Below, piece after piece: positions 1 to 64,000 of a stretch of DNA of 64,000 nt. The stretch comes from Caryophanales bacterium (GTDB taxonomy: Bacteria; Bacillota; Bacilli; Exiguobacteriales; Exiguobacteriaceae): NCBI GenBank assembly GCA_902363455.1, contig CABJAC010000003.1, positions 1 to 64,000 of the forward strand. The letters run 5' to 3'. A program made the position numbers and the translations under genes. Numbering within the stretch: position 1 is the first letter of the stretch; each line of letters starts with the position of its first letter. Under the pieces are notes generated by a model. The model did not search any database, had not been told where the DNA came from, and saw only the letters and a program-made list of their open reading frames with translations.

Positions 1-630
1 TTTTCCATTCGAAGAAGCTCGTTCTCCTGCTCAACTTTCTTCATCTCGATAGAAAGGCGTTCCACGTCCGTCAGTTCCTCAAAAGGTTTCATACGTCCAC
101 GGCCATCCATTAGTCCGTCAATCCCGTTTTTTTCATACTTTTGAACCCACTTGTAGATTTGTTGGTAGGAGACCCGATGGGTCTTCGCAGTTTCTTTATA
201 TTTCTTTCCGTTTTTAAGACAGTCCTTGACTATACTGACGCGTTCTTCGAATGTCGTGATTCTTCCTTTGGTCATAGTGGATCGCTCCTTTAGTAATCTG
301 CCTTCACTACGACCATTATAGTTTGAAATCCAACGTCTGAGTACGCTCGTACTGGAGATGTTTCGTTTTATGATGACGTCCATGACGGGCTCACCTTTTT
401 TCTAGCACGTCGCGCACAGCTCGGTCTTTAAATTCATTGGAATACTTCGTACATACTGATCGTTTTTCCAAAGCAGTGATACCGCCTTGACGATACATCT
501 GTCTCCATCTGAGTAGAGTCGATTGTGTAACCCCGAAGAGTCTTGCGACTTCCCACAACGTGGACACACCTTCTTCATAGGTTCGGATGGCATCTAGTTT
601 TTCACTAGCGGAACGCTTGAATTTGGACAT
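1..630 (-). pseudogene. IS3-family transposase OrfA, frameshifted and cut by the window edge
   Basis: The start is ATG at 630 with AAAAGGAGC upstream. The first 79 residues form a helix-turn-helix (VARLFGVTQSTLLRWRQMY) and end at a TGA at 391-393. Homologous sequence continues in the +1 frame without a stop to base 1: WISNYNGRSEG, then a second HTH (YKETAKTHRVSYQQIYKWV) and a leucine-rich end (KKVEQENELLRME) typical of the OrfA C-terminus. The switch falls in a run of six A (396-401 on the complement); five A would restore one frame. An internal ATG near 383 with AAAGGTGAG before it could restart translation, so a natural two-ORF form is possible. A DNA-binding role in transposition is inferred from the family. 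Confidence 0.7.
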
Positions 631-700
631 AGAAAAAAGCTCCTTTTAAAAGTAAACAGTTTTTCTTATTTCAACTGTCTACTTTTTGGGGAGCATATCA
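1..700 (-). mobile_element. IS3-family (IS150-like) insertion sequence, partial
   Basis: The element runs leftward and leaves the window at base 1, so only one end and the OrfA region are present. The outer end lies near 700, where the minus strand reads TGATATGCTCCCCAAAAAGT, a TG-start followed by the CCCC-AAAAAGT(A)GAC pattern usual for IS3-family inverted repeats. OrfA-type helix-turn-helix coding sequence fills the rest. The matching other end and the OrfB integrase (DDE) lie outside, so target duplication cannot be checked. The boundary at 700 is my estimate from the terminal CA/TG. Confidence 0.75.
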
Positions 701-721
701 TCAGAGACAAACAAGACCCGA

Positions 722-746
722 TTTCCTGCCTGAATGAGGCAGGAAA
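722..746. repeat. Perfect hairpin in intergenic DNA beside the IS end
   Basis: A 10-bp perfect inverted repeat (TTTCCTGCCT / AGGCAGGAAA) with a 5-base loop. Neither strand has a T run after the stem, so it is not a classical terminator. The rest of 701-890 shows no gene. Confidence 0.5.
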
Positions 747-890
747 ACTGGCTTGTGTCTCGCCTGAGGAAAGGGCGTGAAAAAACGAGTAATTCTTTTT
801 TGAATCAGCCCCATTTTGTTTGACAGGAATTTCTCGCTTTACGCAACTCTTTCAGCAAAAAGAAAGCATTCTAAAATCCGAATTGGATTA

Positions 891-2027
891 TCAACCCCTT
901 ATCCGCAAGACAAACATCATTCCGAGTCCCAGCAACAAACCGGTCAGACCGAGGTAAAAGTACGCCCCGTTTAAACCAATCGTCTGGCTGATATGTCCGA
1001 AACCGAGTCCTGCCGCCATCGTCGCGAGACTCTCGACGAACGAGACCGTCGAACTGCCGGTCGCCCGACGTTCATCCGGCAAACAGTCTTGTAACAACGT
1101 CGTTAAAACAGGTTCCGACCACCCGTAGATCAAAAAAATACCGATCAGCAGCAATACCGACCAACTGCCGTCCATCACGGCGAGCAGAATGATTCCACTC
1201 ATATACAGCAGCAACAAATAACACAGAACCGTATACGGACGTGTTGGTTTCGGCAACAGATTACCCATTCCCTGAGCCGTCATCAAGCTGATCAGAATGA
1301 TACCAAACCATGAAACGGCAATCCCCTGATCCCGGACATACAGTTGCCAAAACTCATCTAAAAAGGTGATTGTCGTACCAAACATGACGGTGAACAAGAC
1401 AATCCGGACAAACGCCGGTATTTTCAATAGACGATTCCATCCACTGTCATTCGTTCGTTCGGTCGCCGGCCGTGCACTGTGTGTGTCCGACAAAAGACAA
1501 CTCGCCAGTACCGCACAGACCAAAAAACCGAAGGAAAGATAATAATGGGTAATCAAATCAAACGATTGTGCGAGCCACGCTCCCAACAGAGCGGCCCCGC
1601 CTGCCGTCCCGAGACCAACCGCGTTCATTCGCCCGACCGTCTGCTCAAACCGATCACCTGCCCCGGTCTGTTGCATCGACTCGTACAACAACGCGTCTTC
1701 CGTTCCGCTGACGGCAGCTGTTCCAATCCCTGCCAGCACCATCGCGAATAAAAAGGACGACAGACTAAAGGCATGAAGCAGAACAAGAAACGAGAGGCAC
1801 TCAAACGACGTACCGATGATCATGCCCATCTTACGACCAAACCGGTCAACTATCAGACCAAATGGAATTTCCAACACGACCAGCGTCAACGCAAAAACGA
1901 TTTCCGCGTAGATGACATCTTGAATCGTCATTCCGCGTTGCTCCCAAAACAACCGCTCGATGACATAGGCCGGAATACAAGCTGTTGTAAAACGAATCAA
2001 GTAAAGAATCCGGATATTTCGACGCAA
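891..2027 (-). CDS. MFS transporter, 378 aa
   Basis: Major facilitator superfamily protein with about twelve hydrophobic segments. The loop after the second helix carries the MFS motif A form GLIVDRFGRKMG (residues ~56-67). The substrate is unknown; a drug or metabolite exporter is the default guess. The N-terminus (RNIRILYLIRF) looks complete. The start used here is TTG at 2027 because a TAA lies 7 to 9 bases upstream in frame. No Shine-Dalgarno precedes this TTG. A strong one (AAAGGAG) precedes an in-frame ATG at 2060 that opens a reading frame of only eight codons. Translation may therefore restart at the TTG, or the gene may carry a nonsense mutation near its start. It stands alone, downstream of the histidine kinase gene but separated from it by a terminator. 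Confidence 0.75.
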   Translation of the reverse strand: MRRNIRILYLIRFTTACIPAYVIERLFWEQRGMTIQDVIYAEIVFALTLVVLEIPFGLIVDRFGRKMGMIIGTSFECLSFLVLLHAFSLSSFLFAMVLAGIGTAAVSGTEDALLYESMQQTGAGDRFEQTVGRMNAVGLGTAGGAALLGAWLAQSFDLITHYYLSFGFLVCAVLASCLLSDTHSARPATERTNDSGWNRLLKIPAFVRIVLFTVMFGTTITFLDEFWQLYVRDQGIAVSWFGIILISLMTAQGMGNLLPKPTRPYTVLCYLLLLYMSGIILLAVMDGSWSVLLLIGIFLIYGWSEPVLTTLLQDCLPDERRATGSSTVSFVESLATMAAGLGFGHISQTIGLNGAYFYLGLTGLLLGLGMMFVLRIRG

Positions 2028-2033
2028 CCCGAC

Positions 2034-2060
2034 TTAACAAGGAGGACGGACAGGGTTCAT
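2034..2060 (-). CDS. Eight-codon leader ORF in frame with the MFS gene
   Basis: ATG AAC CCT ... TGT TAA encodes MNPVRPPC. It has the good ribosome site that the MFS gene lacks (AAAAAAAGGAG, 2070-2080 on the complement) and the same frame as the MFS ORF, with the TAA followed by GTC GGG TTG. It may be a leader peptide with coupled restart or the cut-off original N-terminus of the transporter. Homologue alignment would decide. Confidence 0.4.
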   Translation of the reverse strand: MNPVRPPC

Positions 2061-2150
2061 TTAAAACAACTCCTTTTTTTGAATAGAGTGAGTGCTTTCT
2101 TACCCATCATTTTCCCGTTTCCATCGCCTTACAATCCACTTTCGTTGTCC

Positions 2151-2190
2151 AAAACAAAAGACAGTGTGTTCCGGGGAACCCACTGTCTTT
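2151..2190 (-). terminator. Rho-independent terminator after the histidine kinase gene
   Basis: Stem AAAGACAGTG / CACTGTCTTT (2157-2166 with 2181-2190), GC-rich loop, followed on the minus strand by a T-rich tract. It ends the kinase transcript and separates it from the MFS gene. Confidence 0.75.
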
Positions 2191-2203
2191 GCTGTACGCA
2201 TCA

Positions 2204-4792
2204 TTATTTGTGTTTTCGAAGATGGTCATTTGATGATAAAGACGCCTCCACGATTTCTTCAAGCGATACCTCTGCTTGAACGAACGGCAGCTCGACTGTA
2301 AAGACCGAACCCTTTCCTTCCGTCGATTCCACATGGATCAACCCTTCATGCGCCCGGACGATTTCTTGACAAATCGCCAAGCCAAGACCGGTTCCGCCGA
2401 TTTTCCGGCTGTCGGAGTTATCGACCCGATAAAACTTACCAAACAACTCCGGTAACGCCTGACGCGGAATACCGATGCCTTCGTCCGAAACCGTGACCCG
2501 TAACCGGTCATCTAATTCCTCGAGTCGTAACTCCACCTGTCCGCCGTCCGGTGAATACTTGATGGCGTTATTGATCAGGTTTCCAAACAGTTGCCGCATC
2601 TTCGCTTCGTCCGCCTCGACCGGTCGTACTGGTGCATCGCCCGTCTCGAGACTCAATTGGTGATGCGTCGCGGAACCGGCTTGGAATTCGGCTACTTCTT
2701 GGATCAAGTTCGCCAGGTCAAGCTCCTTGAAATGATACTGCTGTTGACTCGATTCCATCCGCTGAACGTCGAGGAAATCATTCACGAGACTCGTCAGACG
2801 TTGTGTCTCGGTATGAATCGTCGTCAAGTAGCGTTGTTGCCGATCCGCCGGCAAATCTTTCGCCAGCATCAATTCCGTGTAGCCAAAGATTGAGGCGAGT
2901 GGTGTCCGCAGTTCATGGGAAACCGTCGATACGAATTCCGACTTCATCCGATCGATTCCCGTCTCAATCGTCACATCACGTAAGACGAGCATGGTTCCGC
3001 GGAATCGTCCGCCGTAATCGATGCCTTCCGCATAGACATGGACGAACCGTTCTTCTTTATTCAGAGATAATGACAGCCCTTCCGTCGGGATCTCATGACT
3101 GCACACACGGTCCATATAATCCAAGAACGCTTCATGTTGGTCGACTTGAACGGCCAACTCTTCGATCTTGACATCCAGCGTCATCAAACCGTCATCGTTG
3201 AACTGATCATGTGCCGGGTGGTGGAACAACGCCAATAACGGTTTATTGGCAAAGATTTTCCCGCCCTCGATGTAGATGACGGCTTCCCGGATCGAGTGCA
3301 ACAGTTTCGACGTTTTTTCTCGTTCCCGTTCGATTTCATCAAACACCCGCATCCGCAGAAGCGACAATGCCAATTGACGTGAGAACGACCAAATTTCTTC
3401 CGTCTGATCGTCATTAAACTGATCACGGTAACGAACAAGATAAATGCTTGCAATCATCGTATTTGTCGCCGGATCCATGACCGGGACGACCGTTTCATAC
3501 ATGCTGTATGGATACGGAAGCGGATGATCACTCGTGACCTGTTTCGTCGACCGGACAGCCCGTTTGTGCATGCGCGCCCGCTCGAGCAAGGACATCGAGG
3601 ACGTCAAGAGTTTACGTTCCTGATCAACAGTCATCCCGTAAGAGACGATATCCGTATAGCGGTCTTCCTCAAGGAAGACGATTGCCCCCAACTCGGCATC
3701 CGTGATTGTAATCAACTTCTCGATGATCGCCGGATAGGCCGTCAATGTTTCGCGTGACGCGAGGGTTTCCGTCAGTTCGTTCCGGTAACGTAAATGGGTT
3801 TCATTCCGTAACGTGATATCAAGGGCTTCTTCCAGCTCTTCTTGTTGGGTTTGCAACTCTTCTTGTTGCGCGACCAATTCTTCCTGCTGAATTTGCAGTT
3901 CGTCGTTACTGGAGACGAGTTGCATTTTTTGGGTGGAAATCGCCGCCGCCATTTGATTAAACGTCGTCGTCAATTCCCCGATTTCATCTCGTTCGTTCAC
4001 GACAGGGATTGGTGTAGCGTCTTCCCCTTTGGCCAATCGACTGCTTTCGCGGTTCAGTTGGCGCAACTGTCCCGTCAACTTCGACACGAACGGGCGAACG
4101 AGTAAGGCGATGATGAGTAACAGCACCGCTAAATTGATGAAGCCCAGCACCTGAGACGCATTCACTTGTTTTCCGAGTTTATCTTGTGCTGCCAACTCTT
4201 GTTGATTTAATGAATTCCGATAATCTGTAAAGACCGTTTCCATGTCGACGATGCTCGAGCTCATATCAGCTGCACTTTTCGTCTTGATGTTGAACTTCCG
4301 GTCCGGATCCAGTTGCGGTGCCTGTGTCACTTTTCCGAGCGTCGCCATCTGCAGGAACGGTTCGGTGACGTCACCGTCTTTTTTAGCCGCAACATAGTTC
4401 GTCAAGCTGGGCATGACGCGTTCCGTATAGGCACTATAAAGCGCCCGGGCATCCGTTGCGTATTGTTCTTCTTCTTTAAAACGCGCATTTTTTTCGAACC
4501 ACGTTGTCTGGCGATTGATGGCGTCTTTTTTCCGTTCGATTTCTTCAAGCATTGCCTCATCACCCAGCAGGACGAATCCACGCATTTCGTATTGAAGACT
4601 CTGCCAGGATTCGTATAAGTTCGTCGCTCGTGTGCGATGATCGTTCAACGTCAACAGTTCCTGACGCGAATCCTGCACTTGATTTTTCGTATAAAAGTAA
4701 ACACCGGCTGAGGTCAGCACGAGTGTCAGAATAATCATATAGAAGGCGAACATAATTTGGCGTCCAATCGTACGATTAAGCCATGATTTCAT
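2204..4792 (-). CDS. Orphan sensor histidine kinase (CHASE3-like, HAMP, GAF, PAS, HisKA, HATPase), 862 aa
   Basis: Membrane sensor kinase. TM1 is at residues ~13-35, followed by a CHASE3-like extracytoplasmic helical region to ~209, TM2 at ~210-233 and HAMP at ~234-288. Next comes a long Q/E coiled coil (~289-327, repeats of QQEELxxQQEEL), then a GAF-like domain (~335-480) and a PAS-like domain (~500-610). The phospho-acceptor is His626 (VSHELRTPL). The ATP-binding module has the N box NLINNAIKYSP (~735), G1 DEGIGIP (~769) and G2 GGTGLGLAI (~799). GAGGGGGATC precedes the ATG. No response regulator gene is adjacent, so its partner is unknown. Domain names other than HAMP/HisKA/HATPase are inferred from order and length. 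Confidence 0.9.
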   Translation of the reverse strand: MKSWLNRTIGRQIMFAFYMIILTLVLTSAGVYFYTKNQVQDSRQELLTLNDHRTRATNLYESWQSLQYEMRGFVLLGDEAMLEEIERKKDAINRQTTWFEKNARFKEEEQYATDARALYSAYTERVMPSLTNYVAAKKDGDVTEPFLQMATLGKVTQAPQLDPDRKFNIKTKSAADMSSSIVDMETVFTDYRNSLNQQELAAQDKLGKQVNASQVLGFINLAVLLLIIALLVRPFVSKLTGQLRQLNRESSRLAKGEDATPIPVVNERDEIGELTTTFNQMAAAISTQKMQLVSSNDELQIQQEELVAQQEELQTQQEELEEALDITLRNETHLRYRNELTETLASRETLTAYPAIIEKLITITDAELGAIVFLEEDRYTDIVSYGMTVDQERKLLTSSMSLLERARMHKRAVRSTKQVTSDHPLPYPYSMYETVVPVMDPATNTMIASIYLVRYRDQFNDDQTEEIWSFSRQLALSLLRMRVFDEIEREREKTSKLLHSIREAVIYIEGGKIFANKPLLALFHHPAHDQFNDDGLMTLDVKIEELAVQVDQHEAFLDYMDRVCSHEIPTEGLSLSLNKEERFVHVYAEGIDYGGRFRGTMLVLRDVTIETGIDRMKSEFVSTVSHELRTPLASIFGYTELMLAKDLPADRQQRYLTTIHTETQRLTSLVNDFLDVQRMESSQQQYHFKELDLANLIQEVAEFQAGSATHHQLSLETGDAPVRPVEADEAKMRQLFGNLINNAIKYSPDGGQVELRLEELDDRLRVTVSDEGIGIPRQALPELFGKFYRVDNSDSRKIGGTGLGLAICQEIVRAHEGLIHVESTEGKGSVFTVELPFVQAEVSLEEIVEASLSSNDHLRKHK

Positions 4793-4989
4793 CTATTGAT
4801 CCCCCTCCATCGTGTCATTGATGCACAATTTTTTCGTTTCTAAACTCTATTTTAAAGGTTTTTTATTGAATTCCACTAAATATGCTCAAAAAAGACCGCT
4901 TTTCATCTAACTTTAATCTAAACGGTTGTATGTTACAAACAGATGTCGGAAAAGCGGGGTTTTATTCTTCTCGTGATGGAATTTGATAC

Positions 4990-5019
4990 AAAAAAGCCCA
5001 CTCCGATGAACGGGTGGGC
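4990..5019 (-). terminator. Terminator after the His-tailed membrane protein gene
   Basis: Minus strand GCCCACCCG ... CGGAGTGGGC followed by TTTTTT. The rest of the 4793-5025 gap is AT-rich and holds no gene. Confidence 0.8.
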
Positions 5020-5025
5020 AACGAT

Positions 5026-5568
5026 TTAAAAATTCGAATGATTGGAATTTTGATGATCTGTCTGATGCTGATCGATATGCATCTGATGATGATCGTGGTG
5101 TGGGCTCGAATGACGACGGACCGGCTGCTCATCCGCTAATGGATCGCCTCCAAGCAGACCAAGCCGTGCATATTGCGTCAGAATGTCTTGTTTTGTTGTT
5201 TCTTCGATTAAATCCGTCTGTTGAATCAGCATCAAAATTCCTTTTGCGAGACGAACCGGTTCCAAATTCGTCTTTTCAACCGGAAATACCGACAAGGAAC
5301 GGATATAGGTCAAATAGTCTCGGGCACCCGATTCCGATGGTGTCACGAGTTGTGACGCATGATGCCGGAGTGATGTCGTGATTCCATTCGTCGAAATTCC
5401 TTTTGAGGCTGATGAAATCAATGAAATCACGATAACAGAAATAATCAGAACAAAAAAGATGACCATGAAAACCGGCATTCCGGCAAAAAAACCATCCCCG
5501 CCTTCTTCGAATGTCATGTCGTCGATTTCCGACAGCGATGCAAGGGTACGCATTCCAAATTCTCTCAT
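5026..5568 (-). CDS. Single-pass membrane protein with a histidine-rich C-terminal tail, 180 aa
   Basis: Function not recognised. One strong hydrophobic segment (residues ~31-53, MPVFMVIFFVLIISVIVISL) follows a short acidic N-terminus. A soluble middle part of mixed helix character follows (~60-150). The last ~25 residues are crowded with His, Asp, Asn and Gln (HHDHHQMHIDQHQ). Such tails often bind Zn, Ni or Co, which is inference only. The start is ATG at 5568 with CAGGAGGGAATTTGA before it. It is a single gene with its own terminator, next to but not overlapping the topB-coupled gene, on the same strand. Confidence 0.7.
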   Translation of the reverse strand: MREFGMRTLASLSEIDDMTFEEGGDGFFAGMPVFMVIFFVLIISVIVISLISSASKGISTNGITTSLRHHASQLVTPSESGARDYLTYIRSLSVFPVEKTNLEPVRLAKGILMLIQQTDLIEETTKQDILTQYARLGLLGGDPLADEQPVRRHSSPHHDHHQMHIDQHQTDHQNSNHSNF

Positions 5569-5638
5569 TCAAATTCCCTCCTGTTTGATTTGATTAACTT
5601 ACTTACGCAAATCAAACAGTCCAGGTTCCGGTTTAAAA

Positions 5639-6055
5639 TCAGTTTTCCAGTAACACTTCCGCATTAAACCAATCTTCCACAAACAACGAACCGTTCGGTG
5701 CGTCAATCTGATAGGAATAAAGAACAGCAAAATCACCGTCTGTCATCATCGGCAACGTCAGTTCACGTAAAACCGCTTTGACTTCCTCGGTCATCTCGGT
5801 TTCATAACGGACAAATCCATCCTCCCGGGTTTCCTGTTCCGTCAAATACGGCATCAATAAGGTTTTACCAAACGATTGTGGGTCATCAATGACTTCTGCT
5901 GTCACACCAAATAACTCTTCCGCCTCCAAAATCAACTCGTCCGCCGGTCCGACCGTCACTTCGTTTGGAAACCAGACGGTCAAGCGTGTCCCTTCCTTCA
6001 AAAATCGTTCAAACATCGGGATAAATGTTTGGTTCTCCATCAAATCGTAATGCAT
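5639..6055 (-). CDS. Unknown protein translationally coupled to topB, 138 aa
   Basis: I do not recognise a family. The protein is acidic and soluble with no membrane segment; the sequence alternates beta-like stretches (TRLTVWFPNEVTVG; DFAVLYSYQI) with acidic helices (DELILEAEELFGV). Its ATG at 6055 overlaps the topB stop (TGATG), so the two are almost certainly made from one mRNA by coupled translation. This links it to topB expression but does not prove a shared role. Confidence 0.7.
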   Translation of the reverse strand: MHYDLMENQTFIPMFERFLKEGTRLTVWFPNEVTVGPADELILEAEELFGVTAEVIDDPQSFGKTLLMPYLTEQETREDGFVRYETEMTEEVKAVLRELTLPMMTDGDFAVLYSYQIDAPNGSLFVEDWFNAEVLLEN

Positions 6056-8172
6056 CAGGCTTCTCCCTTCACGAATTCAAATTTTAGCTGGTTTTGTTCG
6101 AGGTATAACATCGCCCGGAACGTCCGTCCGTTCTTTTTCATGTCCAGCGGTTTCGTTTTTTCATGTGCCAACACCTTTTTCAGTTCTGCTTGCGTCAGGC
6201 GGGCACCGAGAATTGTTTTCGGTAACGTAAAACCACAGTTTTTTTTCTGATAGGCACTGCAGCCGTAGAATTTTCCGCGATCGAGTAATTCCGCCTGACA
6301 GACCGGACAGATCCCAACAGGACGGTTTGTCGCGCCCCGTGCCCGCTTCGCCGGCACTTGCGTCGGATCGACTTCGAGTTGTTCGACACGTGTTTTGGCA
6401 TCTTCGACGAGATGTTGTGACAACTTTTTAGCCTGTTCGACGAACTGCGCTGCCGAGGCCTCACCTTTCCCGATTTGGTCGAGCCGGCTTTCCCATTTTG
6501 CGGTCATCTCCGGCGAGGCAAGGATACTTCCGCTGACGGCTTCAATTAAAATTCGTCCCTTCGCCGTCGGGTGAATTTCTTTTTTCTTGACCTGAATGTA
6601 CTCACGTCGCTTCAGCCCGTCAATGATGCCGGCTCGGGTCGCCTCCGTTCCCAGCCCCTCGATTTCCTTCATGATTGCTTGCAGTTCATTTTCGAGGACC
6701 TTCCCGGCCGTTTTCATGCCGAGAATCAACGTTCCTTCGGTATACCGTTTAGGTGGTTCCGTTTGTTTCTCAAGCAACTTCGCACTTTTAATCGGCACCT
6801 GTTGTCCGATTTCGACCGCCGGTAAATCCAGTTCCTTCGCTTCGATTTGCAGCACACGTTTGAATCCGAGTTCCAGCGACCGGCTGCCTTTCGTGATGAA
6901 CCGGTCCTGCTCCCGCTGCGTAACGATCTCCGTTTTCTCGGAACGGGCATCCGGGGCAAAGGCGGCTAGAAAACGGCGAACGATCAAATCATAGACCTGC
7001 GCATCACGGCCCGACAATTTAGCGACTGCTCCGGCTTCTTCCGTCGGAATGATTGCATAGTGGTCACTGACTTTCGCCGAGTTGACATACCGTTTATTCG
7101 TCGCCGGATTTTTGGTCAGGACGTCGGTCAGTTCCGCATACTCCGGTTGTTTGAGAAGACGTTTTAAGATCGACGGAAACTGGCTGGCTTCGTCTTTTGA
7201 GACAAACGATGAGTCCGTCCGGGGATAACTGATCCAGCCTCGGATATAAAGTTTTTGGGCAATATCCAGCGTTTCTTTTGCCCCTAGACCAAAGCGTCGG
7301 CTCGCTTCCGTCTGTAATAAAGACAGACTGAACCAAAACGGCGGCTTTTCGACCTGTTCCGTTTTCTCGACTATGGCAATGATGCCTGTTCCCTTCGTCC
7401 GGGCTGCAATCGCCTCTGCCAGTTCACGGTCTGTAATCTTCGTCTGTTTTTTCGCATTGATGTACTTGCCTTTATATCGCGTGAAATCCGCTTCGACTTC
7501 AAAAAATGTTTCCGGTCGGAAGTTTTCAATCTGTTTTTCACGTTCGACGATCAAGGATAACGTCGGGGTCTGGACCCGTCCTAACGAAAAGACATCGGCA
7601 ATTCCTTTTTTCTTGAGCAAGGTCGTATAGGCACGCGAGGCGTTCATCCCGATCAGCCAGTCGGCACAGGCCCGGCTCATCGCTTCATGAAACAGATTTT
7701 CTGTTTCTTTTCCATCCAACAGATTGGCAAATCCATGGTCGACGGCTTGCGGAGTCAGACTCGATATCCAGAGTCGTTGGAGTGGCTTGGCATTATTCGC
7801 GAGGCGAAGAATCAGCCGGACAATTGCCTCTCCCTCTCGCTCGGCATCCGATGCTATAATGATGGAAGTTGTCGTCCGCTCATTTAACAATTTCTTGATC
7901 ACTTGGAATGCCTTGCTTTTCCCACGCGACAGGCGGTAATCAAACCGTTCGGGAATGATCGGAAGATGGTCATAGTTCCACCGTTTCCACTTGGCATCAT
8001 AATGCGCCGGTTCCTGCAGTTCACATAAATGTCCGACCGCGTACGCCAGTTTGGCACCCGCCGGAAAGCGATCGCACGGCTTAATTTCAATGTATCCGTC
8101 CCGCTTGACCGATGGATATGGCGCTGCGAGTTTTTCAGCTTGTTTTGGTTTTTCCGCAATGATTAATTGCAT
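6055..8172 (-). CDS. topB: DNA topoisomerase III (type IA)
   Basis: It relaxes and decatenates DNA by single-strand passage. The N-terminal Toprim domain starts MQLIIAEKPKQAEKLA and includes the acidic SDAEREGE motif near residue 105. The catalytic tyrosine is Tyr316 in GWISYPRTDS. The body contains the type IA family stretch EGLGTEATRAGII. The C-terminus carries one four-cysteine zinc-finger-like element (CPVCQ ... CSAYQKKNC) after a basic linker. The length of 705 aa is normal for Firmicute TopB. The stop overlaps the start of the 138-aa gene downstream. The gene upstream (EamA transporter) is divergent with a gap of only 43 bp. Confidence 0.95.
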   Translation of the reverse strand: MQLIIAEKPKQAEKLAAPYPSVKRDGYIEIKPCDRFPAGAKLAYAVGHLCELQEPAHYDAKWKRWNYDHLPIIPERFDYRLSRGKSKAFQVIKKLLNERTTTSIIIASDAEREGEAIVRLILRLANNAKPLQRLWISSLTPQAVDHGFANLLDGKETENLFHEAMSRACADWLIGMNASRAYTTLLKKKGIADVFSLGRVQTPTLSLIVEREKQIENFRPETFFEVEADFTRYKGKYINAKKQTKITDRELAEAIAARTKGTGIIAIVEKTEQVEKPPFWFSLSLLQTEASRRFGLGAKETLDIAQKLYIRGWISYPRTDSSFVSKDEASQFPSILKRLLKQPEYAELTDVLTKNPATNKRYVNSAKVSDHYAIIPTEEAGAVAKLSGRDAQVYDLIVRRFLAAFAPDARSEKTEIVTQREQDRFITKGSRSLELGFKRVLQIEAKELDLPAVEIGQQVPIKSAKLLEKQTEPPKRYTEGTLILGMKTAGKVLENELQAIMKEIEGLGTEATRAGIIDGLKRREYIQVKKKEIHPTAKGRILIEAVSGSILASPEMTAKWESRLDQIGKGEASAAQFVEQAKKLSQHLVEDAKTRVEQLEVDPTQVPAKRARGATNRPVGICPVCQAELLDRGKFYGCSAYQKKNCGFTLPKTILGARLTQAELKKVLAHEKTKPLDMKKNGRTFRAMLYLEQNQLKFEFVKGEA

Positions 8173-8215
8173 AGTTTCACCCTCATTTCCTTACTTCAGA
8201 CACGCGGAGGTTCAC

Positions 8216-9118
8216 ATGCCCTATTTCACTTTATTCATGGCGCTCTTTTTTATCTCGACATCTGCAATTTTTGTTAAATGGGCCGAAACCCCGATTGAAG
8301 CCGTTGCTTTTTTCCGGATGCTGTTTTCAACGTTGCTGTTGCTCCCGTTGATCCACTTAAAAGAATTGCTCAGCCTCAGTTCGACAACGATTCGCCATAT
8401 GATTTTGAGCGGCATTCTGTTAGCCGGTCACTTCTGGCTGTGGTTTCTGTCTCTTGATTATACGACAGTTGCCAGCTCGACGCTCTTCGTAACGGCAAGT
8501 CCGATTTTTGTCTTGATCGGAAACGCCGTCTTCTTTAAACAACATCCGTCCAAAAAGGCGCTCTTTTTTGTTGGTGTCGCCCTCCTTGGTGGCGGGCTCG
8601 TCGCTTACGGTGACATCGCGGTCGGTCCGCGTGCCTTAATCGGCGACGGACTGGCGTTGCTGGCAACGATTCTTGTCGCCGGTTACTGGTTGCTCGGTCA
8701 ACATGTCCGGACAAGCGTTTCGACGAATACCTATTCATTTGGTGTGTACGCCGTTTCTTCCGTCGTCCTGTTGCTGTTTTCACTCATCCAATCGGTCAAC
8801 CTCGTCGCTGCGTTTCAAGTCGACTGGCGTATCTATGTTCTACTCGCAGTGTTCCCGACATTGCTCGGTCATAACTTGTTCAATTGGGCCTTGTCCCGTG
8901 TCAGTGCCAGCATCGTCAGCATCACGATTCTCGGTGAAGCCGTCTGGGGAATGATTTTTGGTTACTTCTTGTTCCAGGAATCGTTGACGTGGATCCAGAT
9001 TTCCGGAGCCACACTGTTACTGGTCGGGATTGGTCTGTTTCTCCGACGCAATGAACGTGACATACGGGAACAATTCGCTCAACAAAACGCCGCCACAACG
9101 TCCGAATCCGAACGTTAA
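8216..9118 (+). CDS. EamA/DMT-family transporter, 300 aa
   Basis: Ten-helix drug/metabolite-transporter protein made of two EamA repeats. The first repeat starts MPYFTLFMALFFISTSAIFVKW; the second covers roughly residues 150-290 (TLLGHNLFNWALSRVSASIVS and GATLLLVGIGLFL at its end). The reading frame is open further upstream, but ATG 8216 has GCGGAGG seven bases before it and matches the family N-terminus, so the upstream part (inside topB) is rejected. The substrate is unknown; export of amino acids or related metabolites is common in this family. A basic cytosolic tail (FLRRNERDIRE) ends the protein. Confidence 0.88.
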   Translation: MPYFTLFMALFFISTSAIFVKWAETPIEAVAFFRMLFSTLLLLPLIHLKELLSLSSTTIRHMILSGILLAGHFWLWFLSLDYTTVASSTLFVTASPIFVLIGNAVFFKQHPSKKALFFVGVALLGGGLVAYGDIAVGPRALIGDGLALLATILVAGYWLLGQHVRTSVSTNTYSFGVYAVSSVVLLLFSLIQSVNLVAAFQVDWRIYVLLAVFPTLLGHNLFNWALSRVSASIVSITILGEAVWGMIFGYFLFQESLTWIQISGATLLLVGIGLFLRRNERDIREQFAQQNAATTSESER

Positions 9119-9120
9119 CG

Positions 9121-9167
9121 CCAACTGGATGCCCTTGATTCAAAGGACATCCAGCTGGTGTTTTTTT
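9121..9167 (+). terminator. Terminator between the EamA gene and the convergent MFS gene
   Basis: Stem CCAACTGGATG / CATCCAGCTGG (9121-9131, 9148-9158), then a seven-T run. It ends rightward transcription; the last bases reach the stop of the convergent MFS gene. Confidence 0.85.
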
Positions 9168-10626
9168 AGTTGGTCGGATCTTCCGGACGCACTTTCGGCA
9201 GACGAAACGTCATCAAAAAGGCGAGCACGGCACAGACTAATCCCCCGATGAAGACGAGATGTAATCCGTTTGCCAGCGCCTGTTCAGCTGCCGACTGGAC
9301 TTCCGTTCCGTACCGTCCCGCTGAATCCGACTGGAAAAACGGATCGATTGAATACGCGGACAGCAACGGCGAATCACTGAAGGCTTGAATGATCGAAACG
9401 TTGAACAACGTGCCGAAAATCGCAACACCAAGCGTCTGTCCGGTGGTACTTAAAAAGGAATTGACGGCAGTTGCGGACCCCCGGAGTGACCAGTCGACGG
9501 ATGTCTGAAGCACGACCATGAAAACAGGTTGAGCGAGACCAAAGCCGATTCCGATCAAGGAGACGGCAAGGTAGATGAAGACGTCACTCGACGCCCGGTC
9601 AATGAAGGTCAAGATGATCATGCCGACAACCAGCAACCCCATTCCGGTCATCGTCCGGTAACGCGGCGAAGCAATTCCAATCGTCCGGCCGCCGATGATC
9701 GCAGTAATCGTCCAGAACAACGATAAAGGCATCAGCATGAATCCGGCTTCGGTCGGACTTTTCCCGAGTACGCCCTGTGCAAAAATCGGAATGTAGGCGG
9801 ACATCGAAACGAGGACCCAGGCGGAAAAGAAGACGGCCAGATTAATGACGAGAATGACCGGATGACGAATCACTGCCGGCGGCAACAACGGATCCGCCGC
9901 TTTCTTTTCGACCCGGTAAAACCAAAACAGCAACCCGGCGCTGACACCAAAACTGATCAAGATGACCGGACGTAAAAACGTCTCGGACTCACTGCCCGAC
10001 AATAAGGCATACAGCAACGCACTCATTCCGACAGCAAATAAGACGGCTCCCCGGTAATCAATTTTCCGGGTCGTGGCTTTAACGGTTTCCTTGTAATACA
10101 CGACGATCATGATAAACGAAATCAAGGCAAACGGAACGTTGAGTAAAAAGATGTAGCGCCACGATAACGTTTCGACTAAAAATCCGCCAACGAGTGGTCC
10201 CGCCACACCGGAAATTCCCCAGACCGCACTGAGGACACCTTGGATTTTCCCGCGTTCTTCGTATGTATAAAGATCTCCGATGATGGTCATCGCAATCGGT
10301 AAAACCGCTCCGGCGCCAATGCCTTGGACGGCACGGAAGATGATCAAGGATTCCATCGTCTGAGCAAGTCCGCAGGCTAACGAGGCCAGTGTAAATACAC
10401 CGATTCCGAACAACAAGACACGTTTGCGTCCGTACAGATCGGCCATCTTGCCGTAAATCGGGGTCGAAACCGCCATGAACAGCAGAAACCCTGCAAAAAT
10501 CCAGCTGACGAGTTTGGCCCCGTTCAACTCACTGGCCATGACCGGAGTTGCCGTCGCGACGATTGTTCCCTCAATCGCGGCTAAAAATGTGGCTAATAAT
10601 AAGGCAATCGTGACGTTTTTTCTCAC
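9166..10626 (-). CDS. DHA2-family (14-helix) MFS drug exporter, 486 aa
   Basis: Proton-driven multidrug exporter type. RKNVTIALLLATFLAAIEGTIVATATP is the family N-terminus, with the TM1 motif D(E)GTIVATA-P; motif A is GKMADLYGRKRVLLFG. Motif C-like GISGVAGPLVGGFL follows in the fifth helix, typical for antiporters. The frame stays open up to 10905, but that part has no hydrophobic start and runs into the divergent SDR promoter. GTG at 10626 (SVRKN) fits homologous N-termini; only a weak GCGAG site precedes it, and a TTG nine bases upstream is the alternative. No TetR-like regulator is adjacent. Confidence 0.85.
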   Translation of the reverse strand: MRKNVTIALLLATFLAAIEGTIVATATPVMASELNGAKLVSWIFAGFLLFMAVSTPIYGKMADLYGRKRVLLFGIGVFTLASLACGLAQTMESLIIFRAVQGIGAGAVLPIAMTIIGDLYTYEERGKIQGVLSAVWGISGVAGPLVGGFLVETLSWRYIFLLNVPFALISFIMIVVYYKETVKATTRKIDYRGAVLFAVGMSALLYALLSGSESETFLRPVILISFGVSAGLLFWFYRVEKKAADPLLPPAVIRHPVILVINLAVFFSAWVLVSMSAYIPIFAQGVLGKSPTEAGFMLMPLSLFWTITAIIGGRTIGIASPRYRTMTGMGLLVVGMIILTFIDRASSDVFIYLAVSLIGIGFGLAQPVFMVVLQTSVDWSLRGSATAVNSFLSTTGQTLGVAIFGTLFNVSIIQAFSDSPLLSAYSIDPFFQSDSAGRYGTEVQSAAEQALANGLHLVFIGGLVCAVLAFLMTFRLPKVRPEDPTN

Positions 10627-10783
10627 GCTGTTCAACTCGCTTTCTGTGGATGTTCCACTGTCCTTATCATACCGATGATCGCCCGACTTCCAAAAGGAGA
10701 TGCTTACGGAGCAGGAATCAGGGGAACAATAGGGAATGATAAACAATAGAGATTGATTTACCAACCGAATGGAGGATTTTATT

Positions 10784-11593
10784 ATGTTACGAAAAACTGC
10801 TTTGATCACAGGTGCTTCCGGAGGCATCGGTCTTGATTTAGCCGTCCTCGCAGCACGCGATGGTTTTGATTGTGTTCTGGTCGCCCGCAATGAGAAGAAA
10901 CTCACTGAACTGAAACACGTTCTTGAAAAACGTTATCAAATTAAAGCATATACGTTTGCTGCTGACCTGTCGCAGGCGGACAGCGTCTCCCGTGTCATCG
11001 ATTATCTCGACGAACATGAACTGACAGTTGATCTACTGTTCAACAACGCCGGCTTTGCTACGTCGGGACGTTTTGCGGAAATCGATCCATCAGAAGATAT
11101 CAACTCGATTCACGTCAACGTCGTCGCTCTGACGGATCTGACGAAACGATTGGTTCCGGGTATGATCGACCGTGGATTTGGAAGAATTCTCAATGTCGCT
11201 TCGGTCGCCGCCTTTATGCCGGGTCCGTACATGAGCGTCTATTATGCAACAAAGGCGTACGTCTTGTCGTTCTCAGAAGCGCTGGCGTCAGAACTCGACG
11301 GATCCGGTGTCACGGTCACGTGTCTCTGTCCGGGACCAACGGATACAAACTTCTTTGATCGGGCTAAAATCACGTTACCGTTCAAAAGTATGCCGTCACA
11401 TCTCGTCGCATTCGCCGGCTACCGCGGCACATTAAAAGGAAAACGGGTCGTCGTGCCGGGTGCAAGCAACCGTGCCATGGTGACCGTCGCGAAATTCCTG
11501 CCACGCCGTCTGTTGACGGAAGTGACGGGCCGCATTCAAAATCCGGATCAGCAACAAGAGACGCCGGAAGAAGAATTCAGCTTCTCCAACTGA
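10784..11593 (+). CDS. Short-chain dehydrogenase/reductase, 269 aa
   Basis: Classical SDR. The NAD(P)-binding motif TALITGASGGIG is at residues ~6-17, NNAG follows the fourth strand (LLFNNAGF), the catalytic Ser lies in NVASVAAF, and the catalytic pair is Tyr/Lys in YYATKAY. The C-terminal PGPTDTNFF is the usual SDR motif after the active site. The substrate is unknown. The start ATG 10784 has GGAGG 8 bases upstream; an in-frame ATG at 10769 has no site. Divergent from the MFS exporter gene, with a 157-bp shared promoter region. Confidence 0.9.
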   Translation: MLRKTALITGASGGIGLDLAVLAARDGFDCVLVARNEKKLTELKHVLEKRYQIKAYTFAADLSQADSVSRVIDYLDEHELTVDLLFNNAGFATSGRFAEIDPSEDINSIHVNVVALTDLTKRLVPGMIDRGFGRILNVASVAAFMPGPYMSVYYATKAYVLSFSEALASELDGSGVTVTCLCPGPTDTNFFDRAKITLPFKSMPSHLVAFAGYRGTLKGKRVVVPGASNRAMVTVAKFLPRRLLTEVTGRIQNPDQQQETPEEEFSFSN

Positions 11594-11606
11594 TCAGTCA
11601 GACAAG

Positions 11607-11653
11607 AAAAGACGTTCGTCGCGTCCCTGCTGGGAATCGACGGACGTCTTTTT
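11607..11653. terminator. Bidirectional terminator between convergent genes
   Basis: Stem GACGTTCGTCG / CGACGGACGTC (11611-11621, 11638-11648), T run on the plus side and A run (T on minus) on the other. It serves the SDR gene and the leftward membrane gene. Confidence 0.85.
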
Positions 11654-11656
11654 GGA

Positions 11657-12034
11657 TTAGTGCATCTGATTCGGACGGTGAATATGATCCGTCCACCATT
11701 TTTGAAGCGTTCGCGGCAGTGAGGTATACCGATACACATACCGGAACGTGACCAGCGCCGTCACCATCGTCATATAGCCGGTCGAAAGAATCAATAACCA
11801 GGCAACGATCGATAAAAATAAATCGGTCTCAAAAAATAAATGTCCGATCAGTCCCCCTTCGACTGATGTGATCATCATCGCGGCCGGAAAAATGGCAGCT
11901 GCCAGTAAATAAAAGCCGGCATACCGCCCTCGGACCGTTCGCTTCAGCAATAAGAGACTTCCAAATAACAGACCAAACGCTGCAATAAGTACTAACAACA
12001 ACAGATACGTTATGGATAGCGCTGAACCAATCAT
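11657..12034 (-). CDS. Small four-helix membrane protein, 125 aa
   Basis: Not recognised. It has about four hydrophobic helices: residues ~7-28 (LLLLVLIAAFGLLFGSLLLL), ~38-56, ~68-86 and a fourth around 85-100 (YMTMVTALVTFRYVY), and ends with a charged, His-containing tail (WWTDHIHRPNQMH). The ATG at 12034 has GGAGTGA upstream. It follows the ECF S-component gene by 31 bp on the same strand and may be the last gene of that operon; a role with the transporter is possible but unproven. Confidence 0.65.
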   Translation of the reverse strand: MIGSALSITYLLLLVLIAAFGLLFGSLLLLKRTVRGRYAGFYLLAAAIFPAAMMITSVEGGLIGHLFFETDLFLSIVAWLLILSTGYMTMVTALVTFRYVYRYTSLPRTLQKWWTDHIHRPNQMH

Positions 12035-12065
12035 GATACTTCACTCCAGTCTCGTGGGATTACTT

Positions 12066-12632
12066 CTATTTACCCGATTTCCCGTCAAACGAGTGCAAAA
12101 TCCGTAAAAAAATCGGATGCAGCAGCCAGATGAACACCGCGTTCGACACCCCATGCAACAAATCAAACACACCGCCTGTCAGCAACAAAGTCACAAACGC
12201 TTCACGCGAAAAACCGGTAAAAATCAAAAATCCTAAATTACTGATCCACCCATACAAAAAACCGGCCATTGCGCCATAGACCGATAACAGGACCCGTGAT
12301 TTCATCCCCGGCAATACACAAAAGAGACTGATTGCAGCATAGGCGATGATTTGGAACAAGACAAACGGTCCGCTTCCTAAAAACAGACTGGTCAGCACAA
12401 CGACGAGCATCCCGGCAATAGCCCCGATGATCGGACTGACGCACGCAGCAAGCAACAAGACAAGCGCGGTTGCCGGTTGAACATTCGGGACACCGGCAAA
12501 CAGGAGCCGACCGACAATCGCTGCTGCCGTGACCAAGGCGATGAAACGCAACATCGGTTCTGAAACGGGACGGTATTCAAACCGGAGCACGATCAAACTG
12601 ATCAGAACGACGGCAACGAGAATCAATTCCAT
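12066..12632 (-). CDS. ECF transporter S (substrate-binding) component, 188 aa
   Basis: Integral membrane vitamin-binding subunit type: six hydrophobic segments, with Ala/Gly-rich pore-like stretches (CVSPIIGAIAGMLVVVLTSL) and a GWISNLGFLIF segment, in the size range of ECF S components (~180-200 aa). Context is the main support, since T and A components lie directly upstream in the same operon and its ATG overlaps the ATPase stop by ten bases. The neighbouring DUF4430 lipoprotein suggests a cobalamin-like substrate; this is inference. No riboswitch precedes the operon that would confirm a vitamin. Confidence 0.75.
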   Translation of the reverse strand: MELILVAVVLISLIVLRFEYRPVSEPMLRFIALVTAAAIVGRLLFAGVPNVQPATALVLLLAACVSPIIGAIAGMLVVVLTSLFLGSGPFVLFQIIAYAAISLFCVLPGMKSRVLLSVYGAMAGFLYGWISNLGFLIFTGFSREAFVTLLLTGGVFDLLHGVSNAVFIWLLHPIFLRILHSFDGKSGK

Positions 12633-13588
12633 TCGTGGACCCTGCTTTGCTCGATAAAGGCGGCAGCCGGACCGTCATAGGCGACTTCTCCCTGGACGAG
12701 ATAAATGACACGGGTCGCATGGACGATTACGTCCGGATCATGTGTGGCGATGACGATTAATTTTTGCGGATGCGCAAGCAACGCATCGATGAAGACCGTG
12801 CGGTGTTGATTCGACAAACCGGCCGTCGGTTCATCAAAGTAGTACGCATCTTTTGACCACGATATCCGGGCCAGTACCTGTTGTTTTTGTTCGGCAAAGG
12901 TCAAGTTTTCACCGGCAAGAGCCGGTGCGAGTGCCGGATGAGCCGGGATATACCGCTTGTCTCCTGTCCGTTTTACTTTGCCATACAGCGGCCGGTCGAC
13001 GCCTAACAATAAACGTAGAAGAGTTGATTTCCCGCTTCCGTTCGCTCCAATCAATGCGACCCGTTCTCCGGACCGAAATGAGATCTGACTGACTGCCAAA
13101 GCGTACTTCGCTTGTAACGGGTAACGGTGTTCGACGCGAATCATCTCGTCGATGACTGGACCAATTGATGTCTCTGGAAACGCTGTTCGTTGCACACGAT
13201 GCTGAGGTGTCACCGAGTACGTGACGTGACACGTAAAACGCTGTTCGATTTCAGCTAATAAGGATTGCAGACGTGACTTACGTGTTTGATCCAAAAATAA
13301 AAACGGTTCTGCCAAAAAAATCGACTTTGGCAGTGACGCCAACGTGTAGCCGAGTGAGACAAGTTGTTGTTCACCGGACGACAATTCACTGGTTTCCCGG
13401 TCAAAAAAGGCTTCCAGTCCCAGCAAGGTTGCCAGTTCACCGGCAACAAATAAACTCGTCGTCGACAGTAAATCACGGACACGTCCATGCAACAACCGAT
13501 CGGGTCGGATGACTTCCGTCCCCTCGGATCGTGCCAAACGTTCCAACATCTCAAGCGAGCCGGTTTCGTCGGTAATGATAGTAGGCAT
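12623..13588 (-). CDS. ECF transporter ATPase, fused two-half protein with complementary degenerate sites, 321 aa
   Basis: Energises the ECF transporter. The N-terminal half (~1-140) lacks a Walker A but keeps an ABC signature (LSSGEQQ, ~68) and a Walker B-like strand (SIFLAEPFLFLD). The C-terminal half has Walker A GANGSGKST (~179-187), Walker B YYFDEPTAG (~249) and an H-loop (IATHD), but no LSGGQ; the spot holds FAEQKQQVLARI. In an ABC dimer, Walker A of one half works with the signature of the other, so together they would make exactly one full ATP site. Fused ECF ATPases are usually near 450-550 aa, so this is short. The start is ATG 13588, eight bases after AAGGAGG; a GTG one codon earlier is possible. 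It overlaps ecfT at the start and ecfS at the end. Confidence 0.8.
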   Translation of the reverse strand: MPTIITDETGSLEMLERLARSEGTEVIRPDRLLHGRVRDLLSTTSLFVAGELATLLGLEAFFDRETSELSSGEQQLVSLGYTLASLPKSIFLAEPFLFLDQTRKSRLQSLLAEIEQRFTCHVTYSVTPQHRVQRTAFPETSIGPVIDEMIRVEHRYPLQAKYALAVSQISFRSGERVALIGANGSGKSTLLRLLLGVDRPLYGKVKRTGDKRYIPAHPALAPALAGENLTFAEQKQQVLARISWSKDAYYFDEPTAGLSNQHRTVFIDALLAHPQKLIVIATHDPDVIVHATRVIYLVQGEVAYDGPAAAFIEQSRVHEWN

Positions 13589-14252
13589 CACGCAACCCTC
13601 CTTTTGAGAAAATCAACAGTAATGGTAAAAGAAAAGCGGCTCCGAGTGCGAATGACGTCGTCAATCCATAAAAGGCACCACCAATCAACAAACCTTTCAG
13701 CACATCCCGCTGCGTCAAACGTTGCAGGCGACTGGGCACGGCATCGATCGGCAGCAGATGGTACAGCGCAATTCGTTCCAGCTTGACTTCAAGCGACTGT
13801 TTCGGATGACTCATCTTCACTTCCGGCCATGTTCGAAGCAGCGATGGCACAATCGCCAGGACCATCCCGGTCAGCCGTGTCAGTCGGGGCAGGACCCGAA
13901 AGAGCGGACCCATCTGTTCCAGACGAACGAGCGTAAAGACAAGCTGACTGGACGTGACGAAGACCGCGACGGTCAACCCTGTCATCCAAATTCCGTAAGC
14001 ATCGATCGAGGCTCCCACGAGCAGCGGAGCATACATCAAACCGACATACAGCAGTGGAAGCAAGAGGTAACGAAAGACCGTCCATTCGCGGATCCCAATA
14101 AAGAACAACAGGTGAAAGATCAGAAGAACAATCAGGTGAGTTGTCAGAAAGAACGGGACCGATAACATCGCCACTAAAAAAAGAGCGACATTCAGCGGAT
14201 GAAGTCGCTCCCGTTCTGCCTTACTGAAAATAAGCCATTGCATCTTTTTCAA
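13551..14252 (-). CDS. ECF transporter T (transmembrane coupling) component, 233 aa
   Basis: EcfT-type membrane protein that couples the ATPase to the S subunit. A hydrophobic N-terminal block (helices ~22-115) is followed by a long amphipathic cytosolic part rich in Arg/Pro (residues ~120-195, with LERIALYHLLPIDAVPSRL) and a last helix (~200-218). This matches EcfT architecture, although the two short Ala-Arg-Gly coupling motifs are not clear. TTG at 14252 has GGAG seven bases upstream; ATG at 14243 is the alternative. It overlaps the DUF4430 gene upstream by 32 bases and the ATPase gene downstream. Confidence 0.75.
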   Translation of the reverse strand: MKKMQWLIFSKAERERLHPLNVALFLVAMLSVPFFLTTHLIVLLIFHLLFFIGIREWTVFRYLLLPLLYVGLMYAPLLVGASIDAYGIWMTGLTVAVFVTSSQLVFTLVRLEQMGPLFRVLPRLTRLTGMVLAIVPSLLRTWPEVKMSHPKQSLEVKLERIALYHLLPIDAVPSRLQRLTQRDVLKGLLIGGAFYGLTTSFALGAAFLLPLLLIFSKGGLRDAYYHYRRNRLA

Positions 14253-14634
14253 ACCGCCACTCCAGGCGGTCGCCGTCTTTTAACTCATACGCGGCAGCGC
14301 CGACCTGTCCCGGTTTATCGTTGACACCAAATACCCAGCCACTGCTTGCACCGGCTGATTTTTCCCGGATACCGTCTACGGCAGTGACATAACTCATGTC
14401 GCCTTTACCGGTCTTGACGACCGCTAAATCCGTCTCTTCCAACGCATCCAGTGCGGTTTCCGATTTCGTCAAACACATTTCGTCCTCGAACAAGGTTTTT
14501 TTGTCGGCATGATTGACAACAGATACTTCGACCGATCGGTCACAGGCTTTAGCACTTTCACCATCCGTTGTTTTCGTTTGTTCCGCGCAACCCGCCAATA
14601 CTACGAGACTGCTGATGAGAATCCATTTTTTCAT
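14221..14634 (-). CDS. DUF4430 (transcobalamin C-terminal-like) lipoprotein, 137 aa
   Basis: Secreted lipoprotein: signal MKKWILISSLVVLAGC with lipobox LAGC and lipidated Cys16. The mature part has the DUF4430 pattern: a beta start (VEVSVVNHADKKTLFEDEMCL), then TALDALEET, then the family end SGWVFGVNDKPGQVGAAAYELKDGDRLEWRF. DUF4430 is related to the beta domain of eukaryotic cobalamin carriers. Two cysteines (Cys31 region and Cys56 region) could form a disulfide. It lies directly upstream of ecfT, overlapping it, so it is probably an extracellular ligand capture protein for this ECF system. The cobalamin link is inference. Confidence 0.75.
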   Translation of the reverse strand: MKKWILISSLVVLAGCAEQTKTTDGESAKACDRSVEVSVVNHADKKTLFEDEMCLTKSETALDALEETDLAVVKTGKGDMSYVTAVDGIREKSAGASSGWVFGVNDKPGQVGAAAYELKDGDRLEWRFEKDAMAYFQ

Positions 14635-15527
14635 CGTACGACTCCTTTTCGTCTTGAAGTTTCAAAACTGTAATTGTATAAAAGAATTTTTTTATCTTGT
14701 AACGATTGACCGTCCGATCGGAAATACGTTAATCGAATCGCATTGGCGAGCACGTCTTCTCCCGTGTTGACATAGGGAATCAGTTTACCTTGATCATCCA
14801 CCAGTAAAACGGTCGCATCTTGCAGACTGAACGTTTCATACAGACCGTCGAGATCCATTTCGACATACGGGGTTTTTGATTCATGCAAAATCTGTTTGAT
14901 CGATAACGTCTTTAACATCGTAAAGGACGTCGAGGCATCAATCAGTTTTTGATAATACGACTCCAATGACCGCGTCAATACTTCTTCCCGCGGACGATAG
15001 GTCAACGTCCCCGTCACTTCCTGGTACGAGACCTCATAACGAACGAACCGGGTCGGCGTTTTCGCAATCAGCTCAAATGTCGCATTCCGCAGATTACCGC
15101 CTTGATCAAACAATAATTGACTTTGCTCCAAGCGTAACGAATCATCGCCAATCCGCCGATCGATATGATCCATAAAGATTTCAAACGAATCATCCGTGAT
15201 CGTGACCTGTCCCATCTGTTGGGTTTCTTCGCGAAGGGTGATCGTATCAAACGGACCCAACACTAGCTGCAGCAGGAAAAACAGAAATCCGAACAATGCC
15301 ATGTACCGTTTGTATCTCGAATTTTTCTTAGGGTGTAAGACAATCAAAAATAGAATGATGCCAAGCGGCAGTTGAATGTCATAAACGGGAAAGGACACCG
15401 CCCCTAAGCAGGCGTAAAAGACAAATTTTAAATATAAATACTGTTCTTTTTCGGTTCGCTTCTCTAAAAAGAAGCCAAGGATGATGGCAGCTAACAAAAA
15501 AAGTGACCATTGGATGAGAAAGTCCAT
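14631..15527 (-). CDS. Unknown membrane-anchored protein, 298 aa
   Basis: No family recognised. The first ~95 residues hold about four hydrophobic segments (including ILGFFLEKR, LGIILFLIVLHP and LFGFLFFLLQLVLGPF). The remaining ~200 residues are a soluble, beta-rich domain (TITDDSFEIFMDHIDRRIGD; RYEVSYQEVTGTLTYRP; DATVLLVDDQGKLIPYV). Its stop overlaps the ATG of the DUF4430 lipoprotein gene (ATGA), and it starts six bases after rnz ends, so it belongs to the rnz-DUF4430-ECF operon. The soluble domain is probably extracellular or membrane-associated; a part in substrate capture is only a guess. Confidence 0.65.
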   Translation of the reverse strand: MDFLIQWSLFLLAAIILGFFLEKRTEKEQYLYLKFVFYACLGAVSFPVYDIQLPLGIILFLIVLHPKKNSRYKRYMALFGFLFFLLQLVLGPFDTITLREETQQMGQVTITDDSFEIFMDHIDRRIGDDSLRLEQSQLLFDQGGNLRNATFELIAKTPTRFVRYEVSYQEVTGTLTYRPREEVLTRSLESYYQKLIDASTSFTMLKTLSIKQILHESKTPYVEMDLDGLYETFSLQDATVLLVDDQGKLIPYVNTGEDVLANAIRLTYFRSDGQSLQDKKILLYNYSFETSRRKGVVR

Positions 15528-15533
15528 ATTGTT

Positions 15534-16439
15534 TTATCCCTTCATCACGACAGATTGATGATCCATCATGAGGTATGACTCTGGAAATACTTCTCGCGCC
15601 TCCGTTTCCAAGCGTTGTTCCTGATCGACGTAGCGCGCTGAAATGTGCGTCAACAACAGTTTTTTCGCTTGCGCCTGGACAGCGATTTCAGCCGCTTGCC
15701 TCGCCGTCGAATGTCCGAAACGTCCGGCATGGTCCTGCTCGGAATCGGCAAATGTCGCCTCATGAATCAAAAGATCGACCTGATCGGCCAAGCGGATGCT
15801 GTTGTCACAAGGAACCGTATCGCCTAACACGGCGATCTTGACGCCTGGTTTAGGTGCCCCTAGAAAATCAGCAGATTGATATTCGGTTCCCTCAAAAACA
15901 AACGTCGGTTCCTGCTTGATCTGTCGATACAATGGACCGGAAGGAATACCTAACTGCTTTAATTCATCCACTAATAGGGCACCTTTCTCTTCTTCTCCTT
16001 CAATTCGGTAACCGAAGGCAGGAAAACGATGTTCCAACTCTTCGACGGTGATCCGGAAGCCTTCATGTTGATAGGTTCGGCTTGCCTCAACTTCAATGAT
16101 GTCGAGTGGATACCGCAGATATGTCCCGGTGACGCGTAATGTCGCCTCGAGCCACTCTTTTAATCCTTTTGGTCCATAAATCGTCAACAACGTCGTCCCT
16201 TCAAGTGCAGCCCGGGTGCTGATAAAACCTGGCAGTCCAAAGATATGGTCGCCGTGCAGGTGCGTGATGAAAATCGTACTGACCTTACGCGGTTTGATCG
16301 GACTGTGCAACATCTGATGTTGCGTTGCTTCGCCACAATCAAATAACCAGGTCATCTTCGGATGTAACAGTGCGATGGATGAGACATTCCGTTGTTTGGA
16401 CGGCATTCCCGCGCCTGTTCCTAAAAAATAAAATTCCAT
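15534..16439 (-). CDS. rnz: Ribonuclease Z
   Basis: Metallo-beta-lactamase endonuclease that cuts the 3' trailer from pre-tRNAs. The zinc motif HLHGDHIFGLPG is near residue 62-73. The start MEFYFLGTGAGMPSKQRNVSS is the conserved N-terminus, and a second metal-ligand part LIHEATFAD plus GHSTARQAAEIA and LTHISARY follow in order. The length of 301 aa is standard. It is the first gene of a tight leftward run that continues into an unknown gene, the DUF4430 lipoprotein and the ECF genes. Confidence 0.95.
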   Translation of the reverse strand: MEFYFLGTGAGMPSKQRNVSSIALLHPKMTWLFDCGEATQHQMLHSPIKPRKVSTIFITHLHGDHIFGLPGFISTRAALEGTTLLTIYGPKGLKEWLEATLRVTGTYLRYPLDIIEVEASRTYQHEGFRITVEELEHRFPAFGYRIEGEEEKGALLVDELKQLGIPSGPLYRQIKQEPTFVFEGTEYQSADFLGAPKPGVKIAVLGDTVPCDNSIRLADQVDLLIHEATFADSEQDHAGRFGHSTARQAAEIAVQAQAKKLLLTHISARYVDQEQRLETEAREVFPESYLMMDHQSVVMKG

Positions 16440-16546
16440 CTTTTTCCCCTTTTCGTAAAATTAGCAATTTTTATACACAAAATACACCTTTCTCGAGCGG
16501 AAGCATGATAAACTGTACCCATACTGATTCGAAAGGTGGTTTTTCC

Positions 16547-16726
16547 ATGACCAAAATCGAACGGACTTATGCACGAATCGTACAAAGTGCCCGGATGTTA
16601 AACGAGAACTATCGGCAACAGTATGGGAAATCGATCAAAATTCAAGACATTGCAACAACCTTACTATGTACGGAAGAACTTGTTCTTGAGTCAATGGAAT
16701 ATTTCGAACGTCCACAATTAACTTAA
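16547..16726 (+). CDS. Small sigma-70 region-3-like protein, 59 aa
   Basis: Small soluble helical protein. The middle (IKIQDIATTLLCTEELVLESMEYF) resembles the region 3 helix-turn-helix of sigma-70 family factors (IA..L....EEVLEAMEY), but the promoter-contacting regions 2 and 4 are absent. ATG 16547 has AAAGGTGG seven bases upstream. The frame is open further left but that part lies inside rnz antisense. It is a stand-alone gene ended by a strong hairpin. It could bind core polymerase or a regulator; function unknown. Confidence 0.65.
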   Translation: MTKIERTYARIVQSARMLNENYRQQYGKSIKIQDIATTLLCTEELVLESMEYFERPQLT

Positions 16727-16741
16727 TCGTACAACGACAAA

Positions 16742-16775
16742 GAGTGTACCGCAACGTTGCGGTACACTCTTTTTT
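16742..16775 (+). terminator. Terminator after the small sigma-like gene
   Basis: Perfect palindrome GAGTGTACCGCAA / TTGCGGTACACTC followed by TTTTTT on the plus strand. It also faces the end of the convergent peptidase gene. Confidence 0.9.
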
Positions 16776-16784
16776 AGCTTGGTA

Positions 16785-17909
16785 TCACTTATTCGTGATG
16801 TAATCCACTAACGTCACACATAATTCTGCTGTCTTAACGAGCTCTTCAATCGGCATTCTTTCGTTTGTCGTATGAATGTCTTCGTAACCAACAGCCAAGT
16901 TGACCGTCGGAATACCAAAACCGGCAATCACGTTGGCATCTGATCCCCCACCAGAATGCAACAAGCGTGGTGTCCGACCTAGTTGCGTGATCGCTGCTTT
17001 CGCGACTTCCACTACTTGATCTCCGGCTTCGAATTTAAAGCCTGGGTACATGACCTTGACTTCCACTTCCGCACGTCCACCGAGTTCTGCTGCGACATCT
17101 TCGAAAGCTGCTTTCATTTTCGCCGTTTGTGCTTCCATTTTCGGTGCGACGAGCGAACGGGCTTCTGCAAAAATCTCAACATAATCACAAACGATGTTCG
17201 TTGACGGACCGCCGCCGCTGAAACGTCCGATGTTTGCCGTTGTCTCTTCGTCAATCCGGCCAAGCGGCATTTTAGCGATTGCTTTTGCAGCAATTGTAAT
17301 CGCAGAGACGCCTTTTTCTGGAGCAACACCCGCATGGGCCGTTTTTCCATAGATTTTAGCATTCACTTTCGCTTGCGTTGGAGCTGCAGTGATGATATCA
17401 CCGACTTTTCCATCCGAATCGAGTGCAAATCCATAATCGGCGTCGATTTTAGAACGGTCCAAGACCATTGCCCCGACCAAACCAGATTCTTCACCGACTG
17501 TAATGACGAATTGAATTTTTCCGTGGGGTTGGTTCGTTTCGTTTAAAACGTGGACCAATTCGATTAAAGAAGCAAGTCCCGCTTTATCGTCCGCTCCAAG
17601 AATCGTTGTTCCATCGGTTTTCACATATCCGTCCTCGATGATGGGCTTAATTCCTTGTCCCGGAAAAACAGTATCCATATGGGAAGTGAAATAAATCTTA
17701 TCAACCCCATCTTTTGTTGCTGGCAGTGTGACAATTAAATTATTTCCTTTATGCTCGGTTTTGGACGAAGCATCGTCTTCAAACACGTCACATCCAAGAG
17801 CCGTAAACGTCTCTTTCAAATGGGCACAAATGCGGGCCTCTTCTCTTGATTCCGAATCGATCTGGACCAATTCCAAAAAAGTATCAAGTACACGTTGCTC
17901 ATTGACCAT
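16785..17909 (-). CDS. M20-family tripeptidase T-like peptidase (YqjE type), 374 aa
   Basis: Zinc aminopeptidase of the PepT/YqjE group that releases N-terminal residues from small peptides. Metal ligands are in FTSHMDTVFPG (His/Asp, ~75-82) and GADDKAG (bridging Asp, ~110). The general base pair is in GEESGLVGA, and the last metal ligand is in HTTNERMP near the C-terminus. The dimerisation domain (GKTAHAG) lies between. Length and motif spacing are as in YqjE (~370 aa), shorter than true PepT (~410). Single gene; upstream (17910-18040) is a divergent promoter region. Confidence 0.88.
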   Translation of the reverse strand: MVNEQRVLDTFLELVQIDSESREEARICAHLKETFTALGCDVFEDDASSKTEHKGNNLIVTLPATKDGVDKIYFTSHMDTVFPGQGIKPIIEDGYVKTDGTTILGADDKAGLASLIELVHVLNETNQPHGKIQFVITVGEESGLVGAMVLDRSKIDADYGFALDSDGKVGDIITAAPTQAKVNAKIYGKTAHAGVAPEKGVSAITIAAKAIAKMPLGRIDEETTANIGRFSGGGPSTNIVCDYVEIFAEARSLVAPKMEAQTAKMKAAFEDVAAELGGRAEVEVKVMYPGFKFEAGDQVVEVAKAAITQLGRTPRLLHSGGGSDANVIAGFGIPTVNLAVGYEDIHTTNERMPIEELVKTAELCVTLVDYITNK

Positions 17910-17974
17910 GTGGCATTCCTCCTCGATTTTTCAGTTCATCTAGCGCTTTTTTAGTATACCATTTACAAGCAAAT

Positions 17975-18003
17975 TTGCACTTCAGAAGCGTTGTTTGTAC
18001 AAT
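17975..18003 (+). promoter_or_regulatory. Sigma-A-type promoter for the 35-aa membrane miniprotein
   Basis: TTGCAC, 17-base spacer, TACAAT. The -10 ends 37 bases before the GTG start at 18041. Confidence 0.7.
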
Positions 18004-18040
18004 GGCTGTAATCAAGTGATTTGAAAGGAGCGGCTTAACT

Positions 18041-18148
18041 GTGGCAAAACCATCAAAACAACAACGCATCATCAAATGGACGACAATTACGATTTTAACG
18101 ATTTTCCTGCTCGGAACGTTTGCTTCGACAATGTTTTATTTGTTCTGA
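18041..18148 (+). CDS. Single-pass membrane miniprotein, 35 aa
   Basis: GTG start with AAAGGAG at 18025-18031 and a good promoter upstream. The basic N-terminus (AKPSKQQRIIKW) is followed by one hydrophobic segment (TTITILTIFLLGTFASTMFYLF) up to the stop. The layout (basic start, one helix, no tail) is like DUF4044-type miniproteins; this is a resemblance only. Its 3' end overlaps the end of the convergent exporter gene by 13 bases. Confidence 0.6.
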   Translation: MAKPSKQQRIIKWTTITILTIFLLGTFASTMFYLF

Positions 18149-19089
18149 TCGACAAACCGTTGTTTTAACCGTAAATACTGTTCCGCTTCTTGCAACATAT
18201 GCAGTAGGGCGGAACGAACTTCAAATTCATCCCGTGTCTTCGGCAACGGGGATTCACGGAACGCTGCAAGCAACTGTTCGAGTTCCGTCAAAAATAACGT
18301 CGCGTCGGCATCGGGTCGGACATTGTCGCCAATCGTCCGAAACAGGCCGGCGACTTTTTTACTTTCTTCTACGACAAGGACGAGATCATCCACATGTCGA
18401 ACAATTCCGGTCAACAGTTCAAACTGTTGTTCCCGCATGCGGAAATACAAATAATCTTCGTCGTCATTTCGCCGGCCGATTGCATTACCCGTCCGTTTCA
18501 GCGACGCATCCTTCCCTTCTTTTAAAAGCCGTTCCGTCTCATGTAAGGTCAAGGAATGATGATTGACTCGTCCGGTCTCGATGGCAGCAGCGACTTCAAA
18601 GAACAAGGCGGCAATCCGTTGATCGATTTGCTTCCTGCGCTCGGCAATCGTCCGGTCCAGACTCGGCATGTACATATTGACGAGCAATCCGACCCCGACA
18701 CCGATCAAAAGCAGGTAAACTTCATTTAGGAAGATCGTCAGATTTAATTGCCGTGCGACGTACAGGTGGGTCAAAATGACGACACTTGTGATAAAACCGT
18801 CCTGCAGACGGAGGCGTTGCGTGAGCGGAAGAAATACAATGAAATAAAGCCCGATTGCAATCGGCCGATAGCCGATGACTTCAAATAAGATGAAACCGAG
18901 TCCGATTGCAAGCAAAGACGCCATGATGCGTTCATAGGACGCCCGAAATGATTTTTTTCTCGTCGCCTGAATACTGAGAATGGCGATGATGGCAGCAAAC
19001 ACATAATAATCCAGTTGCATGTTCTCGGCGATCCACATGGCGAGAGCCGCTGCAACCGCGGTCTTTAAGGTACGATAACCAATAAACAT
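18136..19089 (-). CDS. FUSC/aromatic acid exporter family membrane protein, 317 aa
   Basis: Resembles the DUF939/ArAE family of Bacilli: about five or six N-terminal helices (MFIGYRTLKTAVAAALAMWIAE, VFAAIIAILSIQATR, LLAIGLGFILFEVIGY, LLLIGVGVGLLVNMYMP) and a soluble helical C-terminal domain from ~150 onward, rich in Glu/Arg. Such proteins are thought to export aromatic acids or related compounds; the substrate here is unknown. ATG 19089 has GGGAGAGG upstream; the longer in-frame start at 19128 has no site. Divergent from the glucosaminidase gene. Confidence 0.8.
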   Translation of the reverse strand: MFIGYRTLKTAVAAALAMWIAENMQLDYYVFAAIIAILSIQATRKKSFRASYERIMASLLAIGLGFILFEVIGYRPIAIGLYFIVFLPLTQRLRLQDGFITSVVILTHLYVARQLNLTIFLNEVYLLLIGVGVGLLVNMYMPSLDRTIAERRKQIDQRIAALFFEVAAAIETGRVNHHSLTLHETERLLKEGKDASLKRTGNAIGRRNDDEDYLYFRMREQQFELLTGIVRHVDDLVLVVEESKKVAGLFRTIGDNVRPDADATLFLTELEQLLAAFRESPLPKTRDEFEVRSALLHMLQEAEQYLRLKQRFVDQNK

Positions 19090-19167
19090 GGATTCCTCTC
19101 CCTTCTTTGTTAGGTTAACGATTTTCACACCGCATTGTCGATTGATTTTTTCAAAGGACGTGATTTT

Positions 19168-20253
19168 TTGACCAACCGTACCATCCGCCCGACCCGTCCT
19201 GTCCGCCGAACAGGTTCTTGGAAAGGGCTTGTCTTTTTTTTCTTGCTCGGCAGCCTGTTGTTTTTTTTATTACGTGAATCTCCTAAAACCGTGCTCCCCC
19301 CCGCCTCTCCATTTGTCGCTGAACTTTACGAAAACGGGAAGGTCACTGAAGAACAAGAATTTGATTCCTTCGACGCAGCTAAATCGTTTGTCGGTGACGG
19401 CCGGGGTGCTGTCAAACGAACGGACGACAACCGGTATATTTATTTAACCGGAAGTGGTATCGGCATCGTTCGTGCGAATGACACGTTAAATATTTACGCA
19501 GACCGAGCCTTGAAAAAGCGTCAGACGTATGTCGCACCCGGTAGCCGGCTCACTGTCCTGTCCTATGCGGATCAAGTCAGCCGGGTGGAAATCGCCGGTC
19601 TGACAGGTTATGTCGCAACCAACCGTTTGACACTCTACCCGGTCGAACAATCCAGCAACCGATCGTACTATGAAAAAAAGGGCGACCGCTTGTTGCATTA
19701 TATCGTCGCTGACAGAGGTCTTGGTGGATTGATTACTGCGGGTGAGGCACCTGAAACGCTCGGACAGCGCACGACGCAGTATATTGAGTCGAAGACCCTA
19801 ACACAAGATTTACGGAAGCCGACCACACTGTCGGCAAAACAGTTGGATGCTTTTATCCGAAAAAATGCTCCGGACAGCCCGTTAATCGGTACTGGCAAGA
19901 CGTTTAAACAGGTGGAACGCGACCACAACATCAATGCCGCCTATCTGCTCGCGCACGCCATCCACGAATCCAATTACGGACGGTCGGAGATCGCGCGGGA
20001 TAAGTTCAACTTGTTTGGAGTGAATGCGACCGATATCGCACCAGGTCAAAATGCGACGTCCTACACATCGTTTGAAGACTCGATCCGGAAAACCGGCAAG
20101 TTCATCGCACGGGATTACTTGAAAAAAAACGGAAAGTATTACCGCGGACCATTTCTCGGAAACAAAGCCCGCGGGATGAATGTCTTTTATGCCTCGGACC
20201 CGTACTGGAGCGAAAAAATCGCCGGTATCCTATTGAAAATGAACGCCGTCTAA
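19168..20253 (+). CDS. Membrane-anchored N-acetylglucosaminidase with SH3-like domain, 361 aa
   Basis: Cell-wall hydrolase. The N-terminus is basic, then one membrane helix (~21-39, LVFFFLLGSLLFFLL) anchors it outside. A bacterial SH3-like part lies around 120-170 (RLTVLSYADQVSRVEIAGLTGYV). The GH73-type glucosaminidase domain covers ~230-355: NAAYLLAHAIHESNYGRSEIA includes the catalytic Glu (HES), then FNLFGVNA and TSYTSFEDSIR. TTG 19168 follows AAAGGA by nine bases; upstream in-frame TTG 19135 is less likely. Cuts GlcNAc linkages in peptidoglycan. Divergent from the FUSC-type exporter gene. Confidence 0.88.
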   Translation: MTNRTIRPTRPVRRTGSWKGLVFFFLLGSLLFFLLRESPKTVLPPASPFVAELYENGKVTEEQEFDSFDAAKSFVGDGRGAVKRTDDNRYIYLTGSGIGIVRANDTLNIYADRALKKRQTYVAPGSRLTVLSYADQVSRVEIAGLTGYVATNRLTLYPVEQSSNRSYYEKKGDRLLHYIVADRGLGGLITAGEAPETLGQRTTQYIESKTLTQDLRKPTTLSAKQLDAFIRKNAPDSPLIGTGKTFKQVERDHNINAAYLLAHAIHESNYGRSEIARDKFNLFGVNATDIAPGQNATSYTSFEDSIRKTGKFIARDYLKKNGKYYRGPFLGNKARGMNVFYASDPYWSEKIAGILLKMNAV

Positions 20254-20308
20254 ATCGACTTATGGTACACTAGTGGGCGAGACATCAATCATTTAGGAGT
20301 GAATGAAC

Positions 20309-21244
20309 ATGGAAAAAGTATTAGTATTTGGTCATAAAAATCCGGACACGGATACGATTGCCTCAGCAATTGCTTATGCAGAATTAAAAAAGGAACTCGG
20401 CATCCATGCAGAAGCCGTTCGTCTAGGCGAAATCAACGGTGAAACACAATTCGCACTCGATTACTTCAAAGTTGCCCGTCCGCGTCTTGTGACAGAAGTG
20501 TCAAAAGAAGCGCAACAGGTCATTCTCGTGGATCATAACGAACGTCAGCAAAGCGCTGATGATATCGACGCCGTCAAAGTGATGGAAGTCATCGATCATC
20601 ACCGGATTGCCAACTTCGAGACAACTGATCCTATCTATTACCGTGCAGAACCTGTTGGTTGTACGACAACAATCTTAAACAAAATGTACAAGGAACACGG
20701 TGTCGCCATTAAACCAGAAATCGCCGGTTTGATGTTGTCGGCGATCGTTTCTGACTCGTTATTGTTCAAATCTCCGACATGCACGGAGCAAGACGTCCTC
20801 GCAGCACGCGAACTTGCAATGATTGCCGGCGTCGATGCCAACGTCTATGGTCTTGATATGTTAAAAGCAGGTGCTGACTTATCGAAGAAAACCATCGACG
20901 AGCTAATCGCACTTGATGCTAAAGAGTTTTCAATGGGATCATTTAAGGTCGAGATCGCTCAAGCGAATACGGTTGATACGGCGGAAGTCTTGCTCCGTCA
21001 AGCAGAGCTCGAAACACGCATCGACTCATTGATTGCTGAAAAAGATTTAGATTTATACATGTTGCTCGTCACGGATATTTTAACGAACAATTCGGTTGCT
21101 CTCGTCCTCGGACCTGAAGCTTCCCTTGTTGAACGTGCTTTCGGACTTGAGGCGACGAACCACCTCCTCTACCTAGAAGGAGTCGTCTCCCGGAAAAAAC
21201 AAGTCGTTCCGGTCTTAACGAACACAGCTGCTGCTGTCGAATAA
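20309..21244 (+). CDS. ppaC: Manganese-dependent inorganic pyrophosphatase
   Basis: Family II (DHH) pyrophosphatase. The N-terminal metal motif is GHKNPDTDT (His9, Asp13, Asp15); VDHNE (~75) and DHH (~97) complete the Mn site. The C-terminal substrate domain contains [10 protein letters not shown] (Arg/Lys binding PPi). 311 aa is the usual length. ATG 20309 has TAGGAG eight bases upstream; the ATG six bases earlier lies too close. Cytosolic; pulls biosynthetic reactions by removing PPi. Confidence 0.96.
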
Positions 21245-21252
21245 GTTCTGTT

Positions 21253-21281
21253 AAAAAGAAGGAGTTTACTCCTTCTTTTTT
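21253..21281 (+). terminator. Terminator after ppaC
   Basis: AAGAAGGAG TTTA CTCCTTCTT followed by T5. Confidence 0.9.
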
Positions 21282-21333
21282 GAATACTTATATTGAATGG
21301 CTATTCATTCATTTATTAAGGGGGAATATCGAG

Positions 21334-22098
21334 ATGACAAAAACAGTACTGATAACAGGCGGAACCAGTGGGATGGGAAAAGCCATGGCACTTGCCTTAA
21401 AGGAAGCCGGATGGAACGTCGTCGTCACCGGTCGTGATGCAGAACGCTTACAACAAACCAATCATGAACTTCAGAGCATCAACGGACAACATCTCGTCAT
21501 CCAAATGGATGTCCGCGATCCGGAAGCGTGTTTGGCTGCCGTCAACCAAACACGTCAGCAATTTGGGCAACTAGAAGCTTTAATCAACAATGCGGCGGGT
21601 AATTTCCTCTGTCCGACCGATGAGCTGTCACCTAACGGATGGCGTACCGTCATCGACATCGTCTTGAACGGAACGTTCAACTGTTCGCACGCTCTCGTCA
21701 AAGGATGGCAGGAAGATCACGTGACGGGTGGACAAATCCTCAATATCGTCGCCTCCTATGCTTGGCAGGCAGGTGCCGGTGTCGCACCGAGTGCCGCCGC
21801 AAAAGCCGGTGTGCTGAACTTGACGCGAACACTTGCTGTCGAATGGGGGTACAAGTACCAGGCCCGTATCAATGCCATCAGTCCGGGACCAATCGAACGA
21901 ACCGGGGGTGCTGATAAACTGGCAATGTCTCCGGAACATGCAGAACGGATTCGGCGGAACGTCCCGCTCGGACGATTCGGAACACCGGAAGAAATCGCCG
22001 GCCTTGCGACATGGATGCTGTCCGATCAAGCTAGTTACTTAAATGGAGAATGTATCGCACTGGATGGTGGTCATTGGTTAAACAAACAACCATTCTGA
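21334..22098 (+). CDS. fadH: 2,4-dienoyl-CoA reductase-like SDR (YkuF/FadH type), 254 aa
   Basis: SDR with cofactor motif VLITGGTSGMGKAMA, then NNAAGNFLCPTDELSPNGW. The latter (NNAAGNF plus the LNGTFNCS helix) is distinctive for the peroxisomal-type 2,4-dienoyl-CoA reductase group, B. subtilis YkuF/FadH. The classic Tyr-x-x-x-Lys is replaced: the region reads SYAWQAGAGVAPSAAAKAG, as in that group, where Tyr is missing and Lys stays. Family end: SYLNGECIALDGGHWL. It would reduce the 2,4 double bonds of unsaturated acyl-CoA for beta-oxidation. ATG 21334 follows AGGGGG; the upstream ATG 21280 lies in the ppaC terminator. Confidence 0.85.
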   Translation: MTKTVLITGGTSGMGKAMALALKEAGWNVVVTGRDAERLQQTNHELQSINGQHLVIQMDVRDPEACLAAVNQTRQQFGQLEALINNAAGNFLCPTDELSPNGWRTVIDIVLNGTFNCSHALVKGWQEDHVTGGQILNIVASYAWQAGAGVAPSAAAKAGVLNLTRTLAVEWGYKYQARINAISPGPIERTGGADKLAMSPEHAERIRRNVPLGRFGTPEEIAGLATWMLSDQASYLNGECIALDGGHWLNKQPF

Positions 22099-22111
22099 TA
22101 CTTTACTGCGT

Positions 22112-22138
22112 CTCTCGTCTTTCAGGCGGGAGTTTTTT
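22112..22138 (+). terminator. Terminator after fadH
   Basis: CTCTCG / CGGGAG stem (with one G-T pair) around a nine-base loop, then T6. Confidence 0.75.
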
Positions 22139-22239
22139 GAATGGATTCCTCAGCTTCTTTTCGAATTAGCTATGTTTATCAATCATTTTTTCAGGAAAAT
22201 AGTAATACAGGGAGTTGAATGAGGAAGGAGGAAACTTAA

Positions 22240-22953
22240 ATGGGAATCGCTTTTATGTGGGGCGCAATCGCCGGTGGGGCGGTCGTGATCGGCGCGTTAA
22301 TTGGCCTGTTTCTCCCACTTAAACAACGATTGATTGGATATGTCATGTCATTTGGAACGGGAATTTTGATTGGCGCGGCCACTTTTGAATTACTGGACGA
22401 AGCTCTGAACAAATCGACGACGATGGTTGTCGGTCTTTCGTTCATCGTCGGTTCGTTGGTTTTCACCGCTTTTGATATGTTCGTTTCTTCCCGTGGTGCA
22501 AGTAAACGAAAACGGTCGTCCGGCGGTAACGAAGGCACAGGAACCGCCATCTTCTTCGGAACAATTCTGGACGCAATTCCAGAATCCATCATGATCGGGG
22601 CAAGTTTATTATCAGGAAATGTCAGTGCTGCCCTTGTTGCGGCCATTTTCGTCAGTAATATCCCGGAAGGACTTTCGAGTACGACCGGCTTACAAAAAGA
22701 CGGCTTTTCGAAGAAAAAGATTCTCGTCATGTGGGGGATCGTCTGGTTGATTTCGGCTCTCGCGTCTCTTGCCGGATACTCGATTCTCTCCGAGTTGCCC
22801 GATATGCAATTTGCGATGATCGGTGCCTTTGCGAGTGGCGGCATCATTGCGATGCTCGCTTCGACGATGATGCCGGAAGCCCATGAGGAAGGCGGTGCCA
22901 TCGTCGGCCTGTTTGCTTCACTTGGTCTGATCACAGCTGTCATCTTAAGTTAA
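22240..22953 (+). CDS. ZIP-family divalent metal transporter, 237 aa
   Basis: Eight-helix ZIP protein. Metal-site helices: IP-ES motif LDAIPESIMIGASL (~107-120), NIPEGLSSTTGL (~139-150), and a C-terminal MMPEAHEEGG (~210). A cytosolic basic loop (SRGASKRKRSSGGNEG) lies between helices three and four. Likely import of Zn, Mn or Fe, or export in some ZupT-like members; direction not determined. Strong ribosome site GGAAGGAGG. Single gene, flanked by terminators. Confidence 0.88.
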   Translation: MGIAFMWGAIAGGAVVIGALIGLFLPLKQRLIGYVMSFGTGILIGAATFELLDEALNKSTTMVVGLSFIVGSLVFTAFDMFVSSRGASKRKRSSGGNEGTGTAIFFGTILDAIPESIMIGASLLSGNVSAALVAAIFVSNIPEGLSSTTGLQKDGFSKKKILVMWGIVWLISALASLAGYSILSELPDMQFAMIGAFASGGIIAMLASTMMPEAHEEGGAIVGLFASLGLITAVILS

Positions 22954-22995
22954 CGAAACAGGGATCCGTTCCACTTGGAGCGGATCCTTTCGTTA
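22954..22995. terminator. Bidirectional terminator between ZIP and HD genes
   Basis: CGAAA..GGATCCGTTCC ... GGAGCGGATCC.TTTCG inverted repeat between two convergent genes. The T run is short. Confidence 0.6.
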
Positions 22996-23601
22996 CGATG
23001 AACGGTCTTCCCATTCCTGTTTGAACCGTTCGACAAACTCCATCATATACCGGTGGCGGTCTTCGGCAATGACTTTTGCTGTCTTCGTGTTCATCAAATC
23101 TTTTAACCGGAACAATTTTTCATCGAAATGGTGCAAGGCACTCGTCGTTCCTGTCCGGTCACCCGGCTCGCGGGGAACGAGCCCTGGCACGTACATCGGC
23201 TCCTTGAATTGACCGGCAAATTGAAACGTTCGGGCGATGCCGATCGCACCAATCGCATCCAACCGATCCGCATCCTGAACGATTTTTCCTTCAAGCGTCT
23301 TCATCGGCGGACGATTGCCCCCCTTAAACGACAAGCTGTTGATGATCTCAAGGATATGAAGACGATCCGACTCGGATACACGTGATAGAAGATGCCGATC
23401 GACGCGTTCACTCGTTCCGCCAAGTTTACTGTCAGCTACATCATGCAGTAGCGCTGCAAGTTCGATGATACGAAGATCGCCTCCCTCAGCTGCCGCAATC
23501 CGTAATGCCATCCTCCGGACACGTTCGATATGGGCATAATCATGTCCGGAAAAATCAGTCGCATGGAATGCTTGGACAAACTGTTCTGTTTCTTCGATCA
23601 A
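22993..23601 (-). CDS. HD-domain phosphohydrolase (YedJ-like), 202 aa
   Basis: Small metal-dependent HD protein. Motif elements in order: HDYAHIERVRRM (first His/Asp), ALLHDVADSKLG (HD pair), then IVQDADRLDAIGAIGIARTF (later Asp). Closest recognised type is the YedJ/YpgQ family of HD hydrolases; YpgQ-type members cleave nucleotide triphosphates. The substrate here is not known. Acts in the cytosol. It is the only gene of its transcript, since terminators lie on both sides. Confidence 0.85.
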   Translation of the reverse strand: MIEETEQFVQAFHATDFSGHDYAHIERVRRMALRIAAAEGGDLRIIELAALLHDVADSKLGGTSERVDRHLLSRVSESDRLHILEIINSLSFKGGNRPPMKTLEGKIVQDADRLDAIGAIGIARTFQFAGQFKEPMYVPGLVPREPGDRTGTTSALHHFDEKLFRLKDLMNTKTAKVIAEDRHRYMMEFVERFKQEWEDRSS

Positions 23602-23618
23602 TATGATACCTCCCTTTT

Positions 23619-23655
23619 AAAAAGCGCGGACTCATCTAATCGAGTCCGCGCTTTT
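23619..23655. terminator. Terminator after artR
   Basis: AAAAAGCGCGGACTC / GAGTCCGCGCTTTTT perfect inverted repeat (13-15 bp stem); works on the minus strand for the ABC transporter genes. Confidence 0.9.
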
Positions 23656-23657
23656 TG

Positions 23658-24389
23658 TCATAATACTTTTTCCAGGAATTTTTTTGCCCGATCCGTTTTC
23701 GGATGATCAAACAATTCGACCGGACTGCCTTCTTCCATCAAAATCCCTTCATCGAGGAACAACACACGATCGGCGACTTCTTTAGCGAAGCCCATTTCGT
23801 GCGTGACGATGACCATCGTCATCCCACTCTCTGCCAGTTGCTTCATGACGTCCAGCACTTCATTGACCATTTCCGGATCAAGGGCCGACGTCGGTTCATC
23901 AAACAGCATGACGTTTGGTTCCATCGCGAGGGCACGGGCAATCGCAACCCGTTGTTTTTGACCACCGGACAGCTGATTCGGGAAGTTGTCCCGCTTCTCT
24001 GCCAATCCGACACGCTCGAGTAACACTTCCGCCCGTTTGACAGCGTCTTCCTTCGATAACCCAAGCACGTTGATTGGCGCATAAATCAAGTTATCGAGGA
24101 CTGATTTATGAGGGAAGAGATTAAATTGTTGGAAGACCATTCCGATATTTTGACGGGCTTTGGCGATGTTCGCTTTCGGTTTCGTCAATTCAAAACCATC
24201 AACATTAATCGTCCCGCCGGTCGGTTGCTCCAATAGATTGATGCAACGCAAAAACGTTGACTTCCCGGATCCCGACGGTCCGATGACGGCGACGACTTCG
24301 CCCCGTCCGACAGTCGTCGTGATGCCTTTTAAGACTTCTAATTTTCCGAACTGCTTATACAGATCAGTCACTTGAATCATAGGTTCCAT
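23658..24389 (-). CDS. artR: Polar amino acid (arginine-type) ABC transporter ATPase
   Basis: ATP-binding subunit. Walker [11 protein letters not shown]-loop [10 protein letters not shown], signature [16 protein letters not shown], Walker [13 protein letters not shown] and H-loop VTHEMGF are all intact. About 243 aa, typical of GlnQ/ArtP-type ATPases. GTG 24401 would be the longest start; ATG 24389 is chosen, with ATG 24380 a further option. It overlaps or abuts the permease stop. Order solute-binding protein, permease, ATPase next to brxB equals B. subtilis yqiW-yqiXYZ (artPQR), so arginine is the likely substrate (synteny inference). Confidence 0.9.
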
Positions 24390-24393
24390 CTGA

Positions 24394-25050
24394 TTACCCA
24401 CTCTTTCTCATAGCTTTTTCGACTTGTTGACCAATCAAGGACAATCCCATCACAAGCACGAAGTAGACGAATCCGGCAAACAACAACGGTTCGAAGTATA
24501 ATGCCTTTTCTCCGCCGACGACCTGCGCCCGGCGCATGACATCGAGCACGCTGACCGTCGAAACGAGCGCCGACTCTTTCGTCAACGTGATCATTTCGTT
24601 CATGAGTGCCGGCAGGATATTTTTAAAGGCTTGCGGCAAGATGATTGAACGCAATTGTTTCATGTACGGAATTCCGAGTGCATCGGCCGCTTCCCATTGT
24701 CCGCGGTCGACGGCTTGAATTCCGGCCCGGATGATCTCCGAGATGTACGCACCCGAATTTAAGGAAAAGGCGATGACGGCCGACTGATAACCGGTCGTGA
24801 CGTACCCCGTCAATTGCGGTAAACCAAAGTGAATGATCGCCAGCTGTAAAATGAGCGGTGTTCCGCGGAACACCGCCGTATAGGCATGACCGATGAACCG
24901 AACGAATCCGTTTTTCGTGATTTTCAGGGCGGCGACCACGATTCCGATCAGCATCCCGGCAATTGCCGCGACGACCACAACTTGGAACAGGACCGGAATC
25001 CCTTGCAGGATGTATGGGATTGAATCTTGAATCTTTGTAAAGTCTATCAT
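24394..25050 (-). CDS. artQ: Polar amino acid ABC transporter permease
   Basis: HisM/ArtQ-like permease of 218 aa with about five helices; the EAA-type coupling loop is [33 protein letters not shown]. Typical family marks are [10 protein letters not shown] and [23 protein letters not shown] 25050 follows TTAGGAGA; a longer in-frame start at 25095 lies in the spacer after artP and has no homologous sequence. Works with artP and artR to import an amino acid, probably arginine. Confidence 0.92.
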
Positions 25051-25110
25051 AACCAATCTCCTAACGTCGCACAAAAGGGATGAGGTTACCCCCACCCCTA
25101 TGCACTACTC

Positions 25111-25884
25111 TTATTTTGCTTCTTTTTGGAACCATTCTTCTGCAAGTTTGTCGATGTCACCATTGTCGATCATCTTTTTCAACTCAGCGTTGAACTCGTC
25201 ACGCATCTTGTCTCCTTTTTTGAAGGCGACAGCAGAACCGGTTGGTCCATCTTCCTTGATTTCATATGTCTTCAACGACTCGTCTTGATCCATATATTTG
25301 ACGGCGACGGCATCTTCAATGATCAGCGCGTCGATCCGGCCTGTGTTCAATTCTTGAATGATTTCCGGAATCTTGTTTAACGAGACCGCTTCACTGTCTT
25401 TGTAACGGTCTTTTGCCAACGCTTCTTGAATCGATCCGAGCTGGACACCTACTTTTTTGCCCTTTAACTCATCATCCGCCGTGATTGCTTTATCCTTTGT
25501 CATGACGAGGTTTTTTGATTCAAAATAAATGTCCGTGAAATCAGCGTTCTTTTTCCGTTCGTCCGTCGGTGTCATGCCCGCCATGACGAAGTCGACACGT
25601 CCCGAGCTGAGCGCTCCGAGCAGACTGCCAAATTCCATGTCCTCGATTTTGAGATCGTAGCCGAGATTTTTTGTGACTTCTTTTGCGATCGCGACATCAA
25701 ATCCAACGATTTCGTCACCTTTCGCCGTGTCGATGTATTCAAACGGGAAGTAATCCGCTGACGTTCCCATCGTCAATACTTTATCGCTTGTGTTCGTCTC
25801 GCCTGTCGATTCTTCCGATGCACCACATGCTGCCATCGTGACTGCGAGAATGCCTGCCATTGCCGTTGCTACTAATTTTTTCAT
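25111..25884 (-). CDS. artP: Amino acid ABC transporter substrate-binding lipoprotein
   Basis: Periplasmic-binding-type protein fixed to the membrane: signal MKKLVATAMAGILAVTMAAC with lipidated Cys20. The SBP family 3 body (~40-255) has FEYIDTAKGDEIVGFDVAIAKEV, GLRVDF-type SSGRVDFVMAGMTPTDERK and KGKKVGVQLGSI. ATG 25884 has GGAAGGGG upstream; the 43 extra in-frame residues further up are leader DNA. Similar to YqiX/ArtP of B. subtilis, an arginine-binding protein. A candidate ArgR box lies ~115 bases upstream. Confidence 0.9.
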   Translation of the reverse strand: MKKLVATAMAGILAVTMAACGASEESTGETNTSDKVLTMGTSADYFPFEYIDTAKGDEIVGFDVAIAKEVTKNLGYDLKIEDMEFGSLLGALSSGRVDFVMAGMTPTDERKKNADFTDIYFESKNLVMTKDKAITADDELKGKKVGVQLGSIQEALAKDRYKDSEAVSLNKIPEIIQELNTGRIDALIIEDAVAVKYMDQDESLKTYEIKEDGPTGSAVAFKKGDKMRDEFNAELKKMIDNGDIDKLAEEWFQKEAK

Positions 25885-25997
25885 GAATAAATTCCCCTTC
25901 CAACGCTCAATTGTCAGAACTTTAACAATAGTATGACTTATGTTTTTTTCTAATTCAATACTAAAAAGCCTGACCTGATTTATTGTTTTTAGAATAT

Positions 25998-26013
25998 ACG
26001 AATATTTATTCAT
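25998..26013 (-). promoter_or_regulatory. Candidate ArgR/AhrC box upstream of artPQR
   Basis: Minus strand ATGAATAAATATTCGT matches the half-sites of the arginine-repressor consensus (TGAAT, four A/T bases, ATTCA) with one mismatch. It lies upstream of artP in a very AT-rich 309-bp gap (25885-26193). argR is encoded in this window. Regulation by arginine is inferred. Confidence 0.45.
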
Positions 26014-26147
26014 TGTAAAGCATAAAAATATTGAAATAATGCATAAAATTCTTTTTTATTCATCATTTTTGATTAACCACTTTTTTTGTTAACGCTTACA
26101 TTTATTTGTAGACAGCCCTTTTTGGTCTGATTAAAATCTATCCGAGC

Positions 26148-26178
26148 AAAAAAAAGAGACCGACAGTCGAGTCGGTCC
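26148..26178 (-). terminator. Terminator after brxB
   Basis: GGGACCGAC ... GTCGGTCTC followed by T8 on the minus strand. Confidence 0.9.
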
Positions 26179-26193
26179 CTTCTTGATTACGGA

Positions 26194-26619
26194 TTAGGCG
26201 TAGATTTCAATCAGTGATTCTAATTTCTCGACGACTTCTTCCGCCGAGAAGGATTCGATGTCGAATCGTTCGACCATCGACAAGATGTTTCCGTCTTGAA
26301 TCAATGCGAATGATGGTGATGACGGCGGATACCCTTCGAAGTATTCACGTGCCCGGTCTGTTGCTTCCCGGTCTTGTCCTGCGAATACCGTGACGAAATG
26401 ATCCGGTTTGACGCCTTCCATCCGGTTGATGTAAGCGGCTGCCGGACGTGCGATGCCGCCAGCACATCCACACACCGAGTTGACGAGGACGAGTGTCAGT
26501 CCTTCGCGTTTCATCGCCTCATCGACACTCTCGACCGTTGTTAGTTCTTCAAAGCCGGCTGCTGTTGCTTCTTTACGTGCCGTCTGAACGACATCTTCAA
26601 AATACATTTGGAAATCCAT
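26194..26619 (-). CDS. brxB: BrxA/BrxB-family bacilliredoxin (YqiW/YphP)
   Basis: Thioredoxin-like protein of 141 aa that removes bacillithiol from protein cysteines. The catalytic CGC motif lies in [15 protein letters not shown], and the family stretches [22 protein letters not shown] and [10 protein letters not shown] are present. ATG 26619 ([11 protein letters not shown]) is the family N-terminus; in-frame upstream sequence is rejected. Upstream is the methyltransferase gene on the same strand, 34 bases away. Implies bacillithiol as the low-mass thiol in this organism. Confidence 0.95.
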
Positions 26620-26653
26620 TGTATTTGTTCCCCCTTTAAAATCGTTGTCTTCT

Positions 26654-27838
26654 TTATTGTACGAGTTTCGATGAAATCTGTCCAAGTCTGCCGCTCAATT
26701 CACGTTCCAAAAACGGTTTTGCCTGCAAGAGATCCCGGAATGCCACGTAACGCTCAATCTTTTCGTCAGTCGGTTGTTTTTGACTTTTATACGCTCGGAT
26801 CAACACGTTTTTTGGTGTATGTTCCAGATCGATGAACTCAAGTAGCTGCGTATCGTAGCCGACGAGTGACAATAATTCGGCACGGATCGAATCCGTTGCG
26901 AGTGAGGCGAACTTTTCCTTGATCAAGCCGTGCTGGAGCATCACGTCGAGCGGTGAACAATCCAGCTGACGGTTCAGTTCCTTTTGACAACACGGGACAC
27001 TGAGAATGACAGAGGCGTTCCAATCCACTGCCCGGGCGAGGGCGACGTCGGTGGCGACGTCACAGGCATGCAGCGTCACCATCAAATCGACTTCTGTTTC
27101 CTGATCGTAATCGTGGACATCGCCGACTCGGAACGTCAAATCGTCATATCCAAGATCGGCGGCAATCGCCGTACACTCTTCGATGACTTCTTTTTTGAGA
27201 TCAAGACCGGTGATGTTTAAATCAAATCCTTTGACGACTTTCAGATAATGATACAAAGCGAATGTCAAATACGACTTCCCGCATCCAAAATCTAAAATCC
27301 GTAGCGTCCGTCCTTTCGGCAAAACCGCGATACTGTCTTCGACGAATTCCAGGAATCGATTAATCTGTTTGAACTTGTCGTATTTTTGCCGTTTGACTTG
27401 TCCGTCTTCCGTCATGACACCAAGCCGAATCAGGAAAGGAACCGGAATGCCGTCTTCGAGCAGATGACTCTTTTTCCGGTTATGCGATAATTCCGCCTGC
27501 ACCGGTTCTTTAACCGTCGTCTTCAGCGAGACTTTCATCTTCTTCGACAGTTGGAATTGAAGTTCTTCCGTCTCGAAACGGAATAAAAATTGACGAAATT
27601 CGTTAAAATAATCGTCCATTCGCAAAATAAATTCTTCTATACTTAAATTCTCATGCTTAATGATCCGTTCATGTTGAAACTCTAACTGGATTGCATACGT
27701 ATCTCTAAGTAGAATCGGTTTTAACTTGATTCGACGCAGATCGTTTGATTTTTGGCGCGGACCGCTAATCGTCGCGTGTATGAGTGAAGTTGCCTGCAGC
27801 TTTTTGATAAGCAGGTCTTTTAATTGGTCTAGTTCCAC
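26654..27838 (-). CDS. SAM-dependent methyltransferase (Methyltransf_32 type), 394 aa
   Basis: Class I methyltransferase. The SAM motif is [19 protein letters not shown] (~205-223), motif II around [14 protein letters not shown], post-motif [16 protein letters not shown] (~275), and [12 protein letters not shown] (~305). These match proteins of the PF13679 group, whose substrate in bacteria is not known to me. The N-terminal 150 residues are a separate, mixed domain. GTG 27838 ([10 protein letters not shown]) follows AAAGGACGGG; the ORF extension to 27910 has no site. Likely co-transcribed with brxB. Confidence 0.75.
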
Positions 27839-27957
27839 GTATCGTCCCGTCCTTTTTTGTTTGGTCTTTCGAAACTGTAGCAAATTCACCCGCGTTCGAC
27901 AAGCAAGCAAGCTTTATTGTTCAGTGCTCATACTTCATTTTTTAGGAGGAAAACAAC

Positions 27958-28731
27958 ATGTTCAAAAAAATTCTTTCACAAATCGGCATCGGTGCCGCCA
28001 CGGTCGATACACGACTCGAACAAGATCACTGTGAACCCGGTGGAACGATCACGGGCGTCGTCCACATCAAAGGCGGCAGCGTCGATCAGGAAATCGCCCG
28101 GATTTATCTCGCCTTCAATACCCAATACAAACAAGAAGTCGGCGACAGTACGGCATTTACGACATTCACACTGGATCGGTTTGCGTTAAACGAAGCTCCG
28201 TTTACGATTGAAGCAGGTGTCGAACGCGAAATTCCGTTCACGCTCCAAGTACCGTTCAATACGCCGCTCTCCGTCAGCCAATCCAAGTCGTGGATCGAAA
28301 CGGGTCTTGATATCGCGCAGGCGGTTGACCCTTCTGACCACGATGCTGTCGTCGTCAAAGCCAATGACTACCAATCGGTCATCCTTGAAGCGATGGAAGA
28401 CCTCGGATTCCGTTTAAAGAAAGCCGATACAGAGAAATTACCGGGCCGCTTCCGGAAAGATCTGCCGATTGCGCAAGAACTCGAGTATTCAGCACGTGGC
28501 ACCCATTATGCCCATAAACTGGACGAAATCGAAGTCATCCTGTTACAAGACCGGTCCGGCATCGACATCGTCGTCCAGATCGACCGCCGTGCCCACAGCC
28601 TTGGTTCACTGTTCAGTGAAATGGCCGGTACGGACGAGACGATGACAAAACTTTCGTTATCCAATCAGGATTTAACCAATCCGACTGCCGTCAAACAACG
28701 TCTGGCGGATTTGATTGAACGACACAGCTGA
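27958..28731 (+). CDS. spo0M: Sporulation-control protein Spo0M-like
   Basis: Arrestin-like protein, 257 aa. It starts MFKKILSQIGIGAATVDTRLE, which with GGTITGVVHIKGG is the standard Spo0M beginning. The two beta-sandwich halves are ~8-130 and ~135-257, with the helix-like C-terminal end LTNPTAVKQRLADLIERHS. In B. subtilis Spo0M affects early sporulation and cell shape; here it would act outside sporulation (inference, since other stage genes are not seen). RBS TTTTAGGAGG precedes the ATG. Divergent from the methyltransferase gene. Confidence 0.9.
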   Translation: MFKKILSQIGIGAATVDTRLEQDHCEPGGTITGVVHIKGGSVDQEIARIYLAFNTQYKQEVGDSTAFTTFTLDRFALNEAPFTIEAGVEREIPFTLQVPFNTPLSVSQSKSWIETGLDIAQAVDPSDHDAVVVKANDYQSVILEAMEDLGFRLKKADTEKLPGRFRKDLPIAQELEYSARGTHYAHKLDEIEVILLQDRSGIDIVVQIDRRAHSLGSLFSEMAGTDETMTKLSLSNQDLTNPTAVKQRLADLIERHS

Positions 28732-28747
28732 GTTACTTTCCATACAA

Positions 28748-28785
28748 CAAACACCGGATCCGATTGTCGTCGGACCCGGTGTTTG
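28748..28785. terminator. Hairpin between convergent spo0M and tenA
   Basis: CAAACACCGG ... CCGGTGTTTG with further pairing inside (TCCGA / TCGGA). The T runs are short on both sides. Confidence 0.65.
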
Positions 28786-28804
28786 TTGATTTAAACGTTT
28801 TTCC

Positions 28805-29500
28805 TTACTTGGATGATGTGATTTTCATCGTCTGCATGTACTGCTTTTCAAACGTCTCTTCCGTCCAGCCCATCTGCCAAAACATCAATTCATAATAACA
28901 ACTTTTGACAAAATGTTGTTTCATCCGTTCCCGTTCTTCGGCACTTGCCCGCTCCGCCAAATCATTCAGACGATCAATTTGTTCAAAGACGACCCGTTCA
29001 AACCATTCGGAACTGTATGTCGCAATCCATTGCGCATAGATTGGAGAATCCGGCGTACAGCTTTGTAACTGCTGTCCGACTTCATAGTAAAGCCAGTAAC
29101 ACGGTAAAATAGCGGCAATCGTCTCCCCCAGTGTCCCTTCGCTCGCATGATGCATGTGCGACACATAAGCATAAGCCGTTGGTGCCGGTTCGAACTCAGC
29201 CAGCGTCTCGCTTGAGATCCCAAGCGGTTCAAAAAACGATTGGTGCAGACTGAGTTCTGCGGCATAGGTCGATGTCGCATGCTCCGCCAGTTCAGCAATC
29301 GTCGCAAAATCATGTGCTTTCGAAGCAGCGCGGGCCTGGATTTTTGCAAAATGTTTTAAGTAATAGGCGTCTTGCAGGACGTAATGGCGAAACTTCGCTA
29401 GCGGCAAAGTGCCGTCTCCGATCCCTGTGACGAACGGATGGGTAAAGCTGCTGTCCCAATACTGTTGTGCCGCTTGCCGGATTTCTTCACTGAATGTCAT
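28805..29500 (-). CDS. tenA: Thiaminase II / aminopyrimidine aminohydrolase
   Basis: TenA, 231 aa; deaminates aminopyrimidines made from damaged thiamin so they can be reused. The active-site Cys lies in AAILPCYWLYYEVG. Other family marks are the N-terminal HPFVTGIGDGTLPLAKFRHYVLQDAYYL and the C-terminal YELMFWQMGWTEE. ATG 29500 (MTFSEEIRQAA) is the family start with AAAGGGGGAAA upstream. It is behind a TPP riboswitch, which supports thiamin salvage. No other thi genes are adjacent. Confidence 0.95.
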   Translation of the reverse strand: MTFSEEIRQAAQQYWDSSFTHPFVTGIGDGTLPLAKFRHYVLQDAYYLKHFAKIQARAASKAHDFATIAELAEHATSTYAAELSLHQSFFEPLGISSETLAEFEPAPTAYAYVSHMHHASEGTLGETIAAILPCYWLYYEVGQQLQSCTPDSPIYAQWIATYSSEWFERVVFEQIDRLNDLAERASAEERERMKQHFVKSCYYELMFWQMGWTEETFEKQYMQTMKITSSK

Positions 29501-29522
29501 GTCGTTTCCCCCTTTGTTAATC

Positions 29523-29680
29523 AAAAAACGCCACACCCGATGTCAGGCATGACGTGAAAAGACCATAAAAAGAGGATCGTCCACGCCACTTCCCTCCGTA
29601 AGTCCAAACTTAATCAGGTTCAAAGGGTCCAAACGTCTCCGTCGTCTCAGTCAGCCTACTGACTCCCCTAGTGGTCGCTA
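29523..29680 (-). promoter_or_regulatory. TPP riboswitch (THI element) with terminator, upstream of tenA
   Basis: The minus strand holds the THI-box: ACTAGGGGAG near 29668, CTGAGA (~29643-29650), then GACCCTTTGAACCTGAT (~29612-29629) and the closing GGAGGGAAGTGG (~29583-29596). Then follows an expression platform with a terminator at 29523-29554 (ACGTCATGCC paired to GGTGTGGCGT, then TTTTTT). Thiamin pyrophosphate should turn tenA off. Confidence 0.93.
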
Positions 29681-29869
29681 TTTGATTTGTTTTGAGTTTA
29701 TCATGATTTGATGTGGAATTGACCCTTTCTCGTCATTTCGCTCATTTTTTTTGTACAATGGAACATGACGGAAGGTGGATGACGGCTCGTCCTTGAGACC
29801 GATTCTCTTCTGTCGCCGGTCGATTAGACTAAATTTAGTACCTGATACTTAACTTATGGAGGAACTTTT

Positions 29870-30751
29870 ATGAATAAAACAATCACATGGACGGCATCTG
29901 CTTTACTTGCTACGACCTTACTGCTACCGACGGCTGCATCTGCTGAACAAGTAGTCGACAAAACAATCGTCACTCTTGGCGAATCACTCGGGGCAAAGGA
30001 TAAATCGTGGGTCTTGTCCCGTTTGAATGCACCGGAAGGCATCACCCCGATTATCGCAACCTCTGCCGATGAAGAAAAATATCTCGGGAAAAACATTCCC
30101 CAGTCACAACGGGGCGGCGGCATGTATTCTTCCGCTAAAATTGAGTTGGCGGAAAAAGGCGATGGATTATCTGTCGCGACCGAAAACATCACCTGGGTCA
30201 CAAAAGACATGTACCTCAACGCCCTCGTCACGGCGGGTGTAACGGATGCGGACATCACGATCACGTCCCCGTATAAGGTAACCGGAACTTCGGCTTTGAC
30301 CGGAATCATGAAAGCGTACGATCAAACATCTGCCGAGACCGGCATCAAACTGACGGATGAACGAAAAGACCTTGCCCAGCAAGAACTCTCTGTAACATCC
30401 GATGTCGGGAAAACGGTCGGGACGGATAAGGTCGCCGACTTGATGAATGAAATCAAAGCGGAAATCGCGAAACAACAACCGGAAACGAAGGTGGAGATTG
30501 AAAACGTCATCGTCCAAGTCATCCAAAACAATAACATCAATTTATCCGATGCTCAGATGGACCGGTTGACCGGCCTGTTTAATCAAATGGAACAAGCGGA
30601 CCTGAACTGGGGTCAAATCGAGAGTGGTCTAAAAGATGCCGGACAAGATATCCAGGCCTTTGCGACTTCAGAAGAGACAAAAGGATTTTTTGCGAAGTTG
30701 TTTGATGGTCTCAGTGCGTTCTTCAACTCGATTGCCGGCTTGTTCAAATAA
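29870..30751 (+). CDS. Secreted DUF1002 protein (YpuA-like), 293 aa
   Basis: Signal peptide MNKTITWTASALLATTLLLPTAASA (cut after ~25). The DUF1002 domain makes up the rest: VTLGESLGAKDK near the start, YSSAKIEL and MKAYDQTSAETGIKLTDERKDLAQQEL in the middle. The C-terminal third is amphipathic, ending FFAKLFDGLSAFFNSIAGLFK. Function is unknown. TATGGAGGA precedes the ATG. The 29681-29869 gap before it holds the divergent promoter area of the riboswitch. Confidence 0.8.
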   Translation: MNKTITWTASALLATTLLLPTAASAEQVVDKTIVTLGESLGAKDKSWVLSRLNAPEGITPIIATSADEEKYLGKNIPQSQRGGGMYSSAKIELAEKGDGLSVATENITWVTKDMYLNALVTAGVTDADITITSPYKVTGTSALTGIMKAYDQTSAETGIKLTDERKDLAQQELSVTSDVGKTVGTDKVADLMNEIKAEIAKQQPETKVEIENVIVQVIQNNNINLSDAQMDRLTGLFNQMEQADLNWGQIESGLKDAGQDIQAFATSEETKGFFAKLFDGLSAFFNSIAGLFK

Positions 30752-30822
30752 AGATTAACGTTTTCTTTTCTGTCAGGCATGGTAAAATAGATGTATTGAA
30801 TCGGAAAAGGTGGTGTGGAGAC

Positions 30823-30903
30823 ATGGGTTTTGCTGCGTGTAAGCATTGGTTGATGGAACAACTGTATCTGTTGCGCGCGATTTTTCATGGAATGGCGTTC
30901 TAA
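30823..30903 (+). CDS. Leader peptide (uORF) of the ABC-F gene, 26 aa
   Basis: ATG at 30823 with GTGGAG just before, 26 codons, stop TAA 30901-30903. The peptide starts MGFAACKHWLMEQL and ends RAIFHGMAF. It lies between a promoter-like TAAAAT box (30783-30788) and a terminator at 30974-31006, followed by the ABC-F start at 31030. This is the layout of ribosome-stalling attenuators in front of ABC-F resistance genes. Its sequence is not one I know. Confidence 0.6.
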   Translation: MGFAACKHWLMEQLYLLRAIFHGMAF

Positions 30904-30973
30904 GGGACTAGTCTGCCCTTTTTTAACGAACCCAATACCTGAAAAATAAAGCAAAGCGCATCTTCCACGAGTC

Positions 30974-31006
30974 AAGGAGAGTGCTGTTTGCGCTCTCCTT
31001 TTTTTG
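30974..31006 (+). terminator. Attenuator terminator in front of the ABC-F gene
   Basis: GGAGAGTGC / GCGCTCTCC stem (30976-30998) followed by T7, 24 bases before the ABC-F start codon. A terminator just ahead of a gene suggests regulated read-through. Part of it can pair with upstream GCGCATC-type sequence; the exact antiterminator needs folding. Confidence 0.8.
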
Positions 31007-31029
31007 ATGCGCCAGAGAGGACATTTCAT

Positions 31030-32889
31030 ATGATGATCTGCGACATCCAACACCTGACAAAACAATTCGGAGGCGACGATATCTTAACGGACGTCTCCCT
31101 CTTTATCGAGCACCAAGACCGGATCGGCTTGATCGGCCGAAACGGAAGCGGTAAAACGACGCTCTTACGTTTGATTGCCCGCCTTGATTCCGAAGACAGC
31201 GGAACGATTTATCAAAAAAGTGGGCTCTCCATCGGTTATTTGGCACAACTTCCCGTGTTCGACCACGTAATGACGGGGCGTGATGTCCTGTGGACTGCCT
31301 TCGCCACGCTTGTCGATTTACAACGCTCCCTGCAACAAATCGAACGGGACATGGCGACAAAAACGGATCAGATCGAACAGTTGCTCGAACGCTACACGCA
31401 AGAGACGGAAGCTTTTGAACGCCAAGGCGGGTATTTGCTGGATTCCAAAATCGACCGGATGATTAACGGCTTGCAGTTGCATGCCCTTTTGGACCGTCCG
31501 TTCGAGCAGCTCAGTGGCGGCGAACAGACAAAAATCTGCCTCGGACGGATGTTGTTGACCGAACCGGAATTGTTAATCCTCGACGAACCGACGAACCATC
31601 TGGATTTAGACGCCGTCGAATGGCTGGAATCCTTTTTAGCCGATTATGCCGGAGCTGTCCTGATCGCCTCCCACGATCGTGTGTTTCTCGATGCGGTCGT
31701 GACGCGCATCGCTGAACTCGAGGAAGGTCAGATTCAGCTGTACCAGGGAAACTACACGTTTTACGTGAAGGAAAAGGAGCGCCTTCTACTTGAACAATTC
31801 CATGCTTACCAGGAACAACAGAAAAAGATCAAACAGATGAAGGAAGCGATCCGCCGTCTGCGGCAATGGGCAAACGAAGCGTCACCACCAAGCGAAAAAC
31901 TGTTTCGAAAAGCAAAATCGATGGAACGGGCACTTGCACGGATTGAACGGATCAAACGCCCGAAGCTTGACGCCGAAACCCCCGATCTTGCGTTTGCAGC
32001 ACATGGAAAAACGAGCCGGATGGTTTACCGCGTCGAGAATGTCAGCATCGCCTTCTCCGAGCAACCGTTGTTTCATTCATTAAACTTTGAGATTTCGGCA
32101 AAAGATCGAATCGCCATCGTCGGCGCAAACGGCAGCGGAAAATCCACACTATTGCATCTCCTGTTAGGCCATCTCGAGCCAACAAGTGGTCTGATTACGC
32201 GTGGACCGTCAGTGAAAATCGGCTACCTGTCGCAACGCATTGACTTCCCGCCCGGTGAACGCCTGATCGACGTTTTTCGCGCGACCGTTGATCTCGATGA
32301 AGGAACGGCGCGACAGCGTCTCGCCCAGTTCTTGTTTTTTGGACCCCGGGTCTTCTTACCGGTCGAGGCGTTAAGTGGTGGTGAACGTATGCGACTGATG
32401 CTTGCGGTTCTGGTCCACTCCGATTTGAACGTACTGATTTTGGATGAGCCGACCAATCATCTCGACATCGAATCACGTGATGCGCTCGAAGAAGCACTCG
32501 AATCATTTGACGGAACGTTGATCGCCGTTTCGCACGACCGCTATTTCTTGAACCGGCTGTTCACGAAGACTCTTTGGCTCGATCAGACGATGGAACTGTT
32601 TCCCGGTCCTTATGCCTATGCGTCAACCAAACGGCAAACACAGCCCCCTGTCGCCAAAATACCGAAGAACGTCGTTTCCGCCAAAAAACGATCTTCTCCT
32701 TCTCTTCCAGTACAGACAACACGTCACGTAGAAGAGACGATCGAACAATTGGAACAGGAACTGACGATGCTTGATCGGCAACTTGCTAAAACGACGGATT
32801 ATGAAGAGTTGATGAAACTTTTTTCTGTTCGTGAACAACTTGTCCAACAGCTCGATGCACAATACGAACAATTTTTAGCTTCGGAATGA
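31030..32889 (+). CDS. ABC-F protein (ribosome-associated, resistance-type candidate), 619 aa
   Basis: Two ABC ATPase domains with no membrane part, the ABC-F plan. First NBD: Walker A GRNGSGKTT (36-44), signature LSGGEQTKICLGRML, Walker B LLILDEPTNHLDLD. An interdomain linker of ~80 residues (YVKEKERLLLEQFHAYQEQQKKIKQ ... KRPKLD) acts as the P-site tRNA interacting element. Second NBD: GANGSGKST, signature LSGGERMRLML, Walker B VLILDEPTNHLDIES. A C-terminal tail (~545-619) has a coiled coil (VEETIEQLEQELTMLDRQL). ATG 31030 follows GAGAGGA. Such proteins free stalled or drug-bound ribosomes; the leader peptide and terminator upstream favour an antibiotic-induced role, but a housekeeping ABC-F cannot be excluded. 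Confidence 0.88.
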   Translation: MMICDIQHLTKQFGGDDILTDVSLFIEHQDRIGLIGRNGSGKTTLLRLIARLDSEDSGTIYQKSGLSIGYLAQLPVFDHVMTGRDVLWTAFATLVDLQRSLQQIERDMATKTDQIEQLLERYTQETEAFERQGGYLLDSKIDRMINGLQLHALLDRPFEQLSGGEQTKICLGRMLLTEPELLILDEPTNHLDLDAVEWLESFLADYAGAVLIASHDRVFLDAVVTRIAELEEGQIQLYQGNYTFYVKEKERLLLEQFHAYQEQQKKIKQMKEAIRRLRQWANEASPPSEKLFRKAKSMERALARIERIKRPKLDAETPDLAFAAHGKTSRMVYRVENVSIAFSEQPLFHSLNFEISAKDRIAIVGANGSGKSTLLHLLLGHLEPTSGLITRGPSVKIGYLSQRIDFPPGERLIDVFRATVDLDEGTARQRLAQFLFFGPRVFLPVEALSGGERMRLMLAVLVHSDLNVLILDEPTNHLDIESRDALEEALESFDGTLIAVSHDRYFLNRLFTKTLWLDQTMELFPGPYAYASTKRQTQPPVAKIPKNVVSAKKRSSPSLPVQTTRHVEETIEQLEQELTMLDRQLAKTTDYEELMKLFSVREQLVQQLDAQYEQFLASE

Positions 32890-32917
32890 GTCATTCCTCC
32901 TAAATGATGTGATTTTA

Positions 32918-32955
32918 AGACCTGTCGATTTCGTCGGCAGGTCTCTTTTATTTTT
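32918..32955 (+). terminator. Terminator after the ABC-F gene
   Basis: AGACCTGTCGA / TCGGCAGGTCT stem, followed by C(T)4ATTTTT. Confidence 0.8.
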
Positions 32956-33030
32956 CAAAAACAGACCTAATTTTCTACATTCTAAATAGTTAACGGTGTT
33001 AATTTTCGAAAAAAAGTTTTAAAATTTATC

Positions 33031-33058
33031 TTGCATATTATCTGAAAATTCGTATAAT
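33031..33058 (+). promoter_or_regulatory. Sigma-A promoter for the alanine/sodium symporter gene
   Basis: TTGCAT, 16-base spacer, perfect TATAAT; about 51 bases before the ATG at 33110. Confidence 0.75.
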
Positions 33059-33109
33059 TCAACGTATAGCTATTTTTACTACTACAAAACTTTAGGAGGA
33101 ATTTTTCAA

Positions 33110-34585
33110 ATGGATGCCTTTCAGCAAGCAATACAATCAGGAGTCGATTTTGCCAACAACATCTTATGGTCTTATATCTTAATCGCAGCACTGATCGGGG
33201 TCGGCATCTATTTCACGATTCGGACGAAGTTCATTCAGTTCCGGTACTTAAAAGAAATGTTCCGAGTGACGCTCGATAAAAATGAAAAAACGACAGATGA
33301 TGGAGGAGAAAGCATTACATCGCTTCAATCGTTCTTCATCGGTGCCGCTACACGAATCGGAACCGGTAACCTGGCTGGTGTTACCATCGCCATCACGCTT
33401 GGTGGTGCAGGTGCCGTCTTCTGGATGTGGATGGTCGCTTTGCTCGGAGGTGCTACTGCCTTAATCGAAAGTACACTGGCTCAAGTCTATAAAGTCCGCG
33501 ATACAAAAAACAATGCTTACCGCGGAGGTCCAGCCTACTACATTGAAAAAGGACTAAAAAACCGTGCCCTTGGAATCGTCTTCGCGATTTTAATCGCCGT
33601 CACATTCGGTTTGATCTTCAACTCGGTTCAATCGAACACAATCGCCGCAGCCTTTGATAATGCGTTCGGAATCAACAAAGCTGTCATCGGTGGTATCTTG
33701 GTCGTCTTGACAGGACTCGTCATCTTCGGTGGTGTTCACCGCGTCGCGAAATTCTCAGCCATCGTCGTTCCTGTCATGGCAGGTCTTTATTTAATCGCCG
33801 CTCTCTTCGTCGTCGTCACGAATCTCACGGAACTTCCTGGCGTCTTCGCGATGATCTTCAAGAGCGCGTTCGGAATTGAACAAGCATTTGGCGGATCCGT
33901 CGGAGCTGCCATCTCACTCGGAGTAAAACGTGGTCTGTTCTCAAACGAAGCCGGTATGGGATCTGCACCAAACGCAGCTGCTGCTGCGGAAGTCTCCCAC
34001 CCTGCAAAACAAGGTTTCTTGCAGACACTCGGTGTTTTCCTTGATACGTTGATCGTCTGTACGGCAACTGCTGCCATCGTTCTTCTCAGTGACAGTTATG
34101 CGACAGGTAACGGCGAAGGAATCGCGATGTTACAGAACGCATTAGGTGAACAATTGGGTGCCATCGCTCCTGCCTTCATCGCAATCTGTGTCTTCTTATT
34201 CGCTTTCAGTTCAATCGTCGGCAGTTACTACTACGGTGAAACGAACATCGAATTCATCAAAAAGAGTCCAGCCGCTGTGTTCGGATTCCGAATCGCAACG
34301 ATGGCTTTCGTCTTCATCGGTTCTGTCTTAAGCCTCGGTATGGTATGGAGTTTCGCCGACCTCTTCATGGCCGGTATGACCTTAATCAACTTGACAGCAA
34401 TCTCGCTCTTAGGCGGCATCGCCCTCAAAGTCATCAACGATTATCAGGAACAACGGAAAAAAGGACTTGATCCGGTCTTCTCGGCAAAAGCACTCGGCAT
34501 TGAAAACACAGAGTGTTGGGATGAAGAAGAAGCCGTCCGTCCTGCAGCAGGAGAAGCATCACCGCCTCCGATCGCGCGCCGCTAA
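33110..34585 (+). CDS. alsT: Alanine/glycine:cation symporter (AGCS family, AlsT-like)
   Basis: Na+- or H+-coupled amino acid symporter, 491 aa, about 11 helices. Family motifs present: GIYFTIRTKFIQFRYLKEMF, the substrate-site loop IGTGNLAGVTIAI (~86-98), RGGPAYYIEKGL, GLFSNEAGMGSAPNAAAAAEVSHPAKQG (~278-305) and YYYGETNIEFI. The last ~50 residues are a cytosolic tail (GLDPVFSAKALGI ... ARR). Its substrate could be alanine, glycine or glutamine. Strong site AGGAGG. Single-gene transcript with its own terminator. Confidence 0.93.
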   Translation: MDAFQQAIQSGVDFANNILWSYILIAALIGVGIYFTIRTKFIQFRYLKEMFRVTLDKNEKTTDDGGESITSLQSFFIGAATRIGTGNLAGVTIAITLGGAGAVFWMWMVALLGGATALIESTLAQVYKVRDTKNNAYRGGPAYYIEKGLKNRALGIVFAILIAVTFGLIFNSVQSNTIAAAFDNAFGINKAVIGGILVVLTGLVIFGGVHRVAKFSAIVVPVMAGLYLIAALFVVVTNLTELPGVFAMIFKSAFGIEQAFGGSVGAAISLGVKRGLFSNEAGMGSAPNAAAAAEVSHPAKQGFLQTLGVFLDTLIVCTATAAIVLLSDSYATGNGEGIAMLQNALGEQLGAIAPAFIAICVFLFAFSSIVGSYYYGETNIEFIKKSPAAVFGFRIATMAFVFIGSVLSLGMVWSFADLFMAGMTLINLTAISLLGGIALKVINDYQEQRKKGLDPVFSAKALGIENTECWDEEEAVRPAAGEASPPPIARR

Positions 34586-34597
34586 TTGTATGTCTCG

Positions 34598-34637
34598 CCT
34601 TGGACGTTACGTCTTCCGTAATGTCCAAGGTTTTTTT
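34598..34637 (+). terminator. Terminator after alsT
   Basis: CCTTGGACGTTAC / GTAATGTCCAAGG then T7. Confidence 0.92.
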
Positions 34638-34705
34638 CTGTTCATGATTACGTTTATGCAATCTTGGGAAAATAGGAACAGGTAGAATCAAAGGAGGAAT
34701 CATTT

Positions 34706-35596
34706 GTGTCAAAAGTCATGCTCATCATCAATCCGTCGTCCGGTAAAGAACTTGGCAAAAAACATGCCGAACTCGCAGAAGGAACGCTAGCGCAGCGTTT
34801 TACGGAAATTGATGTTCGCTTTACGGAAAAAGAACGCGATGCAACAGAATTCGCGAAAGAAGCGGCAAGTAAACAGTACGATGCCGTCGTCGCCATGGGA
34901 GGAGACGGGACGGTCAATGAAGTCATCACCGGGATTGCCGAACAAGATCATCGGCCGACGCTTGGAATCGTTCCACTCGGCACGGTAAACGATTTGGCCC
35001 GTGCTTTAAATATTCCGACAGATGCAGAAGAGGCGATCCGCGTTTTGGAAGACGCCCCTTCCCGTCCACTCGACATCGGCAAGTATGACGATCACTACTT
35101 CATGAATGTCATTGCTGTCGGCTTAATCGCCGAAGCGGTCGAGGAAGTGAGTGTCGAGCAAAAAACGTCCCTCGGTTCTGTCGCTTACTTCATTGAAGGA
35201 TTAAAAGCGTTTAAAGACCACAGCCCTTACCCGATCCAATTAACAGCCGAGGAAAAATCGTTTGACGGTGAAACGCCGCTCCTGATTATCTCCTTGACCA
35301 ATTCGGTTGGCGGTTTCGAATCGTTCGCCAAGGACGCCCGCGTTGATGACGGACTGTTGCATGTGTTCATCGTCAAACAGCTTGGTTTCTTTGATGCGTT
35401 ACAAGCCTTGCCAAAACTCTTGACTGGAAACATCTCCGATGCCGATCAGGTGGACTACTTTACGACAACACAAGTCCATATCGATTCGAAAGAACGACTT
35501 CCCATCAACGCGGATGGAGATACAGCTGGTCATCTTCCAGTCACCGTTCAGGTTTTGCCCCAACATTTGACGGTCTTTGCACCTGTTTCCAGTTGA
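34706..35596 (+). CDS. bmrU: Diacylglycerol/lipid kinase family protein (BmrU/YegS type)
   Basis: Phosphorylates a lipid, likely diacylglycerol. The nucleotide-binding domain starts VMLIINPSSGK and contains the DGK motif AMGGDGTVNEVITGI (~62-76), then PLGTVNDLARAL (~95-106). The C-terminal beta-domain ends with VDYFTTTQVHIDSKERLPINADGDTAG. 296 aa, usual length. GTG 34706 after AAAGGAGG. In B. subtilis bmrU is next to the bmr drug pump; no bmr or bmrR is present here. Confidence 0.9.
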   Translation: MSKVMLIINPSSGKELGKKHAELAEGTLAQRFTEIDVRFTEKERDATEFAKEAASKQYDAVVAMGGDGTVNEVITGIAEQDHRPTLGIVPLGTVNDLARALNIPTDAEEAIRVLEDAPSRPLDIGKYDDHYFMNVIAVGLIAEAVEEVSVEQKTSLGSVAYFIEGLKAFKDHSPYPIQLTAEEKSFDGETPLLIISLTNSVGGFESFAKDARVDDGLLHVFIVKQLGFFDALQALPKLLTGNISDADQVDYFTTTQVHIDSKERLPINADGDTAGHLPVTVQVLPQHLTVFAPVSS

Positions 35597-35612
35597 TGTT
35601 TATACTCTATCA

Positions 35613-35649
35613 AACGTGGCGATGTCTCATTCACATCGTTACGTTTTTT
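35613..35649 (+). terminator. Terminator after bmrU
   Basis: ACGTGGCGATGT / ACATCGTTACGT hairpin and T6. Confidence 0.82.
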
Positions 35650-35922
35650 GTTGTTTTATTAAAAAACGATACTTTTTTTCTATTTAACAAATTATTTATT
35701 CAATTAAAAAATGCAAAATTATCCATTACAATATATGTTATATAACTATAATCTTGCAACAAAACTGAAATATTTCTGTGTTATTTACGATGCTATAATC
35801 ATTCTAGTAAGAAAATATTTATACAGTTTACATACATATGCTTCATACCTTACAACTTTGAAAGGGAATTCTCCCTTACATTAATCGTCCGTCGTCTTTC
35901 ACATACTAGGGGGAACTTCTAC
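35650..35922 (+). other. AT-rich upstream region of the M23 peptidase gene
   Basis: 273 bases with no gene. A TATAAT box is at about 35793 without a good -35, so the 5' leader is likely ~120 bases long. A small hairpin AAGGGA/TCCCTT lies near 35862-35877 and TAGGGGGAACT serves as ribosome site. No known riboswitch consensus was recognised. Confidence 0.5.
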
Positions 35923-36639
35923 ATGAAACGCATGATTACAACTATGACAATGACAGCTCTGATGGTTTCAGGTTTTGCTACAACGGGTACTGAAAAGGTT
36001 GAAGCAGCAACAACATACAAAGTAAAAGTAACAGCAGACGGTTTACGGGTTCGGACAGGTCCGTCGACTGCATATAAAGTCGTCGGTAGTGTCAATTCCG
36101 GTCAAACTTTTAATTATCTTGGTGTTTCCGGATCTTGGACAAAAATTTCTTATAACGGTGCATCCCGTTATATCTCATCTACATATGCTAAAAAATACAG
36201 TGTCACGACATCATCAAAAGCATCAAGTGGTTTTTCACGGCCAGCCAGTGGTCGGATTGCTCAAGGGTACGGTGCAGCCAGCGGTGTTTATGGCTATACG
36301 TTCCATAATGGCATCGATATCGCGGCTCCAACTGGAACACCGGTTTACGCATCGGCTTCCGGAACAGTCATCACATCACGTTACTACGGCGCGTACGGCA
36401 ACCATATCATGATGAAACATACCGTAAACGGTCTTTCGTATACGACAGTTTACGCTCACTTAAGCAGCCGTGCAGTGTCTGTTGGTCAAACGATCGCCAA
36501 AGGTTCACGCATCGGTAACATCGGCAACACCGGTAACTCATTCGGGTCACACCTGCATTTCGAAATGCACCGTGGAAACTACGTCTACAGTGCTTCATCT
36601 GCTGCGAACAGCGTCAACCCACTGAACTACTTTAATTAA
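35923..36639 (+). CDS. Secreted M23 peptidase with SH3b domain, 238 aa
   Basis: Cell-wall endopeptidase. Signal peptide (~1-28, ends EAA). The SH3b wall-binding domain is at ~30-90 (VKVTADGLRVRTGPSTAYKVV). The M23 (LytM-type) domain is at ~110-235, with Zn ligands in FHNGIDIAAPTGTPV (His, Asp) and the HLHFE motif (SFGSHLHFEMH) near the end. Complete fold for a lysostaphin-like enzyme that cuts peptide cross-bridges. No membrane anchor after signal cleavage, so secreted or wall-bound. Stand-alone gene. Confidence 0.92.
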   Translation: MKRMITTMTMTALMVSGFATTGTEKVEAATTYKVKVTADGLRVRTGPSTAYKVVGSVNSGQTFNYLGVSGSWTKISYNGASRYISSTYAKKYSVTTSSKASSGFSRPASGRIAQGYGAASGVYGYTFHNGIDIAAPTGTPVYASASGTVITSRYYGAYGNHIMMKHTVNGLSYTTVYAHLSSRAVSVGQTIAKGSRIGNIGNTGNSFGSHLHFEMHRGNYVYSASSAANSVNPLNYFN

Positions 36640-36653
36640 GAACGGAACTTTCC

Positions 36654-36686
36654 TCACGCGAAGCTTTGTCTTCGCGTGATTTTTTT
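36654..36686 (+). terminator. Terminator after the M23 gene
   Basis: TCACGCGAAG / CTTCGCGTGA, six-base loop, then T7. Confidence 0.95.
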
Positions 36687-36764
36687 GTCGTTCGTTCGAG
36701 ATGAAATCCTGCGTAAAGCATGATACGGTTGTAAGACATACTTATCGTAAAAGGAGGATTTCCC

Positions 36765-38753
36765 TTGAAGAAGACGCTCCCGCTTATCCTTTCGACCAGC
36801 TTCGCGCTGACGATCCTTGCTGGTTGCCAGGATCAACCGACCCCTGAAGAACGACTAGATGCCTATATTAAATTATGGGAGAAACAAGATTATGACAAGA
36901 TGTATGCCGATTACACCAGTGAACAAACGAAACAAACATACGGTAAAAAAGAGTTCATTGAACGAACCAAAAAATTAACCGACTCGTTGGACATCAAAGA
37001 ATTGTCCGTCAAACGCCTGAAGTCACCGGAAAACGATGATCAAGACAAGGCCGCTCTCCCTGTCGAAATCTCCTTCGAGACGACAGCAGGACCGGTCTCT
37101 TATGAAAAACAAGTCCCGTTAACGTTTGAGAAACAAGGAGACGCGGAAAACTGGTACATCAACTGGGATTCGTCGTTTGTCTTGAAGGATTTCAAGAAAG
37201 AGGACCGGGTCCAGTTAACGACAATCGAAGCAAAACGCGGTGACCTGCTCGACTCAAACAACCGTCCCCTGGCAACAACGGGTACCGGTTATCAAGTCGG
37301 TGCCACGGCAGGACAGGTCAACGATCTCTCGACACTTGCCAAACTGCTCGACCGTCCCGTCTCTGCCATCGAAGATGCACTCGGCGCCAGTTGGGTCAAG
37401 GATGGACAATTTGTCCCCTTGAAGACACTTGCATCGGATGACAGCTCACAACTTACTCGACTCAAACAAGTGGATGGTGTCACTGTCAAAGAAACGGAAG
37501 CCCGCACGTATCCGTTCGGTAAAGCAACGTCACACTTGATCGGCTACATCGGTTCGGCGACAGCTGACGACATCAAACAATCCAAGGAAACGATTCAACC
37601 CGGAGAACAAGTCGGAAAACAGGGACTCGAACAAGTACTCGATGAGACGTTGCGCGGCAAGTCCGGTGCCCGAATCGAAATCATCAAACCGGATGATTCG
37701 ATCGTTAACGTAGCAGAAACCGAAGCAAAGGATGGACAGGACATCCAACTGACGATTGACGGAACGTTGCAACAGCAGACATATAACGCGATGAAAGAAG
37801 ATCCGGGGACTGCAGCTGCAATCGATCCACGGACCGGCGAGACCCGGGTTCTTCTTAGTTCGCCCGGCTTCGATCCGTCCGAATTTACGAACGGAATTTC
37901 GCAAGAACGACTCGATGCGCTGACAAACAATCCCGATCAACCGCTCTTGAACCGGTTTACGAGTGCCTTCGCACCCGGCTCGACCCAAAAGCCGTTGACG
38001 GCAGCAGTCGGCTTAAAGAGCGGAACGCTTGATTCGGAAAAAGCGTATACGATTGACGGGTTAAAAACCAAAGTCGACGGTTTTAATGTCACCCGAATCC
38101 ATGAGACACCCGATCCGGTTAATCTGCACAATGCACTCGTTTACTCGGATAATGTCTATTTTGCGAAATCGACACTCGAGCAGCTCGGAAAAGAAACGTT
38201 TACGTCAGGTCTTCAGGCATTGGGCTATGGAGAAAAGATTCCCTTTACCTATCCGATGCGGGCATCACAAATTTCAAACGACGGCTCGATTGCTTCTGAC
38301 GGTCAGCTGATGGACACGTCTTACGGACAGGGACAGATGTTGACGAACATTCTCCATCTCGCTTCGATGTACGAAATCTTCCTGACAGACGGTACGATCT
38401 ACCGACCGACATTATTGACGGATGAAAAAACCAAGCAAGTCTGGAAACAAGACCTGCTTGATGCAAAAGACGCCGCGATGGTCCGGGACGATCTCTATGA
38501 CGTCGTTCATGCCGGTTTCCCGCTCCCGGCCGACATTCCGGAAGTGAAAGTCGCCGGCAAGACCGGAACGGCAGAGCTGAAAAAAGCAGGCGAAGAAAAT
38601 GGACAAGAAAACGGCTTTTTCGTCGGCTACGATGATGATAAAAAAGATTTGCTCGTCGCTATCATGATCGAATCGGTTGAGCAAGAAGACCGGGGCAGCC
38701 CGTATGTATCAGGTCTCGTCGCCGACGTCTTGAAAAGTCACGCCAAAAAATAA
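36765..38753 (+). CDS. pbpC: PBP3/MecA-type class B penicillin-binding transpeptidase lipoprotein
   Basis: Cross-links peptidoglycan at the outer membrane face. Lipobox LAGC with Cys21; NTF2-like MecA N-terminal domain (~25-145); PBP dimer domain (~150-320); transpeptidase domain (~340-660). Active site: S406-T-Q-K in FAPGSTQKPLTA, second SDN at 461-463, third KTG at 599-601. The domain order is that of MecA and B. subtilis PBP3 (PbpC), both low-affinity types. 662 aa, normal. RBS AAAAGGAGG. The name pbpC is by resemblance to B. subtilis. Stand-alone gene. Confidence 0.9.
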   Translation: MKKTLPLILSTSFALTILAGCQDQPTPEERLDAYIKLWEKQDYDKMYADYTSEQTKQTYGKKEFIERTKKLTDSLDIKELSVKRLKSPENDDQDKAALPVEISFETTAGPVSYEKQVPLTFEKQGDAENWYINWDSSFVLKDFKKEDRVQLTTIEAKRGDLLDSNNRPLATTGTGYQVGATAGQVNDLSTLAKLLDRPVSAIEDALGASWVKDGQFVPLKTLASDDSSQLTRLKQVDGVTVKETEARTYPFGKATSHLIGYIGSATADDIKQSKETIQPGEQVGKQGLEQVLDETLRGKSGARIEIIKPDDSIVNVAETEAKDGQDIQLTIDGTLQQQTYNAMKEDPGTAAAIDPRTGETRVLLSSPGFDPSEFTNGISQERLDALTNNPDQPLLNRFTSAFAPGSTQKPLTAAVGLKSGTLDSEKAYTIDGLKTKVDGFNVTRIHETPDPVNLHNALVYSDNVYFAKSTLEQLGKETFTSGLQALGYGEKIPFTYPMRASQISNDGSIASDGQLMDTSYGQGQMLTNILHLASMYEIFLTDGTIYRPTLLTDEKTKQVWKQDLLDAKDAAMVRDDLYDVVHAGFPLPADIPEVKVAGKTGTAELKKAGEENGQENGFFVGYDDDKKDLLVAIMIESVEQEDRGSPYVSGLVADVLKSHAKK

Positions 38754-38763
38754 GACTGACTTC

Positions 38764-38806
38764 AAAAAGGGTTGCCGGATTATTACATCCGGGCAACCCT
38801 TTTTTG
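38764..38806. terminator. Bidirectional terminator between pbpC and the trp operon end
   Basis: AAAGGGTTGCC / GGCAACCCTTTTTT with inner pairing (CGGAT / ATCCG). It ends pbpC and, on the other strand, trpA. Confidence 0.9.
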
Positions 38807-38848
38807 TTCCGACGACTGACATGTCAGTCCGTCATTTTTCTGATCCAC

Positions 38849-39631
38849 TTATACCGTCACATCCGGTAACCGGGCCGCCATCAATTTTTCGATTGCCGCT
38901 TCATCCCCTTGTTGCAGCAATTCGACGATTTTACTGCCGACGATGACACCGGCGACGCTTGCACCTAATTGCCGGACGTGTGCCGGTGTACTGATTCCGA
39001 AACCGGCTAAAACCGGAACCGGACTGAGTTGTGCCACGTTCGCCAAGTGTTGCTCGAGTGCATCATCGAAGTTCGTCTGTCCCCCTGTCGTTCCGTTGAC
39101 CGTCACGGCGTAGAGGAATCCTTCACTGTGCGTCGCGATTTTTTCAATCCGTTCCATCGGGCTCGTCAGCGACACGAGTTGAACCAGCGCGATGTCCTGT
39201 TTGTTTCGTCCGGCAAAAAACTGATCGCTTTGTTCGAGTGGTAAGTCCGGAATGATCAGCCCGTCGACACCCACTTCGCGGCAGGTTGCGAGAAACGAAT
39301 CAATGCCGAACCGGAAAATCGGGTTCAAGTACGTCATGACGACGATTGGAACGCTTGTCGACTGACGCGCAATCCGGATCGCTTCCAGCACATCCTTTAA
39401 ACTGATCTGTTGTGCCAACGCCCGGAGTCCCGCTTCTTGAATGACCGGACCATCGGCGACCGGATCAGAAAACGGTACACCAACTTCGATCGCTGTCGCG
39501 CCGGAGCGTTCGAGGAACGCTAAGATGTCCGGTAAACGGTCGATGCCTCCGTCGCCTCCCATGACATACGGGATAAAGGCTTTTTCACCACGTTCATTGA
39601 CTGTGCGGATCGCTTGTTCTAATCGCATCAT
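38849..39631 (-). CDS. trpA: Tryptophan synthase alpha chain
   Basis: Splits indole-3-glycerol phosphate to indole and glyceraldehyde 3-phosphate and passes indole to TrpB. TIM barrel, 260 aa; catalytic residues in [16 protein letters not shown] (Glu, Asp). [14 protein letters not shown] and PVLAGFGIS are typical phosphate-site stretches. The ATG overlaps trpB stop (ATGA). Last gene of trpEGDCFBA. Confidence 0.97.
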
Positions 39632-40827
39632 GCTTCCCCCTTTAAGGCATTTCTGACGGTCATGACATCTTTATCGCCGCGTCCGGATAGACAGATGACG
39701 ACGACTTCTTCCGGTTGCATCCCTCTTGCAAGTTCCGTCGCCTGTGCGACCGCATGGGCCGATTCCAATGCCGGAATGATGCCTTCTTTTTGACAGAGCA
39801 GTTGCAAGGCATCAAGTGCCTGTTGGTCTGTCACGGCCTCATACTGAACACGACCAATATCTTTTAACAGACTGTGTTCCGGTCCGACTCCCGGGTAGTC
39901 CAGTCCGGCCGAAATCGAATGGGCTTCCGTGACTTGACCATGATCATCTTGCAACAGGTACATCATCGATCCGTGCAGGACACCCACCTCACCTTTTGAC
40001 ATCGTAGCGGCGTGTTTTTCCGTGTCGAGTCCGCTTCCGGCTGCTTCGATGCCGTATAACGCCACTTCCTCATCGTCGATGAACGGATGGAACATGCCGA
40101 TCGCATTACTGCCGCCTCCGACACAGGCGACGATGGCTTCCGGTAACTTGCCCTCTTTTTCAAGGATTTGTGCCCGCGTCTCTTGACCGATGATGGCTTG
40201 GAAATCACGGACGATTTCCGGGAACGGGTGTGGTCCGAGGACCGAGCCCATCAAGTAATGCGTATCGTCGACATGTTTGACCCAGTAACGCAACGCTTCG
40301 TTGACAGCGTCTTTTAACGTCCGGCTCCCTTGTGTCACAGAAATGACTTTGGCACCAAGTAACTCCATCCGGAAGACGTTGAGCTCTTGCCGGCGGATGT
40401 CTTCTTCACCCATGAAGATGACACATTCGAGATCGAGCAAGGCACAGACGGTCGCTGTCGCCACACCATGTTGTCCGGCACCGGTCTCAGCGACGATTTT
40501 TCGTTTCCCCATCCGTTCAGCAAGCAGGGCTTGACCAATCGTATTGTTGATTTTATGGGCACCGGTATGGTTCAAATCTTCACGTTTCAAGTAGATTTTG
40601 GCGCCGCCGATCGCCCGCGTCAAATGTTCGGCATAATAAAGCGGTGTTTTGCGACCGACGTAGTTTTCGAGTAAATCATTCATCCGTTCGTGAAATGCCG
40701 GATCTTCTTTCACCTCGGCATAGGCTTGTTCGAGCTCAAGGACGGCTTGCATCAACGTTTCAGGGATATAACGGCCTCCGTAGATTCCGTATTGTCCCAG
40801 TGCATCCGGTTGTGAATAACGTGTCAT
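39628..40827 (-). CDS. trpB: Tryptophan synthase beta chain
   Basis: PLP enzyme that joins indole to serine. 399 aa. PLP-lysine in [17 protein letters not shown], phosphate grip [10 protein letters not shown], and [13 protein letters not shown] all present. It starts at the trpF stop (overlap of four bases) and overlaps trpA. Normal length; no odd residues noted. Confidence 0.98.
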
Positions 40828-41402
40828 TTAAAAGTCTCCTTTACGGCATCATGAAATGCCTGCATTTTTTTCGTATCTTTTTGACCATTCGTTTCAATAC
40901 CACTTGAGACATCGACGGCAAACGGTTCATACCGTTCGATCACTTGTCCGACGTTAGCTGCCTGCAGACCACCTGCGACGAATATCGGTTGATCCGCTTG
41001 TAAGTCAGTCGTCCAATCAAACGGTTGCCCGCTGCCCGCTTCGGGTGCATCAAACAAGACAAAATCTGCTTTCGGATGAATCGCATCGATTGCATCCGCC
41101 GGGAGCGCCTGAATGATCGGCACCCGTTTCTCGCGGTACAGTTCGTCCGCGACCGGTCCATGGAGCTGGATCATGTCAAGCCCGACCTGATCAATCGCTT
41201 CCTCGACCTCCTGTTGCGTCGGTGAGACGAACACACCAACGACTTGGACCGTTTCGGGAATCTCTGACCGGAGCATCGCTGCTTCCGCCAGTGTCACTTG
41301 ACGTTTGCTTGGGGCAAAGACAAACCCGATATAATCGGCCCGGTCAACCGCGTAGTGCACATCTTCCATTCGTTTCAGCCCACAAAATTTAATGCGTGTC
41401 AT
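40824..41402 (-). CDS. trpF: Phosphoribosylanthranilate isomerase
   Basis: TIM-barrel isomerase, 192 aa. The N-terminal catalytic Cys is in [12 protein letters not shown], and the general acid Asp is in [20 protein letters not shown] 41402 (MTRIKFCG), after GGGGAC, is used; a GTG at 41414 is in frame but adds four residues not seen in the family. Starts inside the end of trpC (14 bases of overlap). Confidence 0.95.
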
Positions 41403-42165
41403 GTTTGTCCCCACTGACAGCTTGAATGAAATCAGCCGGATCTTCCGCCCGCATCAAGGTTTCGCCGATTAAAATCCCATCCGCTCCCGCTGCGTGCAAC
41501 ATTTTTGCTTCCTCGACCGACTTGATCCCACTTTCGCTGATATACCGGACATCCGGTGACTTCGTCTTCAGCAAAGCAAGCGACGTGTCGAGACTTACTT
41601 CGAATTTCTTCAGGTTCCGGTTGTTGATGCCGATGATTTTTGCCTGCAACCGTTCCGCTCGCTCGAGCTCCGTCGCATCATGCACTTCGACCAAGACTTC
41701 AAGCCCGCTTGCATAAGCATAGTCATACAAATCGTGTAGCGTGTCATCATCGAGTGCCGCGACAATCAACAGAATCAAACTTGCCCCGTGTGCTTTCGCC
41801 AGATCAATTTGAATTCGGTCAACCATAAAATCTTTGCAGAGGACAGGCACATCGACGGCTGCGGTGACGGCTGCCAGATCTTCCATACTCCCTTTAAAAT
41901 ACGTCTGGTCCGTCAAGACCGAGATGACGGTCGCACCGCTGGCGGCATACCGTTTCGCCTGCGCCACCGGATCGACGTTTAATGAGATGTCGCCTTTTGA
42001 CGGTGAGGCGCGTTTGATTTCCGCGATGACGGATAAATCGGTTCCACCAAGTGATTGATGGATCGATGGATTTAACGGACGATGCTCCGCCGAAGGAACC
42101 CCGGTCATTTTCAATTGTGCGACTTCCAGTCGTTTCGTATCGATGATACGGTCTAAGATATTCAT
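41389..42165 (-). CDS. trpC: Indole-3-glycerol phosphate synthase
   Basis: 258 aa TIM barrel that closes the indole ring. Catalytic lysine in EIKRASPSKGDI, second in VLCKDFMVD, and IGINNRNLKKFEV, all conserved. Follows trpD with a four-base overlap; not fused to trpF, as usual for Bacilli. Confidence 0.97.
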   Translation of the reverse strand: MNILDRIIDTKRLEVAQLKMTGVPSAEHRPLNPSIHQSLGGTDLSVIAEIKRASPSKGDISLNVDPVAQAKRYAASGATVISVLTDQTYFKGSMEDLAAVTAAVDVPVLCKDFMVDRIQIDLAKAHGASLILLIVAALDDDTLHDLYDYAYASGLEVLVEVHDATELERAERLQAKIIGINNRNLKKFEVSLDTSLALLKTKSPDVRYISESGIKSVEEAKMLHAAGADGILIGETLMRAEDPADFIQAVSGDKHDTH

Positions 42166-43190
42166 CCGATTGCCTCCTCTTGTTTCATCCGTTGCAAGTA
42201 TTGTAATTTTTCAAGTGCCCGACCGGAGTCGATGCTCTCTGCAGACCGTTCGATTCCTTCTCGAATCGTTTGAACGCGTCCTTCAGCGAACAAGGCGATT
42301 CCGGCATTGAGTAACACCGTATCGCGGTATGGACCGGCTTCTCCCTGCAAGACCCGTAAGAGAATGTCCGCGTTTTCCGCTGCTGTTCCGCCGCGGATGG
42401 CTTCGATCGGTGCGACCGATAAACCCACTTCCTCCGGATGGAGACTGAAGCGGATCAATTCGCCTTGGTCGAGCAGGACCAGTTGGTTCGTCCCGGCTAG
42501 TGACGCTTCATCCATTCCACAGGCTCCGTGAAGCACGATCGCACGTTTTCGTCCGAGCCGATGCAGCGTCAAGGCCATCGTTTCAAGTAAATCTTCGCGA
42601 TAAATGCCGAGTAACTGTGTTTTTAGCGGCACCGGATTCGTCAATGGTCCAATCAGATTAAAGATTGTTGGAATCCGTAAGTCGCGGCGTACTTTCATGA
42701 TTTGTTTGACGCGGGGATGCATCCGTTGGGCGAATAAGAAAGCGATCCCGTTCGTCTCAAGCAATGCCGCCAGTTCTTCCGGTGTCTCATCTAACTTCAC
42801 ACCGAGCGCTTCGAGCACATCGGCACTGCCGGTTTTACTGGAAACACTCCGGTTGCCGTGTTTCGCAACCTTCGCTCCGGCGCCGGCCAGTACAAATGCA
42901 GCCGTCGTGCTGATGTTAAACGACTGGGAGCCGTCGCCCCCCGTACCGCAGTTGTCGATGAAATCCGTTCCCGTCACCGGAATGTCGAGTGCGACTTCAC
43001 GCATGATCGAGGCCAGACCTGCTAATTCTTCTGCGGTTTCCCCTTTCGCTTTTAAGGCGACGAGAAAAGCGGCGATTTCGCTGTCCGTGACATCCGTCGC
43101 AAACAATTGGCGCGCAGCCTGTTGCATTTCTTCATAACGGAGATGGTTGGCATTCGTTAACTTCGTCAATACGTCCTTCATTCCTGTCAC
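42162..43190 (-). CDS. trpD: Anthranilate phosphoribosyltransferase
   Basis: Moves ribose 5-phosphate from PRPP to anthranilate. 342 aa. PRPP site NCGTGGDGSQSFNIS (~81-95), KHGNRSVSSKTGSADVLEALG (~107-126). N-terminal helical domain complete. Overlaps trpG and trpC by four bases each. Confidence 0.97.
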   Translation of the reverse strand: MTGMKDVLTKLTNANHLRYEEMQQAARQLFATDVTDSEIAAFLVALKAKGETAEELAGLASIMREVALDIPVTGTDFIDNCGTGGDGSQSFNISTTAAFVLAGAGAKVAKHGNRSVSSKTGSADVLEALGVKLDETPEELAALLETNGIAFLFAQRMHPRVKQIMKVRRDLRIPTIFNLIGPLTNPVPLKTQLLGIYREDLLETMALTLHRLGRKRAIVLHGACGMDEASLAGTNQLVLLDQGELIRFSLHPEEVGLSVAPIEAIRGGTAAENADILLRVLQGEAGPYRDTVLLNAGIALFAEGRVQTIREGIERSAESIDSGRALEKLQYLQRMKQEEAIG

Positions 43191-43759
43191 TCCTTCGTCA
43201 GTTCGATAAATCGTTGAATCATCTGTTGCCCGAGTGGTGTGCCGGTTGATTCCGGGTGAAATTGAATCCCGTAAGTCGGATGGTCGCGGTGTTCCAGCGC
43301 CATGATCGTTCCGTCTTCTGTCGTAGCGGTAATGTCCAAGACGTCCGGTAAGGTGGTCCGCTCGACGATCAAGGAATGATACCGCATCACGTCCAGTTGT
43401 TCCGGCAACCCTTCAAACAACCGTCCCGTTTGTCGGATGCTCGATGTTTTACCATGGCGGATTTCTGCTGCTTCAACGACGTTTCCACCAAATGCTTGCC
43501 CGATGGCTTGATGCCCGAGACAGACACCGAGAATCGGAATTTTCCCGGAATACGTCCGGATGACGTCAAGACATATCCCGGCGTCGTTCGGGTTTCCCGG
43601 TCCCGGTGATAAGATGATGCCTGCCGGATGTAATGCGGCAATTGCACTCACCTCGATCGCATCATTGCGGATGACTTGTATTTCATCATACGCCGCAGCG
43701 TATTGATACAGGTTATAGGTAAAGGAATCATAATTATCGATCAGTACAATCATTTCCAA
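43187..43759 (-). CDS. trpG: Anthranilate synthase glutamine amidotransferase subunit
   Basis: Class I glutaminase domain, 190 aa: nucleophile Cys in LGVCLGHQAIGQAFGG, then His/Glu in GIQFHPEST. Delivers ammonia to TrpE. In B. subtilis the trpG function is shared from the folate operon; here a copy sits in the trp operon between trpE and trpD, overlapping trpE by ten bases. Whether it also serves folate synthesis cannot be seen. Confidence 0.95.
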   Translation of the reverse strand: MEMIVLIDNYDSFTYNLYQYAAAYDEIQVIRNDAIEVSAIAALHPAGIILSPGPGNPNDAGICLDVIRTYSGKIPILGVCLGHQAIGQAFGGNVVEAAEIRHGKTSSIRQTGRLFEGLPEQLDVMRYHSLIVERTTLPDVLDITATTEDGTIMALEHRDHPTYGIQFHPESTGTPLGQQMIQRFIELTKE

Positions 43760-45144
43760 ACCTCCAGTAAGGATTTCGCTTTATGCAAGGTCTCCTCGAA
43801 TTCCAGAACAGGATCGGAATCATAGACTATACCCGCTCCAGCCTGAACGTACGCTTTTCCGTCTTGGATGACCATCGTCCGGATCGCCAGAGCAAAGTCT
43901 AAATTCCCGCTGACATCAAAATAGCCAACCGCTCCGGCATACACTTCCCGTTTTTTCGTTTCGTATTGATTGATCAACTGCATCGCGCGAATCTTCGGAG
44001 CACCCGAGACCGTCCCGGCCGGTAAGCAGGCGACAAGCGCATCGGCTCCCGTTTTTCCTTCGGCGAGTGTCCCTTCGACGACAGAAACGAGATGCATGAC
44101 ATTTTTGAAGCGTTCAATCTCCATTTCCCGTGACACATGGATGCTTCCGACCTGACATACTTGACCTAGATCATTTCGTCCTAAGTCGACGAGCATCCGG
44201 TGCTCGGCTTGTTCTTTTTCATCGTGTAGCAATTCGTTGGCGAGAACTTGATCCGCCTGTTTCGTTTTTCCACGCGGTCGTGTTCCGGCAATCGGATTTG
44301 TCGTCACGTGCCGTCCTTTGACTTGAATCAAACTTTCCGGCGACGCACCCAGCACGATCACTTCTCCTAAATCGATGTAAAAGAGGTACGGACTCGGGTT
44401 GTCCTGCCGGAGTTTCCGGTAAAAGTGGAACGGATCGCCGACGAAAGTCGCATCGAGTCGTTGCGATAACACGAGTTGGAACACATCCCCTTGCCGGATA
44501 TGTTGTTTCGCCTGTTCAACCAACGAAAGAAACGCCTCTTTTTCGATTTGCGGTTGGTAGACGATGTTTTCAAGCGGACGCTCCATCCGTGTCCGTTCAC
44601 CGGTCTGTTCCAGCTGTGCTTTACGTTCATGGAGTCGCCGGGACATCTCTTCCCGGTCGGTCAGTCCTCCGAGTGACGTTTGGATCAAGTGGACCCGGTG
44701 TTCCAAATGATCATACAAGATGATTTCGTCATACACGGCAAGCAAGGCATCCGGTAAATTCCGGTCGCTGTCCGGCACCGCACCGATGTTCTCATAGGCA
44801 CGAATCGCATCATACCCGACATAGCCGATGGCGCCACTCAGGAACGGGAAATCCGTTTCGGTAGCCGGGCGGGTGACTGCTTGTTGCAAGAGTTGAACGG
44901 GGTTCCCCGTCATCGCATGTGTCTCTCGTGTGTGAAGATTTTGCCGTGTCACCTGATTTCCTTCCGCCCGAAGCAATTCGACCGGGTTGACCCCGATGAT
45001 CGAGTAACGGCCGTTACCTGCGCTTGCCGAGCTTTCAAGCAGACATTTCCGGTCCCCTTCGAGATGTAAAAAAATCGAAATCGGTGTCAGTTCATCTCCG
45101 TTCATCTCCAGTTGTTCCATTATCAATTGTTCTGTCTCGATCAT
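43750..45144 (-). CDS. trpE: Anthranilate synthase component I
   Basis: Converts chorismate plus ammonia to anthranilate. 464 aa. Chorismate-binding core: FQLVLSQRLDATF, TNPIAGTRPRGKT, VDLGRNDLGQVCQVGSI and CLPAGTVSGAPKIRAMQ-type AGTVSGAPK. The N-terminal part has the Trp feedback motif LLESSASAGNGRYS (LLES). ATG 45144 (MIETEQLIM) has CAGGAGGCG upstream; an upstream start at 45180 lies in the T-box terminator. First gene of the operon. Confidence 0.96.
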   Translation of the reverse strand: MIETEQLIMEQLEMNGDELTPISIFLHLEGDRKCLLESSASAGNGRYSIIGVNPVELLRAEGNQVTRQNLHTRETHAMTGNPVQLLQQAVTRPATETDFPFLSGAIGYVGYDAIRAYENIGAVPDSDRNLPDALLAVYDEIILYDHLEHRVHLIQTSLGGLTDREEMSRRLHERKAQLEQTGERTRMERPLENIVYQPQIEKEAFLSLVEQAKQHIRQGDVFQLVLSQRLDATFVGDPFHFYRKLRQDNPSPYLFYIDLGEVIVLGASPESLIQVKGRHVTTNPIAGTRPRGKTKQADQVLANELLHDEKEQAEHRMLVDLGRNDLGQVCQVGSIHVSREMEIERFKNVMHLVSVVEGTLAEGKTGADALVACLPAGTVSGAPKIRAMQLINQYETKKREVYAGAVGYFDVSGNLDFALAIRTMVIQDGKAYVQAGAGIVYDSDPVLEFEETLHKAKSLLEVWK

Positions 45145-45164
45145 CCTGTTTCGCCTCCTGATAT

Positions 45165-45425
45165 AAAAAAAGTCCTCCATACAGCAAATATGCCGTATGG
45201 AGGACGATAGACTCGCGGTGCCACCTCACAATTGGAACAAACTCTGTTCCCTCTCTTCCGATGCGTCTTGACGAGACATCGTAGCCTAAGATAACGGGGG
45301 CTTCCGTCATGACCTACTTACCGTTCAGTCCTGCTCTCATGAGACCATTCATCAGACATCGTTGTACGGAAGTCCCACCTCTCTCCCGCTCTCTGGAACA
45401 ACGATTCGTCTAATTACTTAACTCA
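45165..45425 (-). promoter_or_regulatory. T-box leader 1 (tRNA-Trp), nearest trpE
   Basis: T-box AGGTGGCACCGCG at 45214-45226 (complement), terminator GTCCTCCATAC / GTATGGAGGAC with T7 at 45165-45205 ending 21 bases before trpE. Specifier candidate UGG at 45345-45347 in GAATGGTCTC, the usual GAA-before-codon form. Uncharged tRNA-Trp should turn on the trp genes. Confidence 0.92.
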
Positions 45426-45454
45426 TTCATCGATTTACTTATTTAATTGAATAC

Positions 45455-45725
45455 GAAAAGGGTCTTCTCGCCCATTCATGCTAAACATGAAGGACGGGAA
45501 GACCCGCGGTACCACCTTCGTTGACTATTACTAGTCCCCTCGAACGAACCGGTTGCCCTGATTCGTCGTCCTCGATAACGGGAGGTAACCGTCAGAGCCT
45601 ACTGTAAGTTCGGTCTGATGCTCAGAAGCCCATTCACCTGTTTCCCGATACTGATTCGCACCACCCATCAGCTCTCTTGAATCGTTTCATAGGTTACTTT
45701 TCTTCGTCATTGCGTCTGTTTTCTT
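45455..45725 (-). promoter_or_regulatory. T-box leader 2 (tRNA-Trp), tandem and promoter-proximal
   Basis: Second complete T-box: AAGGTGGTACCGCG (45505-45518, complement), stem GGGTCTTCCCG ... CGAGAAGACCC followed by TTTT at ~45464-45505, and a UGG specifier at 45630-45632 in GAATGGGCTTC. It begins ~12 bases after the likely transcription start. Two UGG T-boxes in series require read-through of two terminators. Confidence 0.9.
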
Positions 45726-45737
45726 TAATTGTTTTTT

Positions 45738-45766
45738 ATGTTACGTGGGAAACCGTTTTCTGTCAA
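45738..45766 (-). promoter_or_regulatory. trp operon promoter
   Basis: TTGACA (45761-45766, complement), 17-base spacer, TAACAT (45738-45743). Located just upstream of the distal T-box. Confidence 0.75.
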
Positions 45767-45780
45767 TAGATTTGTCTCGA

Positions 45781-47073
45781 TCAATATAAAGACAACTGAT
45801 TCGGATCAATCGATTCAAGTGACTGTTTGACCGTCTGCAGGAATTGCCCCGCAACGAGTCCGTCAAGCACCCGGTGATCAATTGACATACAGAGATTGAC
45901 CATGTCGCGTGCTGCGAACATCCCATTAACCCAGACCGGACGTTTGACGATCGATTCGACTGACAAAATCGCCGCTTGTGGGAAGTTCAAAATCGGTGCT
46001 GACTGAATCGATCCGAATGAACCGGTATTGTTGACCGTAAACGTTCCACCCTGCATCTCGCTTGACGACAAGCGTCCGGCTTGCGCCCGTTTGCCAAAGT
46101 CATCGATTGCCCGGGCCAGTCCTTTAATGCTGAGCTCGTCGGCATTTTTAACGACCGGTACGAATAACGCTTCTTGCGTCGCGACAGCCAGTGACAAGTT
46201 GATCGCTTTTTTCTGGATGATCTTGTCGCCTGCCCAAGTTGAATTCATGATTGGATGTTTTTTTAGACCTTCGACCGTCGCTTTCATGAAGAACGGCAAG
46301 AATGTTAATTTGACACCTTCTTGTTTAAAGAAGGCATCTTTATGGCGGTTCCGGGCTTCGACCAGATTTGTCACGTCGACTTCAATCATCAACCAGGCAT
46401 GCGGTGCTTCCTGTTTCGAGCGAACCATGTTCGTTGCAATGGCCTGACGGACACCAGCCGTCGGAATTTCGATATCTCCGGCTTCTGTCGTGCTCGTCAT
46501 CGGTTTAGCTGTTTGAGGTCGCGCGACTTGCGTCTGTTCTTGTCGTTCCGGTTGAACTTCCGTTTTTGCTGCCGGAACCGATTGAATCGTCGGCGCTTCG
46601 ACGGTATCCGGCTGACGCGTTTGTCCCGTTTCAATCACTTTCAAGATATCTTTTCGGGTAATCCGTCCACCGGCTCCTGTCCCCGTCACTTGTTCGAGAT
46701 CAATCGCATGTTCAGCTGATAACTTCAAAACAGCAGGTGAATAGCGTTTTTTCATCGATTGGTCACTTGAGACCGGTGTTTCTGCAACCGCCGGAATGGC
46801 TTCTTCCGTCGCCGCGACTTCCGTTGAACCGCCGCTGACCTGCAAGGTGACGATCGCTTCCCCGACTTGCAGTGTGTCACCTTCTTCTGCGAGAAGTTGA
46901 TCGATGACACCGTCAAACGACGACGGAACTTCCGCCGTGACTTTATCAGTAATGACTTCTGCAATCGGATCATATTTTTTGACCGTATCGCCTGGTTTGA
47001 CGAGCCAGAGGGAAATCGTCCCTTCCGTTACACTCTCACCAAGTTGTGGCATCGTTAATGTTTCGGTTTTCAT
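45781..47073 (-). CDS. bkdB: Branched-chain 2-oxoacid dehydrogenase E2 (dihydrolipoyl acyltransferase)
   Basis: Moves acyl groups from E1 to CoA. Lipoyl domain 1-77 with lipoyl-lysine Lys44 (ITDKVTAE). An Ala/Pro/Gln/Glu linker, then E1/E3 binding domain (~125-160: RYSPAVLKLSAEHAIDLEQVTGTGAGGRITRKDIL). Catalytic domain ~200-430 with HRVLDG at the end (SIDHRVLDGLVAGQF). ATG 47073 with AAGGGGGAAACG; the in-frame extension upstream belongs to the E1-beta 3' part. Last gene of the bkd operon. Confidence 0.96.
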   Translation of the reverse strand: MKTETLTMPQLGESVTEGTISLWLVKPGDTVKKYDPIAEVITDKVTAEVPSSFDGVIDQLLAEEGDTLQVGEAIVTLQVSGGSTEVAATEEAIPAVAETPVSSDQSMKKRYSPAVLKLSAEHAIDLEQVTGTGAGGRITRKDILKVIETGQTRQPDTVEAPTIQSVPAAKTEVQPERQEQTQVARPQTAKPMTSTTEAGDIEIPTAGVRQAIATNMVRSKQEAPHAWLMIEVDVTNLVEARNRHKDAFFKQEGVKLTFLPFFMKATVEGLKKHPIMNSTWAGDKIIQKKAINLSLAVATQEALFVPVVKNADELSIKGLARAIDDFGKRAQAGRLSSSEMQGGTFTVNNTGSFGSIQSAPILNFPQAAILSVESIVKRPVWVNGMFAARDMVNLCMSIDHRVLDGLVAGQFLQTVKQSLESIDPNQLSLY

Positions 47074-47086
47074 TGACGTTTCCCCC

Positions 47087-48070
47087 TTAGTACGCGTGTA
47101 GCGTCCGGATTTTATCTTCAATTTTTTCACTCGAGACGTTAAAGAATTTCTCCATCGTCGGTGCGTATGGCATCGCCGGTACATCCGGACCACACAATCG
47201 TTCGATTGGCGCGTCGAGATCAAACAACGCTTCTTCCGCAATGATCGCTGACACTTCACTCATGACACTGCCTTCTTTATTGTCCTCTGTCACGAGTAAG
47301 ACTTTCCCCGTTTTCCGGGCTGCTGCGACGACCGCTTCCCGGTCAATCGGATAAACGGTCCGTAAATCCAAGATATGGACATCAATGCCGTCTTTCTCAA
47401 GGCGTGCCGCGGCATCAAGGGCGAACTGGACGCAAAGACCGTACGTGATGACTGTCAAATCTTCACCTTCCCGCTTCACATCGGCTTTGCCGATTTCGAC
47501 GATGTAATCCTCTTCCGGAACTTCGCCTTTCAAGAGACGGTATCCGCGTTTATGTTCAAAGAACAAGACCGGATCATTCGAACGGATGGCTGCCTTCAGC
47601 AATCCTTTTGCATCGTATGGATTAGACGGAATGACAATTTTTAAGCCCGGTGTCGAATTGAACATCGCTTCAACAGATTGCGAGTGGTAGAGTGCACCGT
47701 GAATTCCGCCGCCGAATGGTGCCCGGATAACAATCGGACATGACCAGTCATTGTTCGAACGGTAACGGATTTTTGCCGCTTCACTGACGATTTGGTTGAC
47801 AGCCGGCATGATGAAATCAGCGAACTGCATTTCAGCAATCGGTCGCATCCCGTACATCGCAGCACCAATTCCGACACCAGCGATTGCACTCTCAGCGAGC
47901 GGTGCGTCGATGACGCGTGCTTCACCGAACTGTTCGAGTAAGCCTTGTGTCGCCCGGAAAACACCGCCGCGGACGCCAACGTCTTCTCCGAGAACGAAAA
48001 CCGATTCATCGCGTTCCATCTCTTCCTTGATTGCGCTGTTGATTGCTTCGATTAAACTTAACGTCGTCAT
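47087..48070 (-). CDS. bkdAB: Branched-chain 2-oxoacid dehydrogenase E1 beta subunit
   Basis: Half of the TPP-dependent decarboxylase. 327 aa. N-terminal transketolase pyrimidine part (SLIEAINSAIKEEMERDESVFVLGEDVG), IADAPLAE-like RVIDAPLAESAIAGVGIGAA, and C-terminal transketolase fold with VHILDLRTVYPID. The start ATG overlaps the E1-alpha stop by four bases. Confidence 0.95.
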   Translation of the reverse strand: MTTLSLIEAINSAIKEEMERDESVFVLGEDVGVRGGVFRATQGLLEQFGEARVIDAPLAESAIAGVGIGAAMYGMRPIAEMQFADFIMPAVNQIVSEAAKIRYRSNNDWSCPIVIRAPFGGGIHGALYHSQSVEAMFNSTPGLKIVIPSNPYDAKGLLKAAIRSNDPVLFFEHKRGYRLLKGEVPEEDYIVEIGKADVKREGEDLTVITYGLCVQFALDAAARLEKDGIDVHILDLRTVYPIDREAVVAAARKTGKVLLVTEDNKEGSVMSEVSAIIAEEALFDLDAPIERLCGPDVPAMPYAPTMEKFFNVSSEKIEDKIRTLHAY

Positions 48071-49080
48071 TTCGTTTCCCCCTCATCGTACACGTAACGG
48101 AGTGTGTTTTCAGCTGTATCGTAGGCTGCTGCTTCCGCATAAGCCGTCGCTTCATCGACTTCTTGCTCAAGTTTCGACTCGATGTCTTGTGCCGTTTCTT
48201 CCGTCAAGACACCCATTTGAATCAATTTTTCACGGAACAGTTTGACCCCGTCACGTGTTTTTAGTTCAGCCAATTCTTCCGCTGAACGATACGATTTATC
48301 ATCATCATCCGATGAATGGGGTACAAGCCGTTCGACTTCAACCTCAATCAACGTCGGACCTTCACCACGAAGACCACGTTCACGGGCTTCCTTGACGGCT
48401 TTATAGACAGCAAGCGGATCAATACCGTCAATCGTCACACCCGGCATACCGTAACCGATTGCCCGGTCGGCGACGTGCTTCGCCGATAATTGTTTCGAGA
48501 GCGGCGTCGAAATTGCATATTTGTTGTTTTCACAGAACAGGATGACCGGCAGTTTATGAATGCCGGCAAAATTTGCGCCTTCATGGAAGTCGCCTTGGTT
48601 CGACGAACCTTCCCCAAACGAGACATAGGCTACAAGCGGTTCTTGACGCATCTTCGCAGCTAGGGCAATCCCAACGGCATGCGGGACTTGCGTCGTCACC
48701 GGGCTAGATCCCGTGACGATGTTGAGGGCACGCGAACCGTAATGACCCGGCATTTGACGTCCGCCTGAGTTCGGATCTTCTGCTTTGGCAAAGGCGGACA
48801 ACATGATGTCCCGCGACGTCTGACCAAAATGCAAGACGACACCAAGATCGCGGTAGTACGGCAAGATGTAATCTGTTCCTTTTTCAAGGGCGTACGCCGC
48901 ACCGACTTGTGCCGCTTCCTGTCCTTGACAGGAAACGAGAAACGGAATTTTTCCCGCTCGGTTCAATTTCCACATCCGTTCGTCAATCTTCCGTGCCCGG
49001 ACCATCGTTTCAAACATTTGAATCGCGTCTTGCTCCGTCAAACCCAATTCGACGAGTTCTTTGAATTCTATTTTTTCCAT
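48067..49080 (-). CDS. bkdAA: Branched-chain 2-oxoacid dehydrogenase E1 alpha subunit
   Basis: Binds TPP and Mg: GEGSSNQGDFHEGANFAG with ENNKYAIS (~173-200). The phospho-loop part HSSDDDDKSYRS (~255-266) is typical of BCKDH E1-alpha, and GSRALNIVTGSSPVTTQVPHAVG of the branched-chain type. 337 aa. Acts with bkdAB on 2-oxoacids of Val, Leu and Ile. Confidence 0.95.
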   Translation of the reverse strand: MEKIEFKELVELGLTEQDAIQMFETMVRARKIDERMWKLNRAGKIPFLVSCQGQEAAQVGAAYALEKGTDYILPYYRDLGVVLHFGQTSRDIMLSAFAKAEDPNSGGRQMPGHYGSRALNIVTGSSPVTTQVPHAVGIALAAKMRQEPLVAYVSFGEGSSNQGDFHEGANFAGIHKLPVILFCENNKYAISTPLSKQLSAKHVADRAIGYGMPGVTIDGIDPLAVYKAVKEARERGLRGEGPTLIEVEVERLVPHSSDDDDKSYRSAEELAELKTRDGVKLFREKLIQMGVLTEETAQDIESKLEQEVDEATAYAEAAAYDTAENTLRYVYDEGETK

Positions 49081-49093
49081 CTGTTTTTCCTCC

Positions 49094-50515
49094 TTAGGCG
49101 TGAACCGCTAATCCGTCAACTGCGAGTGCTGCCTCACCGAATGCTTCTGAAAGTGCCGGGTGTGGGTGGACAAGCTGTCCGACTTCCCATGCCGTGGCAT
49201 TCAGGACAAGTGCCAAACCACCTTCACTGATTAATTCAGTCGCTTTTGGTCCAACAATATGGACCCCGACCAAATCGTCCGTTTTCGCATCGGAAACAAG
49301 TTTAATGAATCCTGCTGCTTCGCCTTCAATCCGCGCTTTTCCGAGACCGTTAAACGAGAACATTCCCGTTTTGACATCGAGCCCGGCCGCCTGTGCTTCC
49401 GCTTCTGTCAAACCGACGGAAGCCGCTTCCGGTACACTGTAGATACAACGGGGCACAAACGCATAGTTGAGTGGCGTCGTCGAACCGTTGACAATCGTCT
49501 CGACCGCTTTTGCACCTTCTGCCGACGCGACGTGCGCCAGTTGCAAGCGCCCGATGACATCACCAATCGCAAAGATATGGTTATCCTTCGTCCGGAATTC
49601 ATCATCCACTTGGATGAAGCCGTTCTCAACGACGATGTTCGTGTTTTCAAGTCCGATGCCCTCAACATTCGCCATCCGACCGATCGCGACCAACAACTTA
49701 TCTGCAGCAAGCGTCGTCTTGTCACCATTACGGTCGACATCAATCGTCACACCGGACTCGGTCAGTTGGAAACTGTCGCTTTGTGCCGCTGCGCTCGTCA
49801 TAATCTTGACACCACGCTTTTTGAGCTGACGGGCAACTTCCCGGCTGACAGCTTGATCTTCCGTCGGTAAAATCCGCTCGCTGAATTCGACGACTGTGAC
49901 AGCAACGTCAAAGTCCGTCAACATCGATGCCCATTCAATCCCGATCACACCCCCACCGATGATGACGATCGATTTGGGTAAGGCGTTCATATCGAGTGCC
50001 TCATCTGAACTGAGGACGTACTCCGAGTCAAACGCCAGACCTTTCAAAGGACGTGGGCGTGAACCGGTCGCGACAATCAGCTGGCGCGGTAAAATCAACT
50101 CTCCGTCGCCTTCTTCCGGCTCCACGCTGATCGTTCCCGGCATCGGTGAAAAGATGCTTGGTCCAAGAATCGAACCGCGACCATGAAAGACTTCAATTTT
50201 TCCTTTTTTCATCAGATGATGTATCCCGGATTCGAGACCATCGATGATGTCTTGTTTCCGTTGTTTGACCTGTTCGAACCGTAAAAACGATTCCGGTACG
50301 TCGACGCCATATGTAGCGGCGTGTTTAACTGTCTGATAGACTGCGGCCGACTTTAAAAATGCTTTGGATGGAATACATCCACGATGCAGACAGGTTCCCC
50401 CGAGTTTTCCTTGTTCTACGATTGCTACCGTCTTCCCGGCTTGGGCAGCACGAATTGCTGCGACATACCCACCGGGACCACCACCTAGGACAACGACGTC
50501 GAATTCTCTAGCCAT
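49094..50515 (-). CDS. lpdV: Dihydrolipoyl dehydrogenase (E3) of the Bkd complex
   Basis: FAD disulfide reductase, 473 aa. FAD motif [14 protein letters not shown], redox disulfide Cys42/Cys47 in [12 protein letters not shown], second nucleotide motif [17 protein letters not shown]-terminal catalytic His-Glu [15 protein letters not shown] (-His-Pro-His-Pro-). Starts inside the last codons of buk (31-base overlap). Confidence 0.95.
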
Positions 50516-51588
50516 GTTAGTTCGCCTCCATATTCCTTCACTTGTTCCTCTTGACGCAGGACACGTAACACGCCTTCTGCGAGCGCACGTAACTCATCTT
50601 CCCCCGGTATCCGGATGACAGATCCGAGATGTGCAATCCGTTCTTCAATCGCTTTTGTTAATCGGTCACTGTATGCGAGTCCACCCGTTAAGATGACAGC
50701 ATCGACTTGACCATATAAAACAGCACTTTGGGCCGCGATTTCTTTTGCAACTCGATACGCCATTGCGTCATATAATAAAGCAGCTTTTTCGTCGCCATCG
50801 TCAATTCGGCGTTCGATTTCAACCGCATCATATGTGCCTAAGTGCGCGACAAGTCCGCCTGATCCAACGACCAGACGCTTCATATCTTCGAGTTTATACT
50901 TGGTACTATAACATAGTTCTACTAGTTGACCAACAGGCAGAGATCCGCTTCGTTCCGGTGAAAAAGCACCTTCTCCATCCAGTCCGTTGTTCACATCGAT
51001 CACACGTCCATTCAGATGGGCGCCAACTGTGATCCCACCGCCCATATGAGCAACAATCAGCCGCAATTGCTCGTACGGCGTCCCAATCTCTTTCGCATAC
51101 CGCTTCGCGACTGCTTTTTGATTCAAGGCATGGAAAATACTTTTTCGTTCGAGTTCAGGTAAGCCTGTAAGGCGGGCAATCGGCTCCAGTTCATCTACGA
51201 CGACTGGGTCGACGATGAATGCCGGAATCGAGAGTGTCTGACCAATCTCATCGGCGAGCAGACCACCGAGATTTGAAGCATGAACGCCAAACGTTCCGTT
51301 CAACAAATCCTCACGCATTTCTTGATTGACCCGATACGTCCCGCTGACGAGTGGACGAAGCAAGCCGCCGCGACCGACGATAGCCGTAAGCGCTTTCAAT
51401 TCAATCTGTTCTTGTGCCAATACATCAAGTACGACTTGGCGTCTGATGTTCAGCTGATCTGAAAGCGGTCCTCCGACCGCTTCAGCTGAATGGCGCAACG
51501 TTTTTGTAAACACTTGCTCTGTTCCATCAAAGATTCCAATTTTCGTTGAGGTTGAACCCGGATTGATGGTTAAAATACGTTCGCTCAT
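50485..51588 (-). CDS. buk: Butyrate kinase
   Basis: Acetokinase-fold kinase, 367 aa, that turns acyl phosphate to acid plus ATP. Starts [16 protein letters not shown], phosphate loop [18 protein letters not shown], and [13 protein letters not shown] near the end. Works with ptb to gain ATP from branched acyl-CoA or to prime branched acids. Upstream of lpdV and overlapping it. Confidence 0.95.
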
Positions 51589-51605
51589 TAAAATCCTCCT
51601 CTAAT

Positions 51606-52730
51606 TTAACCGCGTGATCCCAAAATGTTTTTATCGCGACGTAAAAACTGGCTGCGGGCACTGCCCATTGTCGCAATCCGTTCTTCCGCCATCTTTTCAG
51701 CTGCCCGGTACGTCGGCAGATGATCACGTTTTGCAATCTCAATGACTTTTGCTACGGCATCATAGACCAGTTCAACTTTTTTCATCGCACGCTCACGGTT
51801 GTATCCGTCGAGTTCGTCCGCAACATTGATGACACCACCTGCGTTGATGACGAAGTCCGGTGTATAAAGAATGCCGCGTTCTTGGAGCATGTCACCATGA
51901 CGGTCTTCTTTCAGTTGGTTGTTTGCAGCACCGGCGATGATTTTGACTTTTAGTTGTGGAATCGTCTCGTCATTTAATGTAGCGCCTAAAGCACACGGTG
52001 CAAAGATATCAGCATCGACGCTGTAGATTTCATCCGGTCCGACAACGAGTGCACCGAATGCTTCTTCCGCACGACGTAACGCATCTTGGTTGATGTCTGT
52101 CACGATTAATTTTGCGCCTTCTTCGTGCAGGTGGCGGCATAAGTTAAAGGCAACATTACCAACACCTTGAATCGCGATCGTTTTTCCACCGAGCGAATCG
52201 GTACCATACACTTCTTTCGCTGCTGCCTTCATCCCGCGGTAAACGCCGTATGCCGTAACAGGTGACGGATTACCACTTGATCCGAATGCCGGACTGACTC
52301 CTGTTACAAAATCCGTTTCCATATGGATATAATCCATATCGGCGACTGTCGTGTTGACGTCTTCCGCTGTGATGTAACGTCCGTTTAACGACTGGACATA
52401 ACGACCGAACGCACGGAATAACGCTTCTGATTTTTGAGTCTTCGCATCACCGATGATGACTGCTTTCCCGCCGCCCAAGTTGAGACCGGCTGCCGCATTT
52501 TTATACGTCATGCCTTTTGCCAATCGCAGGGCATCAATCAGTGCTTCTTCGTCAGACGCATAGTTCCACATACGGAGTCCACCGAGTGCCGGGCCGAGTG
52601 TCGTATCATGAATCGCGATGATGGCTTTTAAACCGGAGACTTTATCGTGACAAAAAACGACTTGTTCGTAATCTTCCATTGTCATCGTTTCAAAAATACT
52701 GAATCGTGCTTCTACATTTGTTTCTACCAT
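51606..52730 (-). CDS. bcd: Leucine dehydrogenase
   Basis: NAD-dependent deamination of Leu, Ile and Val; 374 aa. The catalytic lysine/glycine region is [39 protein letters not shown] (GGG-K motif, residues ~65-105, split over two helices). The NAD Rossmann motif is GVGNVAF (GVGNVA at ~192). Usual family length 364-374. Between ptb and buk. Confidence 0.96.
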
Positions 52731-52743
52731 TATGAGTTCCCCC

Positions 52744-53664
52744 TTAGATTGTTTGTTTCACACGTTTTGTAGGCTGAGCATTGAGTAAAGCAAATGCCAG
52801 TGAATACAACTTTGCTTCTGCCGTATCGGCTCGGCTCGTTAAGACAACAGGCGCTTTGGCCCCGACCAAAATAGCGGCAACCGAAGCTTGCGCAAAATAC
52901 ATCAATGATTTATAGATTACGTTTCCGACCTCAATTTGTGGCACGACGAGAAGATCCGCTGCCCCCGCAACGTCTCCTGTCAGTCCTTTTTGTTTCGCGG
53001 CTTGTAAATTAACGGCATTATCCAGTGCAAGCGGACCGTCTACAAGGCAATCCTTGATTTGACCGCGCCGGTTCATCTGCGTTAATAAAGCCGCATCAAT
53101 GGTCGCCTGCATCGTCGGATTCACGACTTCAACGGCTGCAAGTACTGCAACTTTCGGCAAAGTATAGCCGATTGCTCGAAGTGCAGTCACCCCGTTCTCA
53201 ATGATATGAACTTTATCCTCGAGCGTCGGAGCGATGTGAATCGCCGCATCCGTCAATCCAATTGCCGTCTCCCGTCCTGGCACTTCAAACAGTGCGACAT
53301 GAGACAACACATTTCCTGACCGTAAACCCATTTCCTTGTTTAAAACGGCTTTCATGAATGTCGCCGTCGGAACAAGGCCCTTCATCAAGACATCCGCATC
53401 TCCTTTACGGACAGCATAAGCGGCTCGCTCTGCTGCTTCTTGCGGTGTCGCGGTATGCGTGATTACAAACTGTGACTCACTTAAGCATCGTTCTTGAATC
53501 ATTTTTTGAATCCGTGTCGCATCCCCGAACAAATGAAAACGTGCTAAATCGTTTTCCATTGCCAACGCCACGGCATCCATCACTTCTGCATCATCTGCCG
53601 ATGCGATTGCAACGACCGCGTCCTCAAGTTGTGCGGCTTGTTGAATCATTTGCTCAAACCTCAA
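52744..53664 (-). CDS. ptb: Phosphate butyryltransferase
   Basis: Swaps CoA for phosphate on butyryl/isobutyryl/isovaleryl-CoA. 306 aa Pta-like fold; [21 protein letters not shown] and DIARITIAP-type [15 protein letters not shown]. First gene of the operon; starts 37 bases after the sigma-54 promoter core. GGGGGTAATCACTTG sits before the ATG. Confidence 0.95.
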
Positions 53665-53700
53665 GTGATTACCCCCTTACCTGTCGTTCTCTTTTTTAAT

Positions 53701-53716
53701 AGCAATTTTCATGCCA
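53701..53716 (-). promoter_or_regulatory. Sigma-54 (-24/-12) promoter of the bkd operon
   Basis: Minus strand TGGCATGAAAATTGCT agrees with TGGCAC-N5-TTGCW at all key positions except C to T at -22. It lies directly before ptb and bkdR encodes a sigma-54 activator. Confidence 0.9.
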
Positions 53717-53774
53717 GTTTTAGACTCACGTCGTACCAACATCTTCCCTTTTAATTTTGCATGGAACTGCATTT

Positions 53775-53806
53775 TTTGCAATATTTTGCACGCAATAAAT
53801 TGCAAA
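53775..53806. promoter_or_regulatory. Likely BkdR upstream activator site (imperfect palindrome)
   Basis: TTTGCAAT...ATTGCAAA in 32 bases with repeated TTGC/GCAA inside, about 80 bases upstream of the sigma-54 promoter, where enhancer sites usually lie. It abuts the bkdR stop codon. Confidence 0.55.
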
Positions 53807-55465
53807 TCAACAACGAATATTAAATCGTTCGACTTTATAGTACAGAGCGCGTAAGGAAATTCCGAGCTGTTTGGCAGCTTCCGTCTTGTTTCCGTTCACA
53901 ACATCAAGCGCTTCGCGAATCAACTGTTCTTCCACGTAAGACATCTCGTCTGACAAATGTTTAATTTCTTTTTTGGGGCGTGCCGATCGTTTGATTGGAG
54001 ACGTCGGAACAACCAATTGCAGATGACCTTTTCGCAATACTTGTTCCGTTTTATCCGTAAAGATCAATGCCCGTCCAATGACATTCTCCAGTTCCCGGAC
54101 GTTGCCTTTCCACGTTTGTTTTCGGATCGCGTCCAGCGCATCTTCCGAAATACGTTCCACGGACCTTCCATAACTTTGATTCAGTTTACGGAGCAGATGT
54201 GTTGCTAACGGCGACAGATCGTCCGGACGCTCACGCAAGGCCGGGATGTGAATCGGCAATCGATTAATCCGGTAGTATAAGTCTTCTCTGAATTCACCGG
54301 TAATGATTTTTTGTTCCAGATTTGCATTTGTCGCGGCGATAATGCGGACATCCACCGGGACGGCTTTCGTTCCGCCGACCCGAACAACTTCGTTTTCCTG
54401 CAAAACCCGTAACAATTTAGCCTGCACATCAAGCGGCAATTCACCAATTTCATCTAAAAATAACGATCCGCCGTGCGCCTCTTCAAAATACCCTCTTTTC
54501 CCGCCGCGGCGTGCTCCTGAAAAGGCCCCGTCTTCATATCCGAATAATTCGCTCTCAAGTAAACTTGGAGCAATCGCTGCACAGTTGACGCGGACAAATT
54601 GTTCATATTTCCGGTCACTCGCCGCATGGATTGCATGGGCAAATAATTCTTTTCCCGTCCCCGATTCACCGCGGATTAACACATTGACCGGCATCGTCGC
54701 AGCCAGCTTTGCCTGATCGACGACAAAACGCATCGACTCACTTTCAGCGATAATGTCATCAAATGTATATTTCGCTTCAAGCGTCCGGATTTTTTGTTTC
54801 GCTGCTTTTAATTCTTTAGTTAATGCTTTCATTTCCGAAATATCACGAATGACACCAACTGATCCACGGACTCGTCCGTCGACAACGACGGGAGCCGCAT
54901 TCACAATAATATCCCGTCGGTCTTGACCAATCTTCATCCGGGCATCCCGGACGCTTTCGCCCGTCTCAAGCACACGTAAATGAACCGACTCCTGCATTCC
55001 AATGTCAGCACTTGCAGGTTTACCGATGACGTCATCCTCTGTATATCCAGTCATTCGGGTATAAGCGGGATTAATCAACATCGTTTCACCTGCCTGGTCG
55101 GCGACTGAAATGGCTTCGCTTGTACAATGAATGATAGCTTCGAGCATCCGTTCCTTTTCGGCCAGACGTTCAAGTAAGACACGGACAAATTCTCCCGGTA
55201 AAACCGCTGCTTCCGGAAAATAATGGATCAACTGTTCCAGCACACCGTGTTCTCCGGTGGCGTCAATAATAAAATCAATGGCTGTACCTTGAAAAGCCGT
55301 CCAAGTCTTTTCGACACGGATCTGCCCGCGCTTTGCAAGATGAACGCCAACTGCGTCTTCATCTGGATCAACTACCCCGATAACCGTCAATAAAGGCGAG
55401 CGTTGAAAAGCATGCAACACTTCTGTCCCGCCGCGCCCCGCACCAACAATCAAAAGATGATGCAT
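53807..55465 (-). CDS. bkdR: Sigma-54-dependent activator BkdR with Rossmann-like N-terminus, 552 aa
   Basis: Activates the bkd operon. N-terminal ~1-105 is Rossmann-like: MHHLLIVGAGRGGTEVLHAF (GxGxxG at 8-13), VDPDEDAVG and IDFIIDATGEHGV. PAS domain ~108-215 (SEAISVADQAGETMLINPAYTRMTGYTEDDVIG). AAA+ domain ~235-470: Walker A GESGTGKELFAHAIH (~268), sigma-54 loop GAFSGA (~313, T to S change from GAFTGA), Walker B GSLFLDEIGELPL. C-terminal Fis-type HTH ~525-548 (NKTEAAKQLGISLRALYYKVE). ATG 55465 with GGGGGAATC. B. subtilis BkdR is longer and does not, to my memory, start with this domain. Confidence 0.92.
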   Translation of the reverse strand: MHHLLIVGAGRGGTEVLHAFQRSPLLTVIGVVDPDEDAVGVHLAKRGQIRVEKTWTAFQGTAIDFIIDATGEHGVLEQLIHYFPEAAVLPGEFVRVLLERLAEKERMLEAIIHCTSEAISVADQAGETMLINPAYTRMTGYTEDDVIGKPASADIGMQESVHLRVLETGESVRDARMKIGQDRRDIIVNAAPVVVDGRVRGSVGVIRDISEMKALTKELKAAKQKIRTLEAKYTFDDIIAESESMRFVVDQAKLAATMPVNVLIRGESGTGKELFAHAIHAASDRKYEQFVRVNCAAIAPSLLESELFGYEDGAFSGARRGGKRGYFEEAHGGSLFLDEIGELPLDVQAKLLRVLQENEVVRVGGTKAVPVDVRIIAATNANLEQKIITGEFREDLYYRINRLPIHIPALRERPDDLSPLATHLLRKLNQSYGRSVERISEDALDAIRKQTWKGNVRELENVIGRALIFTDKTEQVLRKGHLQLVVPTSPIKRSARPKKEIKHLSDEMSYVEEQLIREALDVVNGNKTEAAKQLGISLRALYYKVERFNIRC

Positions 55466-55586
55466 TCTGATTCCCCCTTTGAAACTGCTTACATTTCTAT
55501 CCTACCCGTATTAAAACAGGAGGGCAAATCCAATTCGCAGTCTTATTCATTTTCTGATACAATACGCTTGGAAAGGGGTCACAGTC

Positions 55587-55841
55587 ATGCGAATCATCGG
55601 TTTATTATCTTTATTCATTCCAGGTGTCATCGGCGCCATTGGCATCAAGTTGATGCGGGACAGTGTTTTCCTAAAAGCTCAGTTCCCCTTCCGGTATCTA
55701 GGGGATTCTGCCTATGTATATGTACTGCAAGGGTTCACCGGCTTAATCTTAGCCATCGGCGGGATCGGCTTCGTCGCCGGCTATGTCTTTTATCGTGATC
55801 GGAAACGAGGCAAGGTTTCCGAACGGTATCAAAAAAAATAA
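55587..55841 (+). CDS. yqzF: DUF2627 membrane protein (YqzF-like), 84 aa
   Basis: Two hydrophobic helices (MRIIGLLSLFIPGVIGAIGIKLM and GFTGLILAIGGIGFVAGYVFY) and a basic tail (RDRKRGKVSERYQKK). Same family and place as B. subtilis yqzF, next to bkdR. Function unknown. ATG 55587 after AAAGGGG. Convergent with the putative large RNA, sharing its terminator. Confidence 0.88.
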   Translation: MRIIGLLSLFIPGVIGAIGIKLMRDSVFLKAQFPFRYLGDSAYVYVLQGFTGLILAIGGIGFVAGYVFYRDRKRGKVSERYQKK

Positions 55842-55847
55842 GCACAC

Positions 55848-55893
55848 AAAAAGGTCCCCATCTCTTGAACTCATTTCAAGCGCGGGACCTTTT
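55848..55893. terminator. Bidirectional terminator between yqzF and the large RNA
   Basis: AAAAAGGTCCC / GGGACCTTTT around a loop with its own small stem (CTTGAA / TTCAAG). T run on both strands. Confidence 0.9.
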
Positions 55894-56160
55894 ATTCATA
55901 TAAAGTTGGTTTCACTTACGGATGAACTCCTCTCATAGTAGAACTATTCGTGTACTTCAAAACCATAGGTTGTCCTCTTAATGAAGAGGTTGAAAGAAAT
56001 CAGATTTGGCTATCGAGCGATCGATAGAAAGATGAAGCTACTCCATTATCTGACTTTACTTGGACCTAGGTGAAGCATAATGTCATCCGCTTGACGCAGT
56101 CGATCATTCGGTTGCTAACATTCACTGCTAGACAACACTCCTTTTCACGAACTGTACTTA

Positions 56161-56196
56161 TTGCTTGGTCTTGCTTGGTCTTGCTTGGTCTTGCTT
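56161..56196. repeat. Tandem 10-bp repeat inside the large RNA
   Basis: Three perfect copies of TTGCTTGGTC and a partial fourth (TTGCTT) in a row. On the RNA it reads as repeated GACCAAGCAA. Probably a variable loop or linker expanded by slippage. Confidence 0.9.
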
Positions 56197-56443
56197 TGGA
56201 CACTTTTACGTTACCCCTTCACTTTTCCCTTGCTTCGAAATCGTGAAGTCTCACATCAGTTTAAGATCACCGATCTAAAAAAGATATGAATCGCCCTGAT
56301 AAGAAATCTATCAAGAGAATGTTGTCCATCATTCTTGAGCCGTTTACAGGTGGCGACCTGAGATGAAATTTGTTGAACGGTTTTCCGGGAACCAATTCGA
56401 CTCGACGTTCATCTGACGTCTTTCCAAATCATTTGGTACCTTT

Positions 56444-56471
56444 ATTATAACAAACATTTTAGTTTATGCAA
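56444..56471 (-). promoter_or_regulatory. Promoter of the large RNA
   Basis: TTGCAT (56466-56471, complement), 16-base spacer, perfect TATAAT (56444-56449). It sits after the spo0A terminator, so the RNA is its own transcription unit. Confidence 0.82.
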
Positions 56472-56505
56472 CATTTATTTAATGAATATTCAGTATTTTC
56501 TATAT

Positions 56506-56556
56506 AAAAAGACAGACGGCTCGGTACTATGTACTCCGAGCTATCCGTCTTTTTTG
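56506..56556 (-). terminator. Terminator after spo0A
   Basis: Long stem GACGG..AGCTCGG.GTAC / GTAC.CCGAGC.CGTC with T5 on the minus strand (A/T run on both sides). Confidence 0.88.
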
Positions 56557-56557
56557 T

Positions 56558-57271
56558 TTACGATCCATTCATGTGGTTGGAAACATAGGAAATAAATTCT
56601 GAGTTTTTCGGACTTTTTTGTTGTTCAATCCGACCAGTGAACAAGTTGTGTTCACTCATGCCTTCTTTCCACGCTGACTTAATCGCGTGACGCATCGCCC
56701 GTTCGACACGTGAAGAGGTTGTCTGATGTTTTTTTGCAATCATCGGATATAACTCTTTTGTGATCAGACCTAATAAATCTTCCCGTTCCAACACCATCAA
56801 GACCGCATCTTTTAAATACGTAAACCCTTTGATATGCGGAGCGATTCCGATTTCCCGTAATGTCGTTCCGACCTTTGTTTCGACCGGCTCCACTTGATTC
56901 GTCTGCACTCCATGAACGACAAGACGAATTTTATTAACGAGCTGATCAAGGCTGAACGGTTTTAATAAAAAGTAAGCAGCCCCGAGTGAAACAGCTTGTT
57001 GCGATACTTCATCTTTACCAAAAGCACTTAACATGATAACAGCCGGGCTGTTCTCATGATTCATCAAAGCCTCTAAAACTCCCAGTCCGTCAAGATGCGG
57101 CATGATGATGTCGAGCAACAAAACGTCTGTCTCGACGTGTTGCAATTTCTCAAGACAACTTTCGCCGTTATAAGCGACACATACTACTTCCATATCTTCC
57201 TGAAGAGATAGATGTTGGCGAATCAATTCGACCATTTCTCGGTTATCATCTGCAATCCCGACTCTAATCAA
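56558..57271 (-). CDS. spo0A: Spo0A-like response regulator
   Basis: Master regulator of stationary-phase genes. Receiver domain 1-120: Asp8/Asp9 (IADDN), phospho-Asp54 (LLLDIIMPH), Ser81 and Lys104 (LLKPF). Spo0A-specific DNA-binding domain ~135-230 with the recognition helix SSRVERAMRHAIKSAW. Length 237 aa versus about 260 in sporulators. TTG start at 57271 with GGGGTG upstream. Begins three bases after recN, with no spoIVB between them. Likely used here for non-sporulation control (inference). Confidence 0.93.
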   Translation of the reverse strand: MIRVGIADDNREMVELIRQHLSLQEDMEVVCVAYNGESCLEKLQHVETDVLLLDIIMPHLDGLGVLEALMNHENSPAVIMLSAFGKDEVSQQAVSLGAAYFLLKPFSLDQLVNKIRLVVHGVQTNQVEPVETKVGTTLREIGIAPHIKGFTYLKDAVLMVLEREDLLGLITKELYPMIAKKHQTTSSRVERAMRHAIKSAWKEGMSEHNLFTGRIEQQKSPKNSEFISYVSNHMNGS

Positions 57272-57274
57272 TTG

Positions 57275-58981
57275 TTACACCCCATTTTTAAGCGACTCTT
57301 TCATACTCATTGCCTGCTCCATCAGCTCTGTTGCATGACGTAGTGTCAAATCTGTCATATGTGTTCCGGAGATCATCCGCCCGAGTTCATTGCCACGTTC
57401 CGAATCCGTCAAGACATTGACTTGTGTCGTCGTCCGGTCTGTTTCTTCGATTTTACGGATGTATAAATGTTGATCTGCAATTGATGCCACTTGCGGCAGA
57501 TGCGTAATGCACAGCACCTGGCTGTCGATCGACAGACGGTAAATCTTTTCTGCCATCGCTTGCGCGACGCGTCCGGATACCCCTGTATCGACCTCATCAA
57601 AGATGATCGACGCCACACCGACCGAGCGGGAGAAAATCGATTTCAGCCCTAGCATAATCCGGGACAGTTCTCCACCTGATGCGACTTTCCCCAGTGATTT
57701 AAACGGTTCGCCAGCATTCGTCATAATATAAAATTCGACGAAATCAATTCCATTCCGGCGTAAGACCGGTGCTTTGCCGTCCTGTAAAAATCTAATTTCG
57801 AACCGGGCTTTTTCCATGTACAGCTGACGCAGTTCTTGATGGATTGCTTCTCCTAACAGATGCGCCGCTTTGCGCCGAACCTGAGACAACTCTCCACCGA
57901 TATCAAACAGTTCGCTTTCGAGCTGTTCGACTTCCAATTTCAACTTTTCAATCCGCTCGTCCCGGTTTGTCATCGTATCCAACTCAACACCGATTTTTTC
58001 CCCGTACGCAATGACTTCTTCAATCGTCGCTCCGTATTTTCGTTTCAACTGCTGGAAAACGGATAACCGCAGTTCAATCTCATCCAGCCGGTTCGAATCG
58101 AACTCCAGCGTCTCGAGTTGATCACGAATCGCATAGCCAACTTCTTCGAGCACATAAAAAGCGTTGGCCAGTGTGTCACTTTGTCCGGAAAACTCCTCAT
58201 CGATGCTGGATGCCTGCTGTAACTCGCGCATCGCGTCTCCGACCGAATCAATTCCCCGTCGTTCGTCATGTAACGCGTCATAAGCAGCACTCAGCGAAGC
58301 ATGCAGTTTTTCAAAGTTTGCCAATCGATTTCGTTCGCTCAATAAATCTTCTTCTTCGCCTTTTCGGAGTTTGGCACTATCAATCTCTTCCGTTTGGAAT
58401 GATAGCAGATCGATTCGTTGTGCCAGCTCCTGCTCACTTTGTGCCAGCGCCTGCAAAGCGTCCCGTTTTTCTTCATACAGTTGGAAACGGGTTTGATACC
58501 GTGTGAGAATCGGCGTAATGGTTTCTTGACCAAAATCATCTAAAATCGTCTGATGATACGTGCTCTCCATTAGATGCTGATGTTCGTGCTGACCGTGTAA
58601 ATCCACCAATGCACGCCCGAATTCGCGTAGAATCGTCAAGGTGACGAGCTTGTGATTGACCCGGCAGACACTTTTTCCAGAAGCGAACAAGTCACGACGC
58701 AGAATGATCATCCCGTCTTCCATATCAATCCCGTATTCTTCCGCCAACGTATACGCCATGTGACCGTCTTCAATCATGAACAGCCCTTCCAGCTCGGCTT
58801 TATCTTCCCCGTACCGAACGAACTCTGCCGATCCACGGCCTCCAATCAACAGTCCGATGGCATCGAGGACAATCGATTTCCCGGCCCCGGTTTCTCCGGT
58901 CAGGACAGTCATTCCTTTTTTGAAGTCGATTTGTAATTGATCAATGATTGCAAATTGTTTTATTGATAATTCAGCTAACAT
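57275..58981 (-). CDS. recN: DNA repair protein RecN
   Basis: SMC-like ATPase acting at double-strand breaks. 568 aa. Walker A GETGAGKS (29-36) at the N-terminus, two coiled-coil arms (~150-380), then SGGELSRIMLGLKSI and Walker B IIFDEVDTGVSGRVAQAM (~450-470), CITHLPQVAS. Starts 12 bases after argR, so co-transcribed. Confidence 0.97.
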   Translation of the reverse strand: MLAELSIKQFAIIDQLQIDFKKGMTVLTGETGAGKSIVLDAIGLLIGGRGSAEFVRYGEDKAELEGLFMIEDGHMAYTLAEEYGIDMEDGMIILRRDLFASGKSVCRVNHKLVTLTILREFGRALVDLHGQHEHQHLMESTYHQTILDDFGQETITPILTRYQTRFQLYEEKRDALQALAQSEQELAQRIDLLSFQTEEIDSAKLRKGEEEDLLSERNRLANFEKLHASLSAAYDALHDERRGIDSVGDAMRELQQASSIDEEFSGQSDTLANAFYVLEEVGYAIRDQLETLEFDSNRLDEIELRLSVFQQLKRKYGATIEEVIAYGEKIGVELDTMTNRDERIEKLKLEVEQLESELFDIGGELSQVRRKAAHLLGEAIHQELRQLYMEKARFEIRFLQDGKAPVLRRNGIDFVEFYIMTNAGEPFKSLGKVASGGELSRIMLGLKSIFSRSVGVASIIFDEVDTGVSGRVAQAMAEKIYRLSIDSQVLCITHLPQVASIADQHLYIRKIEETDRTTTQVNVLTDSERGNELGRMISGTHMTDLTLRHATELMEQAMSMKESLKNGV

Positions 58982-58993
58982 CGTGTCAACTCC

Positions 58994-59443
58994 TTAAAGC
59001 ATCCCTAAGATACGTTCCTTCACTTCTTCCGCTGTCTCTTCACTTCGTGCAATCATCAGTATCGTATCATCCCCGCAGACCGTTCCGAGAAGTTCTGTCC
59101 AACTCAAATGATCGAGCAGTACGCCTAGTGCGTTTGCATTTCCCGGCAGCACATGCATGACGATCAAATTTTGAGCGGAATCAATCGAGATAAAGCTGTC
59201 CCCGAGCAAGCGACGTAGCTTCCCTAGTGGATTAAAACGCTGATCAGCCGGCAGGCTGTATTTATAACGACCGTCGTTGAGCGGCACTTTGACAAGGTGG
59301 AGTTCCTTGATGTCGCGCGAAACAGTCGCTTGCGTAACTTTATATCCTGCATTTCGAAGTTCTTCCACCAATTCATCCTGTGTCTCGATTTCCGACTGCG
59401 TAATGATTTCCCGAATCTTGATTAACCGTTGCCCCTTTGTCAT
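58994..59443 (-). CDS. argR: Arginine repressor ArgR/AhrC
   Basis: 149 aa. N-terminal winged HTH ([20 protein letters not shown]) and C-terminal hexamer/arginine domain with GTVCGDDT. Represses arginine synthesis and turns on catabolism when arginine binds. Its own promoter appears to be in 59444-59530 (TACAAT box). A candidate target is the box upstream of artPQR. Confidence 0.96.
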
Positions 59444-59532
59444 CCTTGCACCTCACAGTTTTTCTTCACTGATACTATTGTAATCCAATAATTCGATAAA
59501 AGTCCATGCCTGCCCTGTTATTCAGCCAAAAT

Positions 59533-59568
59533 CAAAAGCAGACTTCATCTGACGACGAAGTCTGCTTT
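59533..59568 (-). terminator. Terminator after tlyA, before argR
   Basis: AGCAGACTTC / GAAGTCTGCT stem with TTTT downstream on minus. Confidence 0.85.
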
Positions 59569-59572
59569 CCCG

Positions 59573-60382
59573 TTATAAGGCCGCATGGGCCAATCGGACT
59601 GTTTCGAGCGGATCGACTGTTTCATCCATTCCTGCCGCCTTGAGTTGGGCATGAAGCAGAAACTCGATGTTGCCTTCTCCGCCGGTAATCGGTGAAAAAT
59701 CAAGCTGCTTTACATAAAATCCTTCGCGGACGAAGAAATCGACCATTTCCTTTAAAACCCGCTCATGAATCCGTTCATCGCGGACGATCCCTTTTTTCCC
59801 GACATCATCCCGTCCTGCCTCAAACTGCGGTTTGACAAGAGCAATGACATCACCATCCGGTTGTAAAATCGCCTTCAATGGCGGCAAAATCAACTTTAGG
59901 GAAATAAAAGAGACATCAATCGTCGCGAAGCTTGGAGCGACTGGAAACATATCTGGTGTCGCATGACGAAAATTCGTTTTCTCCATCGCTGTCACTCGAT
60001 CATCCGAACGTAATTTCCAATCCAGTTGGTTCGAACCGACATCAAGAGCATACATATGAGCGGCACCGTTTTGAAGCGCACAGTCCGTAAATCCACCGGT
60101 TGAAGATCCGATGTCGAGCCCCGTCCGTTCAGATACATTGATGTCAAAGATATCAAGCGCCTTCTCCATCTTGAATCCGCCGCGCCCGACATATGGCATG
60201 ACTTGACCTTTGACCGTCAAATCAATATCAGACTTTACTTTTTCTCCGGCTTTTTCCAACCGTTCCGTTCCGCTGAATACAAGACCTGCCATGATAGTTC
60301 GTTTTGCTTTTTCACGTGTTTCACATAAACCACGCTCGACGAGTAAGACGTCGAGGCGGATTTTTTTTACAGTTTCCATCAA
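59573..60382 (-). CDS. TlyA-family rRNA 2'-O-methyltransferase (YqxC type)
   Basis: 269 aa. N-terminal S4 RNA-binding domain (RLDVLLVERGLCETREKAKRTIMAGLVFSG, 8-37) and an FtsJ-like methyltransferase domain (DIGSSTGGFTDCALQNGAAHMYALDVG, ~90-116; ALVKPQFEAGRDDVGKKGI, ~180-198). Family members methylate 16S/23S rRNA; the exact site is unknown. Four bases downstream of dxs, so co-transcribed. It ends at the argR-facing terminator. Confidence 0.92.
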   Translation of the reverse strand: MMETVKKIRLDVLLVERGLCETREKAKRTIMAGLVFSGTERLEKAGEKVKSDIDLTVKGQVMPYVGRGGFKMEKALDIFDINVSERTGLDIGSSTGGFTDCALQNGAAHMYALDVGSNQLDWKLRSDDRVTAMEKTNFRHATPDMFPVAPSFATIDVSFISLKLILPPLKAILQPDGDVIALVKPQFEAGRDDVGKKGIVRDERIHERVLKEMVDFFVREGFYVKQLDFSPITGGEGNIEFLLHAQLKAAGMDETVDPLETVRLAHAAL

Positions 60383-60385
60383 TCG

Positions 60386-62272
60386 TTACACACTCTGTTT
60401 CTTTCCTTGATTGACAAACGAACGGACTTCTTCCGCAATTTGTCCAGGTAATAATCCGATTTCTTCTAACAATTCATTGACACCGCCGTGTTCGATATAC
60501 CAATCCGGAATACCAAACCGTTTGACACGCGGGAACGCTTCCTGTTCGTTGGCATGTTCAAGAACTGCGGAACCAAATCCACCTTTCAGGACAGCCTCTT
60601 CGAGTGTCACGAGCGGAATCCCTTCTGCATATAACGCATCCAACATTTTTTCATCCAGCGGTTTGATCGTCCGGGCGTTAATGACACGTACCGATAGATC
60701 GCCTTCAAGAAGTTCTGCGATTTTCAATGCATCTTGCACTTGCGGACCAAACGCCATGATGGCGACATCGGTTCCTTCGCGTTCCACTTCCCATGTATCC
60801 AGTGAGATCTCATGGAGTGTTTCGTCCATCGTGACACCGATTCCTTCACCACGCGGGAAACGTACGGCAATCGGACCTTCGTATTTGACAGCGGAATACA
60901 GTAAATGCTGCAATTCATTTTCATCCTTCGCCATGACGATGCGAATGTTTGGTACGTGACGCATGAAGGCAATATCAAAGACACCTTGGTGTGTCTCGCC
61001 GTCAGCACCAACAAGTCCTGAACGGTCGATTGTGAAGGTCACGTCAAGATTTTGACGGGCCACATCGTGGACCAATTGATCATAGGCGCGTTGGAAGAAC
61101 GTTGAATAAATCGACACGACCGGCTTCATGCCTTGCGTGGCTTGCCCGGCAGCAAACGTGACTGCATGTTGTTCCGCAATCCCGACATCAAACATTCGGT
61201 CGGGGAATTCTTTTTCGAAACAATCGAGTTTCGATCCGACGCTCATCGCCGGTGTGATCAATGTCAGCTTTTCATCCTCACGTGCCATCTTTGTCAGCGT
61301 ATCTGCTACCGTGAACGAATAGCTTGGTGCTTTCGATTTTCCTTTGATGACTTCTCCGGACTCGATCTTATACGGTCCAAGACCATGCCACGTGCCGACT
61401 CCGTCGTACTCGGCAGGACGGTATCCTTTTCCTTTTTTCGTGATGACATGAAGCAGGACAGGTCCTTCTTCTTTTTTGACGTAGTTCAACTGTTCAATCA
61501 AATCATTTAAATCATGACCGTCGACCGGTCCGTAATAGTTGAAACCAAGCTCTTCAAAGAACATCCCAGGAACAAGCGCCCCTTTAACAGCTTCTTTGAT
61601 TTTTTCTCCACCTTTTTCAAGTTTTCCGCCAATCAACGGAATTTTTTTGATTAAAGTTTCAAGTTCATCCTGCGCATAACGAACTTTCCGCGAAGAACGA
61701 ATGCGTCCTAGCATTTGGTGCATGGCTCCAACATTCGGTGCAATCGACATCTCGTTGTCGTTTAGGATCACGATGACGTTTTGTTGTTCCGCTCCGATAT
61801 GATTCAAAGCTTCAAGCGCCATTCCTCCTGTCAAAGCCCCATCACCGATGATGGCAATCGCCCGATCATCGTTCCCTTTTAATTCATTGGAAACGGCAAT
61901 CCCCATTGCAGCTGAGAGCGATGTTGAACTGTGACCAGTTTCCCAGACATCATGGATACTTTCATTACGTTTCGGGAAACCACATAGTCCTTTATGTTGA
62001 CGCAATGTATCAAATTGTCCTGCACGTCCGGTCAAGATTTTATGCACATACGCTTGATGCCCGACATCCCAAACGAATTTGTCGTTTGGACTATCAAATT
62101 CCCGATGCAGCGCTAACGTCAGTTCAACGACACCCAGGTTAGGTGCCAAATGTCCACCCGTAGTTGCTAACTCTTCAATCAAAAAGCGTCGAATATCGCC
62201 CGCAAATACTTCTAATTCCGAGACTGACATGCGCTTTAAAAATGACGGATCCTGTATTTCTGTCAACTTCAT
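60386..62272 (-). CDS. dxs: 1-deoxy-D-xylulose-5-phosphate synthase
   Basis: First step of the MEP isoprenoid pathway, TPP enzyme. 628 aa. Substrate His in [19 protein letters not shown] motif [18 protein letters not shown] ... ILNDNEMSI; second part [21 protein letters not shown]; transketolase C-domain. Full length. Starts after the ispA terminator, with tlyA downstream. Confidence 0.97.
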
Positions 62273-62361
62273 ACCTTACCGCCTCTTTCCCTTACATTCT
62301 TATATGGTTTGTACCCTACATTGTACTAGAACAATCTTTCGAACGCTACATTACCGGCACA

Positions 62362-62389
62362 TAAAAAAAAGACGGCGCATGGCGCCGTC
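62362..62389 (-). terminator. Terminator between ispA and dxs
   Basis: GACGGCGC / GCGCCGTC then T8 on the minus strand. Confidence 0.93.
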
Positions 62390-62393
62390 CATC

Positions 62394-63263
62394 TTAATGG
62401 TCGCGCTTGACGACAAAGTCGAGTAGTTCCTTAAGCGGCGTTGCTTCAACGGAAAGAGCTTCAATCGCTTCATTCGCCGCCGCCACTTGTGCTGCAAGCG
62501 CCCGCTTTGCACCATCGAGACCAAGTAACTTCGGATAAGTCGCTTTATCGTTTCCTTCATCGCTCCCGACAGGCTTTCCGATTTTTTCTGCATCTCCGGT
62601 CACATCGAGGATGTCATCTTGAATTTGGAACGCAATCCCGAGATGACGTCCATATCGTTTCAAATGGGTAATATCCGTGTCCGTGACTTGTGCCAAAATC
62701 CCGCCTGCTTCCACTGCGAAGATTAACAATGCGCCTGTTTTCCGGCGATGGATCGACTCTAATTCCTGAGCATCATTAATGCCACCGCGTTCGCCGAGCA
62801 TATCGTCGAGTTGTCCGCCCACCATTCCAGCAGCACCTGCTGCTGTTGCCAGGCGTTCAACGAGCTTCACTTTGACTTCTGCCGATGCCTGCGTTTCTAG
62901 TAAACATGTAAAAGCGTTTGTCAGCAAGGCATCGCCTGCAAGAATCGCCGTTGCTTCGTCAAACTGGATGTGATTGGTTGGTCGACCACGTCGCATATCA
63001 TCATCATCCATCGCTGGTAAGTCATCGTGGATCAGCGAGTATGTATGAATCATCTCAAGTGCTGCGGCTGTCGCATCCCCGTTTTTTCGATCTATTCCGT
63101 ATGCGTCAAGAACGGCATAAATCAAAGCCGGACGAACACGTTTCCCGCCGGCATCAAGCGAATAGCGCATCGCTTCCCGTAAACGATCCGGTGCTTCGAG
63201 ACGGTTCATAAAGGTTTCCAGTGCTTGTTCGACTTGCGTTTTCCACTCTGTTAAGACAATCAT
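62394..63263 (-). CDS. ispA: Farnesyl diphosphate synthase-type polyprenyl synthase
   Basis: 289 aa. First Asp-rich motif SLIHDDLPAMDDDDMRRGRPT (~83-97), second FQIQDDILDVTGD (~222-232). Residues two before DD..D and general length match Bacillus FPP synthase. Makes C15 (maybe C20) diphosphate for quinones and lipid carriers. ATG overlaps the xseB stop (ATGA). Confidence 0.95.
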   Translation of the reverse strand: MIVLTEWKTQVEQALETFMNRLEAPDRLREAMRYSLDAGGKRVRPALIYAVLDAYGIDRKNGDATAAALEMIHTYSLIHDDLPAMDDDDMRRGRPTNHIQFDEATAILAGDALLTNAFTCLLETQASAEVKVKLVERLATAAGAAGMVGGQLDDMLGERGGINDAQELESIHRRKTGALLIFAVEAGGILAQVTDTDITHLKRYGRHLGIAFQIQDDILDVTGDAEKIGKPVGSDEGNDKATYPKLLGLDGAKRALAAQVAAANEAIEALSVEATPLKELLDFVVKRDH

Positions 63264-63490
63264 TGTGATCCCCCTTTTTCTCGTAACGTGCCATCTTGCT
63301 CTAATATTTGATCGAGTCGTTGTTCGGCTGTCGACAACTTTCCTTGGCAGAATGCAGTCAATTTTACACCTTCCTCGTATAACTTCATCGCTTGTTCCAA
63401 CGGTGCTTCGCCTTCCTCAAGCAATTCGACGATTTCTTCCAGCCGCTCTAATGCTGATTCAAAGGATTGTTCCGTTTCCATCTTCTTCAT
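63260..63490 (-). CDS. xseB: Exodeoxyribonuclease VII small subunit
   Basis: 76 aa helical hairpin: SFESALERLEEIVELLEEGEAPLEQAMKLYEEGVKL is the standard XseB core. Overlaps the end of xseA by 32 bases and ispA by four; xseA-xseB-ispA read as one mRNA. Confidence 0.96.
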   Translation of the reverse strand: MKKMETEQSFESALERLEEIVELLEEGEAPLEQAMKLYEEGVKLTAFCQGKLSTAEQRLDQILEQDGTLREKGGSQ

Positions 63491-64000
63491 CCTCTCGTTT
63501 CGCTAGGATACTTCCGTCATGAAACTGAATTCGGAAGGTCTGATCTGATAATTCAGCCACAGAACGAACCAGTTGTCCATCCTGCTCGACATATGTATAT
63601 CCCCGAAGCAATACTTGCGTCGGACTGACCGAGTCGAGACGGGCAATCATTTGATGAAGCCGTTCCTGTTTCGAATGCACCACGCTGTGAATCCGTTCGA
63701 GCTGCTTGCGTGTACGAAGTACCTGGCGTGTTTGTTCAGCCAAGCGTTCATGCATCGTTATCCGCAACAAACGTTTTGTCCCCTCGGTCACTGCCTGTCG
63801 TTTAGTCTGAAGATTTTGTTTGCTGACCCGGCTCAACTGCATCTCTGCACGATCTAGCCGTTCTTGTTTTAAACCTAACAGGACGCGGGGGGATTTCAAA
63901 CCGTAACTTGTCGCCAGACGGTGGACCTGTTCTTTTTGCTCCCTGATGTACTGAGCATAGTTCCGCGTCAGGCGGCGATTCAGTTCATGAACACGCTTCT
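63459..64000 (-). CDS. xseA: Exodeoxyribonuclease VII large subunit, C-terminal part
   Basis: Open at the window edge; ~180 residues of the C-terminus are present. The coiled-coil region (HELNRRLTRNYAQYIREQKEQVHRL and many R/Q/L repeats) and the last domain LDSVSPTQVLLRGYTYVEQDGQLV are typical of XseA. The nuclease domain and N-terminal OB fold lie beyond base 64000. Degrades single-stranded DNA with XseB. Confidence 0.93.
   Translation of the reverse strand, partial: KRVHELNRRLTRNYAQYIREQKEQVHRLATSYGLKSPRVLLGLKQERLDRAEMQLSRVSKQNLQTKRQAVTEGTKRLLRITMHERLAEQTRQVLRTRKQLERIHSVVHSKQERLHQMIARLDSVSPTQVLLRGYTYVEQDGQLVRSVAELSDQTFRIQFHDGSILAKREDEEDGNGTIL

Follow-up and report, generated by a model that had tools for sequence, protein, structure and literature searches.

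To our knowledge, few stand-alone bacterial RNAs of the size and complexity considered here are known, and the functions of most of them are unsettled. One is OLE RNA (RF01071), a structured RNA of about 600 nt found in Bacilli near recN-dxs-ispA; it forms a membrane-bound ribonucleoprotein with OapA, OapB and OapC. Others are ROOL (RF03087) and GOLLD (RF01998). ROOL and GOLLD are large stand-alone RNAs in which a variable linker separates conserved domains, the ROOL linker being disordered and little conserved, and kissing loops help to join copies of OLE, ROOL and GOLLD (PMC12286853). Another stand-alone structured RNA of Bacillota is the raiA-motif RNA, or ModT (PMC11706538).

Here we describe a locus in a 64,000-nt stretch of Exiguobacteriaceae DNA (the window, to which all positions refer unless stated otherwise) that shares traits with each of these systems. 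It resembles OLE RNA in length, structure, host class and gene neighbourhood, but has no match to the OLE covariance model, no accompanying match to OapA, and a different genomic site. Like ROOL and GOLLD, it has conserved domains joined by a variable linker, and a candidate intermolecular loop; unlike them, it is chromosomal and syntenic, and it has no match in phage and plasmid records at an E-value of 1e-5. It differs from raiA-motif RNA in having been found in one family only. We favour, with a probability of about 0.5, the reading that a large noncoding RNA with pseudoknots is encoded here by a gene that stands alone, and that to date has been seen in no family but that of Exiguobacterium.

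A putative RNA gene between spo0A and a DUF2627 gene

On the minus strand, positions 56440 to 55848 (about 590 nt) appear to constitute a stand-alone gene for a noncoding RNA, with a predicted promoter and terminator of its own; as a unit, it is supported by blastn matches in 38/38 family genomes and by a shared structure. The putative sigma-A-type promoter (56444-56471, minus strand; TTGCAT-16 nt-TATAAT) consists of a -35 element at 56471-56466 and a -10 element at 56449-56444, the latter preceded at a distance of one base by the TG of an extended -10, and its position places the 5′ start of the RNA at about 56437-56440. At the other end, a terminator hairpin is followed by five U residues (55848-55893, minus strand), its inner hairpin being invariant in both clades described below. 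The promoter is kept in the relatives inspected, which retain the TATAAT with its TG as well as the 3′ hairpin. A simple promoter/terminator scan of the window flagged neither signal of the RNA, because the -35 element fits TTGACA at three of six positions and the terminator stem is interrupted. The original prediction, a minus-strand stretch of about 590 nt running from a promoter to a strong terminator, is thus correct in coordinates, strand and both signals, and the perfect short hairpins that it claimed are present (56436-56424, 56420-56404, 56027-56010, 55989-55974 and the inner terminator hairpin).

The next gene downstream encodes a DUF2627 protein and is convergent with the RNA in 38/38 genomes, as had been noted for the window. 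Upstream, spo0A lies on the same strand in 37/38 genomes. Pfam confirms the neighbours Spo0A, DUF2627 and a sigma-54 activator, and recN, argR, dxs, ispA and the genes of the bkd region were identified by reading the ORFs and the sequence. The exception is genome G009, where two ORFs that read like parts of an insertion-sequence transposase lie upstream of the RNA (L044, 4644-6223, minus strand) and where spo0A was not found in the 6.3 kb examined, at which point the contig ends; the promoter and the RNA are intact there. In favour of the RNA being the leader of a neighbouring gene, or read-through from one, the 3′ hairpin could equally serve as terminator of the convergent DUF2627 gene. The convergent orientation of the downstream gene, the RNA's own promoter and its persistence in G009 next to different upstream ORFs nevertheless make such an origin highly improbable.

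Two further features of the neighbourhood were observed. As read from the window (56558-57271), spo0A directly follows recN, with no spoIVB between them; in PMC3533761, Exiguobacterium (E. sibiricum and strain AT1b) is listed among the non-spore-formers that bear Spo0A and lack spoIVB. Moreover, the stretch from spo0A to the DUF2627 gene measures 1311-1526 bases in L010-L018, as against 722-892 bases in the window and L001-L009, and the extra spacing between spo0A and the RNA may contain an ORF on the opposite strand.

Distribution of the RNA

A first blastn search matched the RNA in 25 of 41 relatives, corresponding to 25/25 genomes of the Exiguobacterium family and 0/16 others, and a second one matched it in all 38 family genomes examined. 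The 25 matches of an exact-pattern scan of genome contigs all belong to Exiguobacterium, E. sibiricum 255-15 among them. Two covariance models, R1 and R2, which match the family genomes by construction, retrieved family members exclusively: 27 of 299 class genomes (R1), one of 398 genomes of a phylum set, namely G001 (R1), and 38 of 398 class genomes, with one match in each (R2). No homologue outside the Exiguobacterium family was found with either model in the class and phylum sets or by the exact-pattern scan; distant relatives could have been missed in the model searches, since for each listed genome the prefilter let just 7-11 of about 300-2500 candidates through to be scored.

For the comparative analyses we used 38 sequences, i.e., the window and 37 family genomes, L013 being omitted because its RNA does not differ from that of L012. 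Their lengths, counted from the predicted start to the terminator, are 525-754 nt. Two clades can be distinguished: g1, to which the window and 18 genomes belong, and g2, with 19 genomes. Compared with three g2 sequences, the window shows 57-58% identity. We found no published description of this RNA in the literature searched, whose coverage was partial, so that an earlier report is possible. Small RNAs have been predicted in Exiguobacterium genomes (PMC10837837) and 82 noncoding RNA genes counted in E. chiriqhucha (PMC5399880), and the RNA may be among either set.

Relationship to OLE and other known RNAs

In the whole window, the only Rfam models reaching their gathering scores were two T-boxes and one TPP riboswitch, all outside the RNA. 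The T-box leaders stand in tandem at 45197-45719 (minus strand); the ORFs downstream of them read as trpE, trpG and trpD, and by reading both leaders look tryptophan-specific; the riboswitch lies at 29574-29679 (minus strand). Within 55500-56600, Rfam returned eleven weak matches, all far below the cut-offs, and ROOL, GOLLD and the raiA-motif were not among the Rfam matches. We also considered a displaced RNase P, 6S or tmRNA, a candidate that was rejected as all three were found elsewhere in the 4/4 genomes tested.

The original prediction had named the RNA as a candidate OLE RNA, at a separated locus in a non-classical host. At the gathering score, the RF01071 model matches nothing in the window; it likewise gives no hit on 55500-56600 up to an E-value of 10, and none in the 37 family genomes (0/37). 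Among 24 further genomes of the class, the same search recovered OLE RNAs of full length in 9, at 504-545 bits. A similar picture was obtained for OapA. The query, an ORF adjacent to OLE in L051 and named by its place and by reading, had no match in any of the 38 family genomes; in a control set of 46 genomes it matched in 6/6 OLE carriers (in G037, far from OLE) and, weakly, in one genome without OLE (G033:C14:172700-173128; E-value 5e-7, 26% identity). The genomic site differs too. Among four OLE loci that we read, OLE is adjoined by an ispA-like ORF in four, by an oapA-like ORF in three and by dxs in three. The gap between ispA and dxs in the window, about 120 nt by reading, is too short for OLE to sit there, and the RNA lies about 5.8 kb from this gap, beyond recN and spo0A. 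An OLE RNA that had diverged and come to lie at another locus would agree with the length, the host class and the gene neighbourhood, but the missing RF01071 and OapA matches and the different site leave this reading a negligible probability, and at the level of the covariance model it is refuted. The OLE interpretation was therefore wrong, and of the outcomes named beforehand as refuting it, the lack of a hit to the OLE model was observed. The observation on which it was built is confirmed, and the putative RNA matched no RNA family searched.

Architecture of the RNA

All elements described below lie on the minus strand; percentages refer to alignment cells that can pair, among 36 distinct rows in the 5′ domain and 33 in the 3′ domain. 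The 5′ domain begins with the P1 hairpin (56424-56436; CCAAA-UGA-UUUGG), in which 99.4% of cells are paired and one position pairs as A-U in 19 rows and as G-C in the other 17. It is followed by P2 (56404-56420; 100% paired, both sides changed in two of five pairs), whose loop reads CAGAUGA. The AGAUGA of this loop (56414-56409) is complementary to UCAUCU at 56366-56361, forming a candidate pseudoknot, PK1 (56361-56414); its six pairs are invariant in the 36 rows, which is neutral, speaking neither for nor against pairing. Between the two arms of PK1 stands the P3 hairpin (56372-56401), whose loop carries a CCGG (56388-56385) that is invariant in 38/38 sequences and unpaired in all local minimum free energy (MFE) folds. 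The P3 stem varies, and its local folding is modestly better than that of flank-shuffled controls (mean z -1.79; for the worst sequence z is -0.10 and 45% of shuffles are as stable). Further on come a predicted H-type pseudoknot, PK2 (56339-56360), made of CAGG/CCUG and GCC/GGC (88.2% and 95.1% paired; four of eight pairs change on both sides), and the P4 hairpin (56316-56335; 100% paired, four of six pairs change on both sides).

The P7 hairpin (56217-56248) has a variable stem and an apical UUCGAAGC(A/U)AGGG; it folds better than flank-shuffled controls, with a mean z of -2.92 over the 38 sequences and 8% of shuffles as stable in the worst one. Its tip, UUCGAAGC, appears to resemble a tRNA T-loop. 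P7 is separated from the 3′ domain by a linker that is 7-215 nt long in the 38 sequences and that, in some members of g1, is built of a 10-nt repeat without U; in the window this repeat, CAAGCAAGAC, is present in 3.6 copies (56161-56196). Such a variable, repeat-built linker is as expected of a spacer. A 15-nt motif, AAAAGGAGUGUUGUC (56131-56145), is found in the window and in 38/38 family genomes. Of three g2 folds examined, those of L020 and L022 place it inside a large loop.

The 3′ domain includes a long-range helix, P8 (55955-56076), which pairs 56076-56064 with 55970-55955 and is supported by the clade folds and by shuffling. Its letters differ between the clades at corresponding places; among the ten sequences tried, 0-18 of 200 shuffles were as strong in nine, and L019 fails with 73/200. 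Inside it, the P10 helix (56053-56048 with 56005-56000; overall 56000-56053) is 100% paired, with three of five pairs changed on both sides, and closes P10b (56027-56010), a hairpin confined to the fold of g1, since g2 folds differently there. The P11 hairpin CCUCUUCAUUAAGAGG (55974-55989) contains one pair that is C-G in 14 and U-A in 19 of the 33 rows, the other five being invariant. A candidate pseudoknot, PK3 (55928-55998), would join UUCUUUC (55998-55992) to GAGAGGA (55934-55928) and is 100% paired, with changes on one side only. Finally, the P12 hairpin (55910-55927), with the loop UCCGUA, has one pair that is U-A in 14 and A-U in 19 of the 33 rows, and three invariant ones.

Evidence for conserved structure

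The folding energy of the 611-nt minus strand has a z-score of -2.45 against 20 shuffles, none of which was as stable; for the plus strand z is -1.60, with one shuffle of 20 as stable. By itself the folding energy is moderate evidence, the strong evidence being conservation in 38 genomes together with the pairing kept between the two clades. When the clades were folded separately on a joint alignment, each gave 169 MFE pairs, and only 37 of them are exactly common. With the columns of the g2 alignment shuffled, this number was 0-4 in 30 controls. The consensus energy of g2 is -267, against -192 ± 6 in shuffled controls.

The named helices were written out by eye with the alignment in view and then counted; P3, P10b and the outer terminator stem were left out of the between-clade counts because the alignment register is wrong there. 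Of the cells in the 30 pairs of the 5′ domain, 97.7% are paired, falling to 30-43% when the partners are slid by 1-3 columns; the corresponding values for the 27 pairs of the 3′ domain are 100% and 40-55%. Changes on both sides that keep the pair were found at 16 of 57 pairs (11/30 in the 5′ domain and 5/27 in the 3′ domain). Three measures, the number of both-side-changed cells, the percentage paired and the covariation score, were reached by 0/500 shuffles in both domains. The number of both-side-changed pairs was reached by 6/500 shuffles in the 5′ domain and by 372/500 in the 3′ domain, and the number of further pair types lies below every shuffle in both, which counts against structure. 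There are 78 G-U cells versus 8 A-C cells, favouring the minus strand as the RNA.

The by-eye helices thus display the covariation among relatives that was to be sought, whereas an unbiased test for covariation over all pairs, set against a phylogenetic (tree-based) null and from which 110 of 616 columns, mostly gapped, were dropped, gave no pair at E < 0.05 (best value 1.15). This test is underpowered because there are just two main clades; most of the both-side changes correspond to a single event between the clades, i.e., to few independent events. Taking these results together, we consider it very likely, short of proof, that the locus is a real structured noncoding RNA gene.

Coding potential

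A large structured RNA without a protein product had been predicted, and conservation in 38 genomes and the structure common to both clades support the first part of this prediction. For the second, we looked for a frame that might make the RNA the mRNA of a small protein, possibly with a dual function. In the 14 sequences examined, the frame that reads K-E-C-C across the 15-nt motif stays open until a stop codon is reached, and has a GTG or TTG placed 12 nt behind a GGAG. Over its 16 codons (L019 left out) there are 5 synonymous and 19 non-synonymous changes, a ratio close to the expectation without coding constraint, and both the residues and the length (16, 19 or 20 aa) differ between clades. 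Among seven sequences examined, longer ORFs occur in single sequences, the longest (108 aa) being encoded by the opposite strand in L019, and are not common to the others, and three ORFs of the RNA stretch have no match in Pfam. A conserved translated ORF, which would have overturned the prediction, was therefore not found: neither the common frame nor the three ORFs give a coding signal, and despite the open motif frame and the occasional long ORFs, we judge a small-protein mRNA very unlikely.

Possible modes of action and regulation

According to the reading that we favour, the gene would be transcribed from the sigma-A promoter to the terminator and the RNA itself would be the product, its 5′ domain (P1-P4 with the pseudoknots) and 3′ domain (P8-P12) being joined by a flexible spacer. 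The RNA may act as a scaffold or within a ribonucleoprotein, a proposal that we hold tentatively, at somewhat less than even odds. It is also conceivable, if rather doubtful, that it forms a homodimer: the self-complementary CCGG loop of P3, a short palindrome on which the whole idea rests, could join two copies, by analogy with OLE, ROOL and GOLLD (PMC12286853).

Alternatively, the RNA could be a long base-pairing sRNA that acts on mRNAs via conserved single-stranded purine or pyrimidine stretches (AAAAGGAG, UUUCUUUC). The ubiquity and loop position of AAAAGGAGUGUUGUC, which resembles a Shine-Dalgarno sequence, would suit this mechanism, as would the invariance of UUCUUUC in 33 distinct rows. 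Against it, UUCUUUC has a fully complementary partner within the RNA, and sRNAs do not usually contain pseudoknots or reach 525-754 nt. We regard this alternative as unlikely.

As to the control of the proposed stand-alone gene, cre-like sites fitting 9 or 10 of 10 informative positions of the cre consensus are present in the upstream regions of 28 of the 38 sequences, as compared with 25 of 2000 single-base shuffles. They occur in 19/19 sequences of g2 and 9/19 of g1, and are absent upstream in the remaining 10/38, namely the window and its nine nearest relatives. Judging from these sites, expression is likely to be under CcpA carbon control in most species; such control is not indicated for the species of the window. 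In its most extended form, our proposal would be a new RNA family, large and ornate, that is private to the Exiguobacterium family, forming homodimers or larger RNA-only particles via the CCGG of P3, varying its linker length in some species by amplification of the U-free 10-nt repeat, and controlled by CcpA in most species. The whole of this combination is a speculation that we consider improbable.

The RNA is present in every genome of the family examined. Since its hosts have no match to OLE or OapA, it could be deleted and studied there free of interference from OLE. It also offers a concrete test of whether RNA-only oligomers extend beyond OLE, ROOL and GOLLD, the cases described in PMC12286853.
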